Position numbers and translations under genes: made by a program. A stretch of 44,927 nt of DNA. Source: a virus. Location of the stretch: the IMG/VR virus record IMGVR_UViG_3300045240_000060, positions 1-44,927 of that record; one strand, 5' to 3'. The notes beneath the pieces were generated by a model. That model was not told the origin of the DNA. It searched no databases and saw only the letters and a program-made list of their open reading frames with translations. Positions 1-44,927 of the stretch are shown piece after piece; within the stretch, counting starts at the first letter, position 1, and each line of letters begins with the position of its first letter.

Positions 1-127
1 ATCAAATCACCGCAATGAGGGATGACACCGAGACGGAGATTATGGATTCCGTCTGGGACAAGCCCGAAGACGAAAACAACGGTGATAAAACCCTCGAGCA
101 GATGGAAGACCACACCGGTATCAACGA
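1..127. repeat. Terminal redundancy, left copy
   Basis: Bases 1-127 are identical to 44801-44927, so the window is one full circle of 44,800 bp plus an overlap. The length 127 is a common maximum k-mer in short-read assemblers, so the repeat is most likely an assembly overlap of a circular or circularly permuted molecule, not a biological terminal repeat. The repeat lies inside the scaffold gene, which also argues against a physical genome end here. Confidence 0.95.
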
Positions 128-887
128 TACCGATGAGAATTCCGAGTACGAGGAACCAGATCAAGACGACGCAACCGAGGACGCGACTGATGGCGAGCCG
201 GAGGAATCCGGGGAGCGACGAGACGAACCCGATGATCGTGGGGTTCCATCATGGCGTTTGCGAGAAGAAACACAGCGTCGGGAAGATATTGAGCGGAGAC
301 TGAATGAACTTCAGTCACAGGTTAACGCCCAGACAATCCGTCCGGTCGCACCTCCGCCAGAACCTCCTAAACCGCCAGATATGTTTGCTGACCCAGATGG
401 GCATGACGAATATTTGGTTCAAAAGACCAAAAGGGAAGCCCTTCAAGAGTTCCGTAACGAATTATCGCAGCGCAGCTATACGGCGGCTAGGGCTCGTAGC
501 CCAGCGGAATTCGATTACGCCTTTAAGATTGCTCAATCACGCCGGAACGACCCTGCATTCCAGCAGGATTTGGCGGGGATTGAAGCCTCGTACAATCCCG
601 GCGAGGCATTCATGCAATGGGCAGAACCTCATCTTGCGGAATTTCGCGAACAGCAAGAGCAGGAAATGATGGGTCAGTTTGCCGATAGGTTCGGCGTTGA
701 CCCGGACACTTTCCAGCGTGCGTTAGCCATGGTGAATAAGGGGACAGGTCGTCCTTCACCACAGCGTCCGAACGTTCCTTCTCTAAACTCGGCTACCCGC
801 GGGGGCCCCACGCGCGAGCGTGTTGACCAACGTGGAATAGATGGGTCTGAGAGGTCAGTGTTCGATTACGCTCTCAATACTCGCTAA
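1..887 (+). CDS. Scaffolding protein, main part (gene starts at 44749 across the circle junction)
   Basis: The frame is open from base 3 and continues the gene that starts at 44749, giving 312 aa on the circle. The N-terminal third is extremely acidic (runs of D and E). It is followed by a charged helical region, a Pro-rich segment (about residues 130-145) and a helical C-terminal half rich in Q, E and R. There are no enzymatic motifs. The position immediately before the major capsid gene, together with this composition, fits a podovirus internal scaffold that shapes the procapsid and leaves before or during packaging. An ATG at 15 is an internal methionine, not the start. The role rests on position and composition, not on a recognised domain. 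Confidence 0.75.
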   Translation, partial: QITAMRDDTETEIMDSVWDKPEDENNGDKTLEQMEDHTGINDTDENSEYEEPDQDDATEDATDGEPEESGERRDEPDDRGVPSWRLREETQRREDIERRLNELQSQVNAQTIRPVAPPPEPPKPPDMFADPDGHDEYLVQKTKREALQEFRNELSQRSYTAARARSPAEFDYAFKIAQSRRNDPAFQQDLAGIEASYNPGEAFMQWAEPHLAEFREQQEQEMMGQFADRFGVDPDTFQRALAMVNKGTGRPSPQRPNVPSLNSATRGGPTRERVDQRGIDGSERSVFDYALNTR

Positions 888-919
888 AGCATACGACACC
901 GATAATATGACTTTGGCCA

Positions 920-933
920 ACTCCGAAAGGAGT
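920..933 (+). promoter_or_regulatory. Capsid ribosome-binding site inside a GAAA-loop hairpin
   Basis: ACTCC (920-924), GAAA loop (925-928) and GGAGT (929-933) form a perfect 5-bp hairpin. Its 3' arm is the Shine-Dalgarno sequence of the major capsid gene, six bases before the ATG at 939. The structure could tune capsid translation, or stabilise a processed mRNA end. Confidence 0.55.
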
Positions 934-938
934 GGGCT

Positions 939-2084
939 ATGGCACTTTCAACAGTCCAAGCCAACAACAAACTTATTGTTTTCCGCAAAGAGGTTACGCG
1001 GGAATACATTCGTCAGAACTTGTTCTCCCCTTATGTGGGAGCCGAGCTCACTGCCATCATTCGGGTTATTAACGACCTGAAAAAGGGCGGCGAGCAAATC
1101 AACATCCCACTGGTCGCACGCCTCAAGGCGCAAGCGATCTCAACCGGAACCCTGGTCGGAAATGAAGAGGCCATCGACAATTTCGGTGACCGCATGTGGA
1201 TCGACTGGGCACGTAATGCAGTACGCATTGCCAAGGCGGAAGAGCAGAAGTCGAGCATTGACCTGTTTGGTCAGGCCCGTCCTCTCTTGGAAGACTGGGG
1301 CAAGGAACTGCAACGCGATGAAATCGTAGACGCTTTCTACGCAATCCCGCTCAACTCCACCGCTCCGGCGGGGCTGGGCTCAACCAATGGCCAGCGCGTT
1401 AATGGTGCGCTGTTCGATGCTGCCACTGCGGCGCAGCGCAACACTTGGATTGCTGACAATCAGGACCGTGTTCTGGTTGGCGGCGCCACCGGAAACTTCT
1501 CCGGCACGTTTGCTACCGCAATGGGTAACATTACCACGGCTATGACGCTTTCGGCGTCCATGCTGCTCAAGGCCAAGCGGCTAGCCAAGCTAGCCAACCC
1601 GCGTATTCGGCCCTACAAGTTGAAGAATGGTCGCGAGTATTTCGTGTGTTTTGCGAACTCGCTTCAATTCCGTGACTTGCAGGCCGATCCTACAATCATC
1701 AACGCCAATACCCAGGCACGACCCCGTGAAGACGCTGGTTTGGATTCAAACCCGCTCTTCCAGGACGGTGACCTGCTTTACAACGGCATTATCATCCGAG
1801 AAGTGCCGGAACTGACAGTTCGCCTCCCCGTCACCTATTCGACGGCCGGAGCGACGGCTTCCCAAGTATCTCCCGCGTTCCTGTGTGGCCAGTCGGCCAT
1901 GGCATGGGCATGGGGCCGGATGCCTCGTCCAACCTTCCTCAAGGAAGACGACTATCAGTTCTACCGGGGCGTTGGTGTCGAAATGGCCTATGGGTTGAAG
2001 AAAATCGCGAAGTTAAGCCCCGCCGGAAACTATAAGGAATGGGGCACGTTCACGATCTTCACCACTGCGGCAACTGACTCCTAA
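939..2084 (+). CDS. Major capsid protein (DUF4043 / N4-gp56-like phage capsid family)
   Basis: A 381-aa protein that should form the icosahedral head shell (HK97 fold expected). The opening, with a REYIRQNLF motif (about residues 26-34) and then a K-K-G-G-x-x-I-N-I-P stretch (about 48-60), matches my recall of capsid-like proteins of podophages in the DUF4043 group, whose usual length is similar. The C-terminus carries the typical aromatic YRGVGVEMAYGLKK stretch before a short Thr/Ala tail. It sits directly after the scaffold gene, with a strong AAAGGAG ribosome-binding site. Confidence is high because order (terminase, portal, scaffold, coat on the circle) and motif character agree. Confidence 0.87.
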   Translation: MALSTVQANNKLIVFRKEVTREYIRQNLFSPYVGAELTAIIRVINDLKKGGEQINIPLVARLKAQAISTGTLVGNEEAIDNFGDRMWIDWARNAVRIAKAEEQKSSIDLFGQARPLLEDWGKELQRDEIVDAFYAIPLNSTAPAGLGSTNGQRVNGALFDAATAAQRNTWIADNQDRVLVGGATGNFSGTFATAMGNITTAMTLSASMLLKAKRLAKLANPRIRPYKLKNGREYFVCFANSLQFRDLQADPTIINANTQARPREDAGLDSNPLFQDGDLLYNGIIIREVPELTVRLPVTYSTAGATASQVSPAFLCGQSAMAWAWGRMPRPTFLKEDDYQFYRGVGVEMAYGLKKIAKLSPAGNYKEWGTFTIFTTAATDS

Positions 2085-2099
2085 GAGCGAGAAAGGAAC

Positions 2100-2735
2100 A
2101 TGAACATGAGAAACTATCTCCGCTCTGTCGCGGCTGGCCTCGGTGCCGGCCTTATGACGGCTGGGGCTTTGGCCCCCGCTTTCGCGCTCACAAGTCCCCC
2201 GACGTTCGCGCCGAGGTACTTTCCAACCCAGCAAACGCATTACGAGCGGCATGTCGTCACTCTGTCCCCCTCGGGGCTGACCGCCGATGGCGTCAATACG
2301 TGTGTGTGGAACGCTTCCACTCCGTTCGTTTGCGCGGTCAAGGTCGGTGCTCTTCCCTACAATGCGTTCGTCGTTCGAATCTATATGCAGGTCACAACGG
2401 CCTGTACCGCTTCGACGGCTTGCGGATTGGGAGTTGGCACCGGCACGGTCGCATCGGGCAATCAACTTAACCTGATGGCGACGGCCTCGATCCTGTCCAC
2501 GACAGGGTCGGTGTCACAGACCGTGGTTGCGGCCAATGCCGGCATTGCGGCGACGGGCAATGGTATTGCCCAGACCGGTGCTGACGGCGGCTTCGACCTC
2601 TACATCACCGGAACGGCGACAGTCGCCCTTCCAACGGCCGGGACGGCCGTGATTGTTGTGGAGTACTTTGCCAACAACGACGGCGGGTGCGTACCCGGCG
2701 TTCCGATTGCTGGTGGAACATCTCCAGCTTGCTAA
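2100..2735 (+). CDS. Exported-looking structural protein behind the capsid
   Basis: A 211-aa protein with a classic signal peptide: MNMRNYLR, a hydrophobic Ala/Gly/Leu core, and a likely cleavage after AFA (about residue 29). The mature part is rich in T, S, A, G and V with scattered cysteines (about eight), suggesting a secreted beta-sandwich that could form disulfides. ATG 2100 and ATG 2106 both follow GAAAGGA. It lies 15 bp after the major capsid gene and ends at a strong terminator, so it may be expressed as highly as the capsid. It could be a head decoration protein, or a protein exported to the envelope during infection. The composition resembles the product of 44183-44659. No family was recognised. 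Confidence 0.6.
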   Translation: MNMRNYLRSVAAGLGAGLMTAGALAPAFALTSPPTFAPRYFPTQQTHYERHVVTLSPSGLTADGVNTCVWNASTPFVCAVKVGALPYNAFVVRIYMQVTTACTASTACGLGVGTGTVASGNQLNLMATASILSTTGSVSQTVVAANAGIAATGNGIAQTGADGGFDLYITGTATVALPTAGTAVIVVEYFANNDGGCVPGVPIAGGTSPAC

Positions 2736-2747
2736 CGCCCTAGACTT

Positions 2748-2784
2748 GGCCCTCGGCAGAAATGTCGGGGGCCCTTTTCTTTTA
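2748..2784 (+). terminator. Rho-independent terminator after the capsid pair
   Basis: An 11-bp stem (2748-2758 with 2763-2773, two G-U pairs) closes on a GAAA tetraloop (2759-2762) and is followed by CTTTTCTTTT. It sits between the exported protein and the next head gene and could limit readthrough from abundant capsid mRNA. Confidence 0.85.
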
Positions 2785-2797
2785 GAAAGGATGGCAC

Positions 2798-3226
2798 ATG
2801 GCTGCCCCAACTAATGCCGATGTGATGCAGAAATTCTCACAGATCGGTACCCCATTTACTCTCTGGGATAATCAGGCCGCGGGCACGGTTGTCGCTGCTG
2901 GCGTGCAATCCGTTGCCACCAAGGCAATCGCAGAGATGAATCGTTTTACGACTGCCGCATCACCCGGCGCGGTTATTCTTCCGTCCATTAATGGTGACGA
3001 CGCGTCCAATATCATCATCATCATCAATGATAGCGTAAACTCGATCACGGTCGGGGCTGCTGTCGGCGACAAGATAAATACTGTTCTTACAACTCCATCG
3101 TTTGGTGCTGGGGTTGTGTCCGTAGCGGCGGGGACTTCCGCAGTGTTCGTCAGCTCAACCGGTGTGGTCCCGGGCGGTGGCGCAACGGCCTCCCCGAACA
3201 ATTGGCATGGAGTAGCTTTCCCATGA
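2798..3226 (+). CDS. Small virion protein, head region
   Basis: A 142-aa protein with no recognised family. After a short helical N-terminus it is a beta-type sequence (alternating V, I, T and G, including an I-I-I-I-I-N strand near residue 75), like small head-decoration or head-fibre subunits. The ribosome-binding site AGAAAGGA lies just upstream, immediately past the terminator. It is translationally coupled to the next gene, whose ATG overlaps its stop codon. The decoration role is inferred from position between capsid and head-completion genes. Confidence 0.6.
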   Translation: MAAPTNADVMQKFSQIGTPFTLWDNQAAGTVVAAGVQSVATKAIAEMNRFTTAASPGAVILPSINGDDASNIIIIINDSVNSITVGAAVGDKINTVLTTPSFGAGVVSVAAGTSAVFVSSTGVVPGGGATASPNNWHGVAFP

Positions 3227-3543
3227 AGGTTACCTGGCTGCCACAGGCTGACGAGACCTCGGAAACCTTCGCGTTCGGTAGAAAGTGGGAAGCCAATGTC
3301 CCGCAGGATATCGACCCGAAGGATGGTTACGAAATCGAGGAAGGCATTCGCGTAGAGCAGAAAGACGGCTCAGTGCGGATTAGAACCAGGGTTCGCAAGG
3401 TGACCTACATTGAAATGATGAAGACTAACGGGTGCTTTCATGTCGAAGGCACGGAACTGGTTCTTCCAAAGAAACGCGGCCGGCCGGCTAAGTATCCCAA
3501 CGCTGCGGAAGAGCATGCCGGCATATTAGGAGTTGCCGAATAA
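3223..3543 (+). CDS. Small protein with C-terminal AT-hook-like motif
   Basis: A 106-aa protein. The start ATG at 3223 overlaps the previous stop as ATGA; an in-frame upstream ATG at 3202 would overlap the previous gene by 25 bp. The N-terminal 80 residues are a mixed alpha/beta charged sequence. The tail KKRGRPAKYP matches an AT-hook core (RGRPAK), a minor-groove DNA-binding element. Lying among head genes, it may contact packaged DNA or head-completion proteins. No enzymatic motif is visible. Confidence 0.65.
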   Translation: MKVTWLPQADETSETFAFGRKWEANVPQDIDPKDGYEIEEGIRVEQKDGSVRIRTRVRKVTYIEMMKTNGCFHVEGTELVLPKKRGRPAKYPNAAEEHAGILGVAE

Positions 3544-3942
3544 ATGGCCACTCAATTTCTAAACGTACAGCAACTGATCTTTGAGGTACTCGGACGGCTG
3601 GGAGTTAATTCAGTCGGCCAGCCGGTGGACCCCGAGGACTTTTCATATGTGCAGGCTTTAGTCGACCCCGTTTTGCGCAAGCTAAACCAATTGGACATTG
3701 TTCCTGTTGCCGATCAGTCGAATATCCCAGGGGCTTGGTACATTGACCTAGCAGATATTCTGACCGGCGAGGCTGCCGCCAAGTTCGGAGCCACCCCGCA
3801 GGATCAAATCAACTACAAGACCCAAGGTCTTGGAGGGCCCCCGTCCCAAGTTCCGTTTGGGGCGGGTAATGCGGTTTTGTCATTGAAGCAACAGCTTCGT
3901 GGCCGACCGACCTATGAGGCGGTTAAGGTGGCCTACTTCTGA
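3544..3942 (+). CDS. Head-completion / tail-accessory adaptor candidate
   Basis: A 132-aa protein with an N-terminal helical hairpin (LIFEVLGRLGV, later LVDPVLRKLNQLD). This resembles P22 gp4-type accessory factors and other podovirus adaptors that bind the portal ring. It lies directly before a P22 gp10-like gene with a one-base stop/start overlap, the order expected for a gp4-gp10 pair. The assignment is by position, size and general character. Confidence 0.6.
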   Translation: MATQFLNVQQLIFEVLGRLGVNSVGQPVDPEDFSYVQALVDPVLRKLNQLDIVPVADQSNIPGAWYIDLADILTGEAAAKFGATPQDQINYKTQGLGGPPSQVPFGAGNAVLSLKQQLRGRPTYEAVKVAYF

Positions 3943-5672
3943 TGGCTACGGAAGGCCCCGCCCCCATCCGGTGGCCGCTTTCGAGCTTCCCCGGGGCGTC
4001 GACGCAAGAGAGTGCCGGACGCCTCGTGAATTGTTACTCGGAACCCTTGGACGATCCGCAACTCCCCAGCGGGCCTAGCAAGGCGGTTTGGAGACGGTCT
4101 CCGGGGTTGAGTCAGTTCAACAGTGTAGCGACTGGCCAGACTGACTATCGAGGCGGTCTGATCGTTAACAATCTGAGTTACGAGGTGTGGAGTGGGAATC
4201 TTTCAACGGTTGATGCACTGGGAAACGTTACGAGCCTTGGGACGATTGGAGGAACGCTTAAGGTTTCTATCGCACGTAATCAGGCAGCCACTCCCAACGT
4301 CGTTATTGTCGACATATCAAATGGAGCATTTAGCTCTACTGGCGGCGGTGCACCGGCTGCATACAATGGCGGAGGTAATCTCCCCCAGCCCAACTCTGTA
4401 TGTTTCCAGGATGGATATTTCTTCTTCACCATCGGTGACGGGCGATGCTTCGCAAGCGGGCTAAATGCGCTGACGCAGAACAGCCTCACCTTCATCACAG
4501 CCCAGTCAAAGTCAGATGTGGCCCTGTTGAGAGGGATCGCATACTCCGGGCTTTTATTTCTGTTCACGACGGGCGGATGCGAAATCTGGCAGGACGCTGC
4601 GAATGTGGCTCCAGCGTTTCCATACAACCGCCTAACGACTATGCCGTATGGTCTGATTCAGGCCAATGCGATTGCTGGTTGGGAGACTGGGTTCGACAAT
4701 CTGATATGGGTCGCGCAAGACTTCGGGGTGTATCAACTGACGTGGGGTTCATTCCAGCCGACAAAGATTAGTCCTCCTGACTTGGACCGTTTCCTGGAAA
4801 CCAGGGCTAGCGCCGGTGATCTACTGGAGGCAGGTGTTTATGAGTTCGCAGGGAAAAAGTTCTGGTCATGCACGTCAAACAATGCGCTTACGACGTGGGA
4901 ATTCAACCTCTCTACTCAAAAGTGGAACGAACGAACAAGTTTACTTGCATCTAGCGGTGCACAGTCTCGATGGCGGGGAACAGGCGGTCACCCTGCGTTT
5001 GGCAAATGGCTCATGGGGGACGCTCAAAGCGGAAATCTGTTCTTCGTCGATGATACCAACTACACCGAGAATGGAGCCCCTCAGCTCTTTCGGATGGAAT
5101 CTGGGCCAGTTGACGAGTTCCCATTCCAAACCAGAATAGCCCGGGCCGACTTTGATTTCGTGTTTGGTGTCGGGCAAGCCGTCAATAATGTAACCTTGAC
5201 GGTCAAGGGAACCGCTTCCGGTACTGGCGGGGTAGTACGTCTACAAGTCAATAACACTGCCCAGGTTCTAACTGGCGATCAGGTCAATGTCTCTAGCGTT
5301 GGCGGTACGACGGAGGCCAACGGAACCTGGATGATCAACGTTATCGATGGGTTCCACATAGATTTGATCGGGACCGTGTTCGTCAATGCCTGGACCTCCG
5401 GGGGCATTGCGGTGGACGTGACTAATCCGGTCAATGAAATTGCTCCCGTTGTTGCGGTCTCCGTCTCTAAGGACGGCGGTAACAATTGGGGCAATCCGCT
5501 ATTGCGCGCGTTAGGGGAGCAGCAGAGATCGCGGCGTCAGCGGGTATCGGTCAAGAGCATGGGTCTTTCGGGGCCCATGGGGACACGCTGGCGGATTGAT
5601 ATAAGCGACGCGGTCTATACGGCCTTCCTTAAGGCAACACAGAGTAGTGACCCGCGCCAGGTCGGTGCGTGA
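3942..5672 (+). CDS. P22 gp10-like packaged DNA stabilisation protein
   Basis: A 576-aa protein matching the gp10 / phage-stabilise family in its opening: WPLSSFPG, then RLVNCYSEP (about residues 27-36), then a series of beta-propeller-like blades with W and Y residues. In P22, gp10 plugs the portal channel after packaging and connects the head to the tailspike machine. Residues about 420-490 look like an inserted small beta domain (TVKGTASGTGG to WTSGGIAV), of the kind often inserted in tail proteins. The C-terminal stretch is basic (RSRRQRVSVKSMG). Strong context: it is preceded by an adaptor and followed by tail genes. Confidence 0.85.
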   Translation: MATEGPAPIRWPLSSFPGASTQESAGRLVNCYSEPLDDPQLPSGPSKAVWRRSPGLSQFNSVATGQTDYRGGLIVNNLSYEVWSGNLSTVDALGNVTSLGTIGGTLKVSIARNQAATPNVVIVDISNGAFSSTGGGAPAAYNGGGNLPQPNSVCFQDGYFFFTIGDGRCFASGLNALTQNSLTFITAQSKSDVALLRGIAYSGLLFLFTTGGCEIWQDAANVAPAFPYNRLTTMPYGLIQANAIAGWETGFDNLIWVAQDFGVYQLTWGSFQPTKISPPDLDRFLETRASAGDLLEAGVYEFAGKKFWSCTSNNALTTWEFNLSTQKWNERTSLLASSGAQSRWRGTGGHPAFGKWLMGDAQSGNLFFVDDTNYTENGAPQLFRMESGPVDEFPFQTRIARADFDFVFGVGQAVNNVTLTVKGTASGTGGVVRLQVNNTAQVLTGDQVNVSSVGGTTEANGTWMINVIDGFHIDLIGTVFVNAWTSGGIAVDVTNPVNEIAPVVAVSVSKDGGNNWGNPLLRALGEQQRSRRQRVSVKSMGLSGPMGTRWRIDISDAVYTAFLKATQSSDPRQVGA

Positions 5673-6619
5673 TGGCGCTCAAACCACAACCGCAAGCAAC
5701 ATCTAACATACTTAAGGGTGACCCGAACAACTGGACGCAGGCGTGGGCCGAATACTGGGCCTCGCTTGATCTTACGGTTAGAACCGATGACGCGACTCTA
5801 GCGGGCTTGGTGACGACCGTTGCGGGGCTGGGCGGCGGTGGCATTCAGGGTAGTTTTAAGAACCTCTCGATCAAGGTCGCGACTACCACGACGGTAGCGG
5901 TTGCGGCAGACTTTGTGGTTGTCTCCGATGGGACAAACTTTAAGCAAATTGTGGTCAGTGCGACGTGTGATCTTTCCACCAACGGTGCGGTCAATAAACT
6001 TGATGCTGGCTCGATTGCGATCGACAAGTGGTACTTCATCTTTGCAATCGCACAGGCCGGCGGGGCGAGCCCTGGTACGCTTGCGTCGCTCAGCTCGACG
6101 GCTCCTACCCTCCCGTCGGGATATACGATGTTTGGTAGGATCGGAGCCGTTCAAACGATCCATGCCACTGCTACACTTTACGGTACATGGCAGCTCGGGC
6201 GCCGGGCGCAATACGTACAGGGACTAGCCAGCGGAACTCCGACAACGACAACGACACCTGGCCCAATCGCATCCGGAACGGTTGGAACATACTCGCTCAC
6301 GTCCCCGACCCTGTCGGCTGTAACCGTTAGCGGTAATGGAAAATATGTTCCCACGACAGCATCTCACATTCATCTGATAGCCAATAACGATTACAAGGCC
6401 GGCGGTGGCTCTCAGAGTGAAGTAGCTCCGAGTCAGTCATATAGCGGAGTCAACAACGGGCCGGCCGGCTCTAATGGTCTGCCCTGGCCATATAATTGCA
6501 GTGATACTGCTAACGCTACCGTCCACAATTTTTGGCTGCTTCTGGAAACCACCACAGTGTCGGTGGCGACAACCACTGCTGCGATGATTTCTTGCATGGG
6601 TTGGGAAGACAACATTTAG
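5672..6619 (+). CDS. Tail protein, Thr-rich
   Basis: A 315-aa protein starting at ATG 5672, which overlaps the previous TGA (a GTG three bases earlier is also in frame). The N-terminal 50 residues (WTQAWAEYWASLDL) look like a docking helix. The rest is a beta-rich T/S/V/A sequence with a T-T-T-T-T-P linker near residue 195. The C-terminal third, with conserved-looking N, H and W residues, resembles a small receptor-binding or tail-tip domain. It lies between the gp10-like protein and the ejection proteins. No family was recognised. Confidence 0.6.
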   Translation: MALKPQPQATSNILKGDPNNWTQAWAEYWASLDLTVRTDDATLAGLVTTVAGLGGGGIQGSFKNLSIKVATTTTVAVAADFVVVSDGTNFKQIVVSATCDLSTNGAVNKLDAGSIAIDKWYFIFAIAQAGGASPGTLASLSSTAPTLPSGYTMFGRIGAVQTIHATATLYGTWQLGRRAQYVQGLASGTPTTTTTPGPIASGTVGTYSLTSPTLSAVTVSGNGKYVPTTASHIHLIANNDYKAGGGSQSEVAPSQSYSGVNNGPAGSNGLPWPYNCSDTANATVHNFWLLLETTTVSVATTTAAMISCMGWEDNI

Positions 6620-6628
6620 GAAGCTCTA

Positions 6629-7324
6629 ATGGGTCTCTTTGACATCTTTTCTAATAGCGATTCAAACAACGCCGCCAATGCGCAAATCCAAGCCTACCAG
6701 CAGGCTAATCAACAATACCAGCAGGACGCTAGTCAGGGCCGTGGAGCGCTTACACAGAACTACACTGCCGGTCTACAACCCTCATTGCAAAATGTTGGCA
6801 CGGCCAACGCAGGAACCAACCAGCTGCTTCAATTGCTTGGTATAGGCGGAGCTGGAGGGGCTCAGGGTGGACAGGATATATCGGCGCTTCTTTCGAACAC
6901 TCCCGGCTATCAGTTCCAACTACAGCAAGGTAACAATGCGATCAACGCGGCTAACGCTCAGGGCGGCAAACTTGGTTCTGGCAATAATGCTCTTGACCTC
7001 GCCAATTTTAATCAGGGCTTGGCCGGAACGACCTACAACAATTATGTGAATCAACTTCAGCCCTTCTTGGGTTACGGAACACAAAACGCCGCGAACGTGG
7101 GACAACAGTACGGCAATCTGGGTAATGCGCTCAATTCCAACTACACGGGCGCCGGCGAGGCGGCCTATGGCTCCGCGGTAGGGCAGGGCAATGCTCAGGC
7201 TCAGGCGGACTACTCCCAACTTGCTCAGTCTGGACAGCTCTGGAACCTATTCGGCAACCTAGCCAAGGGCGGTGCTAGCGCGGCCGGCGGTGGTTTATTC
7301 AGTGGATTCGGGGGCACTAAATAA
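6629..7324 (+). CDS. Ejection (internal virion) protein 1
   Basis: A 231-aa protein dominated by Q, N, A and G. It has a core of the type GYQFQLQQGNNAI...G.LGSGN.A.DLANFNQGLA, which I recall from podovirus DNA-transfer and internal virion proteins. The Gly-rich C-terminus (GGGLFSGFGGTK) is also typical. These proteins are carried in the capsid and ejected to build the trans-envelope channel. It is the first of three ejection-type genes with overlapping stops and starts. The ribosome-binding site is AGGAAG. Confidence 0.75.
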   Translation: MGLFDIFSNSDSNNAANAQIQAYQQANQQYQQDASQGRGALTQNYTAGLQPSLQNVGTANAGTNQLLQLLGIGGAGGAQGGQDISALLSNTPGYQFQLQQGNNAINAANAQGGKLGSGNNALDLANFNQGLAGTTYNNYVNQLQPFLGYGTQNAANVGQQYGNLGNALNSNYTGAGEAAYGSAVGQGNAQAQADYSQLAQSGQLWNLFGNLAKGGASAAGGGLFSGFGGTK

Positions 7325-9195
7325 TGCCTAGCGCGGCTGGTTTTGTTTTCAATAAAGCCCCAGGTGTCGAAGACTACCCGCAGACCAACTTTGATTGGCT
7401 GGGTAATCTCGGGGCGGTCTATCAACAGTCTCGGCAGCAGAACCTTCAAAACCAGATGATGAATTTGCAGCTTGCTGGGGCGCAGAGAGGATTTCAGGAG
7501 GCATTCGGGACACCACCGCCTGGGCAACAACAGCCAGGTAGTTATTCTCCACAGGCCAGTTTTAGCCAACAACCGTCCGCCCAGCCTGCAAGCAACGTTA
7601 GCGACCCGAGAGGCAAGATACCCGTTATCATGGCGGCAGCCCAGAAGTACGGGGTTGACCCACGAACGGCTGTTCGCGTGGCGCAATCCGAAGGATTGAC
7701 GCAGTTCGCCTCCGGCATCAAGGGTGAGGACAGTTGGGGAGCCTTCCAGCTCAATACCCAGGGTGGAATGGGCAATGACTTTCAGCGGGATACAGGGTTA
7801 GACCCCAGAGACCCCAAGAATGAAGACGCAGCGATCGACTACGCCATAAAGAAGGCGGCGCAAGGCGGCTGGGGACCTTTCCATGGGGCCAAGAGAGTAG
7901 GCATAGGTCAGTATGATGGATTGCCCGGCCGAGGCGAAACTACAACCCGGGAAGCCCGGGCCTCGCAAGCAGAGCGGGATGTCCAGACTGAATTAGGCGG
8001 CAACCGCAACGGCAGCACATCCTCTCCTGCTCCAGTTGAACAGCCACCCGGCGCGGTTGGTAATGCGCCGTTTATGGCGTCATCATCTCAGAATGGCGCC
8101 GGCCCCGCGAATGTGGGTGGGGAAGCTCCTACGCGCGTCTCTATGGATGAACGCTCTGCTAACCAAGGCGGCCCAACTGGCCCGGAGAACCGAGGAAGCG
8201 TCCCGCAGGGTCCGGCTCCGACTAGAAGCCCAATCGAGGGACCGGAGACTGAGCCGTATGTGCAGGCAATAGATAAGCGGCTTAGTGAGCTGAACAAAAA
8301 ACTCACTGGTCTAGGTGCGATGGGTACTATGGGCGAGGGAATGGGTAAGGGAGTCCAGACAGAAATAACCCAGAAACTAAAACAGCGGGAAGACTATATC
8401 GCTCGCCGCAGCGAGGCGATGAAACAGCAACAGTTGACTACCGAGGAAGATATTCGAACCAAACAAAAGTCCACAACCGATCGCTATGACAAAATATACG
8501 ACGAAACCCAGCGTAAGGGCGAGGAAGCCGAAAATACGGTACAGACCCTGAATCTGGCCAAGGCTTTCATGGATGACCCCGACTTTAATTCAGGGGCGAC
8601 GGCCAAGTATGACCTCCAATTAAAGCGAGTCATCTCCTCGCTCGGCGGTGATCCGAATGCAGCCCTTCCGATGGAGGGCTTCAAGAAGGCTGTCGGTACA
8701 GCAATCCTTGAACAGATTAGATCGCTCGGTGGCCAAGGATTAGGCCAGGTCCGCAACAGCGAAATCAGCACCATGAAAGAGGCGGCTCAGAATACCGAGA
8801 ACACCCCGGCGGCAAACCGTCTTCTAACCGAAATGGGAATGCGGCTCGCTTCTCGTTGGACCCTGCCGATCAAGCAACTTGCCCAAGACTATTCAGAAGC
8901 CCACGGCGGCCATTTGGATCAGGGCTTTGACAAGATGAAATCCGCCTGGATCGAAAAGCACCCGCTGTTTACCCCGGAAGAGTTGAAGGATGTTCGTAGG
9001 ATCGCGCCTCCACTTGCTAGAACCCCGGATGATCTTGCCCGGATTGGGTGGAGCGACGGGATGCCATTCCGTACACCATCCGGTGAAATCAAAACACATG
9101 GTCCAGTGACGGTTACCGTCAAGCGACCAACACCGAATGCGGCCACGGCGGCCCCGATAGACTACAATCCGCGAACCAACTCGAATGCCCTCTGA
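7324..9195 (+). CDS. Ejection protein 2 with lysozyme / transglycosylase-like domain
   Basis: A 623-aa protein. Residues about 94-200 form a goose-lysozyme/SLT-like module: PVIMAAAQKYGVDPRTAVRVAQSEG supplies the helix and candidate catalytic Glu (about residue 122), then SWGAFQLN and later YAIKKAAQGGWGPFHGAK. Such virion-borne muralytic domains (compare T7 gp16) open peptidoglycan during DNA entry. A Pro/Gly-rich linker follows (about 215-320). The rest is a long alpha-helical region with K/E/Q coiled-coil character, as expected for a channel-forming internal protein. The start codon shares one base with the previous stop. Confidence 0.8.
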   Translation: MPSAAGFVFNKAPGVEDYPQTNFDWLGNLGAVYQQSRQQNLQNQMMNLQLAGAQRGFQEAFGTPPPGQQQPGSYSPQASFSQQPSAQPASNVSDPRGKIPVIMAAAQKYGVDPRTAVRVAQSEGLTQFASGIKGEDSWGAFQLNTQGGMGNDFQRDTGLDPRDPKNEDAAIDYAIKKAAQGGWGPFHGAKRVGIGQYDGLPGRGETTTREARASQAERDVQTELGGNRNGSTSSPAPVEQPPGAVGNAPFMASSSQNGAGPANVGGEAPTRVSMDERSANQGGPTGPENRGSVPQGPAPTRSPIEGPETEPYVQAIDKRLSELNKKLTGLGAMGTMGEGMGKGVQTEITQKLKQREDYIARRSEAMKQQQLTTEEDIRTKQKSTTDRYDKIYDETQRKGEEAENTVQTLNLAKAFMDDPDFNSGATAKYDLQLKRVISSLGGDPNAALPMEGFKKAVGTAILEQIRSLGGQGLGQVRNSEISTMKEAAQNTENTPAANRLLTEMGMRLASRWTLPIKQLAQDYSEAHGGHLDQGFDKMKSAWIEKHPLFTPEELKDVRRIAPPLARTPDDLARIGWSDGMPFRTPSGEIKTHGPVTVTVKRPTPNAATAAPIDYNPRTNSNAL

Positions 9196-11008
9196 TCCTT
9201 TCGCCGGCTACACTGATAACGGACCGGCGAAACCAGAGGTTAAGGCAGACCCATTCGCGGGTTATGAGGACCGAGGCCCGAATACTCCAGTGGAAGGAAA
9301 GGCTAAGGAGCCGTCAGACTTTATAGGGAAGGTGAAGTATCGGTTTGAGCATCCGCCGGAGTATCCGTCCCTTATTGGGGGGGCTGGGAAGGCATATCGC
9401 GCGGCAGTCGGAGCAGTGACGCTTCCCGGGGATGTCTACGCCGGCAAGGTAGATCCTCTAAGCAAGGAGGCCATCGAGCGCTCGGCAGATCTTGCCATGG
9501 TTGCTGGCCCGATTAACCCTGCCGTGAGGTCGGGGGACCTAGCTATCCCTGGCGTCAAAATGCGAGGGGGGGCCACAGGTGAGGCTCCAAACGTTGCGGC
9601 AGCTCGCACAGCTAATGAGTTGGAAGCTCCCTTACCGGTGGGCATAGCCTCCCCTAATAAGGGCGTACAGGCTGTTACACAGGCTGCGCGTCAGTTTCCA
9701 GAGGTCGGAGCCAAGATTGACGAGGGGGTCAATAAGGCTGTCGAGGCAGCCGGGGAAAACGTTCAAGGCATCGCTAGTGATTTATCGCAGGGCGTGAACA
9801 GTAGGGCGGGTGCCGGCGGTATTGTAAGGCCCTCATTACAGGGCATTATCGATAGCAACAATGTGAGGATAAACGAGGCTTTTGGGAATCTTCGCGGAAT
9901 GATTGACCCAGAAAAGCCAGTCCCCTTACCAAGCACAACGGCAACTCTAAAAGCGGTTCTTAAGGAGCGAGCCGGCGCCGGGAGTCAGAATCCGCTTGCC
10001 GGGTTGGAAGATGTCAAGGGACTAACTGACAATGGGGGGGCTGGCTTTAATGGCCTACAGCGGGCCCGCACTGCCCTTAGTAATCAAATCAAATGGGGTA
10101 AGGCCAACCCGGGATTTGATGCGGGAGATTTAATCCGTCTCCGTGGGGCCATGTCTCAAGATATGGAATCGCTCGTCAGGCAGAATGCTAGGGGCAAGCC
10201 GGCGGAGGCTGCGGCAGCTTTGAAGGAGGCCAATGCTTGGGCTTCCCAATTCATCGAGCAGAACAAAACCTTACAGCAGTTAACGGATATACGAAGTGAA
10301 GAGGGCCTGATGGGCTCTCTCGTCAAGGCTGCCAACGACAAGACTGGCAACCTCAAGCTTTTGGGTCAACTCCGGGCCACCATGCCCAAAGAGGATTTTG
10401 AGCAGATTTCAGGGACGGCGCTCTCGGAGCTCGGACACAATCCCACCACAGGTGAATTCAGCCTCAACAAGTTCACCACCAACTGGAACAAGATGGGGGA
10501 TCAGGCCAAGGGTGTTCTGTTTACCGACCCCAACCACGTCAAGCGCCTTAACGACATTGCAAGACTTGGTGAATGGCTGAAGAACGCCGACAAGTACCAG
10601 AATACGTCCAACACCGGTCGGGCGGTCATTCTGGGAGGGGTAGTCGGTGAACTAGCTCATGCCTCGGTATCCCTTGCGATGGGAGAGCCGATGCATATGG
10701 CCAAGGTGTTGGGAGGGTTAGGTGGTGGTTATGTGTTGGCTAGAACCCTAGCGCGTCCGGCCGGGGCCTCAGCTATAGCTCGATGGGCCAGAGCGGCGGA
10801 GAGTTATGGTAGGGCCCCCAGCCCAGCTAAACTGGCTGTCGCCAGGCTCACAGGGCGAGACGCTATAAAGAACCTCGTCGGGCTCAGCGAGGCCGTCAAG
10901 CGGCAACTGTTGCTCCCGCCTTCGGTACAGGCAGGCACATCCGACCGCAACAATCCACCACCCCAAGGGGGGAATCTGGGCCTCCCCGCTGGTGTCCCCG
11001 GCCAATAG
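9185..11008 (+). CDS. Ejection protein 3, large helical internal virion protein
   Basis: A 607-aa protein overlapping the preceding gene by 11 bp. The N-terminus has two copies of a DPFAGY motif 18 residues apart (residues 4-9 and 22-27), followed by a long Ala/Glu/Lys-rich helical body. A Gly/Ala-rich hydrophobic stretch near residues 475-520 (VILGGVVGELAHASVS) could insert into membrane. Position and composition fit the third member of an ejection-protein set. No enzyme motif was seen. Confidence 0.72.
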   Translation: MPSDPFAGYTDNGPAKPEVKADPFAGYEDRGPNTPVEGKAKEPSDFIGKVKYRFEHPPEYPSLIGGAGKAYRAAVGAVTLPGDVYAGKVDPLSKEAIERSADLAMVAGPINPAVRSGDLAIPGVKMRGGATGEAPNVAAARTANELEAPLPVGIASPNKGVQAVTQAARQFPEVGAKIDEGVNKAVEAAGENVQGIASDLSQGVNSRAGAGGIVRPSLQGIIDSNNVRINEAFGNLRGMIDPEKPVPLPSTTATLKAVLKERAGAGSQNPLAGLEDVKGLTDNGGAGFNGLQRARTALSNQIKWGKANPGFDAGDLIRLRGAMSQDMESLVRQNARGKPAEAAAALKEANAWASQFIEQNKTLQQLTDIRSEEGLMGSLVKAANDKTGNLKLLGQLRATMPKEDFEQISGTALSELGHNPTTGEFSLNKFTTNWNKMGDQAKGVLFTDPNHVKRLNDIARLGEWLKNADKYQNTSNTGRAVILGGVVGELAHASVSLAMGEPMHMAKVLGGLGGGYVLARTLARPAGASAIARWARAAESYGRAPSPAKLAVARLTGRDAIKNLVGLSEAVKRQLLLPPSVQAGTSDRNNPPPQGGNLGLPAGVPGQ

Positions 11009-11036
11009 TATGGCGAAGGCAAAAAGGGCTATCCAA

Positions 11037-12086
11037 ATGAGGCGTTTCATCTTGACGCTCCTGGCGCTGTTCCTTGCGGTGCCGGCCTATGCCCAAGGGA
11101 CGTTACCAGTCAGTTTAACCCAGCAGTTCAGTTTTACGGGGTGCACAACGGCGGCTAATGTTTGCGGTACGCCATTGGTAGGCGGACAGTTATATTTCTA
11201 CCAAGTGGGTACGGTCGCAACAAGGCAGAATTCGTTCCAAGACACGGCATTATCGATCCAGAACCCGTGGCCCCTAACCCTCGACGCTAATGGGCGCGTC
11301 CCGGCCTTCTATCTGGCAAATGGTAGCGTACACGTAAGGCTTACTGACGCTTCTGGGGTGGTCATGTTTGACTACCCGTCTGCCCTGGTTATCGGGCCCT
11401 CCAGCGGGGCTGGGGGCGGCGCGTCGGTCGACCCCACCTCGGTACTATCCACCGGTGATATTAAGTTCCGAGCCACCGGCGAAACCGTGACGGGGTGGGT
11501 CAAGCTCAATGCCCAGACCGTAGGAAGCGCCACGTCTGGGGCCACGGGACGTGCTAACAACGACACACAGAGTCTCTTTATCTATCTGTGGGGCAACTGT
11601 CCGGATGCTCACTGCCCCGTTGTGGGAGGTCGTGGCGGGTCGGCATTAGCCGACTTCAATGCCAATAAGCAAATCACCCTCATGGACTGGCGTGCTCGGA
11701 TGCCGTTCGGCTTAGACGATATGGGCAACTCGGCGGTTGGCCGATTGCTGGCCTCCAACGTCACCAGCGGCGGCGGAGATGGGGTCACCACCCCAAACGC
11801 CACGGGCGGTGAAACCAACCACACCCTAACGGCCACCGAACTTGCAAACCACACCCATACCGTTACCGACCCTGGACACGTTCACAATGCTGGCGACAAC
11901 GTTGCAATCTTTAATGGTGTTGGCGGTCAGGGGCCCTCGAGCGGGGGCTCTAATCTGACGGCCATTGGAAGCGCAGTAACCGGGATCACCATCCCTGCAA
12001 CACCCGGAGGCGCAACTCCGACCGGGGGAGCCGCGCACAACAATATGAGCCCCTTTATGCTCGGCACCTGGTACATAAAGCTATAA
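11037..12086 (+). CDS. Signal-peptide-bearing tail fibre / tail-collar-like protein
   Basis: A 349-aa protein. ATG 11037 is preferred because it follows AAAAGGG at good distance and gives a clean signal peptide (MRRFILTLLALFLAVPAYAQ); ATG 11010 is also in frame. Residues about 25-110 resemble fibre N-terminal domains (GGQLYFYQVGT, then PLTLDANGRVPAFYLANG). The C-terminal 190 residues look like a phage tail-collar domain: G-W-V-K-L-N, LFIYLWGNCPD, MDWRARMPFGLDDMG, HTHTV and a final MLGTWYIKL. A Sec signal on a virion fibre is unusual and is repeated elsewhere in this genome. Confidence 0.78.
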   Translation: MRRFILTLLALFLAVPAYAQGTLPVSLTQQFSFTGCTTAANVCGTPLVGGQLYFYQVGTVATRQNSFQDTALSIQNPWPLTLDANGRVPAFYLANGSVHVRLTDASGVVMFDYPSALVIGPSSGAGGGASVDPTSVLSTGDIKFRATGETVTGWVKLNAQTVGSATSGATGRANNDTQSLFIYLWGNCPDAHCPVVGGRGGSALADFNANKQITLMDWRARMPFGLDDMGNSAVGRLLASNVTSGGGDGVTTPNATGGETNHTLTATELANHTHTVTDPGHVHNAGDNVAIFNGVGGQGPSSGGSNLTAIGSAVTGITIPATPGGATPTGGAAHNNMSPFMLGTWYIKL

Positions 12087-12087
12087 A

Positions 12088-12795
12088 ATGTACATAACCA
12101 CCTATCTTCTGCCACAAGTAACCAATCGGGAAGACTTTCTAACCACCGGCTCATTTTTCGATGACGATACTGGCAACAACATCAATATAACCGGGACAAC
12201 GCTCGCCAACTCTGCGGCAGCGTTTACATCATCGGCCTGGACAGTATCGTTTGGTTCGATCTTCACTACCTCCGCCACGTCACTAACCATTCCTGTTCCG
12301 CCCATTAATAATCAACTCACCGCTCTTACTCTTACGGTGGGAGCTGGTCTTAATGTAGTCCCCGGGAATGTCGTACAGATCGCGGATACGGCAACCGGGC
12401 TCAATAAGTTCAATGGCTACGTCACCAGCTATACAGCATCCAGCGGTGTCCTGGTGGCTCAGATCGGCTGGACATTCCAATTCGAGATTAGGGCCGACTC
12501 CCCACAGAGCGTCGGGGACGGCTATAGCACATTCTTCGAGTTTGGAACAACCAGCCTGCCTGATGTGATCATCACAGCCTCCTTGGCTAACTATATATCG
12601 ATCACCGATATCGGGTTCTTTCAAATCCTGATCCCCGAAAACGTTTTTAAGACGATTCTAAACTTTCCGTTTACGTCGCAGAATAACTCCTATGCACAAA
12701 CATTCAGCGCCTGCATGACCATGAGCAATAGTGTCGATACTCGACAGGTTTTCGTCGGGCGATTACCCGTCATCTTTGGTGGAGTAACAAATTGA
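12088..12795 (+). CDS. Tail protein of unknown family
   Basis: A 235-aa, beta-rich protein starting one base after the previous stop. It contains tandem strands of N, T and S residues and a PVPPINNQLTALTLTVGAGLNVVPGNVVQIAD stretch type (about residues 69-95), reminiscent of small baseplate or fibre-associated domains. It lies between the collar-like fibre and another tail gene, and the next gene starts at a TTG overlapping its stop. The function is inferred from position only. Confidence 0.55.
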   Translation: MYITTYLLPQVTNREDFLTTGSFFDDDTGNNINITGTTLANSAAAFTSSAWTVSFGSIFTTSATSLTIPVPPINNQLTALTLTVGAGLNVVPGNVVQIADTATGLNKFNGYVTSYTASSGVLVAQIGWTFQFEIRADSPQSVGDGYSTFFEFGTTSLPDVIITASLANYISITDIGFFQILIPENVFKTILNFPFTSQNNSYAQTFSACMTMSNSVDTRQVFVGRLPVIFGGVTN

Positions 12796-13499
12796 CCGCC
12801 CCAGCAAACATCCGGGTCAATCTCAATGCCCCGTTCCCAGCCCTGGTAGTCGGCTCTGGACCGGTCACGGTCGGAAAGCAAAACGGCGTCTGGACGGTCG
12901 GGTTTAATATGGCCCAGTTGGGCATCCAGAACCCGCCTCCGATACTTAATTTTCCTACTGACCTCGTGCTCGTATACGACAGCGTGGCCCAGCAGTTCGT
13001 AACGGTTCCACTGGGATCGATCATTCAGTACACGTTGATCAACACCCTAACGGCTAGCGCTTCCACCAGTCTCGTGGATACGACTAGCATTCGGACAGCC
13101 TATAACGACTACATGATCGTCTTCGATAATTTGATCCCGGCCACGAACGCCGTACACCTCGAGATGCAAGTTCAAAGCGGCGGCACGTTTCAGACCACGG
13201 GCTATCTTAACAGCGCTGGTGCGGTTACGACTTACATTGACGTAACCCAAACTGCCACACTGGGAAACATAGCGGGGGGAGGACTAAGCGGCCGATTGAC
13301 CATACACAACGTCAACGGCACAACGACAGTAAAACAGGTAACGGGGACAGTCACCTACGAAACGAACACCTCCACTGCCGCTGCGGCCACGACGGCAGGA
13401 TGGTGGAACGGCGGAAATGGTGCGGTAACCGGTCTTCAGTTTCTGATGTCTGCGGGTAACATCACCAGCGGGACCATCAAGATTTATGGGTTGTTATGA
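12792..13499 (+). CDS. Tail fibre-tip-like protein
   Basis: A 235-aa protein starting with TTG that overlaps the preceding TGA. The C-terminal 150 residues follow a pattern familiar from phage fibre tip proteins: a TLTASASTSLVDT entry, YNDYMIVFDNLIPATNAVHLEMQV, a G-G-T-F-Q-T-T-G-Y stretch, then G-G-x-L-S-G-R-L-T-I-H-N and a final G-x-I-K-I-Y-G-L. This suggests a trimeric or lectin-like tip that contacts the cell surface. The stop overlaps the ATG of the first lysis gene. Confidence 0.6.
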   Translation: MTAPANIRVNLNAPFPALVVGSGPVTVGKQNGVWTVGFNMAQLGIQNPPPILNFPTDLVLVYDSVAQQFVTVPLGSIIQYTLINTLTASASTSLVDTTSIRTAYNDYMIVFDNLIPATNAVHLEMQVQSGGTFQTTGYLNSAGAVTTYIDVTQTATLGNIAGGGLSGRLTIHNVNGTTTVKQVTGTVTYETNTSTAAAATTAGWWNGGNGAVTGLQFLMSAGNITSGTIKIYGLL

Positions 13500-13852
13500 T
13501 CGTCGCTCATTGGGTTCTGGCCCCCCTGTTGGGGGCTTTTTTATTGCCGGCTCACGACAGTTGGATTGCCGAGGGAGGGCTGCGCAATCCAGCGGGCGAA
13601 TGGTGCTGTGGGAAGATGGACTGCGGAATTCTATCCAAGGACGCTGTTACTCCAGTCGAGGGCGGTTATTCGGTCAATGGCTGGATGTACGTAGAGGCTG
13701 CTAAGAAATCATATCCGGTGCATGAGTTTGTACCAAACTCTGAGGCTCAACCCTCGCCTGATGGCGCTTTCTGGCGATGCGCTATTGCTCTGGAAGGCGA
13801 TACGCCTGGCGGTCTGCGTCGTTGTTTTTTCTTTCCACCGCCGAACACCTAA
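13496..13852 (+). CDS. Secreted cysteine-containing protein, first gene of the lysis cassette
   Basis: A 118-aa protein with a signal peptide (MIVAHWVLAPLLGAFLLPAH). The mature part starts HDSWIAEGGLRNPAGEWCCGKMDC; the CCGxxDC motif is one I recall in small exported proteins of Rhizobiales and their phages. The ATG overlaps the previous stop (ATGA). The signal-peptide codons contain a perfect intrinsic terminator (13520-13542), so full expression needs readthrough or antitermination, or the terminator mainly ends tail transcripts. It stands just before the endolysin, so an envelope role during lysis or superinfection exclusion is plausible but unproven. Confidence 0.72.
   Translation: MIVAHWVLAPLLGAFLLPAHDSWIAEGGLRNPAGEWCCGKMDCGILSKDAVTPVEGGYSVNGWMYVEAAKKSYPVHEFVPNSEAQPSPDGAFWRCAIALEGDTPGGLRRCFFFPPPNT
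13520..13542 (+). terminator. Intrinsic terminator inside a coding region
   Basis: GCCCCC (13520-13525), loop CTGTT, GGGGGC (13531-13536), then six T (13537-13542): a textbook rho-independent terminator. It lies entirely within codons 9-16 of the secreted-protein gene, where the stem and T-run encode part of the hydrophobic signal peptide (A-P-L-L-G-A-F-L). It separates the tail operon from the lysis genes. Confidence 0.85.
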
Positions 13853-14812
13853 ATGGTCAACATCGCGCACCTGATAGATGCCAACCAAAGACGCTGGGCG
13901 GCAATGCACTTCGATTCATCGCGGCTTCCTGAATTCGAGGCGGTATCCAAGCGGCTGATTGCCCCAAGTGCAAAGGCCCGCTACCAGCAAATCACCAAGG
14001 CGATCGGTGTCCCGTGGTTTGTGATTGCGGTCATCCACGAACGAGAGGCTAGTCAGAACTTTGGGGCACAACTAGGCCAGGGTGACCCACTAGGCCAGGT
14101 ATCTACCCATATCCCCAAGGGGCGCGGGCCGTTCTTTAATCATCCAAATGACCCACCGCTACAGGATGCCTTCTACCGCGGCGCACTGGATGCGCTGATT
14201 GATTGCCCCCCGCACGCCTCCTCCTGGCATGACTGGAGCGCCGGCGGCGCTCTTACGCTTCTGGAGCAATACAACGGGCTCGGCTACGCCGACATGGGCC
14301 TGGCCTCGCCCTACATCTGGGGCGGTACATCAGAACAGCAGCGCGGCAAATACGTTAGCGATGGTGTGTTTGATTCGAGTGTCATGGACACTCAGCTCGG
14401 CTGCGCTGGAATGCTGCGCTACATGGCCGGCCTGGATTCATCGATCACGTTTGGGCCCATCCCGGCGTTACCACCTCCGCCTATACCGGCACCGATACCC
14501 ATACCGATCCCAATTCCTGTACCCCTTCCAACTCCAACACCCGTGAGGCCCCCAGTGGCAACAATCCCCGCAGTGCAAGTAGATCTCTCAGGCGTCTGGA
14601 AACTCGTCCAGCCGTTCCTTCCGTCGATTCTCGACGGAGTAGCGGCGATATTCCCGCCGGCGGCTCCCTTCATTCTGGTGGCAAAGGGTGCAACCAATAT
14701 CATCGCGCAAGTACAGACCTCTGACGGAACCATCGGAGCCGCGGAGAAGATCATTGCCCAGGAACTCTATTCGGTTGCACTTGCTCTTAATCCGGCACTC
14801 AAGGGGACGTGA
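13853..14812 (+). CDS. Endolysin, lysozyme-family peptidoglycan hydrolase
   Basis: A 319-aa protein. Residues about 1-200 match the lysozyme-family phage proteins grouped as COG5526: KARYQQITKAIGVPWFVIAVIHERE supplies the candidate catalytic Glu (E63 or E65), followed by LGQGDPL and a G-G-A-L-T-L-L-E-Q-Y-N-G-x-G-Y segment. A striking Pro/Ile linker (about 200-235; PPPPIPAPIPIPIPIP) leads to a hydrophobic C-terminal region (PSILDGVAAIFPPAAPFILVAKGATNII type) that may associate with membrane or wall. There is no obvious signal peptide, so release would depend on the holin. Confidence 0.85.
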   Translation: MVNIAHLIDANQRRWAAMHFDSSRLPEFEAVSKRLIAPSAKARYQQITKAIGVPWFVIAVIHEREASQNFGAQLGQGDPLGQVSTHIPKGRGPFFNHPNDPPLQDAFYRGALDALIDCPPHASSWHDWSAGGALTLLEQYNGLGYADMGLASPYIWGGTSEQQRGKYVSDGVFDSSVMDTQLGCAGMLRYMAGLDSSITFGPIPALPPPPIPAPIPIPIPIPVPLPTPTPVRPPVATIPAVQVDLSGVWKLVQPFLPSILDGVAAIFPPAAPFILVAKGATNIIAQVQTSDGTIGAAEKIIAQELYSVALALNPALKGT

Positions 14813-15003
14813 TGACTACGCATGTAGCCGAAGTAAATGCGGCATTCGATGTGCTTTGGAAGTGGCGCCACGATCAGGTCGCTGCACTGCCCGGGTTTGT
14901 GCAGGGCATGGCCGAGAGCTACGAACCAAGCCGAGACCAAGTTCTACAGAAGGCCAAGGAAGTCGTCGCGGCCATCGATAAGGTTAGAGGCATAAACCCA
15001 TGA
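14812..15003 (+). CDS. Small hypothetical protein in the lysis cassette
   Basis: A 63-aa soluble helical protein. The ATG at 14812 shares a base with the endolysin stop; a GTG three bases earlier is in frame. It contains FDVLWKWRHDQVAALPG, and its last codons overlap the ATGA start of the next gene. No motif recognised. Confidence 0.6.
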   Translation: MTTHVAEVNAAFDVLWKWRHDQVAALPGFVQGMAESYEPSRDQVLQKAKEVVAAIDKVRGINP

Positions 15004-15206
15004 GGATCGTACTTTTCATATTTATACTTGTGTGTCTTGCAACTCCCGTTGCAGCACAAATCAGGGTTGGCCCCGTCACGATAGGCGACCCGTACCGTGG
15101 ATACGATCGATATCATGAGTTTGACGACCGCCGAGATCAACATTGGGGCGATCCTCGAGACCACCAGCAATACACGGGGCGCGGCCACAGAAAGATACAT
15201 AAATGA
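15000..15206 (+). CDS. Small exported protein, possible spanin-like component
   Basis: A 68-aa protein with a signal peptide (MRIVLFIFILVCLATPVAAQ) and a highly charged mature part rich in D, R, H and Y. There is no lipobox cysteine. Its position between endolysin and holin suggests a periplasmic lysis helper, for example an outer-membrane disruption factor. Both ends overlap neighbours as ATGA, indicating translational coupling. Confidence 0.6.
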   Translation: MRIVLFIFILVCLATPVAAQIRVGPVTIGDPYRGYDRYHEFDDRRDQHWGDPRDHQQYTGRGHRKIHK

Positions 15207-15535
15207 AAAACACCGCCCAGATTAACGGCATCCTACGCATTGTCTTAGGTGCCGGCACGCCGCTCGCGGTCTATCTCTCCGCGCATGGCATCAACGCATC
15301 CGACCTTACGGATTGGATTATCATGGGCATCCCGCTCCTGATGGCCATCTGGTCCGGGTTTGCGAATACCCATGCAAACACAGTTCTAGCGGCTAGCGTC
15401 ATTCCAGGCGTGAAAGTGATCGCCACGTCGGATGCGCCGCCGTCGGTTATAGCTGTCGCCAAGGATAAATCTGAAGAGACCAAAAACGTTGAAATGTCAC
15501 CGCCTACGGTGGTGATCGACAAAAAGAGGAAATGA
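15203..15535 (+). CDS. Putative holin, two transmembrane segments
   Basis: A 110-aa protein. It has two hydrophobic segments, about residues 9-28 (ILRIVLGAGTPLAVYLSAHG) and 36-53 (WIIMGIPLLMAIWSGFAN), followed by a hydrophilic, lysine-rich C-terminal tail. Size, topology and neighbourhood (endolysin two genes upstream) fit a class II-like holin; it resembles holins of the Pam3-gp28 type as I recall them. It would form the inner-membrane lesion that starts lysis. Confidence 0.75.
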   Translation: MKNTAQINGILRIVLGAGTPLAVYLSAHGINASDLTDWIIMGIPLLMAIWSGFANTHANTVLAASVIPGVKVIATSDAPPSVIAVAKDKSEETKNVEMSPPTVVIDKKRK

Positions 15536-15537
15536 AC

Positions 15538-15708
15538 ATGCCTATCGGACTTATTTTCTGGGTAATCATGCTGCTCTGGATCATCTCATGGTTTGGAACA
15601 ACCTTCGGAAACTGGGGCGGACCATTTGTCTACGTCAGCAGTGGCCTAATCTTCATTCTGTTTTTCCTTCTCGGTTGGCACGACTTCGGGTTCATCGTCC
15701 ATCCGTGA
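15538..15708 (+). CDS. 56-aa membrane peptide, second holin/antiholin candidate
   Basis: A short gene of 56 aa starting two bases after the holin stop, with AAAGAGGA as ribosome-binding site. It is almost entirely hydrophobic, with two segments (about residues 3-20 and 29-47: IGLIFWVIMLLWIISWF; FVYVSSGLIFILFFLLGW) joined by a Gly-rich turn. It could be an antiholin or accessory holin. The stop is overlapped by the next GTG. Confidence 0.65.
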   Translation: MPIGLIFWVIMLLWIISWFGTTFGNWGGPFVYVSSGLIFILFFLLGWHDFGFIVHP

Positions 15709-15785
15709 CTGACTGGCAAATTTGGCTGGTCGTCACCATATTATGGGTTGCCCTCCTTCTATTCTGGATTTTATACGGCCCCTGA
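15705..15785 (+). CDS. 26-aa single-span membrane peptide
   Basis: GTG at 15705 overlaps the previous TGA (GTGA) and opens a 26-aa frame, MTDWQIWLVVTILWVALLLF followed by WILYGP: one transmembrane helix with Trp at both interfaces. The overlap, membrane theme and exact fit before the next ribosome-binding site support expression. It is tiny, so confidence is moderate. Confidence 0.5.
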   Translation: MTDWQIWLVVTILWVALLLFWILYGP

Positions 15786-15799
15786 AAGGAGGCTGCCCA

Positions 15800-16111
15800 A
15801 TGGGCAATAGCCTAATGCTCATACATATCGACCGTAAGCTGGATCGTATGGTTGATATGCTTTCACAGATCCTAAAGGTAGACAAAATGGCTGCTGTAGA
15901 CATTGCTGCAATCACGGCTGGCGTAACCCGGAACACTAGTGTTCTGGACTCCACCGTATTGCTTATTAACAACCTAACCGCGTTGATCAAGGCGATTCCG
16001 CCTTCGACCGACCCGGTGACACAAGCTGCTTTGGACCAACTTACAGCGACACTGACTGCAAACGATGATGCAGCGGCTGCCGCAGTTGTGGCCAATACGC
16101 CAGCTGCGTAA
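15800..16111 (+). CDS. Small helical protein, lysis region
   Basis: A 103-aa protein starting after a consensus AAAGGAGG at 15785-15792. The N-terminal helix (IDRKLDRMVDMLSQILKVDK) is amphipathic. The rest is Ala/Thr-rich and helical, with an ALDQLTATLTANDDAAAAA tail. This kind of short heptad-containing protein is common beside tail or lysis genes. No family was recognised. Confidence 0.6.
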   Translation: MGNSLMLIHIDRKLDRMVDMLSQILKVDKMAAVDIAAITAGVTRNTSVLDSTVLLINNLTALIKAIPPSTDPVTQAALDQLTATLTANDDAAAAAVVANTPAA

Positions 16112-16125
16112 TTCCTGGTGAGGCT

Positions 16126-16620
16126 ATGGTGGTGAGAAGCACAGAAATGCCGCCACTGGCACTGCCGGCGGCGGCTGAATGGAACTTCTCAACATTCAAG
16201 ACGTACATTGATCAGCGTCTAACAGACCTATCAATGCAGCTCCGGGAGCGGTACGAGGCCCAGCAAACTGGTGTCACGGCCGCTCTAGCGGCCGCCGAGA
16301 AGGCGGTCAATGCCGCTCTGATTGCCGCCGAGAAGGCCGTCGATAAGGCCGAGGGCGCGCAACAGCTTCGCAACGAAGCCCAGAACGAATTCCGTAAATC
16401 GCTGTCGGATCTCTCTGGCTTGATGTGGACCATCAAGGAGGGGACGGCGGCCATTGATTCAATACGCCGTGAGTTTGGCCTTGCACAGAGCAATCTGGAG
16501 GCCCGCGTTCGTACGATCGAAGGAAGCCACGCCAATATTCAAGGACGCATCTGGTCCATCAGTGCACTATGGGCCCTGATTGTCGTCGCTGTAAGTATCG
16601 CAGTGCGATTTATCCACTGA
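16126..16620 (+). CDS. Coiled-coil protein with C-terminal membrane anchor
   Basis: A 164-aa protein. Residues about 25-145 form a long helix or coiled coil with an internal duplication (ALAAAEKAV / ALIAAEKAV). Residues about 143-160 form a single transmembrane segment (ISALWALIVVAVSIAVRF) at the extreme C-terminus. This tail-anchored topology in a lysis region could be an inner-membrane spanin analogue in reverse orientation, or a holin regulator. An alternative ATG lies at 16147. Confidence 0.65.
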   Translation: MVVRSTEMPPLALPAAAEWNFSTFKTYIDQRLTDLSMQLRERYEAQQTGVTAALAAAEKAVNAALIAAEKAVDKAEGAQQLRNEAQNEFRKSLSDLSGLMWTIKEGTAAIDSIRREFGLAQSNLEARVRTIEGSHANIQGRIWSISALWALIVVAVSIAVRFIH

Positions 16621-16659
16621 AACTTACTAGGACTCTGTCCGCCCCTGCTAGGATGAGGT

Positions 16660-17634
16660 ATGAAATCCGCCCTCTCTAATGAGGCGTTTATAAAGCTATT
16701 CAAAACTGAAGGCCCAGAATACATACATAAGTCTACCGGGCTAGCCAGGGCCGCTATCTACCGCAGAAGAAACGCCCTGGAAGGTCTAACAAACTATTCA
16801 ATCCAACCGCCCGGTAGTAGTCGCAAGGCACGTGACCGTGCCGACTTTGTCCCCGCCGATCTCCCACACCGCCATCACCTTACAATTGTCAACGGCGTCG
16901 TCATTTGCGCCAGTGATTTCCACTATTGGCCGGCTAAAAAACCCTCCGCCGGCCACCGCGCCGTTATCTGGGCCTGTAAAGAGTTCGGCCCTAGGGCATT
17001 CATTGCTAACGGCGACGTGCACGACTTCCCCTCCATATCCCACTGGTCGCCCTCATCCTGGGCTGACTGGGAAAAGCGCCCCAGCGTACAGTCTGAAATA
17101 GAGTGCGCGGATGAGCGGCTATACGAGATCGAGCAAGCAACTCCCCGCGGCTGTCAACTTGTCTGGCCTATTGGGAACCATGATGAACGCTTCGAGAAGG
17201 TCATAGCTGAAAAAGTTCCCCAACTAGCCAAGGTTAAGGGCGTCCACCTCAAGGATCATTATCCAAGTTGGATCCCCTGTCTATCGGCGTGGATCAACGA
17301 AACCGTGATTTACAGGCATGAATATGCGGGAGGGATTCACGCAATCTACAACAATGTGGTGAAGTCCGGGATGAGCATGTTTACCGGGCATCTCCACGCG
17401 CTCAATCTTAGAAGGTTCTCCGATTACCGCGGCCCACGATGGGGCGGCGATTGCGGGATGATAGCCGATCCCTACGGGCCGCAGTTCCTACATTATACTC
17501 GCGACAAACCCAAGGACTGGGCCGCTGGATTCATGATCCACACTTACCAAGATGGGGTTCTGAGGTGGCCGGAGATTGTTCACATTGTTGATGAAAACCA
17601 CGCGGAATTTCGGGGCAAACTCATTAAGGTGTAG
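16660..17634 (+). CDS. Calcineurin-like metallophosphoesterase with N-terminal helix-turn-helix-like segment
   Basis: A 324-aa protein. All core metal-binding motifs are visible: DFH (86-88), GDVHD (118-122), GNHDE (172-176), HE (220-221) and GHLH (243-246). Family members hydrolyse phosphomono- or diesters with two metal ions. Residues 1-50 resemble a helix-turn-helix (STGLARAAIYRRRNALEG), seen in phage versions of this enzyme. The DNA or nucleotide target is unknown. It lies after the lysis cassette, at the end of the long plus-strand run. Confidence 0.85.
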   Translation: MKSALSNEAFIKLFKTEGPEYIHKSTGLARAAIYRRRNALEGLTNYSIQPPGSSRKARDRADFVPADLPHRHHLTIVNGVVICASDFHYWPAKKPSAGHRAVIWACKEFGPRAFIANGDVHDFPSISHWSPSSWADWEKRPSVQSEIECADERLYEIEQATPRGCQLVWPIGNHDERFEKVIAEKVPQLAKVKGVHLKDHYPSWIPCLSAWINETVIYRHEYAGGIHAIYNNVVKSGMSMFTGHLHALNLRRFSDYRGPRWGGDCGMIADPYGPQFLHYTRDKPKDWAAGFMIHTYQDGVLRWPEIVHIVDENHAEFRGKLIKV

Positions 17635-17636
17635 CC

Positions 17637-17897
17637 ATGTCCGAGATCAAGAAGGCGGAAGCGGAAGAGGAAATCGAAGCCGAGATCGTAGACGATACTC
17701 CAGAAGATCGGTTTCCCTGGGCTGTCGATGACGAAGAAAGATGTAGAAGCTTTATTGCGGAAGTGATGGCCAATGCCGACATTGATGGAAAGGTTATGGT
17801 GTGGAATATGGAGCTGGTTTACCTTTGGGTGAGATCACATGTTGTTCCTCCAGAAGCGCAGAAGAAAAATGTCGGAAATACTACAACTAAAAACTAA
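17637..17897 (+). CDS. Small acidic hypothetical protein
   Basis: An 86-aa protein starting two bases after the phosphoesterase stop. The N-terminus is a run of E/K/A (AEAEEEIEAEIVDD), followed by a compact region with VWNMELVYLWVRSH. It overlaps the next gene by about 29 bp. No motif recognised. Confidence 0.6.
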   Translation: MSEIKKAEAEEEIEAEIVDDTPEDRFPWAVDDEERCRSFIAEVMANADIDGKVMVWNMELVYLWVRSHVVPPEAQKKNVGNTTTKN

Positions 17898-18270
17898 AGT
17901 GAGCCTGGCGACACTTAGAGTCTATGGGGAAGTCTATCTAGCAAGTCCCTATACCAAGTATCCTAAGGGACATGATCAGGCATTCATGGATGTGGTAGCT
18001 CTTCAGGCGCGGTTGTTGGCTAACGATATCCTGGCCTACTCTCCGATCGTCCACGGCCACGCGGTGGCATGCTGCGCAAAGATGGATGTGTGTGATGATA
18101 TATGGATCAGGCTCAACCGAAAGATGCTACCACATTTCCCGGTGCTTCTAGTAGCGGAGATGGAGGGCTGGAAGGAATCGGCCGGAGTTACTGAAGAAAT
18201 TGCGACAATGCAAAAACTCGACAATAAAGTAATCTACTACATTAATCCGAATACTTTAGCCGTTCATTAA
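17869..18270 (+). CDS. DUF1937-like nucleoside-deoxyribosyltransferase-fold protein
   Basis: 133 aa from ATG 17869; an ATG at 17839 is also in frame. Its YLASPYTKYPKG motif, followed by a helix carrying ALQARLLANDILAYSPIVHGHAVA, is the signature of DUF1937 and related nucleoside 2-deoxyribosyltransferase-fold proteins. Family members handle nucleotides or nucleotide-derived ligands; the activity of phage forms is not established. The 3' end overlaps the converging minus-strand gene by 29 bp. Confidence 0.75.
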   Translation: MSEILQLKTKVSLATLRVYGEVYLASPYTKYPKGHDQAFMDVVALQARLLANDILAYSPIVHGHAVACCAKMDVCDDIWIRLNRKMLPHFPVLLVAEMEGWKESAGVTEEIATMQKLDNKVIYYINPNTLAVH

Positions 18271-18421
18271 TGATATTCTGTAGCCGCGTAAGCTCTGCCC
18301 CACGCCTTGCACATTCTGTGTGTGCTAGGTAGTAGTTGTTCTTATAATATTCAACGTCTTCCAATGCCACCTTCAACTCAGCTCGCAGCTTTTCAATTTC
18401 GTATTCGTTGTGGTTATCCAT
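18242..18421 (-). CDS. Coiled-coil array protein 1 (most distal)
   Basis: A 59-aa protein starting at ATG 18421 behind AGGGAAGG. It is a leucine-rich heptad helix (YEIEKLRAELKVALEDVEYYK), the last of seven tandem paralogue-like genes read leftward. It lacks the GEQGKG tail seen in most members. It converges with, and overlaps, the plus-strand DUF1937-like gene. The function is unknown; the family may form heteromeric coiled coils. Confidence 0.65.
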   Translation of the reverse strand: MDNHNEYEIEKLRAELKVALEDVEYYKNNYYLAHTECARRGAELTRLQNIINERLKYSD

Positions 18422-18440
18422 GGGGGCCTTCCCTGTACTA

Positions 18441-18470
18441 GTTATACGCAGTTCGAGGATTGCGTATAAC
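18441..18470. repeat. Perfect 10-bp inverted repeat with 10-nt spacer
   Basis: GTTATACGCA (18441-18450) and TGCGTATAAC (18461-18470) are exact reverse complements. They lie between coiled-coil genes 2 and 1. No T-run follows on either strand, so an operator or RNA-processing hairpin is more likely than a terminator. Confidence 0.7.
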
Positions 18471-18473
18471 CGG

Positions 18474-18713
18474 TCAACGCAAGCCGTAATTCTGCATCGC
18501 GACTTGGCGTAGTCGGTCGTTCTCGGCGCGCAGCTCCTCGACCTCTTGCTGGTGCCGGATTTGCTCGCAGGGTGTCCCATGCTGGTCATCAAGTAGTTTT
18601 ACTAGATGCGAAACCCGCGCCCTCAGCTGCTCAACCTCGGTGCGCAGTTTGACAATCTCAGCTTCGGCTTCATGGAATGCTTCCATCGCAGATATGCGTC
18701 CAATTCGTACCAT
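18474..18713 (-). CDS. Coiled-coil array protein 2
   Basis: 79 aa from ATG 18713, placed behind the strong AAGGGAAGGGATAG sequence that also encodes the tail and stop of the preceding gene. It has heptads of the form VKLRTEVEQLRARVSHLVKL and EVEELRAENDRLRQV, with a short Cys/His-containing break (GTPCEQIRHQQ). Upstream in-frame starts exist, but they would overlap the previous gene heavily. Confidence 0.65.
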   Translation of the reverse strand: MVRIGRISAMEAFHEAEAEIVKLRTEVEQLRARVSHLVKLLDDQHGTPCEQIRHQQEVEELRAENDRLRQVAMQNYGLR

Positions 18714-18717
18714 CGCC

Positions 18718-19092
18718 CTATCCCTTCCCTTGCTCGCGTAGGATTTTCTTAGCTTCGCAACAACATGGCTCGCATATCTTACCGCTGCCAGCGGCGTAGA
18801 TGCAGTAGGCAATCAGGATTTCAGCCTTCAGCCGCTCGACCTCGCCGCGCATCATCGAATTCTCAGCGTTTAGTTTGGATAAGATGTCGTGAGATTCAAG
18901 GAGAAGTCGAGCGTTGTCTGTGTGTAGCCGCTCTACCTCGCCGCGCAGTGCCATTATCTGGTCGGCAAGGTCGCGGGTTACGTGCTCATAATCCGAGCCA
19001 TACTTAGCTCGCAACCGCTCAACTTCGGTGCGCAGTTCATCATAATGCGCCCTGTCGATCATAATGCGCCCGGGGCCGTGCTTTATTTCCAT
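18718..19092 (-). CDS. Coiled-coil array protein 3 with Cys-rich tail
   Basis: A 124-aa protein. It has a DELRTEVERLRAKYG opening, then two further E-V-E-R-L heptad blocks. A cysteine cluster near the C-terminus (GKICEPCCCEAKK) could bind metal, and the tail is LREQGKG. The tail codons and TAG form the ribosome-binding region of gene 2. The upstream ribosome-binding site lies in the matching junction repeat. Confidence 0.7.
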   Translation of the reverse strand: MEIKHGPGRIMIDRAHYDELRTEVERLRAKYGSDYEHVTRDLADQIMALRGEVERLHTDNARLLLESHDILSKLNAENSMMRGEVERLKAEILIAYCIYAAGSGKICEPCCCEAKKILREQGKG

Positions 19093-19096
19093 CGTC

Positions 19097-19285
19097 CTAC
19101 CTCTTCCCTTGCTCGCCTAGCGTTCGTTTGGCCTGTGCTAGCATGTCGGGCGAGGTTGGCCATTTGACCAATAAGTTTAGAGACACGCGAAGCGCTTCCT
19201 TTTCAGCAAGCAGCCGCTCGTTCTCGGCGCGCAGCTTTTGAAAGTTGGCGTTATTAACCTCTGTTACGGTCAGTTTCACAGCCAT
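19097..19285 (-). CDS. Coiled-coil array protein 4
   Basis: 62 aa from ATG 19285 (MAVKLTVTEVNN). It has heptads NFQKLRAENERLLAEKEALRV and ends TLGEQGKR, with the same junction repeat as its stop. A TTG 132 bp further upstream is in frame but would add a non-family segment. Bases 19286-19455, between this gene and gene 5, hold no convincing gene. They are AT-rich in part and may contain a secondary leftward promoter. Confidence 0.6.
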   Translation of the reverse strand: MAVKLTVTEVNNANFQKLRAENERLLAEKEALRVSLNLLVKWPTSPDMLAQAKRTLGEQGKR

Positions 19286-19455
19286 GACGGGCCTATTTAG
19301 TTTATGAGTGCGTCTAACATATCTATCACCGACAATCGCCGCGCTTATAGTACCAGTGGCGCGGAGTTTTGAGCCTATAGAAAATAACGTTTTTATCAAA
19401 TTCCAACCGCGTGCCAAATAATCGGTACACCCACAGCGGGAGATATTGCATCACC

Positions 19456-19767
19456 CTATCCATTCCCTTGCTCTAGCGCCTTGCGGATCTCTGCGACGGC
19501 CTGTGATAATGGAGCATCTGATTTCCCTTGCTCGCCTAGCGCAGCTATGTGCTTAAGTCGTTCATCGCTCACGCCATGATTTCTAAGCTCTTGGATCAAA
19601 TCTGCGCAGTGGCAGGACACCTTGATATTCTCAGCCCTCAGCCGCTCGTTCTCGTTTAGGTACTCGTTAGCTACCTTCATATAGCTATCAAGGTCATGCT
19701 GCAGCGCCTCGATTTCGGCGATGGCATGTTCATAATCGTTTGGCTTATCGTCCCAAGTGCTCATCAT
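19456..19767 (-). CDS. Coiled-coil array protein 5 with an internal relic of the family tail
   Basis: A 103-aa protein with two adjacent start ATGs (19767, 19764) behind GGGTAAG. It has heptads IAEIEALQHDLDSYMKVANE and NENERLRAENIKV. At about residue 77 it reads ALGEQGKSDAP, an in-frame copy of the normal C-terminal tail without its stop. A further 20 residues follow, ending ALEQGNG and the usual junction repeat. This looks like a fusion or extension by repeat-mediated recombination. Confidence 0.7.
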   Translation of the reverse strand: MMSTWDDKPNDYEHAIAEIEALQHDLDSYMKVANEYLNENERLRAENIKVSCHCADLIQELRNHGVSDERLKHIAALGEQGKSDAPLSQAVAEIRKALEQGNG

Positions 19768-19866
19768 CTTACCCAGTGCTTACCCAGCAAAATCACAAAA
19801 GCCAATATATTGATTGTCCTACAGAATAAGCCAAATCTGACGTGACCAATCATCAAGACGGTTATC

Positions 19867-19902
19867 TATGCAGGGATATGCACACGTATGCAGGGATATG
19901 CA
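19867..19902. repeat. Four TATGCA boxes at exact 10-bp spacing
   Basis: TATGCA begins at 19867, 19877, 19887 and 19897. The larger unit TATGCAGGGATATGCA is present twice (19867-19882, 19887-19902). All boxes lie on one face of the helix, as expected for a cooperatively bound operator or iteron. The array is in the 186-bp gap between coiled-coil genes 6 and 5, and a GACTC (a GANTC site) lies at 19920-19924. Confidence 0.8.
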
Positions 19903-19953
19903 GATTTTTGATGGATATTGACTCATGACGCTAAAGCCCTTTGTAGAGTGGGG

Positions 19954-20253
19954 TCATGTTGGCTTACCCAGTGGCTTACCCGGCTCGTCTATGCCAAGTT
20001 CAAGCCTCGCCTGATCTACAGCGTAGTATCGGATATAGTCATCAACATCACCGACCACGTTTTTCAATAGCTCCCGCAGGCGGTCAACCTCAGCATCCAC
20101 CAAGCACTTAGCCTGATATACAGGCTCGCCTAGGGTAGTTGCCAGAACCTTTGTAGCGTGTAGCTCGGCTTCCAAAATCTCTACCTTCTCACGCAACCTT
20201 TCGTTCTCGGCGCGCAGCGTTTCAATCTTCTCGTCCTTATTCTCATACTTCAC
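19954..20253 (-). CDS. Coiled-coil array protein 6
   Basis: A 99-aa protein. It has a long leading coiled coil (KIETLRAENERLREKVEILE) and a second helical block (VDAEVDRLRELLKNVVGDV). Its C-terminus differs from the others: LGKPLGKPT, encoded by two copies of a GGGTAAGCC-type sequence resembling the GGGTAAG ribosome-binding site of gene 5. A different junction sequence therefore plays the same double role here. Confidence 0.7.
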   Translation of the reverse strand: MKYENKDEKIETLRAENERLREKVEILEAELHATKVLATTLGEPVYQAKCLVDAEVDRLRELLKNVVGDVDDYIRYYAVDQARLELGIDEPGKPLGKPT

Positions 20254-20257
20254 GGCA

Positions 20258-20623
20258 CTACCCCTTCCCTTGCTCGCCTAGCGCGGCATCGATTTCCTCG
20301 ATGATGTGACGCGGCACCGAAATATCGCTAGAGGCAAAATCGGCATAACCGCTTTCCTTGACCTTTTGTAGAAGCGCCCGCAGCCTCTCGACGTTGTTCA
20401 CATGCTCATTGGCTATTGCCATGTAGCGGTCAATGTCGTGCTGCAGACGCTTGACCTCGGCGCGCAGCGTCTCTAGGTGCCGTTCAACGTCATCGCATAA
20501 TTGGTTTTTGTCAGCTTTCAGCCTCTCAACCTCGGCGCGCAGGTCTCGCATCATTTCCACACACACTTGATGTGCGGCCCGCTCATCATCCAGCGCCGCT
20601 CGCATATCTGTCATCGCTGACAT
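20258..20623 (-). CDS. Coiled-coil array protein 7 (first of the array)
   Basis: 121 aa, the longest regular heptad member. Segments include RDLRAEVERLKADKNQL and LETLRAEVKRLQHDIDRYM, then a C-terminal globular-looking part (SDISVPRHIIEEIDAALGEQGKG). The segment HDIDRYMAIANEHVNNVERLRA closely parallels HDLDSYMKVANEYLNENERLRA in gene 5, direct evidence of paralogy. The ribosome-binding site is the junction repeat at the end of the helix-turn-helix gene. Confidence 0.72.
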   Translation of the reverse strand: MSAMTDMRAALDDERAAHQVCVEMMRDLRAEVERLKADKNQLCDDVERHLETLRAEVKRLQHDIDRYMAIANEHVNNVERLRALLQKVKESGYADFASSDISVPRHIIEEIDAALGEQGKG

Positions 20624-20626
20624 CGC

Positions 20627-20803
20627 CTATCCCTTCCCTTGCTCACCTAGTTTCAGCGCATCCCTGAGCCTTAGCCCGACGCAACGGTCGGAAATCCACA
20701 CGAACTTGTCCCGATAGTTTCGCCGCACCGTATCCACGTGCACGCCCATTAGCTCGGCGGCACGCTTAAGGGTAACGATGCGGTCTAGTTCAATGTCGGA
20801 CAT
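20627..20803 (-). CDS. 58-aa helix-turn-helix protein (AlpA/excisionase-like)
   Basis: The ATG at 20803 opens a 58-aa frame beginning MSDIELDRIVTLKRAAELMG, then VHVDTVRRNYRDKFVWISDR, and ending LKLGEQGKG. The TLKRAAELMGVHVDTVRR portion is a good helix-turn-helix of the MerR/AlpA/HTH_17 kind. Its tail belongs to the array family although its body does not. It begins one base after the previous stop. As a DNA-binding protein at the head of the array it is a candidate ligand for the TATGCA boxes. Confidence 0.7.
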   Translation of the reverse strand: MSDIELDRIVTLKRAAELMGVHVDTVRRNYRDKFVWISDRCVGLRLRDALKLGEQGKG

Positions 20804-20804
20804 G

Positions 20805-20981
20805 TTATGCCCAAATCGCCCAGATAATCACGCCCACAAAGCTGCCCTCAGCAATCATGTAGCCAATGCGAGTCGAAGTGCTCACGGTACCCTCCTTAGC
20901 CAGCGTGGCCCTCAGCATCTCCATGGTATGGGCGCGAGTACATAGAGCAACCAAAACTGTGCCAACGATCTTCAAAATCAC
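20805..20981 (-). CDS. 58-aa membrane protein
   Basis: GTG 20981, behind GAGGAAG, opens a 58-aa frame. It has an N-terminal hydrophobic segment (MILKIVGTVLVALC), a polar middle, and a C-terminal hydrophobic helix (GSFVGVIIWAIWA). The stop is one base before the helix-turn-helix gene. The close packing supports it. Function unknown. Confidence 0.6.
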   Translation of the reverse strand: MILKIVGTVLVALCTRAHTMEMLRATLAKEGTVSTSTRIGYMIAEGSFVGVIIWAIWA

Positions 20982-20990
20982 GGCTTCCTC

Positions 20991-21074
20991 TCAGTGCGGC
21001 AAGTTGAGCGCTACGATCAGAGCCACCCACCCGACCACGACAAACATCACAACTATTATTCCGCGGGTGGTCAT
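20991..21074 (-). CDS. 27-aa single-span membrane peptide
   Basis: ATG 21074 overlaps the stop of the ribbon-helix-helix gene as ATGA. It encodes MTTRGIIVVMFVVVGWVALI and seven more residues, one transmembrane helix. It is tiny, but the coupled start and the position within a tight operon favour it being real. Confidence 0.5.
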   Translation of the reverse strand: MTTRGIIVVMFVVVGWVALIVALNLPH

Positions 21075-21283
21075 ATACGAGCCAGGAAGTCATCAATCGC
21101 ATGCCTTATGACAAAAGCAGCTGATCTTTTTTGCTGAGTTGCCATAGCGCGAATTTTCTGCATGCTTGCCATCTCGAGGCGAATAGCAATTTGTGGAGAA
21201 CGACGCGCTTTGCCGTCGCTTTTCCTTTTTTCGGTATAGATCGAACCAAGCGGTTTCTTGCAGTAGTAAGTCCTAAGAGACAT
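21071..21283 (-). CDS. Ribbon-helix-helix DNA-binding protein
   Basis: A 70-aa protein with a basic N-terminal arm (EKRKSDGKARR). It then has QIAIRLEMASMQKIRAMA and SAAFVIRHAIDDFLARI, matching the strand-helix-helix layout of Arc/CopG-type repressors. It probably acts as a dimer on an operator in this phage or on host promoters. The ribosome-binding site GAGGT lies about six bases before the ATG. Confidence 0.72.
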   Translation of the reverse strand: MSLRTYYCKKPLGSIYTEKRKSDGKARRSPQIAIRLEMASMQKIRAMATQQKRSAAFVIRHAIDDFLARI

Positions 21284-21287
21284 TTGA

Positions 21288-21653
21288 TTACCTCGCGTTC
21301 TTTAATACGGTTAGACCGGCCTCATAATCCCCACTGTGCTTCCACAGCGCGAGAGCTAATACGAAGGGGTCTTTCTGATACCAGCTCCAGAACTGACCCT
21401 CATTGCCATCGTGTTGAACTCGGTGGTGGTGCCTACAGAGTGGCACCGTCCAGGAATCATCTGGCTTGGCACCCATTCCACTCATTTGCTTAGCATAGCG
21501 TAGGCTTGCCATTCGCACATGGGCTGCATCCGTTGCGTCCGGCTGGCCACACACAGCGCATGGCAGAGACCTGATAAAATCCAGGTGGCTCTGCTTCTTG
21601 ACGCGTGGTCGCTTCATTATGGCGTACTGTTTAATAGCGAGACGACTAGCCAT
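21288..21653 (-). CDS. HNH-type nuclease-like protein (DUF968/YbcO-like)
   Basis: 121 aa from ATG 21653; ATGs at 21665 and 21617 are also in frame. The zinc/HNH features are LPCAVCGQPDATDAAHVRM, supplying C-x2-C and the AH, and CRHHHRVQH downstream. Phage members of this group sit near recombination genes and act as, or resemble, structure-specific or RecA-assisting nucleases. Here it lies in the early leftward operon. The catalytic assignment is by pattern only. Confidence 0.72.
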   Translation of the reverse strand: MASRLAIKQYAIMKRPRVKKQSHLDFIRSLPCAVCGQPDATDAAHVRMASLRYAKQMSGMGAKPDDSWTVPLCRHHHRVQHDGNEGQFWSWYQKDPFVLALALWKHSGDYEAGLTVLKNAR

Positions 21654-21822
21654 TTTTGATGTCATCAAATGTTATGGCGTAATATTCAAACGCCCATTTC
21701 CAAGAGTTTTCATTGGTTTTGTTAGCCACATCCTTAAGGAGAGCCCGCATTAACTTGGTTCGCCATTGTCTGAAATTCTTATGGCGTTCTCTGCCGATGG
21801 CATCAAGATCACGACTGGCCAT
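21646..21822 (-). CDS. Small basic early protein
   Basis: 58 aa from ATG 21822, overlapping the previous gene by 14 bp. It is basic and helical (RERHKNFRQWRTKLMRALLKDVANK), with an aromatic C-terminal part. No motif recognised. Its stop overlaps the start region of the HNH gene. Confidence 0.6.
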   Translation of the reverse strand: MASRDLDAIGRERHKNFRQWRTKLMRALLKDVANKTNENSWKWAFEYYAITFDDIKNG

Positions 21823-22000
21823 GATTGATCCGCGCAATAGCGACCCAAACTGTTTCACCCTGGACAGGCATCCCGCCTAAACACTGATAGGCAGCGTCAG
21901 AATGTTCTATCGGGACCTCAAATATAAACTGCGTCTGACCTCGTGTTTTGATCAGCTTAAAATCCGAGTAGACGGCTTCGAAGGCTGCGGGTTTATCCAT
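21809..22000 (-). CDS. Small early protein
   Basis: A 63-aa protein with pattern FEAVYSDFKLIKTRGQTQFIFEVPIEHSD, then GGMPVQGETVWVAIARI. It looks like a compact beta-barrel or ferredoxin-like fold. I recall similar short proteins in phages beside single-strand-binding or recombination genes, but cannot name a family. Confidence 0.6.
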   Translation of the reverse strand: MDKPAAFEAVYSDFKLIKTRGQTQFIFEVPIEHSDAAYQCLGGMPVQGETVWVAIARINHGQS

Positions 22001-22008
22001 TGTGTTCC

Positions 22009-22491
22009 TCAGGGATATGGGATTTCGTCGTCCATCTCATTGAGCCAACCGGCTTGACAAATAGTTCTGGCTTTAGAGATTGCCGCGGCGTCGAGCGGCA
22101 CCTTGCCTGCCGATATGAAGGCTTTCATGAGGGCACAGACGCACATATCAAGATTAGCGCCCCCGTTCAGTTGCTTAGCCATTGCCTTCTGAGTGCTTAC
22201 AGGCTGTTGCGCGGTGCGAACGGGTGCAGTTAGCGGTACTCCATCTACATCTCTTACTGCTTTAATCCACGGCGGGAAGTCTTTCCCCGGTTCGGTCGGT
22301 TGGTAATCAATCTGATATTGATTTCCTTCCTCCAAGATTTTCCAATCTTCTTCATGGGCCATATAAGAACCGCCCTCAGCAGCCTTAATAGTCCCGTATT
22401 TTTTCCCTCTTTTGTCCGTCTTCAATTCGTTACGAAAACGAACTGTGATTGTTGCTTTGGGAAGCTCAACCGCCATGCTCGGTATGACCAT
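22009..22491 (-). CDS. Early protein with OB-fold-like N-terminus
   Basis: 160 aa from ATG 22491, chosen for the GGAG ribosome-binding site eight bases upstream; ATG 22476 is an alternative. Residues about 6-75 (ATITVRFRNELK, RGKKYGTIKAAEGGSYMAHEED, YQIDYQ) resemble small OB-fold or single-strand-binding-like phage proteins. The C-terminal half has a QTP-type linker and a helical domain with a Cys pair (LDMCVCALMKAF). A DNA-binding role is inferred and not certain. Confidence 0.6.
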   Translation of the reverse strand: MVIPSMAVELPKATITVRFRNELKTDKRGKKYGTIKAAEGGSYMAHEEDWKILEEGNQYQIDYQPTEPGKDFPPWIKAVRDVDGVPLTAPVRTAQQPVSTQKAMAKQLNGGANLDMCVCALMKAFISAGKVPLDAAAISKARTICQAGWLNEMDDEIPYP

Positions 22492-22648
22492 AGATTTTCT
22501 CCAGAGAAGCTAAGAGTTGTATGAGGACTAAAACCTCACCGAGGGGGACGGGGTTCTGTTTCATGAGCGCCGCAAGCTTTCGCCTCGCGTGGCCCATATT
22601 CACCCTGATAATGGTTTCGCGTAGTTCGGCTTTTGTTAGGGGTCGCAT
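22466..22648 (-). CDS. Small helical early protein
   Basis: 60 aa, mostly two amphipathic helices (KAELRETIIRVNMGHARRKLAALM; GEVLVLIQLLASLEKIY). It overlaps both neighbours by 13-26 bp, indicating coupled translation. No motif recognised. Confidence 0.6.
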   Translation of the reverse strand: MRPLTKAELRETIIRVNMGHARRKLAALMKQNPVPLGEVLVLIQLLASLEKIYGHTEHGG

Positions 22649-22866
22649 CGGTCGACACTCCAGCCATCGCGCTTTTCCGTGTCGTAGTCGTATTGCTCGT
22701 CGCTCTGGAGCACTTCCAAGAGTTTCCGAAGCGCGAAGTTTTTGCGGATTTCGTCTCCGCGCTCGATCATCTCTTGGAGATATTCTTCCTTCAGCGTGGC
22801 AAACGCTTCGTCCATCGCATCCAGGTCGGCTTGAAGGCTGTGCATGCGGCGGGTGCGATCGAGCAT
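22636..22866 (-). CDS. Charged helical early protein
   Basis: 76 aa from ATG 22866, which shares its A with the previous stop (TGATG). It is a predicted long helix (LQADLDAMDEAFATLKEEYLQEM) with an acidic C-terminus. A longer in-frame upstream extension covers the membrane-peptide gene in another frame and is not favoured. Confidence 0.6.
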   Translation of the reverse strand: MLDRTRRMHSLQADLDAMDEAFATLKEEYLQEMIERGDEIRKNFALRKLLEVLQSDEQYDYDTEKRDGWSVDRCDP

Positions 22867-22967
22867 CAGATTGCTCCCATCAGCACAACAATGGAGATGA
22901 CTGTCACGGCCATGCAGAGCGCTATGGCGGTGGCGATGATTGCTTCTTGGAGGAATGTCCAGGCCAT
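22866..22967 (-). CDS. 33-aa membrane peptide, first gene of the leftward operon
   Basis: ATG 22967 follows GGGAG at seven bases and encodes MAWTFLQEAIIATAIALCMA plus thirteen residues, mostly hydrophobic. An in-frame ATG at 23003 lies inside the left operator, probably upstream of the transcript start, so it is not preferred. As the first product of the leftward transcript it may act at the membrane early in infection. Confidence 0.55.
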   Translation of the reverse strand: MAWTFLQEAIIATAIALCMAVTVISIVVLMGAI

Positions 22968-22995
22968 GTCCGTGCTCCCGTTCTGATGGAAGCAC

Positions 22996-23022
22996 GTTGC
23001 CATAATGGAAACCACTAGTCAA
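22996..23022 (-). promoter_or_regulatory. Leftward early promoter (PL-like) with operator OL1
   Basis: Read on the minus strand: TTGACT (23022-23017), four bases, then the 17-bp dyad GTTTCC-N5-GGCAAC (23012-22996). This is the same arrangement as the rightward element at 23442-23468. The dyad halves are exact apart from GTTTCC/GTTGCC. A -10 box is not obvious. Confidence 0.7.
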
Positions 23023-23029
23023 TAGCAAT

Positions 23030-23047
23030 GTAAGCCAGAACGGAAAC
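23030..23047. promoter_or_regulatory. Operator-like site OL2
   Basis: GTAAGCCAGAACGGAAAC is an 18-bp variant of the repressor dyad, closest to the site at 23416-23433. It lies between the leftward promoter and the end of the repressor gene. Confidence 0.5.
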
Positions 23048-23052
23048 TTTTT

Positions 23053-23424
23053 TCAGCTCTTCTTGGTGCGGGTAATTAGGTAATCGAGAAAGCGCTCGAT
23101 CTCAGGCTTCAAATCGGGGTGGTTTGCAATCCGATCATCAATCGAATCCGGGCGCGGCCGCTCATACATTTTAGCCGGTTCGATCTCTAAAACCTCTGCA
23201 ATGGCCTCTATCGCCATACTGCCAGGATCGCGGGCACCATTCTCCCAGCGGGATATGGTTCCCTTGGTCGTCTTAAGCTTGTAGGCGAGGTCTTCTTGGG
23301 TGAGCCCTGCCGCTTCCCGTCGCTCCCGAATAAACGCACGCCTGGGCTTCCTAGGGGCAATGCGGGTAGGTCCGCGTGGCATCCAGGAAGCGTAGTCACC
23401 AAACCAGGTAATGTCGTTAGCCAT
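23053..23424 (-). CDS. CI-like repressor, XRE-family helix-turn-helix
   Basis: A 123-aa protein. The helix-turn-helix spans about residues 30-68 (RRAFIRERREAAGLTQEDLA, KTTKGTISRWENGAR), then AIAEVLEIEPAKMY, typical of Cro/CI-type DNA-binding domains. A short C-terminal region follows (to TRTKKS) with no LexA-like protease domain, so induction by self-cleavage is unlikely. The gene lies between two pairs of similar dyads, the layout of lambda cI between OL and OR. Its start codon overlaps one of them, which suggests autoregulation. Confidence 0.82.
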   Translation of the reverse strand: MANDITWFGDYASWMPRGPTRIAPRKPRRAFIRERREAAGLTQEDLAYKLKTTKGTISRWENGARDPGSMAIEAIAEVLEIEPAKMYERPRPDSIDDRIANHPDLKPEIERFLDYLITRTKKS

Positions 23425-23433
23425 AGTGGAAAC
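23416..23433. promoter_or_regulatory. Operator-like site OR2, over the repressor start
   Basis: GTTAGCCATAGTGGAAAC overlaps the repressor ATG (23424-23422). Its 13-bp part CCATAGTGGAAAC is the inverted partner, with one mismatch, of the sequence at 23452-23464. Binding here would block translation or transcription start of the repressor. Confidence 0.65.
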
Positions 23434-23441
23434 CTTTGAGC

Positions 23442-23468
23442 TTGACTTTACGTTTCCGCTATGGCAAC
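23442..23468 (+). promoter_or_regulatory. Rightward promoter (PR-like) with operator OR1
   Basis: TTGACT (23442-23447), four bases, then GTTTCCGCTATGGCAAC (23452-23468), a 17-bp dyad. It is followed nine bases later by the Cro-like ATG. It mirrors the leftward element and lies in the 52-bp divergent intergenic region. Confidence 0.7.
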
Positions 23469-23476
23469 TTTAGGGC

Positions 23477-23671
23477 ATGGATCACCCAATCAAACAGTAT
23501 CGGGCCCGCGAAGGACTGTCGCAGGCCGAGCTTGGTAAGCGTCTGGGCGTCGAAAAGGGCACCGTTTGCCGGTGGGAGCGTGGCCAACGAGAGCCACGCC
23601 CGCCACTACGCGAAGCTATAGCTTCGCAACTCGGGATTCCGATCGCCGATCTCTTAAGGGTTGCGGAATGA
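23477..23671 (+). CDS. Cro-like helix-turn-helix regulator
   Basis: A 64-aa protein that is almost only an XRE helix-turn-helix (YRAREGLSQAELGKRLGVEK, GTVCRWERGQREPRP), then an SQLGIPIADLL helix. The size and divergent position opposite the repressor match Cro, which would compete for the same operators and commit the phage to lytic growth. The start is ATG 23477, behind TTTAGGG. Confidence 0.82.
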   Translation: MDHPIKQYRAREGLSQAELGKRLGVEKGTVCRWERGQREPRPPLREAIASQLGIPIADLLRVAE

Positions 23672-23673
23672 AG

Positions 23674-23931
23674 CTAATGCTTGAGCGCCAAGGGCCTTTC
23701 GCGCCACGTCGGGATTATCTCCGCAGCATTGGTGGCTGCCCAGAAGCATTTACGAGACGCAATCCAAGCGGTTCTTTCCCATCGGATGCATACGATAAGC
23801 CGGTTCTCTCCCTGGAACGCAGAGAAGTAATTCAATCGCACGGTATTGCACTGAAAGTCGATGGAACTGATGCCATCGACAATGATCTCCGGTGCGTTTC
23901 CATAGTCCGTCACATCCGTAAATCTGAGCAT
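23674..23931 (-). CDS. Conserved-type hypothetical protein, antisense to the early right region
   Basis: 85 aa on the minus strand, ending three bases from the Cro-like stop. It has a natural protein pattern (NAPEIIVDGISSIDFQCNTV, RLNYFSAFQGENRL) resembling small proteins with an E/D-G-I-x-x-I core that I recall from Rhizobiales phages and genomes. An AGAGG ribosome-binding site precedes the ATG. A plus-strand frame from 23668 covers the same bases but reads poorly. It converges on the Cro-like gene. Confidence 0.55.
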   Translation of the reverse strand: MLRFTDVTDYGNAPEIIVDGISSIDFQCNTVRLNYFSAFQGENRLIVCIRWERTAWIASRKCFWAATNAAEIIPTWRERPLALKH

Positions 23932-24136
23932 TGGGGCCTCTGCTTTTTGCCACTAGTCTTTGTGACAAGAGCAAGACAGATTGTCGCAGGTTTGTCAAAG
24001 TTATCTTTATTCAAAACAAAGATTATTATTTTCCCATCTTACGCTCTACCTCCCTAGCGTTCTTCACGCTTACCCGAAGGGGAGACCTGTGACTGTTCAA
24101 TATTGCTCACGTTTGAAACTTTTTTAAGGGGTGGGT
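23932..24136. other. Intergenic region between divergent genes
   Basis: 205 bp without a convincing gene. The middle is AT-rich (around 24000-24030). It should carry the promoter of the rightward GcrA/replication operon and one for the minus-strand gene. I cannot fix -35/-10 boxes with confidence. TTGACA occurs on the minus strand near 23996. Confidence 0.5.
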
Positions 24137-24337
24137 ATGGCGGACGAGATTAACTCATACACGCCGGCCGGAGCCGAATTACTGGCCTTTCGTATCAGAA
24201 GATACTGGGAAAAGGCCGGCTATCCCAAAATTAAAGTCTGGATAGAGGCGGGCCGCGCGTTCGATCAGAACCTCCACGGCGTCCAAATCTTCGAGATCAA
24301 ATCAAACCTAAATCAAAACGGCTTCCCGCCGGAGTGA
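24137..24337 (+). CDS. Small early protein upstream of the GcrA-like gene
   Basis: 66 aa from ATG 24137 behind AAGGGG; a GTG at 24131 is in frame. It has a helix AGAELLAFRIRRYWEKAGYP followed by strands (KIKVWIEAG, LHGVQIFEIKSNL). This short helix-strand arrangement is common among alphaproteobacterial phages, but no function is known to me. Confidence 0.65.
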   Translation: MADEINSYTPAGAELLAFRIRRYWEKAGYPKIKVWIEAGRAFDQNLHGVQIFEIKSNLNQNGFPPE

Positions 24338-24343
24338 GGCATC

Positions 24344-24805
24344 ATGGGTTGGTTGGAACACTGGTCAATGGCCGACACTGCTCAACTGATCGCTCTTCAC
24401 AAAGAGGGGCATTCGTTCGGTTCTATTGCGATTACAATGCGCAAAACCCGAAACTCGATTGCGGGCAAGCTTGGGCGGTTGGGCAGACTTAAAACGAGAG
24501 ACCCGCGAAGCTATCAATGGCATTATTGCGTCCAACCGCGAGTGCGCAACCCCCGCTGTCGCTGGCCGCGGAAACCGCGTGGTCGCCCCCGTGTATTCAC
24601 CCTTCCCCTGAATACACCAGAACCGATCGGGTGCCCCGATTGGCTGGGGCTCACGATATTCGAGCTGACTAACAAAACCTGCCGGTGGCCATCGGGTCAG
24701 GGCCCGTATTTCTTCTGCGGGGCGCCCCAAGCCGATCTCGAGGAGCGCCGTCCCTACTGCCCCTATCACGATCGGATCGCCCACACTTACTCGAGGGCGA
24801 CATGA
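24344..24805 (+). CDS. gcrA: GcrA-family cell-cycle regulator homologue
   Basis: A 153-aa protein. The N-terminal domain (residues about 8-48: MADTAQLIALHKEGHSFGSI then TRNSIAGKLGRLGRL) matches the GcrA DNA-binding domain, including the R-N-x-x-x-G-K-L-x-R-L-G signature. The C-terminal domain has CRWPSGQGPYFFCG and PYCPYHDRIAH, the sigma-70-interacting half with conserved Cys and His. Host GcrA acts at GANTC-methylated promoters with RNA polymerase. A phage copy could redirect host transcription or activate phage promoters. The middle linker is unusually Arg/Pro-rich (RKPRGRPRVF, AT-hook-like). The ribosome-binding site is GGAGTGAGG. Confidence 0.87.
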   Translation: MGWLEHWSMADTAQLIALHKEGHSFGSIAITMRKTRNSIAGKLGRLGRLKTRDPRSYQWHYCVQPRVRNPRCRWPRKPRGRPRVFTLPLNTPEPIGCPDWLGLTIFELTNKTCRWPSGQGPYFFCGAPQADLEERRPYCPYHDRIAHTYSRAT

Positions 24806-25086
24806 AACCCAGATGCTGCCCCTACTGTCATCAGACGCTGCCTGAAACCAGGCTCGGCGTGCGGCTAACCCCGCTGCAAGCGAGGATATTTGATCTAATT
24901 CAACGGGCTGGTGATCAAGGGATAACTCGCTCGGATGTTTACCTGATCGCGTTCGATGGGCGCGACACAGAGATCAACGCGGTATCTGTTCACATCAATC
25001 AAATCAACGAGATGCTCGTCGAGACCGACTACCGGATAGTCGGGGGCGGTTTCTATCGTCTTAAGGCGGTTGAGGTGGTCGCATGA
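24802..25086 (+). CDS. Zinc-ribbon plus winged-helix small regulator
   Basis: 94 aa from ATG 24802, overlapping the gcrA stop as ATGA. CCPYC near the N-terminus is half of a zinc ribbon. The remainder (LTPLQARIFDLIQRAGDQGI, AVSVHINQINEML, DYRIVGGGFYRL) resembles the OmpR-type C-terminal winged helix. It is probably a DNA-binding partner for replication or transcription control. Its stop overlaps the replication gene start. Confidence 0.68.
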   Translation: MKPRCCPYCHQTLPETRLGVRLTPLQARIFDLIQRAGDQGITRSDVYLIAFDGRDTEINAVSVHINQINEMLVETDYRIVGGGFYRLKAVEVVA

Positions 25087-26021
25087 GCCGATGGTTTAGG
25101 GTCTATGACGATCTAATTGATGATCCAAAGTTCATCAAATTATCGATGACCGACCGGTCAACGCTCGTCATGGTTTGGTGTCTCGCATCCAAGAATAACG
25201 GAAAGCTTCCTCCAATTGAAGACATTGCGATTGCCTTTAGGGTACCCAAAGGCAAAGCCCTTAAACGTATAAATAGCCTTAGATCATATGGACTTATCGA
25301 CGAAGACTGCCCCCACAATTGGAATGGTCGGCAATATAAAAGCGACGTTTCAACTGAAAGAGTGAAACGTTTCAGGAAACGGCATGAAACAGTTACTGAA
25401 ACGGCACCAGATACAGAGTCAGAGTCAGATACAGAAACAGATAAGAAAGAAAGAAAGAAGCCATCGGGTTTAGCAACCCGATATTCGATTGAATTTGAGG
25501 AATTCTGGATTGCCTATCCAAGAACTCCGGTCATGTCGAAGAAAGAGGCTTTCCGAGCATGGAAGGGCCTTTCGGAAGATGACCAGAAAGCCGCAACTAC
25601 CTCGTTGGTGGCCTACAAGGCTTTCCTAGCCTCTAAGCCAGATCACCCAGCCGTTCATGCCTGTCGGTTTTTGAGCCAGCGGCGCTTTGATGGGTTTGCC
25701 CACGAGGCGACTGGCCCCCCGGCGAATGGTGGATGGCGTCCAGGCTTACCAACCTCCGAAGAAATCAGGGCAGAACATGCAAAACGATCCGAAATGGGAA
25801 AAGCTTCACCCTTGGTACAAAACGGCGATGGATCACGGAAAGACGAACAAGAGTTGGTTCGCGGTCATACCCGAAAGCGAGGAGTTCAAAGTTTGGCAAA
25901 CATACTTCGATCAACTGGGATGGACCCCGAAATTCTTTCGAGAAGCTCATCTAAGGCCAACTCGGGAGATCACAATGCCTTGCCAATGGCCCCAATGGAT
26001 GGCGGAGATACAAGCGATTGA
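25083..26021 (+). CDS. Replication initiator (phage O / replisome-organiser-like)
   Basis: A 312-aa protein. Residues 1-75 (WFRVYDDLIDDPKFIKLSMT, IAFRVPKGKALKRINSLRSYG) form a winged-helix domain typical of phage replisome organisers. A charged T/E/S/K linker follows (about 98-125), and its DNA contains candidate origin iterons. Residues about 135-200 (FEEFWIAYPRTPVMSKKEAF, FLSQRRF) are characteristic of the C-terminal part of such proteins. After about residue 232 the sequence becomes low-complexity, while another frame continues with a family-like end (25777-26058), so the natural C-terminus is uncertain. Confidence 0.75.
   Translation: MSRWFRVYDDLIDDPKFIKLSMTDRSTLVMVWCLASKNNGKLPPIEDIAIAFRVPKGKALKRINSLRSYGLIDEDCPHNWNGRQYKSDVSTERVKRFRKRHETVTETAPDTESESDTETDKKERKKPSGLATRYSIEFEEFWIAYPRTPVMSKKEAFRAWKGLSEDDQKAATTSLVAYKAFLASKPDHPAVHACRFLSQRRFDGFAHEATGPPANGGWRPGLPTSEEIRAEHAKRSEMGKASPLVQNGDGSRKDEQELVRGHTRKRGVQSLANILRSTGMDPEILSRSSSKANSGDHNALPMAPMDGGDTSD
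25346..25461 (+). other. Candidate replication origin inside the initiator gene
   Basis: Copies of TGAAAC(G) occur in both orientations: CGTTTCA at 25346-25352, the palindrome TGAAACGTTTCA at 25363-25374, GGAAACGGCA at 25375-25384, TGAAAC at 25385-25390 and TGAAACGGCA at 25397-25406. A purine-rich stretch (about 25409-25461) follows. This is the layout of lambda ori within O: iterons, then an asymmetric, easily melted strand. Confidence 0.55.
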
Positions 26022-26058
26022 AAAGAAACCAATATTTTCCGTAGTTGCAAAAGGATAG
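25777..26058 (+). CDS. C-terminal replication domain in the +1 frame (separate gene or frameshifted end)
   Basis: 93 aa from ATG 25777, nested in the initiator gene in another frame. The pattern SWFAVIPESEEFKVWQTYFD, later MPCQWPQWM, is like the C-terminal domain I recall at the end of alphaproteobacterial phage replication proteins, where the W-x-x-Y and final W-P are conserved. Its stop lies five bases before the next gene, better packing than the 26021 stop. It may be a real coupled gene, a programmed frameshift product, or the result of an indel. Confidence 0.6.
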   Translation: MQNDPKWEKLHPWYKTAMDHGKTNKSWFAVIPESEEFKVWQTYFDQLGWTPKFFREAHLRPTREITMPCQWPQWMAEIQAIEKKPIFSVVAKG

Positions 26059-26063
26059 CAGCA

Positions 26064-26585
26064 ATGGCCGGAAGAAGTCGCAAGATTCGTCGCAGACATC
26101 CGTGTGGTCAACCGGTCCACGAACGAGCCGATGAACGGGAGATCGTTTTCAACCAGCCACACAGACGCGAGTTTCCAGAAGCGATCAGGGCAGATCAGAG
26201 GTGTGTCGACGTGCTCGGGAGGCTAAATCTTTACAAGCTGATAAGCGATGAAGAGCTTGAAGCTGCGAGGCTATACGCGCGGATTGTGAGGCGCATGGCG
26301 CAGGTGTTGGATGCTCCTAGTCCACATCCGCGGTCACCGGAGCTCGGGATTATCCCAGGCAGAACCCTACGGGAGTTGGACGATGATGAAGTGGCTCGGA
26401 CCAGAAGTGCTTACGAGAGCTGCTATTTTGTATTGCATTTACTTGGTCGGCCTATTCTTAGGGCTGTATGTCGAATCGCCATCTACGGGGAGCAGCTGCC
26501 GGCCGGAACCACCATCACAGATCTCCGAAATGGTCTTGCCGCGCTTGTGAGACACTTCGGGTTGACAAGCTATGCGAAGCAGTAG
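26064..26585 (+). CDS. Early operon protein, late-regulator candidate
   Basis: A 173-aa protein. It has a basic start (RKIRRRHPCGQPVHERADER), then ARLYARIVRRMAQVL, and a helical C-terminus (TDLRNGLAALVRHFG). Similar proteins with a K-R-x-P-x-G opening are frequent in Rhizobiales phages near the end of the early operon. Standing immediately before a zone of strong RNA structure and a terminator, it could act as an antiterminator or late activator. That role is inferred from position. Confidence 0.6.
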   Translation: MAGRSRKIRRRHPCGQPVHERADEREIVFNQPHRREFPEAIRADQRCVDVLGRLNLYKLISDEELEAARLYARIVRRMAQVLDAPSPHPRSPELGIIPGRTLRELDDDEVARTRSAYESCYFVLHLLGRPILRAVCRIAIYGEQLPAGTTITDLRNGLAALVRHFGLTSYAKQ

Positions 26586-26727
26586 AGCTATAGAAATGCA
26601 GGGTGGCGTTTTGCGCCCTGATCCCGTCTCGCTAGAGACTACTGCTCGCGCTGGTAACACGAGCATTCCCCTAAATCCGGCCGCAGCTCCTAACCCTCCC
26701 CCATCCCCCGTGGGCCGCGGTCGGTTT

Positions 26728-26769
26728 GGCCCTGGTGTGATGCTGCATCGGTGTGGCAGCGCCAGGGCC
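26728..26769 (+). ncRNA. Strong two-helix RNA hairpin in the untranslated zone
   Basis: GGCCCTGG (26728-26735) pairs exactly with CCAGGGCC (26762-26769). Inside it, GCTGC (26742-26746) pairs with GCAGC (26756-26760). The element lies in the 264-bp gene-free stretch 26586-26849, which also has a GGGTGGCG/CGCCC hairpin near its start. It may be an antitermination or attenuation structure, or a small RNA; no family was recognised. Confidence 0.5.
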
Positions 26770-26801
26770 GCTTATCTTTTCCGGTCGACTCTGCGTATGC
26801 A

Positions 26802-26840
26802 GGAAAAGCCGGCGGCGGGGTGCGAAGCCCCGCTTTTTCC
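26802..26840. terminator. Bidirectional-looking terminator before the packaging genes
   Basis: GCGGGG (26815-26820) pairs with CCCCGC (26828-26833) and is followed by TTTTTCC; GGAAAA upstream (26802-26807) can extend the stem and supplies the T-run in reverse. It separates the early operon from the small-gene and terminase operon. Confidence 0.75.
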
Positions 26841-26849
26841 AGGAACTCA

Positions 26850-27113
26850 ATGCCGCAAGTGCTCGACACAACAACGCCAGAAGCCATAGAATTGACTAGG
26901 GCAATCGCGGCTATCGTGCACGGCCAGGCTACTGGCTCCTCACTGGCGGCCATCACAACGGTTCTGGTGAATATCCTGCTGGAGATCGACCCAGAGGACA
27001 GGGACGACGCCTCTGGATGCTTTGCCATGACGTTCCACTCCCTGGTTATAAACAGCGAAAAGTTCCGTAGTGAAATGTTCTTGGCGGAACTACCAACTGG
27101 GCGGATGAACTGA
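26850..27113 (+). CDS. Small helical protein
   Basis: 87 aa from ATG 26850 behind AGGA. It is helical throughout (PEAIELTRAIAAIVHGQATG, AAITTVLVNILLEIDPEDRD), with a C-terminus containing AMTFHSLV. It resembles short proteins found at the head of late operons in alphaproteobacterial phages; function unknown. Confidence 0.65.
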   Translation: MPQVLDTTTPEAIELTRAIAAIVHGQATGSSLAAITTVLVNILLEIDPEDRDDASGCFAMTFHSLVINSEKFRSEMFLAELPTGRMN

Positions 27114-27253
27114 TGTTTCAAGAGTTTGGCCCATGGTTTGCTTGGCGTCCAGTTCGTCTGGGATATGTGTTTTGCGAAACGGGCTGGGCTTGGCTGCGCT
27201 GGGTGCGTCGAACAAAGACAATGGGCGTTTACGAATATCACGAGCTCAATTGA
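27113..27253 (+). CDS. 46-aa Trp-rich protein
   Basis: The ATG shares a base with the previous TGA. The 46 residues include PWFAWRPVRLGYVF and GWAWLRWVRR and end in a Y-E-Y-H-E-L tail. The unusual Trp/Arg content and tight coupling on both sides support a real gene. Unknown role. Confidence 0.6.
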   Translation: MFQEFGPWFAWRPVRLGYVFCETGWAWLRWVRRTKTMGVYEYHELN

Positions 27254-27414
27254 TGGCCCCTAAACTCACCAAGGCCGAGGTCGACTACACCAACACGGGC
27301 GGAAAAGATCACTGCGCAGTGTGCAAGCACTACTCCGAGCGAAGATGCGAGATCGTCGAGGGCTCGATTCTTCCCTGGGGTTGGTGCAAGAAGTTCAAGC
27401 ACAATGCCGTATAA
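27253..27414 (+). CDS. HiPIP-like small cysteine protein
   Basis: 53 aa, ATG sharing a base with the previous stop. Cys spacing CAVCKHY...RRCEIVEGSILPWGWCKKF, i.e. C-x2-C-x8-C-x13-C with a W-C-x-x-F end, resembles the iron-sulfur cluster-binding part of high-potential iron-sulfur proteins. Phage copies of similar sequence are familiar to me from Rhizobiales phages. It may carry a 4Fe-4S cluster or a structural zinc. Confidence 0.65.
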   Translation: MAPKLTKAEVDYTNTGGKDHCAVCKHYSERRCEIVEGSILPWGWCKKFKHNAV

Positions 27415-27595
27415 ATCCCAAGCCCAGGCTGGCTACTTTCATGAGCACCCCGAAAAGGTTGGTGGTGCCAAGGTAGTTGCGGAATGGGACGCTGCCACGA
27501 AGGGCAATAAGCTTCCAAAGCGCGTCAAGAAGATGCGCAAGGGTGGACTGATTTCAGATAAGGCCGCGCAAAAGCACGGCATTGAAGGAGACTAA
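27404..27595 (+). CDS. Small basic phage protein (MPYKSQAQ type)
   Basis: A 63-aa protein beginning MPYKSQAQAGYFHEHPEKVG, then VVAEWDAATKGNKLPKRVKK, a short basic protein type widespread in tailed phages near terminase genes. It probably binds nucleic acid or structural partners. It overlaps the previous gene by 11 bp. Confidence 0.7.
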   Translation: MPYKSQAQAGYFHEHPEKVGGAKVVAEWDAATKGNKLPKRVKKMRKGGLISDKAAQKHGIEGD

Positions 27596-27596
27596 A

Positions 27597-28043
27597 ATGC
27601 CCGTTTCAGTAAACCACGCGCTCAAGCTTGGCTTGGTGTCCGCCAAGGCAGCTGCGAAGTTCAAGCCCTCGATTCTAAACCAAACGCGTGCCCAGCCCAG
27701 CAAGATGGCGAAGTTCGATAGCAAGCAGAAACACGAGGGCAAGGCGCACGATCCTGGCGTTCACGACGTTGACGTGATCAACAGCAAGGCAACCCAGGCG
27801 GACCGTGCTGGATCGATGCCCAGCAAGGGCGGGGCTGTGAATGCCAGCCGCGTACCGGGCCCGAAGATGATCGATCAATACTATCAGAAACCAAAATTCC
27901 CTGCCGGCGGCAACGTCAGTGGGAGTGGAAGCGCCAAGGTCGGGGTGCGCGGTAAGCGCCCCGTCACCACCGGCGGCAAGGGCGGCGGCAACGCTGGTAA
28001 CAAACACTATTACGGCGGCCCTAAGGGTCGCGATGGAACCTAA
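27597..28043 (+). CDS. Basic Gly/Lys-rich protein
   Basis: 148 aa from ATG 27597 behind GAAGGAG. It is rich in K, G, S and N, with little hydrophobic core; the C-terminal third (KGGGNAGNKHYYGGPKGRDG) looks disordered. The first 20 residues form a helix. It could be a packaged or nucleic-acid-coating protein. No family was recognised. Confidence 0.6.
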   Translation: MPVSVNHALKLGLVSAKAAAKFKPSILNQTRAQPSKMAKFDSKQKHEGKAHDPGVHDVDVINSKATQADRAGSMPSKGGAVNASRVPGPKMIDQYYQKPKFPAGGNVSGSGSAKVGVRGKRPVTTGGKGGGNAGNKHYYGGPKGRDGT

Positions 28044-28054
28044 AGGAGAATATT

Positions 28055-28621
28055 ATGGTTGATTATCCCTATACCCCTGCTTCTGCGCCGGCAGCTAAGG
28101 CGCCCAAGCCGGCAGACCAAAAGACTCGACTCGCTGATTTCCTAGCTACGCTTCAATTCCAGTACAAGCACAGCGGCCCGGTTACCGCGGCGCACATCAA
28201 GGAGCTCCAGGAAATCGTCGCCGGCAAGCCGGTCGTCGAGCAGCATCCTTTCCCAAGCTATACGATATCTGGCGATAAGCCTGGCAAGGTGGCCGTCGTC
28301 TACACCGCGGAAGAGGCGCTTGTAGTCATTCGCGCGTTACCAGATGCATCTCGAGCTACTCCGCTCTGGGTAGCAGCTGAAAAGGCAGTCCTCGCATACA
28401 TCGACACGAATGAGGGCGGCTTGGCGGCTCAGAATGCCTTTGAAGTAGCGGTTGCAGCGGACCGCTTAACCGACGTTGCCGATGTGCCAGTGATTGAGCG
28501 TCTGCCCGACGGTCGCGTCCGTGAAGATCGGTTTCCCGATCGCAAGCTTGTAGCCGATAAAGCGGTTGTGGCTCCGGCCACTCCTAGCACTCCACCACTT
28601 GTTGCCCCCGTTCACCCCTAA
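28055..28621 (+). CDS. Hypothetical protein with Ala/Pro-rich ends
   Basis: 188 aa. Both termini are A/P/K-rich and likely disordered. The centre contains helices LADFLATLQFQYKHSGPVTA and EEALVVIRALPDAS. AAGGAGA precedes the ATG. It sits in the operon leading to terminase; unknown function. Confidence 0.6.
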   Translation: MVDYPYTPASAPAAKAPKPADQKTRLADFLATLQFQYKHSGPVTAAHIKELQEIVAGKPVVEQHPFPSYTISGDKPGKVAVVYTAEEALVVIRALPDASRATPLWVAAEKAVLAYIDTNEGGLAAQNAFEVAVAADRLTDVADVPVIERLPDGRVREDRFPDRKLVADKAVVAPATPSTPPLVAPVHP

Positions 28622-28635
28622 CGAGGATTACACAC

Positions 28636-29112
28636 ATGTGTGATTATAGCCTCGAAATGCTGCTTTCCCATCCCGCAACTGTAGGTGAAAAGCTTGTCGC
28701 CACCGGGTTCTCAACCACCGTCACGCGCGGGTTCACCCAAGAGGGTGGCAACCCGAATGAGGCGGTTTGCCTTCTGCAAGGTACGGAAGTTGGATTCGAT
28801 GAGAACATCCGTATCGGCGGCTGGGCCTGTGAAGCGAAGACGCTTCCATACAATGTAGCGGTATTCTCCGAGATTGACCGCGAAAAGACCCACCAGCATC
28901 ACGACGCGTTGGAATTTCCGGACGGCTCGCGGGTTCTCGTTCATAACCTGATTCCGGGTCAGAAGTGCAGCGTGCTGCAACTTCCCAAAATGGGAATTGA
29001 GGCACTTCCTGGGCAATCCGTTATGGATCACGTTCAGGTTGCGACAGCTGAAGAAGAAAAGGAAACAGCTATCCAGCGCGTTATCCAGCGGGTTGCAGAA
29101 CTGATCTCATGA
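28636..29112 (+). CDS. Conserved hypothetical protein of the MCDYSL type
   Basis: A 158-aa protein. The opening MCDYSLEMLLSHPATVGEKL and the later TRGFTQEGGNPNEAVCLLQGTE and HQHHDALEFPDGSRVLV follow a conserved bacterial protein that I recall mostly from Rhizobiales and related chromosomes (beta-rich, cupin-like in feel, His cluster HQHHD). Its presence suggests acquisition from a host. Biochemical role unknown. Confidence 0.68.
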   Translation: MCDYSLEMLLSHPATVGEKLVATGFSTTVTRGFTQEGGNPNEAVCLLQGTEVGFDENIRIGGWACEAKTLPYNVAVFSEIDREKTHQHHDALEFPDGSRVLVHNLIPGQKCSVLQLPKMGIEALPGQSVMDHVQVATAEEEKETAIQRVIQRVAELIS

Positions 29113-29231
29113 GTGAGCTAGGAATAGGGATTGCCACACCTGAGTTTGTCCGAGCATTCGGCATAGTGGCGATACCTATCGTGTTCTGGCTTATGTGGAT
29201 GGCTTGGGTTCTCATGAGGCCGCGTTCCTGA
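29109..29231 (+). CDS. 40-aa membrane peptide
   Basis: The ATG overlaps the previous TGA (ATGA). After a polar start, VRAFGIVAIPIVFWLMWMAW forms one transmembrane helix, ending MRPRS. The stop shares a base with the next start. Real by packing; role unknown. Confidence 0.6.
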   Translation: MSELGIGIATPEFVRAFGIVAIPIVFWLMWMAWVLMRPRS

Positions 29232-29575
29232 TGTTCAAGCCTGGTCAAAGTGGCAATCCCTCTGGGGGAAACGCTCACAAGCGTCTCTCCCAGAGGCGTG
29301 CCAAAAACTTTGCGGAAGCTGCTGCAAAGCAAGGCATCATGCCACTTGAGTACATGCTTCAAATTCTTCGGGATGAGAAGGCGCCCAAGATGATGCGCTA
29401 CATGGCGGCCAAGGATGCGGCGCCCTATCTGCATCCGCGTCTTGCCCAAATCGATCACAACGTTGAAAAGAACGTTATCTATCACATTGCAGACAAGCCG
29501 ATGACACTAGATGAATGGGCAAAAGAGTTTGCCGGTGTGGACGCCCCAACCGGGACCACAAACAGCGTTAATTAA
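29231..29575 (+). CDS. terS: Terminase small subunit candidate (DUF5681-like)
   Basis: 114 aa. It begins MFKPGQSGNPSGGN, the F-x-x-G-x-S-G-N-P signature of DUF5681 proteins that lie beside large terminases. A helical region (LEYMLQILRDEKAPKMMRYM, AAKDAAPYLHPRL) follows, also typical of phage small terminase-like proteins. The last 65 bp overlap the large terminase gene. It would recognise phage DNA for packaging. Confidence 0.72.
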   Translation: MFKPGQSGNPSGGNAHKRLSQRRAKNFAEAAAKQGIMPLEYMLQILRDEKAPKMMRYMAAKDAAPYLHPRLAQIDHNVEKNVIYHIADKPMTLDEWAKEFAGVDAPTGTTNSVN

Positions 29576-31007
29576 GTGCGACTACCCCGAAGTGTTCTAT
29601 GGTGGGGCTCGAGGTGGCGGAAAAACTGATGGCGTTCTGGGTAAGTGGGCCCTCAAAGAGCGAAGATACGGCCAGCACTTCAACGCCATCATGTTCCGCC
29701 GAACTACCGTCTCTGCTGTTGATGCAATCGAACGATCTAAAGAGATATATGGACCGCTCGGCGGCCGATTTGTCGAGTCACCCACGCCCAAATGGCGTAT
29801 GCCAAACGGCGGACGTGTTACCTTTGCCCACCTTGAATCGATCTCGGATGCGGATGAGTATCAAGGCCGCAACGTTACCGATGCATGGATTGAGGAAGTC
29901 GGAACTTATTCTGATCCCATTGCTATTAAGCGGCTATTTGGCGTGCTGCGCTCTGCTCATGGCGTGCCTGTTCAGCTTATTCTTACTGGCAATCCCGGTG
30001 GCGTTGGGCAGCATTGGGTGGCTGCTAAGTATCAGATTATACCGTTCCCTTCGAAGCCTAAGCTCATCAATACAACGCTGGAAAATGGCGATATTCACCG
30101 TATTGCCGTTATCCCGTCCCGCATCACCGACAATAAAATCCTCCTAGACCGCGATCCCATGTACGTCAGCCGGCTTCAGTTGGTTGGTAAGCAGCTCTCA
30201 AAAGCTTGGATAGACGGTGACTGGACAGCGATCGAGGGCGCATACTTCGACTGTTGGAGTGAGGCAAGGCATGTCATCGCGCCGTTCGAAATCCCGCAAG
30301 ACTGGATCAGATTCAGGTCAGCAGACTGGGGCTCAAATTCTCCGTTTTCCATCGGATGGTGGGCAGTCGTCCAAGACGACCACACCGTTGATAGAATCGG
30401 AGACTTCGCAGTGGCTGGAGTTGACGGAAGCCGAGAAAGCGGAGCTACACGAGTTTTGCCAAGGGGTGCAATCGTCCGTTATCGCGAGTGGTATGGTGCC
30501 CAAGGAGGCAAACTCACAGCGGACGCTGTTGGCCAAGGTATCGCGGATCGAGAATCTGATGATCCAAAACTGTCTGATGCTGTCCTCGATCCTTCAACAT
30601 TTAAGCAAGATGGTGGACCGTCTATCGCCGAGAGAATAAACGACGTTCTAATCAAGAAGAAGATGATGCCCTTTCGGGAGGCGGATAATAAGCGTGTTCC
30701 GTCGACCAACGATCGCCGCGGGGCCCTTTCCGGCTGGAATGAAATGCGCCAGCGTTTGGTGGGAGGCATGATTGCGTGTTTTAATACCTGCGTGGATTCC
30801 ATTCGAACCATCCCCGTCCTACAGCATGACATCAAGAGAGCGGAAGACCTTGATACGAATTCTGAAGACCATGCGGCGGACGAATGGCGCTACGCCTGTA
30901 TGTCGAGGCCCTGGCTCAAGTCGAAGCCGATCGAGGAAGAATTCAAGTTCGAAGACTACCGGGTGAATAAGGATGACCCAGTCACCGACAGCTTCAAGAC
31001 CATTTGA
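29511..31007 (+). CDS. terL: Terminase large subunit
   Basis: A 498-aa protein. It shows Walker A GGARGGGKT (31-39), Walker B AWIEEVG (125-131), coupling motif LILTGNPGG (157-164) and the nuclease domain opening SADWGSNSPFS (first acidic residue D272), with a late D-H-A-A-D-E-W-R-Y-A motif for the last acidic residues. It drives ATP-dependent packaging and cuts concatemers. With a P22-like portal downstream, headful packaging and a circularly permuted genome are likely, in keeping with the circular assembly. Confidence 0.93.
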   Translation: MNGQKSLPVWTPQPGPQTALIKCDYPEVFYGGARGGGKTDGVLGKWALKERRYGQHFNAIMFRRTTVSAVDAIERSKEIYGPLGGRFVESPTPKWRMPNGGRVTFAHLESISDADEYQGRNVTDAWIEEVGTYSDPIAIKRLFGVLRSAHGVPVQLILTGNPGGVGQHWVAAKYQIIPFPSKPKLINTTLENGDIHRIAVIPSRITDNKILLDRDPMYVSRLQLVGKQLSKAWIDGDWTAIEGAYFDCWSEARHVIAPFEIPQDWIRFRSADWGSNSPFSIGWWAVVQDDHTVDRIGDFAVAGVDGSRESGATRVLPRGAIVRYREWYGAQGGKLTADAVGQGIADRESDDPKLSDAVLDPSTFKQDGGPSIAERINDVLIKKKMMPFREADNKRVPSTNDRRGALSGWNEMRQRLVGGMIACFNTCVDSIRTIPVLQHDIKRAEDLDTNSEDHAADEWRYACMSRPWLKSKPIEEEFKFEDYRVNKDDPVTDSFKTI

Positions 31008-31155
31008 GTGGCTCACGGAGAAGCCAATCGAGGCTGATCGCGTGGGCGGCCTGACTACGTTTAGGGATATTGATGAGGCTTTCTGGGATGGCCACCAATG
31101 GACACCTGAGCAACTCGCCAGATTTGAAGCAGGCAAGAAAGCTAAAAATGGCTGA
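30973..31155 (+). CDS. Small protein after terminase
   Basis: 60 aa overlapping the terminase 3' end by 35 bp in another frame. Its compact C-terminal segment RDIDEAFWDGHQWTPEQLAR looks like a real small fold. No family was recognised. Confidence 0.5.
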   Translation: MTQSPTASRPFEWLTEKPIEADRVGGLTTFRDIDEAFWDGHQWTPEQLARFEAGKKAKNG

Positions 31156-31321
31156 TTTAGACAGATTGCTCAAAAGCGGTGTGATTTCCGGCAAGGCCGC
31201 GGGCCAACCCAGTCCTACTTGTCCGACCTGTGGCCGATCCATCAATATGGATAAGCCGACTTCGGAGCTTCCCACGCCTGCCGGGCTGCCGGTGACACAA
31301 TCGGGCGGGATTCGCGGATGA
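31148..31321 (+). CDS. Small zinc-knuckle protein
   Basis: 57 aa from ATG 31148. It has an N-terminal helix (MADLDRLLKSGVISGKAA) and one C-x2-C pair (PTCPTCGRSI), then a Pro/Gly-rich tail. A small zinc-site or dimer-forming structural protein is possible. Confidence 0.55.
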   Translation: MADLDRLLKSGVISGKAAGQPSPTCPTCGRSINMDKPTSELPTPAGLPVTQSGGIRG

Positions 31322-31428
31322 GTGAAATCGTATTCTTTATAGTCTGCTTTATGTTTTTCTGCGGGGTGATTTACAGTGACATCAAATATCCGCCAGATCC
31401 GTGGGATCCGGGTGCAGGCGGCTTATAA
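31318..31428 (+). CDS. 36-aa membrane peptide
   Basis: The ATG overlaps the previous TGA. MSEIVFFIVCFMFFCGVIYS makes one N-terminal transmembrane helix, followed by a Pro/Asp-rich tail. The stop shares a base with the next ATG. Confidence 0.5.
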   Translation: MSEIVFFIVCFMFFCGVIYSDIKYPPDPWDPGAGGL

Positions 31429-31559
31429 TGTTTGCAGTACAGTCCAAGATTAATCTCTACGGTCCGTTCAAGTCCGCGGATGATGCTGCGCGGTGGATCG
31501 AAGCCAAGGCCGCGCTCTTTGACACCAAGCTTGTTATTAGGCTTTTGAAGAAACCATGA
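31428..31559 (+). CDS. 43-aa protein
   Basis: MFAVQSKINLYGPFKSADDA leads into a helical AARWIEAKAALFD and a basic C-terminus. Coupled at both ends (TAATG, ATGA). It looks like a small beta-alpha fold; unknown. Confidence 0.5.
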   Translation: MFAVQSKINLYGPFKSADDAARWIEAKAALFDTKLVIRLLKKP

Positions 31560-31897
31560 TTCGCCATGGGCTATTTCAGTCCAATGCAACCTGCACCGAG
31601 CAAGATCGAGAGCTTGAAGCGAGAATTAACGAAGGACTCGCTCGAACGGGACGTGGACGAGTTGCGCTCTATACAGAAGAGCGTGATGGCGGACAAAAAT
31701 TCGGAATGGTCTTCTATATTGGCACCCGCTCAAAGACGGTTACTCGTGACCATTTTGAATTGGATGTTGAAGACGTTGTCCGAGGACTCTCTTCGATAGC
31801 CCATAACGCCGCGCTTCCCGTTGGGTGGTCATACGATGTGGAAGACGCTGATTTTCTGGATACTGAAAGCTATACGGATGCGATCTTGCCGGAGTGA
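31556..31897 (+). CDS. Hypothetical protein before the portal operon
   Basis: 113 aa, ATGA-coupled to the previous gene. The middle is beta-rich (RVALYTEERDGGQKFGMVFY), with an acidic C-terminal half. A competing frame (31566-31799) reads less naturally. Confidence 0.55.
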   Translation: MIRHGLFQSNATCTEQDRELEARINEGLARTGRGRVALYTEERDGGQKFGMVFYIGTRSKTVTRDHFELDVEDVVRGLSSIAHNAALPVGWSYDVEDADFLDTESYTDAILPE

Positions 31898-31914
31898 TAA
31901 GATGGAAATGCGCA

Positions 31915-32079
31915 ATGCCAAACGTTCAGATTGAAAAGGTCGAAAAGCTGGCAATGTTGGCCTGCGAGGCTACCGGTGGTACTTGGGAAATCTGCCCTTC
32001 AAAACAAAAGTGGCGCGAAGTCGTTGTGGCAGTCCTGGATGCCATCAAGAAGGTAGATAATGCCCAACGTCCCGACTGA
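31915..32079 (+). CDS. 54-aa hypothetical protein
   Basis: From ATG 31915; a GTG at 31894 overlapping the previous stop is in frame. Two helices flank a Cys/Trp segment (LACEATGGTWEICPSKQKW). The 3' end overlaps the next gene. Confidence 0.5.
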   Translation: MPNVQIEKVEKLAMLACEATGGTWEICPSKQKWREVVVAVLDAIKKVDNAQRPD

Positions 32080-32266
32080 AACCGTCCAGGAAACTTGGCA
32101 CATTGAGAACTGCGGTGGGGATCATTATCCGTTCCGACTTGTTTGTACGCCATTCATTGGGGCGCCGATGGCATTTCGGTTCAAGACATTAGAAGAAGCT
32201 CACGAGGCTATAAATCGTGTTGCGCAAGAGCATGACCGAATGGGCTACTTATTGGCGTTAGCATAA
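32060..32266 (+). CDS. 68-aa hypothetical protein
   Basis: It begins MPNVPTETVQETWHIENCGG, then a beta strand (PFRLVCTPF) and a helix (TLEEAHEAINRVAQEHDRM). It shares its MPNV start with the preceding gene. Its stop directly precedes the portal ATG. Confidence 0.55.
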   Translation: MPNVPTETVQETWHIENCGGDHYPFRLVCTPFIGAPMAFRFKTLEEAHEAINRVAQEHDRMGYLLALA

Positions 32267-34318
32267 ATGGCAGAGAACTTTCGCTCCCTAGGAGGCACTG
32301 TTGGCCACAACTGGACGACCAATCAACCGGACGATTATGACTATACCAGTGATGAGGACGGTTTTTTTCCGGTATCGAGGCTTCGGCAACAGTATATTGA
32401 CTATCTCTCGACCAAAGTACAGGAATACGAAGAACAAAAAGTGGCTCGTCACTATTACCACGGCTCTCAATGGACGCCGGAAGAAATTAGAATCCTTCGT
32501 ACCAGACGACAGCCCATTATTACATTCAATCGAACGAACCGTAAAATTGATGGCATCGTCGGTCTTGTCCAAAAACTCCGCCAAGACCCCAAAGCTTTCC
32601 CCAGAAACCCGCAAGCGCAAGCGGGCGCAGACCTCGCGACTGAGAGCATAAGGGCGGTCCTCGATGGGATGGATTTCGAATATCTGGACTTCGAAATCTG
32701 CAAGCAAGCCGCGACCGAAGGAATCGGAGGACTGGAACTTAAACTCGTACCTGGAGACCAAACAGACCCTGACGTTTCTGGAGACTTCATCTTCGGTGAT
32801 GATTTCTTTTACGATCCACGATCATTCAAACCAGACTTTGCCGATGCTCGCTACATGGGCATTGCAAAGTGGCTGGACGTGGAATCGGCAGTTGAGTTGT
32901 TTCCAGATAAAGAGGAAGAACTCAGGACTCTTATGGTCGATACGGGATTTGATCTTACAACCCATGCTGATCGAGAATTTAAATGGGTATACGTGAACGA
33001 ACAGCGCCTGCGCCTGGTCGAACATTGGTATAAATATAAAGGCAAATGGTATTGGGCCTTCTATTGCTCATGGGTTCTCCTAGCCCAAGGCGTGAGCCCA
33101 TTTATAGACGAACGAAACCGGCCAATGAACCGGTACATCATGTTCTCTGCGGCAGTGGATCACGATGGAGATCGGTATGGTTTCCCCAGAAACCTTAAAG
33201 GCCCTCAGGATGAGCTTAATCAGCGACGCTCGAAGGCATTATTCATATCGAACACGCGTCGTCTTGTCATGGAAAAGGGCGCTGTCGACGATACAGAAAG
33301 AGCTAGAACTGAGTGGGCCCGACCTGACGGGCTTTTGGAAGTCAATCCGGGCAAGAAAGTCGAGCCAGATGATTGGCAGCCCGACCTTCAAGCGCAATTG
33401 GGTCTCATGCAAGACGCCCGTCAGGAGATAGACAGCTTTGCCAACATCATGCCCGACCAGCAACAAGCCATTGACCCGTCAAGTCACTCCGGTGTTGCCA
33501 TCAACATGCTTCAGAAGGCCGGCATTGCCGAGCTGGGTTCATTTATTAAATACTATCGTAATTGGAAGCTCCGGGTCTATCGAGCCGTCTGGAATATTGT
33601 CAGAACAACCTGGACCAACGAGCGCTGGCTACGAGTAAACGCCGGCAATGACCAGGCCATGAAGCTCATTCAGCTTAATGGCCAGACCAAGGATGAATTT
33701 GGTAGGCCCGCATGGCTTAATCGCCTAGGGGCGGTCAATGTAGAAATCATCATCGATGAGGGCCCTGACGTTGCTAACGTCATGATGGACACTCTCGATC
33801 AATTGAAAAACCTGCCTCCTGGAACGGTCCCGCCGCAGGTTATTCTTAAGCTCCTTCCGCTGCCCCAGAACCTTCGCACCGACTTGGATCAGATGTTCCA
33901 GCAGGCGGCGCAGAAGCCTGACCCGAAGATGCAAGCGGCGCAGGTTAAGGCACAAAGCGATCAGCAGAAAAATCAGATTGCTCTTCAGACCGCACAGATC
34001 GATCAGAACGTTCGCAGGGAAGAGGCTAACGCAGAGATAACAAAAGCTAGGGTGGACGCGCAGGCGGAAATCGCCAATGCGCAACAAGACGAGCGGGCCC
34101 GCCAGGAAGATAGGGCGATTGAAAAAGAAAAGATGCATATGGAACTGCATCAGGCCGCCCAGGAACACGAGTACAAGATGGCGGAATTAAAGCTATCTCT
34201 TCAGGCCAAGCGTGCTCAGACGGCCGGCAAAGAACCAACCGGTGGCAGGCGCGCCAGGAATGGCAATTATTATAAGCCGGATTCCAAGCGACCCGGCAAA
34301 TACAAGCGGGTAGCCTGA
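32267..34318 (+). CDS. P22-like portal protein
   Basis: A 683-aa protein in the P22 portal family size range. Recognisable blocks are W-T-P-E-E-x-x-x-L-x-x-R-x-Q-P-I-I-T-F-N-R-x-x-R-K-I-D-G (residues about 65-92), ATEGIGGLELKL, GDDFFYDPRSFKPD and DELNQRRSKALF. The last 130 residues are a Q/A/E-rich coiled coil like the P22 portal barrel. The end is basic (RRARNG, KRPGKYKRV). It forms the dodecameric DNA channel at the head vertex and is the packaging motor base. Confidence 0.9.
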   Translation: MAENFRSLGGTVGHNWTTNQPDDYDYTSDEDGFFPVSRLRQQYIDYLSTKVQEYEEQKVARHYYHGSQWTPEEIRILRTRRQPIITFNRTNRKIDGIVGLVQKLRQDPKAFPRNPQAQAGADLATESIRAVLDGMDFEYLDFEICKQAATEGIGGLELKLVPGDQTDPDVSGDFIFGDDFFYDPRSFKPDFADARYMGIAKWLDVESAVELFPDKEEELRTLMVDTGFDLTTHADREFKWVYVNEQRLRLVEHWYKYKGKWYWAFYCSWVLLAQGVSPFIDERNRPMNRYIMFSAAVDHDGDRYGFPRNLKGPQDELNQRRSKALFISNTRRLVMEKGAVDDTERARTEWARPDGLLEVNPGKKVEPDDWQPDLQAQLGLMQDARQEIDSFANIMPDQQQAIDPSSHSGVAINMLQKAGIAELGSFIKYYRNWKLRVYRAVWNIVRTTWTNERWLRVNAGNDQAMKLIQLNGQTKDEFGRPAWLNRLGAVNVEIIIDEGPDVANVMMDTLDQLKNLPPGTVPPQVILKLLPLPQNLRTDLDQMFQQAAQKPDPKMQAAQVKAQSDQQKNQIALQTAQIDQNVRREEANAEITKARVDAQAEIANAQQDERARQEDRAIEKEKMHMELHQAAQEHEYKMAELKLSLQAKRAQTAGKEPTGGRRARNGNYYKPDSKRPGKYKRVA

Positions 34319-34602
34319 TGGCTAAAGACGAAGACGAAGATGGCATACCGGTAGATTATGATCCGTTTCCCGAAGACAAAACAGACGAGGCTATGCGGAG
34401 CCTTATGGAAAGTCTTAATAGTCACATCAATCTGACCGCGAAAATTCAGATGGAAATGTCAGCCTCTATTAACAAACTTGCCGGCGCTTTGGAGAGCCTC
34501 TCCGCATCCCAAAGGGGACTAGCTAGGTCGCTTTTGGGTCCGCGCATTATTAAACGCAACGAAAACGGCAAGATCGTCAGCATTAAAGTTGCGAAGCTTT
34601 AA
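34318..34602 (+). CDS. Small coiled-coil protein after portal
   Basis: 94 aa, one-base overlap with the portal gene. It has an acidic N-terminus (DEDEDGIPVDYDPFPED), a long helix (LMESLNSHINLTAKIQMEMS) and a basic C-terminus (GPRIIKRNENGKIVSIKVAK). Acidic-helix-basic layouts are common in small scaffold-like or portal-associated proteins. Confidence 0.6.
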   Translation: MAKDEDEDGIPVDYDPFPEDKTDEAMRSLMESLNSHINLTAKIQMEMSASINKLAGALESLSASQRGLARSLLGPRIIKRNENGKIVSIKVAKL

Positions 34603-34632
34603 ACACAAACAAAACTTACTCAGGAGACTAGA

Positions 34633-35124
34633 ATGGCTAATTTTCAGACTACCAACCTGCTCGGAACTGCACCGACCAGCATGACCTCTACACCGCAGAC
34701 CCAATTGGCGCTCACGGCCGCCACCGCAACGCTGACTCAGGGTTGCTTGATCGATATGTCAATCGGTCAGAATGGTGCCCCATCCACGACGGATGGTGAT
34801 GTTGTTTGGCAAATTGCTTCCTGTACAACCGCCGGCACCGCTGGATCGAATCCTTTGCCGAAACCAACCCAACCAGGCTGGCGCGCCGCTGGAACTGTGG
34901 CTGGAGTTAACCACAGTGCTAGTCCAACGGGGTTCAATACGGCCGCAAATCTTCTATATGGCATACCAATTAATCAACGCGCCTCCTATAGATGGATGCC
35001 GGTCCCGGGCTCCGAACTCTATTGGCCTGCAACAAACGTCAATGGATTGGCGATTAGTGCCAGCTCACCCGTGGCGTCCTCTTATTCCAGTACGGTCATC
35101 GTTACTGTTACCCATACTGAGTAA
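34633..35124 (+). CDS. Beta-rich surface or structural protein
   Basis: 163 aa behind CAGGAGA. It is rich in T, A, S and P, with sparse charged residues. GIPINQRASYRWMPVPGSEL and a V-T-V-T-H-T-E end suggest a small virion beta-sandwich. It begins the island of surface-type genes between portal and scaffold. Confidence 0.6.
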   Translation: MANFQTTNLLGTAPTSMTSTPQTQLALTAATATLTQGCLIDMSIGQNGAPSTTDGDVVWQIASCTTAGTAGSNPLPKPTQPGWRAAGTVAGVNHSASPTGFNTAANLLYGIPINQRASYRWMPVPGSELYWPATNVNGLAISASSPVASSYSSTVIVTVTHTE

Positions 35125-35127
35125 GCG

Positions 35128-35391
35128 ATGTTTAGGCCCGGTGGCTACGGTGTCATCTATCAGCCGAATGGCAGGCAGGACGAGCACGACACGTTTACGT
35201 GCTCGAATTGTCAGAGGGTGACGCGTGTGCCACCATTGGCTAACCCGGACGACTTCGGAAACTTCTGCCGCAGTTGCATGAAAATGCATTGTAAGCTGTG
35301 TACTGGAGCTGGGTTTACGTGCGTGCCGTTTCAGAGAGTATTAGAAGAGGCCAATGAGCGTGCCTACGCGCTCAAGACGTATGGTTTCTGA
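35128..35391 (+). CDS. Zinc-finger phage protein
   Basis: 87 aa. It has three or four Cys pairs: FTCSNCQRV, FCRSCMKMHCKLC and FTCVPF. The spacing fits one or two zinc ribbons. Similar short Cys proteins lie among phage structural genes and may help assembly. One-base overlap with the next gene. Confidence 0.68.
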   Translation: MFRPGGYGVIYQPNGRQDEHDTFTCSNCQRVTRVPPLANPDDFGNFCRSCMKMHCKLCTGAGFTCVPFQRVLEEANERAYALKTYGF

Positions 35392-36758
35392 TGCTACGAC
35401 GTGTCCAGGTTCATGTAACGTACCCGATCCAGCTTCCAGTCCTATCTGTTGGGTTCCCAGGGCAGCAAGGCAATCCGGTGGGGTTTGCGTCAGCCCCTGG
35501 TTGGCCAGGGGCGTTCCAGAACGGCACCGGTATTTATTCTGGCTTGGCGAATCCGACCAATCTACCCGCTCTTGCAGCCTCTACTATCTCTGGTATTTCT
35601 GGCGGCGGAGTTATCATAAGCGGGCCGTCTCCAAGTAATCCTACTATCATTTCGTATTTAGACTTTGACTCTGCCGGTTCTAACTTTGGTGAACACTCCA
35701 TCTCTACCACGGGCGGGGACGGAGGCCCTGCTCTAAGCAATGTGACGTTTTTGGGATGTAGATTTCAGAGCAACAATGTTCTCAGTTTTTCTGTTGAATG
35801 CTTCAAGAGCGGCTCAAACAATATAACATTTTCTTACTGCAGTATGACGCCTAGGGTTGCTACTTCTGGCAACGCCACAACGGGGGGCGTTGCGTCTCCT
35901 GGGTTTTCGTCACCTCCCGGAGTTGCTTGGCCATCTAATAGCGCAGGAACCGGAACTCAATTTCCTGGAGTGGGGTTTGGGATACCGTATCTGAGCGGAT
36001 ATTTGCAGGCCCTTAACCCCGGGAATGGCATCGTTACGGCAGATCATTGTGATATGTGGGGCGGAGCGTGTTACGGCAACATAGCGTCGGGCTCTACCCA
36101 ACAAATTACATTTACTGATAATTGGGTGCATGATTTTAGATTTGAAGCGCCCCCGAGTTGGAATGGAGCTATTACATATAATGCTGGAGAGCTTGTTTTA
36201 GGATCAGATGGGTTCCTTTATTCAAGCATCGCCGGTAGCAATACCGCTCATAATCCAGTCGGCGGTGGCGGAGCGTTTTGGAACTTCATCCAGCCCTCTG
36301 GTGATCATACCGATGGTATCGGATATTATACGGGCGGTGCGGCGCCATCTAACGTCTTGCTCAGACACAACACGATTGCTGGTATTGGCAACACAAGCAA
36401 CATCTCATTGCAGGATACAACAACCCAGTATGTGAACTGGGTTATGCAAAACAATTATCTATCGGGGAATAATAATTCGATAGAGGGCGGCTTTCTCCAC
36501 GCCGGAAATGCTGGTCTGGTCTTTACCGACAATATTATCGCGACAGATTTGGCCCAATCTGGAAATATAGTCATCCACGCCAGCGCAGGTAACTGGCGCG
36601 CCAACGGCAATCTGTGGAGAAGGAACAAACTGAAAATCTTCCCAAACGATACTTGGTCTGGGTGGAATGCCTGGGATGGCTTCTTTATTTGGCCAGATGG
36701 CAGCGGACCCCAGGCTCTTGGTCCAGGCAGCGTGCTCAACACGGTGGATTTCTCCTGA
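35391..36758 (+). CDS. Parallel beta-helix surface protein with carbohydrate-binding insertion
   Basis: A 455-aa protein. Repeats of the N-V-T-F-x-x-C-x-F and N-I-T-F-S-Y-C-S-M type, then D-H-C-D-M-W and D-N-W-V-H-D, are rungs of a right-handed beta helix, as in tailspikes and pectate-lyase-like depolymerases. Residues about 255-300 (WNGAITYNAGELVLGSDGFL then AFWNFIQP) look like a chitin-binding CBM5/12-type module inserted into the helix. The likely role is recognition or cleavage of host surface polysaccharide. Confidence 0.72.
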   Translation: MLRRVQVHVTYPIQLPVLSVGFPGQQGNPVGFASAPGWPGAFQNGTGIYSGLANPTNLPALAASTISGISGGGVIISGPSPSNPTIISYLDFDSAGSNFGEHSISTTGGDGGPALSNVTFLGCRFQSNNVLSFSVECFKSGSNNITFSYCSMTPRVATSGNATTGGVASPGFSSPPGVAWPSNSAGTGTQFPGVGFGIPYLSGYLQALNPGNGIVTADHCDMWGGACYGNIASGSTQQITFTDNWVHDFRFEAPPSWNGAITYNAGELVLGSDGFLYSSIAGSNTAHNPVGGGGAFWNFIQPSGDHTDGIGYYTGGAAPSNVLLRHNTIAGIGNTSNISLQDTTTQYVNWVMQNNYLSGNNNSIEGGFLHAGNAGLVFTDNIIATDLAQSGNIVIHASAGNWRANGNLWRRNKLKIFPNDTWSGWNAWDGFFIWPDGSGPQALGPGSVLNTVDFS

Positions 36759-37525
36759 TGGCTGTCAGCTTCAATGGTACGACCGATGTGATCGACATGG
36801 GGCCGAATACGCCCCTCACCATTGGTAATAACCAGCCCATGTCGCTGATGTGCTGGATTAACTTTGCAAGTCTCTCCGGTATTCAGGTTTTCATAGCTAG
36901 GGGATTTGATAATACGGCGGGGACCGCTTGCTACGAATTTTTCCTCGCGTCTGCCACAACGATAACGATCCAATCAGTTGATACGGGCGGCTCCGTTGGC
37001 CATGGAGTTACCGGAACAATGGCATGGTCTATCGGTCAGTGGCACCATGTCTATGCTGACTACACGGGACCCCTTGGCACGCCAGCTAATACTTGGCGAA
37101 TTTATTTTGATGGGGTGTCCGCAAACACTCACGTTGATACGACGGGTCCAATCAACAATACGGTGCCGTTTACGGTGGGGGCACTAAGGGAGACGATTGG
37201 CGGTCCTTATATAGATTTTACTAGCGCCTGCATAGCAGATGTAGCCCTGTTAAATGGTCCGCTTACGCCAACAGAGATTTCCAGCTTGGCAGGCGGGTCG
37301 GTTCGCCCAAATGGCGGAATGAGCCAAACTCTACTCGGATATTGGTCGCTGGATACGGTCGGTGTCTCACAGACTGACCTCTCGGGCAATTCAAACACCG
37401 GAATCTACACACAGACAACGCCATCTCCATGCGGCAGCGGCCCTCCCTTTGGGCAAGTGATTAACGTGCCCACATTCACTCAATCACCAATCTTGCAAGT
37501 CCGCAGTTCGGTTCTGAGCTATTAG
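36758..37525 (+). CDS. LamG/concanavalin-like lectin protein
   Basis: 255 aa. The opening VSFNGTTDVIDMG, then MSLMCWINF, GQWHHVYADYT, WRIYFDGV and ACIADVALLNGPLTPTEISS, are classic LamG-like jelly-roll signatures. The C-terminus FTQSPILQVRSSVLSY matches the last 16 residues of the Gly-rich protein at 40693-41724 at nine positions. It is a probable glycan-binding virion protein. Confidence 0.8.
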   Translation: MAVSFNGTTDVIDMGPNTPLTIGNNQPMSLMCWINFASLSGIQVFIARGFDNTAGTACYEFFLASATTITIQSVDTGGSVGHGVTGTMAWSIGQWHHVYADYTGPLGTPANTWRIYFDGVSANTHVDTTGPINNTVPFTVGALRETIGGPYIDFTSACIADVALLNGPLTPTEISSLAGGSVRPNGGMSQTLLGYWSLDTVGVSQTDLSGNSNTGIYTQTTPSPCGSGPPFGQVINVPTFTQSPILQVRSSVLSY

Positions 37526-37833
37526 TGTATCAGATTCAATCTTTCGTCACGCTTCCGCTCGCGCCCCCAGGATCGATTGGATCGCCCATTGTTCCTATTG
37601 GCGAGGGGCTATCCAATCTAACGGTTGGTAATCCACCAAACGCAAATAGCGTGGTTGGTGCTGTTAGCGTAACAACCGCGGATGGTCGCCCCTATCCAGG
37701 ACAGATTATCTTGGGCGGTACAGATGGGGCAAAATTCGTGCTCAGTAACGGCGGGTTTCTACCCTGCAACCTACTTGTTGGGTCGGTTGATGTCGCGGCT
37801 GGAACATACAGTATCAACCTAACGGCGAACTAA
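37525..37833 (+). CDS. Single beta-domain surface protein (copy 1 of a duplicated domain)
   Basis: 102 aa starting with GTG overlapping the previous TAG. From about residue 30 it carries a cadherin/Ig-like domain (VTTADGRPYPGQIILGGTDG, LSNGGFLPCNLLVGSVDV) ending NLTAN. The same domain forms the C-terminus of the next gene, with many synonymous differences. The stop overlaps the next ATG. Confidence 0.65.
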   Translation: MYQIQSFVTLPLAPPGSIGSPIVPIGEGLSNLTVGNPPNANSVVGAVSVTTADGRPYPGQIILGGTDGAKFVLSNGGFLPCNLLVGSVDVAAGTYSINLTAN

Positions 37834-38693
37834 TGACCAATGTAACGGGCACTGTGATCGCTGGGTCGGTTAGCACGACATTCACGGGTACGACCAATGA
37901 TCCGGTTGTGGCCGGGACGCCATTTGCCGGAACGATTACGGCTGTTGCGCCGCCTCCACCTCCTCCGCCCCCCACGACTATCAATGTGGGTGTCACAACT
38001 ATTCAGACCAATTCTGATAGCGGCAACGGGAACCTACTCGTAGCGCAACCGATAGCACTTACGCAGGTGGCTACTATTCAATCTCTATCGTTCTACGTTA
38101 AGACAATCGGAGGCGCTCTGCGGCTTGGATTATATTCAGGTACTAAGCCTACGACGTTGGTAGCACAGACTGCATCTTTTACGCCGATCGCGGGGTGGAA
38201 TACTCAGCCAGTAGTAACCCCGGTATCGTGTCCTATCGGTCCGTACTTCCTCGCGTATCTGCCGGCCTCGAGTACTCTTGGTTTCGTAAATAGCAACGTT
38301 GGCGGGACCTCATACTTCAAACCCTTCACTTTTGGAGCAATGCCAAGCACCTTCCCGGCCTTGCCTTCTACGACAGCCTCAAATTGGTCGTTCTACGGGA
38401 CATTCAGTACGGCTCCGCCGTCACCTCCACCGCCGCCGCCCCCTCCAGGCGTTCCAATTGGCATTGGACTGTCCAGCGTATCGGTGGGCGTTCCACCCAA
38501 TGCAAACAATGTTGTGGGTATAGTTAGCGTGACGGACTCCGATGGGGGGCCCTATCCTGGACAAATCATCTTAGGTGGAACGGACGCAGCTATGTTCTTG
38601 CTCACCAATGGTGGCCTATTGCCATGCAATCTGGTGGTTGGATCAGTCGATATTCCGACCGGGACCTATAACATAACTCTGACGGCCAACTGA
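37833..38693 (+). CDS. Two-domain surface protein with polyproline linkers
   Basis: 286 aa. An N-terminal beta segment is followed by a P-x8 linker (about residues 40-48). A beta-sandwich domain (about 50-205) comes next: LYSGTKPTTLVAQTASF, SNWSFYGTF. Then a second Pro run (about 208-216) and the duplicated C-terminal domain (SDGGPYPGQIILGGTDAAMF...NLTAN). This multi-module design with rigid linkers suits a fibre or adhesin. The stop overlaps the next start. Confidence 0.65.
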   Translation: MTNVTGTVIAGSVSTTFTGTTNDPVVAGTPFAGTITAVAPPPPPPPPTTINVGVTTIQTNSDSGNGNLLVAQPIALTQVATIQSLSFYVKTIGGALRLGLYSGTKPTTLVAQTASFTPIAGWNTQPVVTPVSCPIGPYFLAYLPASSTLGFVNSNVGGTSYFKPFTFGAMPSTFPALPSTTASNWSFYGTFSTAPPSPPPPPPPPGVPIGIGLSSVSVGVPPNANNVVGIVSVTDSDGGPYPGQIILGGTDAAMFLLTNGGLLPCNLVVGSVDIPTGTYNITLTAN

Positions 38694-40180
38694 TGAAAAA
38701 GCTCCTCTTTGCAGCAGTTGCATGTCTCATCACTTATGCAGCGTATGCTATTACGGTGCCATTCACGATCACGGTTGGCACTGTTCAGGTCCCTGGGCCT
38801 AGCCTCGCGCTGTACAATGCTCAGACCTACTATACATGCACTAACAATCGGTTTGTCTCGACATCCGGCAGCGGGTCCAATAACGGGCTAACATCGGGGG
38901 CTCCTTGGGATGTGGCTACAGCCATTGCCTATGCGGCCCCCGCGGGCACCTGCATCAATCTCGCTACCGGCCTCTATACGACTGGCGGATTGACGATTAC
39001 GCACGGTGGTACCTCAGCGTCTCTGACGGGATATGTGGTATGGCGCTGCTCGAGTATGCCGTTCTCCTTCTCCAGCGGAGTTTTGCAGGGTGAAGGTACT
39101 GGGTGTCGGATACAGGGAACGTCATCGACAAACCCGATTACTATCTCTGGGGCCCCATATCTGATGTTCGATGCGTTGGAGATATTTACCAACGTACTCC
39201 CAAGCAACAACTGCATAGGCGACGAGGGCGGCGGCAACGGTACCGACAACACCGGCAGCCATCATATCTGGGTGCTTAACAGCGACTGGCACGGATGTGG
39301 ACAATCAGGTCTGCAATGGAACAACACAGATTGGCTGTTCGCCATCCACAACGTATTTCACGACAATTCTTCGAACGCCAGCTTCGGCGTATTCGGCTCT
39401 GGAATCTCTTTCTACGACCCGGTCGGAAAGACGGGATACTCACCGACGACAGAAGATAACAAATGGTGTTCCGCCACGAATAGCCTCTGCTACCATATGG
39501 TAATTGCCTATAACGTCGGGTACCACAACTTCAATATTCAATCCGGGACCGGAAACTCTGACGGTGAAGGAATCATATTAGACGATTTCCAGCATGGGCA
39601 GAATGCTTGCCCAGGCACTGGGACTTGCCCGTATACTGGTAATGTGCTGGTTATGGGCAATATCATGTATAACAACGGCGGGAGTGGCATTGAAAACAAT
39701 TCAAAGTTTTCTGGTACTACGACACTTGTAAACAACACAATGTATTCCAACAACTGGGATACTCACAACACTGGCACGTTTCGCGGGGGCATCTACAGCC
39801 AAGATGACCTCAACACCGTAAGCATAAACAATGTTTCTTATGCCGTTCTTGGTGCCGGCATTTTGGCAAGTAATTCTCCGTATCTGGGACAGTGCAATAA
39901 CGCCCCTCCATGCGCGGGTTTGGTTTGGCAAACCAATCTATCCTTCCCGGGCGGGGACAATAACTTCGACAACACTTTCAATGTCTATTCCACAACCGGC
40001 ACAAACAAAAACCTAGATGGGTCCGATCCAAAGTTCGTCAACGCTAGTACATCAACCCCGAACTTTGCCTTGCAGGGTACAAGCCCGGCAATTGGTTTCG
40101 GTCAGGCATTCGATCTCTTTAGAGCTAGCGGGCCGGTTGACGCGGGGGCTTGTCCATCATCATTGACAATATGCCCGTAA
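38693..40180 (+). CDS. Signal-peptide beta-helix protein (pectate-lyase-like)
   Basis: A 495-aa protein. The signal peptide MKKLLFAAVACLITYAAYA is followed by a short beta segment and then a right-handed beta-helix domain: A-T-G-L-Y-T-T-G-G-L-T-I near residue 105, then rungs VLNSDWHGCGQSGLQ, IAYNVGYHNFN, MGNIMYNNGGSGIENN, LVNNTMYSNN and a final SPAIGFG, as in secreted polysaccharide lyases. Numerous Cys suggest periplasmic or extracellular folding. It is either a virion spike or a secreted depolymerase that spreads ahead of progeny. Confidence 0.75.
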   Translation: MKKLLFAAVACLITYAAYAITVPFTITVGTVQVPGPSLALYNAQTYYTCTNNRFVSTSGSGSNNGLTSGAPWDVATAIAYAAPAGTCINLATGLYTTGGLTITHGGTSASLTGYVVWRCSSMPFSFSSGVLQGEGTGCRIQGTSSTNPITISGAPYLMFDALEIFTNVLPSNNCIGDEGGGNGTDNTGSHHIWVLNSDWHGCGQSGLQWNNTDWLFAIHNVFHDNSSNASFGVFGSGISFYDPVGKTGYSPTTEDNKWCSATNSLCYHMVIAYNVGYHNFNIQSGTGNSDGEGIILDDFQHGQNACPGTGTCPYTGNVLVMGNIMYNNGGSGIENNSKFSGTTTLVNNTMYSNNWDTHNTGTFRGGIYSQDDLNTVSINNVSYAVLGAGILASNSPYLGQCNNAPPCAGLVWQTNLSFPGGDNNFDNTFNVYSTTGTNKNLDGSDPKFVNASTSTPNFALQGTSPAIGFGQAFDLFRASGPVDAGACPSSLTICP

Positions 40181-40692
40181 CTTCCGTTGGGGCAATCTTT
40201 GCAACAAATAGCAAGCTGTTGCAGCGCATTTATATGCCGAGTTCGGATGACTCTGAAATTGCTCAACAGCATGTTGGGCCCGGGGAAACGCTCCTGACCG
40301 TTCCTATAAGCACCTATGCCCAAGGTGGTATTTCTGCGGTTCAGGGCGCAGTTGGAATCCCAACATTCAGCGGCCGATGTGCGGTCGTTGACGGTAAAAC
40401 AAATAAGGTGATTGATGCGATCATCGCGGACCCGGCCGTTTATTCTGATCCAAGAGGACAGGTAATCCCGCATGACCTAGCTATGGTTGGCGATAGTTGG
40501 ACCGGCAGCACGTTCACTCGTATTTATGCCCAAGTCGACCAAACGACTGGGAATATCATCAGTATGGGGCCGCAACCCATAAATAGCACAGCCGCTTCCG
40601 TAGGAAGCGTCCTTGTTGTTGCGCCAGTTGGAGCCATCGTCGGACAGAACCTTATAAGTCCAGTCAAACTAGCGGTTTCATCGGTGTCCTAA
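40171..40692 (+). CDS. Surface-island structural protein
   Basis: 173 aa from ATG 40171, overlapping the previous gene by 10 bp; an in-frame TTG lies at 40150. It has a beta-rich pattern with VGAIFATNSKLLQRIYMPSS and DSWTGSTFTRIYAQVD. It may be a fibre-associated chaperone or cap. No family was recognised. Confidence 0.55.
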   Translation: MPVTSVGAIFATNSKLLQRIYMPSSDDSEIAQQHVGPGETLLTVPISTYAQGGISAVQGAVGIPTFSGRCAVVDGKTNKVIDAIIADPAVYSDPRGQVIPHDLAMVGDSWTGSTFTRIYAQVDQTTGNIISMGPQPINSTAASVGSVLVVAPVGAIVGQNLISPVKLAVSSVS

Positions 40693-41724
40693 GTGGGTCA
40701 GACCGTCTTTGTAGCCTCCAATGCGGCATGGCCAACGCCCTCGGACTGGAACAACGCCAACAACTTTATCGAAGGCATTGCCGGCGGGGCGGGCGGCCAG
40801 GACGATAGCGGCGGCAACGGTGGTGGCGGAGGCGGTGGAGCTTACGGAAAGGCAATCAATCAGGCTCTAACCGCATCCACGAATAATAATGTAACGGTTG
40901 GCGGCGGCGGGGCGGGTGGAACTGGTACTGGCAATGCCGGGACCGGTGGTGCAACTAGTTTTGCAAATTCCACCCCGACAACGCTTATGTCCGCCAATGG
41001 CGGTAGCACCGGCTCGGGGACAACGGCAGCGGCCGGTGGGACGACCGGGGTCGGATCGACTGTAGGTGCAGGTGGCGCGGGTGGTGCCGGGGCGAGCTTC
41101 CCGGGGACTGGCGGTGGTGGATCAGGTGGGCCGCTTGGTACGAGGACTGGCGGTGCAGGTGGTGCGGGCTACGGCTCGGCCGTGGATGGCGTGTCAACCG
41201 GTGGCGGCGGCTCTGGTGGTGGCACCGCGGGGGCCCGAAATACATCTACCGCTGTTCCCGTTGTAGGATCAGCGGGCGGAAATAATCAGGCTGGGTCTGG
41301 CAGCGGCGCTGGAGGTTCAACGGCCCCAGGTGTTGGCGGGACAGGAACGGGCGGCGGCGGAGGCGGTGGTGGTGGTTATTCGGCAACTGCCGATGCGGCT
41401 GGCGGGCCTGGGGGGACTGAGGATGGAACAACTTATACCCCGTCGTGGGGATCATCCTCCAATGGCTCCGGTGGCGGTGGTGGTGGCGGTGGTGGCAAAA
41501 GCACATTCGCCGGTACCGCTGGTGCGGGCGGCGCCGGTGGCCTTTATGGCGGCGGCGGTGGCGGCGGCGGGTCTAACGCTTCCGCAGGTAATGGCGGGGC
41601 AGGTAAACAGGGCATCGTAGTTGTCACCTGGACCCCGGCGGCAGTTACTCTGCCTCCTTTGCCTCCAGGCGTCTTTACCGACTCCGAGATATATCGGGTC
41701 CGAAGCGTCGCTCTGGTCTACTAA
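40693..41724 (+). CDS. Polyglycine-rich adhesin-like tail-tip protein
   Basis: 343 aa starting at GTG directly after the previous stop. The first 30 residues (FVASNAAWPTPSDWNNANNF IEGI in two blocks) match the N-terminus of Gly-rich tail-tip proteins. Residues about 33-312 are runs of G with A, S, T and N, the pattern of the polyglycine type II helix sandwich in T-even gp38-type adhesins. It ends FTDSEIYRVRSVALVY, the tail shared with the LamG protein. It is likely receptor-binding, and repeat expansion could alter its loops. Confidence 0.75.
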   Translation: MGQTVFVASNAAWPTPSDWNNANNFIEGIAGGAGGQDDSGGNGGGGGGGAYGKAINQALTASTNNNVTVGGGGAGGTGTGNAGTGGATSFANSTPTTLMSANGGSTGSGTTAAAGGTTGVGSTVGAGGAGGAGASFPGTGGGGSGGPLGTRTGGAGGAGYGSAVDGVSTGGGGSGGGTAGARNTSTAVPVVGSAGGNNQAGSGSGAGGSTAPGVGGTGTGGGGGGGGGYSATADAAGGPGGTEDGTTYTPSWGSSSNGSGGGGGGGGGKSTFAGTAGAGGAGGLYGGGGGGGGSNASAGNGGAGKQGIVVVTWTPAAVTLPPLPPGVFTDSEIYRVRSVALVY

Positions 41725-41736
41725 AAGGATTAGCTG

Positions 41737-42276
41737 ATGAGCAGGCAATATTTCGCCGATACTCTGAACGAACCGATAAACGCCGCTTTTGCGACAATCA
41801 CAGCCATCACTGAAACCGTGTTGATACCGACGCTATACACTCCCATCCCTGCATTTGAGCCGCGTGCTGGTAAGGTCTATGAGCTAATTGTTGGCGGGAC
41901 CGTGACGACGGGTTTGACCGGAACGTTGATCATTCAGCCGCGGGTGGGTACCGCTATCGGTGGCACCGCTGTAGGGGTTTCGCCAACGCAGACTTACGTT
42001 GCGAGCGTCACCACAGCACCCTTCTTGTATCGTTGCTATTTGGTATACCGGTCGATTGGTCTAGGCGCGACATCGTCCACAGCAGTTTGTAATGGGGTCT
42101 GGGAGTCCGGAGGTGCCGTTGGGACGGCTGGCAGCTCGTTTGTATGTGCCCATAGTGTGACTGGTGCGGCTATCACTGTTGACACCACGGCTGCGCAAGC
42201 ACTTTGGATTGGCATCACTTTTAGTGTCGCGCCGTCTGTAATTCCGTTATGGCACGTTTGGCGGTCATTAAACTAA
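41737..42276 (+). CDS. Beta-rich surface-island protein
   Basis: 179 aa. It opens FADTLNEPINAAFATITAIT and continues with T/V/G strands (IVGGTVTTGLTGTLIIQPRV, YLVYRSIGLGATSSTAVC), like small jelly-roll virion proteins that cap fibres or decorate heads. The end is aromatic (PLWHVWRSL). No family was recognised. Confidence 0.6.
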   Translation: MSRQYFADTLNEPINAAFATITAITETVLIPTLYTPIPAFEPRAGKVYELIVGGTVTTGLTGTLIIQPRVGTAIGGTAVGVSPTQTYVASVTTAPFLYRCYLVYRSIGLGATSSTAVCNGVWESGGAVGTAGSSFVCAHSVTGAAITVDTTAAQALWIGITFSVAPSVIPLWHVWRSLN

Positions 42277-42288
42277 CCAAGTGATGTC

Positions 42289-44226
42289 ATGGTCGGATTT
42301 GTCGGCCATGTGCCGAGTGGCGTACCAAAATTCTGGGCACAAGACTCCCAGACGGTACCGGATCAAGTCAATGTAAGTTTTCTTGGCCAGCAACGACCTG
42401 GCCCGATTGTTACTCGCGTTGCGATGTGTATGGCGCTTTGTGCGCCGCCATCGCTACCGCCTAGCGTTGTTGCACCCACGGGGACAATGACGTCTAGCGC
42501 CCAGCCTGGGCCGGTATTTACCAGGCAGGCGCTCTATCAAGCGAATGCAACGCTACCGCCGCAAGTCCCGGCAGTAACCGTTGTAACGCCTTCTGTCGGC
42601 TGGTTAGCGCCGTTTGCGGTGCCCCCGTCTCTGTTGAGGCGGATTGATACTAACGCTGCCCTGGCGTGGGCTCCGCAGGCTACTTATCCTGCGCCTACTC
42701 CATCGAACCTGGAATGGTTACAGCCCTTCCCGGTACGCTTTGCGCCCAGAGCGGTTTACGATCTTAATCAGCCGTATTGGGTTCCTAAGCCTTCGTTTAA
42801 TGCGCCTACGCCTGCGAATCTAGAATGGTTACAGCTCTTCCCGGTTCGATTTGCGCCTCGGCCGTTCTATGACCTAAATATAACGTGGGTTCCACAACCC
42901 TCGTTCAATGCGCCTACTCCGGCGAACTTGGAATGGTTGCAGCCATTCCCAGTCAGGTTCTCGCCGCGCCCGTTCTACGATCTAAACAATACCTGGGTCC
43001 CGCAACCCTCGTTCAACGCACCCACGCCATCGGCGCTTGGGTGGCTACAACCGTTCAATCAGCGTACTGCGCCTCGCCCTGTTTACGATCTTAATTCGGG
43101 GTATGTGCCGCAACCGCCATCGGCGGCTACGCCTACGCCGAATACGCTTGGTTGGCTCCAGCCGTTCCCGACCAGAACGGCACCAAGGCCATTCTACGAT
43201 CTAAATCAGGCATGGGTACCGCAGGTACCGGCGGCAGTTGTTGCGGCGCCGCCTATTTCGTGGCTGCAATCTCTTAGTATTCCGCCGCGCGATCAGATCG
43301 TATTCGATACGATCCTGACGCCGTTCGGGGTGCCAACGGCTGCACTCTCGGCTTCGGCCCAGGCTGACACTCCACAGCCCGGCCCAGTCTTTACGAAGCT
43401 ACGCCTTTATCAAGCGTTTGCGACTTTACCGCCGCAGCAGGTAGGGCTTGCGCCGGTTATAACGCCGCTTGATGGAAGTAGTCAGCAGCCTGGGCCTGTC
43501 TTTACCAGACGCGCTCTCTACCAGGCATTTGCTACGCTGCCTCCGCAGACGCCTGCGGTTGTCGTTGCTGCGCCGTCGTTTGGTTGGTTCCAGACGATTG
43601 CGGTGCCGACGCGTCAGACGGTAGTTTTCAATACCGTCATCCTGCCGTTTACGCTGCCGGAAGTCCCGATTTGGGGCTGGTTCCAGCCGCTGTCGACACC
43701 TCGACAGCCCGTTCGACTTTGGGACGTAAATCAGTATTGGGTTCCCAAACCCTCGTTTAATGCGCCTACGCCATCCAATCTGGAATGGCTACAGGCGCTC
43801 TCTGTTCCACGGCAGCCGACCCGGCTCTGGGATGTAAATAACTATTGGGTCCCGCAGGCCAAGTATCCTGCGCCTACACCTGCCAACCTCGAGTGGTTGC
43901 AGGCATTTGGTACCCCGCGTCCACCAGTACAGCTTAGGGACATAAATTCTGGGTGGGTCCCGCAGGCGGCTCCTACCTTTACGCCTACTCCGACCAGCCT
44001 GGAATGGTTGCAAGGGCTCTCGATCCCTCGACAACCGCCCCGGCGGCCAGATTTTACGCCGGTCTTTATCCCGCCCAACATTGGCGGGACGGCACCTATA
44101 CCTCCGGTCCAGCTCATGGTGAGCTACCCGGGCAAGCCCAAACGTGAAATCCCGGATTACTCCAAGCCGTGGCCCAAACAGGATGACGAAGACGATGATG
44201 AGATCATTCTTGCTCTCTGGCCTTAG
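42289..44226 (+). CDS. Tandem W-L-Q / P-T-P repeat protein
   Basis: A 645-aa, Pro/Trp-rich protein built of 36-37-aa units with the consensus E-W-L-Q-x-F-x-V-R-x-x-P-R-x-x-Y-D-L-N-x-x-W-V-P-Q-x-x-x-x-A-P-T-P. Repeat Trp residues fall at about 105, 143, 180, 216, 252, 289 and 325, and again at 464, 500, 536 and 573. A second motif, QPGPVFTRRALYQAFATLPP, occurs at about 72, 363 and 400, with a degenerate copy at 35. The C-terminus is acidic (DDEDDDE). Low charge and extended repeats suggest a solenoid or fibrous surface protein. I do not recognise the family. Confidence 0.7.
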   Translation: MVGFVGHVPSGVPKFWAQDSQTVPDQVNVSFLGQQRPGPIVTRVAMCMALCAPPSLPPSVVAPTGTMTSSAQPGPVFTRQALYQANATLPPQVPAVTVVTPSVGWLAPFAVPPSLLRRIDTNAALAWAPQATYPAPTPSNLEWLQPFPVRFAPRAVYDLNQPYWVPKPSFNAPTPANLEWLQLFPVRFAPRPFYDLNITWVPQPSFNAPTPANLEWLQPFPVRFSPRPFYDLNNTWVPQPSFNAPTPSALGWLQPFNQRTAPRPVYDLNSGYVPQPPSAATPTPNTLGWLQPFPTRTAPRPFYDLNQAWVPQVPAAVVAAPPISWLQSLSIPPRDQIVFDTILTPFGVPTAALSASAQADTPQPGPVFTKLRLYQAFATLPPQQVGLAPVITPLDGSSQQPGPVFTRRALYQAFATLPPQTPAVVVAAPSFGWFQTIAVPTRQTVVFNTVILPFTLPEVPIWGWFQPLSTPRQPVRLWDVNQYWVPKPSFNAPTPSNLEWLQALSVPRQPTRLWDVNNYWVPQAKYPAPTPANLEWLQAFGTPRPPVQLRDINSGWVPQAAPTFTPTPTSLEWLQGLSIPRQPPRRPDFTPVFIPPNIGGTAPIPPVQLMVSYPGKPKREIPDYSKPWPKQDDEDDDEIILALWP

Positions 44227-44659
44227 CCTGCTGTTTATCGGCAGCGCATTAGCTCAGACCCAGACATGGACACTCCCCGGGCCAGCAAGCGGTACGGGCT
44301 ATCCGCTTGGGGCGCAGCCGTTCACTGCCTCGGCCAGTGCGGCAGCCACCAGTGCAACGGTGACGGTTACACCACCGACCGGGAAAACGGTTTACGTTTG
44401 CGGCATTGTAGCAAGTGAAAACGCAGGAACCGGGCAAACGACCGTCGGCAGCGTTACTAACCTGCTAGGGCCGGCATTGACGGCTGTTACTATGAGTTTT
44501 TGGTATCCTGGAACATTTTCGGCGACTGCCGGGGCAAACTTTTTCGATGATCTCTTGCCCTGTGCCCCGGGTATGCCGAACACAGCGGTTGTAGCGACGA
44601 CCCCGGTGGCAACCCTGGCCACGGCCAGCACAATCTATGTGACCGGATACTTCTACTAA
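44183..44659 (+). CDS. Exported beta-rich protein before scaffold
   Basis: 158 aa. The preferred start is ATG 44183 (44195 and 44198 also possible), within the end of the repeat-protein gene. Signal peptide MRSFLLSGLSLLFIGSALAQ (within the start region) is followed by a T/S/A/V-rich mature part with two Cys. It is similar in kind to the exported protein at 2100-2735, on the other side of the capsid genes. Virion decoration or a secreted factor are both possible. The gap 44660-44748 after it holds only the scaffold ribosome-binding site and weak stems. Confidence 0.62.
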   Translation: MTKTMMRSFLLSGLSLLFIGSALAQTQTWTLPGPASGTGYPLGAQPFTASASAAATSATVTVTPPTGKTVYVCGIVASENAGTGQTTVGSVTNLLGPALTAVTMSFWYPGTFSATAGANFFDDLLPCAPGMPNTAVVATTPVATLATASTIYVTGYFY

Positions 44660-44748
44660 TCGCGGGCGACCAGCGAAATAGTCGCAAGCGCAATCCAGCG
44701 AAACGGGTGGCGAGCCCCTACGCCTTTTTAGGGAAATAGGACGACAAC

Positions 44749-44927
44749 ATGGCTAAGGATGACCGCGCGCGTGAAGCGCGCGAGGAGCAGGAGGCTTTTG
44801 ATCAAATCACCGCAATGAGGGATGACACCGAGACGGAGATTATGGATTCCGTCTGGGACAAGCCCGAAGACGAAAACAACGGTGATAAAACCCTCGAGCA
44901 GATGGAAGACCACACCGGTATCAACGA
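44749..44927 (+). CDS. Scaffolding protein, N-terminal part (continues at base 1)
   Basis: The ATG at 44749 follows AGGA and starts MAKDDRAREAREEQEAFDQI, running into the repeated terminal sequence. Joined through the circle it reads in frame into the 1-887 segment, giving 312 aa. This is the true start of the scaffold gene; without circularisation it would be annotated from an internal methionine. Confidence 0.85.
   Translation, partial: MAKDDRAREAREEQEAFDQITAMRDDTETEIMDSVWDKPEDENNGDKTLEQMEDHTGIN
44801..44927. repeat. Terminal redundancy, right copy
   Basis: Identical to 1-127. Collapsing one copy closes the genome and restores the scaffold reading frame. Confidence 0.95.

Follow-up and report, generated by a model that had tools for sequence, protein, structure and literature searches.

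The minus strand of the phage genome studied here bears seven small coiled-coil genes whose repeated joints, shared blocks and varying number among relatives point to an accessory gene array with portable joints that undergoes local amplification and recombination at the promoter-distal end of a leftward operon. On the sequence evidence set out below, we consider this reading probable. The joint element would supply the terminus and stop codon of one gene together with the Shine-Dalgarno sequence of its successor, and unequal or homeologous recombination between repeat copies could duplicate, delete, fuse or swap segments, thereby shifting the gene number and the block combinations between phages while keeping the frame and a translational coupling. 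The products would be small and alpha-helical, probably coiled coils, and kept by selection; their likeliest role is to bind other proteins, either in the early phase of infection or in the lysogen. The window is the whole 44,927-nt IMG/VR virus record IMGVR_UViG_3300045240_000060. Array-type joints were found in just two relatives, the IMG/VR phages L003 (a 25-kb record, G001) and L006 (a 49-kb record, G002); hereafter w2 to w7 denote window genes 2 to 7, g1a and g1b are L003 genes, and g2c is an L006 gene.

As originally predicted, heptads of the L-R-x-E-x-E-R-L type are present in all seven minus-strand ORFs, which occupy 18242-20623. The predicted upper limit of 20803 had to be lowered, since 20627-20803 is a separate HTH gene without heptads, giving weak HTH_23, HTH_59 and MerR-like matches. 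Nor is the row strictly consecutive, as a gap of ~187 bp separates genes 6 and 5 and a 41-aa ORF intervenes between genes 5 and 4. The start of gene 4 is most likely that given in the table; a longer ORF extends into the upstream sequence. A search with gene 1 found no Pfam family above cut-off, and the inverted repeat that precedes this gene may serve as an operator or a hairpin.

Table. Features of the coiled-coil gene array (positions in the window; strand "." where none applies).
Feature	Position	Strand	Basis
Coiled-coil gene 1, 59 aa, ATG at 18421, last gene of the operon	18242..18421	-	ORF and sequence
Perfect 10-bp inverted repeat GTTATACGCA-N10-TGCGTATAAC between genes 2 and 1	18441..18470	.	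sequence
Coiled-coil gene 2, 79 aa, bears motif GTPCEQIRHQQE	18474..18713	-	ORF, alignment, model
Heptad-coding repeat CTGCGCGCCGAGNNCGAGCGGCTG, copies starting at 18510, 18624, 18829, 18925, 19012, 19211, 20194, 20444 and 20519	18510..20542	-	
Joint copy, gene 3 end / gene 2 start	18717..18741	-	
Coiled-coil gene 3, 124 aa, three heptad repeats, Cys-rich tail common to L003 g1b	18718..19092	-	
Joint copy, gene 4 end / gene 3 start	19096..19120	-	
Coiled-coil gene 4, 62 aa from likely ATG	19097..19285	-	ORF
Non-coiled ORF, 41 aa, straight after the gene 5 joint, between genes 5 and 4	19326..19451	-	read from sequence
Degenerate joint copy, gene 5 end, 7 mismatches to the 25-mer	19455..19479	-	
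Coiled-coil gene 5, 103 aa, apparent two-unit fusion, block in common with gene 7	19456..19767	-	
In-frame former joint inside gene 5, stop codon gone, 5 mismatches to the 25-mer	19515..19539	-	
TATGCAGGGATATGCA, two exact copies, in the gene 6 / gene 5 gap	19867..19902	-	
Coiled-coil gene 6, 99 aa, block AKCLVDAEVxRLR also in L006 g2c	19954..20253	-	
Joint copy, gene 7 end / gene 6 start	20257..20281	-	
Coiled-coil gene 7, 121 aa	20258..20623	-	
Joint copy, HTH gene end / gene 7 start	20626..20650	-	
Small HTH gene, C-terminus swapped for the joint repeat relative to its L006 relative	20627..20803	-	

The placement of the row in an early operon was borne out, the array being the promoter-distal part of a leftward operon that adjoins a CI/Cro-like switch. 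The operon starts near a divergent pair comprising a 123-aa HTH gene on the minus strand and a 64-aa HTH gene on the plus strand, Cro-like by our reading, with an inverted repeat between them. An HNH gene lies upstream of the array, while metallophosphoesterase and deoxyribosyltransferase-like genes are transcribed toward it. The gene at 13853-14812, farther off in the same facing run, matches an L003 gene at 61% identity through its first ~200 residues; it looks lysozyme-like, but PHROGs and Pfam assign it no family. The window phage encodes a GcrA homologue, which fits the probable alphaproteobacterial host. The window record was searched for a PF00589 integrase and none was found; an Rfam search returned nothing, and promoter and terminator scans gave matches no commoner than chance.

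The joint repeat, ~25 nt long, runs from the C-terminus of the upstream gene through the stop codon to the Shine-Dalgarno sequence of the gene that follows, and occurs in six copies. In the form CTAGGCGAGCAAGGGAAGGGATAGG, it terminates the HTH gene and genes 7, 5, 4 and 3. Its 18-mer core GAGCAAGGGAAGGGATAG gave five matches (up to 3 mismatches) against 0.04 expected, and the internal copy in gene 5 is the sixth. The copy at the end of gene 5 is degenerate because one codon is missing, and the internal copy lacks the stop codon, so that gene 5 reads like two fused units. A TAG with a purine-rich stretch stands directly 5′ of the ATG in three phages, and also before the non-coiled ORF; in the window and in L003 the conserved stretch reaches upstream into the coding sequence (GCGCTAGGCGAGCA). 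The start-side joint AAGGATAGACGATG (up to 1 mismatch) precedes all three L006 coiled-coil genes and the first one of L003, and at this threshold was found nowhere else in the sequences checked. The exact joint pattern was absent from the genome contigs searched, and the single joint-like matches in L004 and L005 were set aside as their surrounding sequence is unrelated. A possible second repeat, GGGTAAGC, forms pairs at the end of gene 6 and before gene 5 and is found also in L006; as a scan of the window failed to return both copies, it is not counted here.

Within the genes, a 24-nt heptad-coding repeat CTGCGCGCCGAGNNCGAGCGGCTG (LRAExERL) is present in nine copies in the window, all of them in the array and on the coding strand, and in three copies in the L003 phage; the window and L003 records contain none elsewhere, and a reversed control pattern gave 0. 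We compared the DNA matches between genes with those in 100 synonymous re-encodings of the same proteins, drawn from the phage's own genome-wide codon usage. Both repeats agree more closely in DNA than such re-encoding would yield. In most of the strongly matching pairs, this agreement was higher than in all or nearly all of the 100 re-encodings; in one pair, w6/g2c, it was not. Since re-encoding rarely reproduces the DNA matches, identical protein heptads alone are insufficient as an explanation; an array-specific local codon bias could inflate this result.

Heptads alone are a weak basis for homology. Kinship was assessed by permuting blocks of 7 residues after removal of the C-terminal tail that the proteins share (1000 permutations, 66 pairs). 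None of the 1000 permutations scored as high as the pairs w2/g2c, w5/w7, w6/g2c and w3/g1a, and one did for w3/g1b; after Bonferroni correction for 66 pairs the significance is marginal, as p cannot fall below 0.001 with 1000 permutations. The predicted block in common to genes 5 and 7, here read as QHDxDxYMxxANExxNxxERLRA, is real, with a score of 111 against a permuted mean of 52. The common blocks and the repeated joints together support paralogy beyond generic heptads. The best Pfam matches were to ZapB (PF06005; gene 7, 22.7 bits, below the curated cut-off of 31.5) and bZIP_2 (PF07716; gene 2, 21.1 bits, below the curated cut-off of 22.3), and PHROGs 1816, 3671 and 35596, common to unrelated coiled coils, were matched weakly. 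Neither a DNA comparison with annotated phages and plasmids nor a tblastn search of phages with the gene-3, gene-7, block-A and L010 proteins returned a match.

Most shared blocks differ mainly by synonymous changes, so that the proteins appear constrained. The pS and pN values, which are rough because the blocks are short, were 0.53 and 0.19 for w2/g2c, 0.69 and 0.06 for w6/g2c, 0.70 and 0.22 for w5/w7, and 0.54 and 0.13 for the HTH protein; pN/pS is thus about 0.36, 0.09 and 0.31 for the first three. The w3/g1b tail is under weak constraint (pS 0.52, pN 0.39).

The relatives give further support to the predicted duplication and recombination, through the blocks that they share, the repeated joints, a fusion between relatives and a varying gene number. 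There are seven coiled-coil genes in the window and, at comparable places, three in L006 and two in L003 (an unpolarised comparison of three phages), so the same seven genes are not invariant among relatives. L006 is collinear with the window through the metallophosphoesterase, the deoxyribosyltransferase-like gene, the array, the HTH gene, the HNH gene and the gene at 22009; the flanking genes are conserved, and the array itself is different. Its g2c contains the window gene-2 block (71% identical, 41 aa) followed by the gene-6 block (47% identical, 36 aa). The HTH proteins of the window and L006 are 81% identical over 52 aa and diverge exactly where the joint repeat (GEQGKG) begins, L006 continuing with a Cys-containing extension and the window with the joint repeat; this point is a visible breakpoint. 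In L003, two coiled-coil genes stand straight after the integrase, each ending in an exact joint, and the second has the Cys-rich tail of window gene 3; the L003 joints adjoin other genes than those of the window. Two further candidates were rejected: L026, a coincidence inside a very long ORF resembling a tape-measure gene, and L028, with a generic HTH alone in common.

The 12-residue motif GTPCEQIRHQQE is invariant in five phages or prophages (window gene 2, L006, L008, L009 and the Boseaceae contig L010); the five sequences that bear it differ at many synonymous positions. Among ~400 genomes from the order to which the Boseaceae genome belongs and ~400 from its class, the block was found only in the Boseaceae genome itself, and the motif string is absent from the literature searched. 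The model of gene 2 (mean pLDDT 80, pTM 0.40) has two helices with a break at G46-T47, the GT of GTPCEQIRHQQE, and that of gene 7 a 94-residue helix and a short C-terminal helix; the sole PDB match of gene 2 was a designed helical protein. The genes with the GTPCEQIRHQQE block in L008 and L010 also close a rightward run of genes and face an endolysin gene, and in L006 an endolysin is found beyond the metallophosphoesterase; this suggests that, in several phages, the spot of the array is the end of an operon that faces the lysis side. In L009, the block is in another setting.

Several other explanations have to be weighed. That generic heptads arose by chance convergence in unrelated small genes would suit the generic coiled-coil nature of the Pfam (below cut-offs) and PHROG matches, but the joint repeat, the heptad-codon DNA match and the w5/w7, w3/g1b and w2/g2c blocks speak against it; this explanation is refuted for at least genes 2, 3, 5, 6 and 7, and overall we regard it as extremely unlikely. 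Very improbable, too, is a neutral repeat turnover, in which a decaying, slippage-prone heptad-coding stretch would be without function. The fused former joint in gene 5, the eroded look of gene 4 and of the gap between genes 6 and 5, and the weakly constrained w3/g1b tail are what such turnover might leave; however, seven frames remain open on one strand with their joints, GTPCEQIRHQQE is invariant in five phages or prophages, and the synonymous excess in the shared blocks argues against pure decay.

The joint might instead be mainly an expression element, a stop/Shine-Dalgarno/start junction for equal, coupled translation, with gene kinship secondary. The TAG and purine-rich stretch before the ATG in three phages, and before the non-coiled ORF as well, is in keeping with this, but the conservation extends into GCGCTAGGCGAGCA, beyond the needs of a ribosome-binding site, the cluster K consensus (see below) is absent from the array, and the block swaps are left unexplained; we hold this account to be unlikely. 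Unlikely to the same degree is a selected diversification system, in which joint and heptad DNA would be kept as recombination substrates yielding new coiled-coil binders against changing targets of the host or rival phages. It makes explicit the originally suggested interchangeable partners, or inhibitors matched to such targets, a role that the present results do not support. Repeats conserved past protein need, the block fusion, the varying gene number and purifying selection on the blocks would all agree with it. Against it, relatives are few, no target and no anti-host or anti-defence effect is apparent, and PADLOC gave no convincing defence-model match and weak coiled-coil matches only (E 0.001 or worse); moreover, the joint does two jobs, being also a Shine-Dalgarno/stop element, so its conservation needs no role in recombination and alone is no proof of selection for it. 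A dedicated coiled-coil assortment locus, where repeats would be selected to promote recombination, such that helical block combinations with their expression signals are tried against changing host partners, is slightly more doubtful still. The recombining accessory array with portable joints thus remains our preferred reading.

To our knowledge, sites of gene exchange in phages are usually without recognisable sequence; here the joints are visible, repeated and common to more than one phage, and the fusion and the truncation mark breakpoints. The array illustrates a way in which new small accessory genes may arise in phages. GTPCEQIRHQQE is the best experimental handle, offering an entry to an undescribed, conserved phage protein element. 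In line with the original remark on the lack of a described system with this layout, no such coiled-coil gene array was found in the literature searched. With generic phage coiled-coil proteins (PHROGs 1816, 3671 and 35596; ZapB and bZIP_2), the array shares heptad-rich helical sequence, but all its Pfam matches lie under the curated cut-offs and its PHROG matches are weak.

Cluster K mycobacteriophages possess start-associated sequences (SAS/ESAS), repeated in the non-structural half of the genome, with a Shine-Dalgarno-like core and mostly at genes with upstream gaps of >50 bp (PMC3203893). The array likewise has a repeated short element a few bases 5′ of start codons, and GGGATAGG occurs in both; in the array, however, the upstream stop codon sits within the element, and we claim no relationship. 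The SAS consensus GGGATAGGAGCCC (up to 2 mismatches) matches the window once, well away from the array, against 1.1 matches expected by chance. Closer to our reading is the existing proposal that the modules of mosaic phage genomes are exchanged at short conserved boundary sequences at their joints (PMC3029335). Short conserved DNA at gene joints is found in the array as well, and different neighbours are joined at the conserved sequence, as seen for the HTH gene in comparison with L006 and for the L003 joints; the truncated HTH gene makes it look as though exchange took place at this sequence. Unlike those boundary sequences, the joint of the array is repeated within one genome in tandem paralogues, forms part of the coding sequence, and is accompanied by a second repeat inside the genes.

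The window phage encodes a homologue of the cell-cycle regulator GcrA, and its presence points to an alphaproteobacterial host. In L010, a contig of a Boseaceae bacterium, the coiled-coil gene with GTPCEQIRHQQE faces an endolysin gene and lies in what is probably a prophage.

Just beyond the CI-like gene of the divergent switch, a half-site with one mismatch was found, which is possibly an operator of a leftward promoter. Matches to a single half-site of the switch inverted repeat were no more frequent than expected by chance. The window holds a single copy of the perfect inverted repeat that lies between coiled-coil genes 2 and 1. In both the window phage and L006, a 49-kb IMG/VR phage record, paired GGGTAAGC repeats bound a gap of ~200 bp.

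Locations of the features in the window and in two other records
Feature	Record	Position	Remark
CI/Cro-like divergent switch with inverted repeat	window	23002-23462	
Inverted repeat ATAGTGGAAAC...GTTTCCGCTAT	window	23423-23462	within the switch
Half-site	window	23002-23012	
Perfect 10-bp inverted repeat	window	18441-18470	
GGGTAAGC pair	window	about 19963-19983 and 19770-19790	read by eye
GGGTAAGC pair	L006	7037-7056 and 7244-7263	
GcrA homologue	window	24344-24805	PF07750, score over cut-off
Terminase large subunit	window	29511-31007	
Coiled-coil gene with GTPCEQIRHQQE	L010	5020-5493	

Among annotated phages, the cyanobacterial phage Pam5 has the terminase large subunit most similar to that of the window (60%); those of the others are distant.
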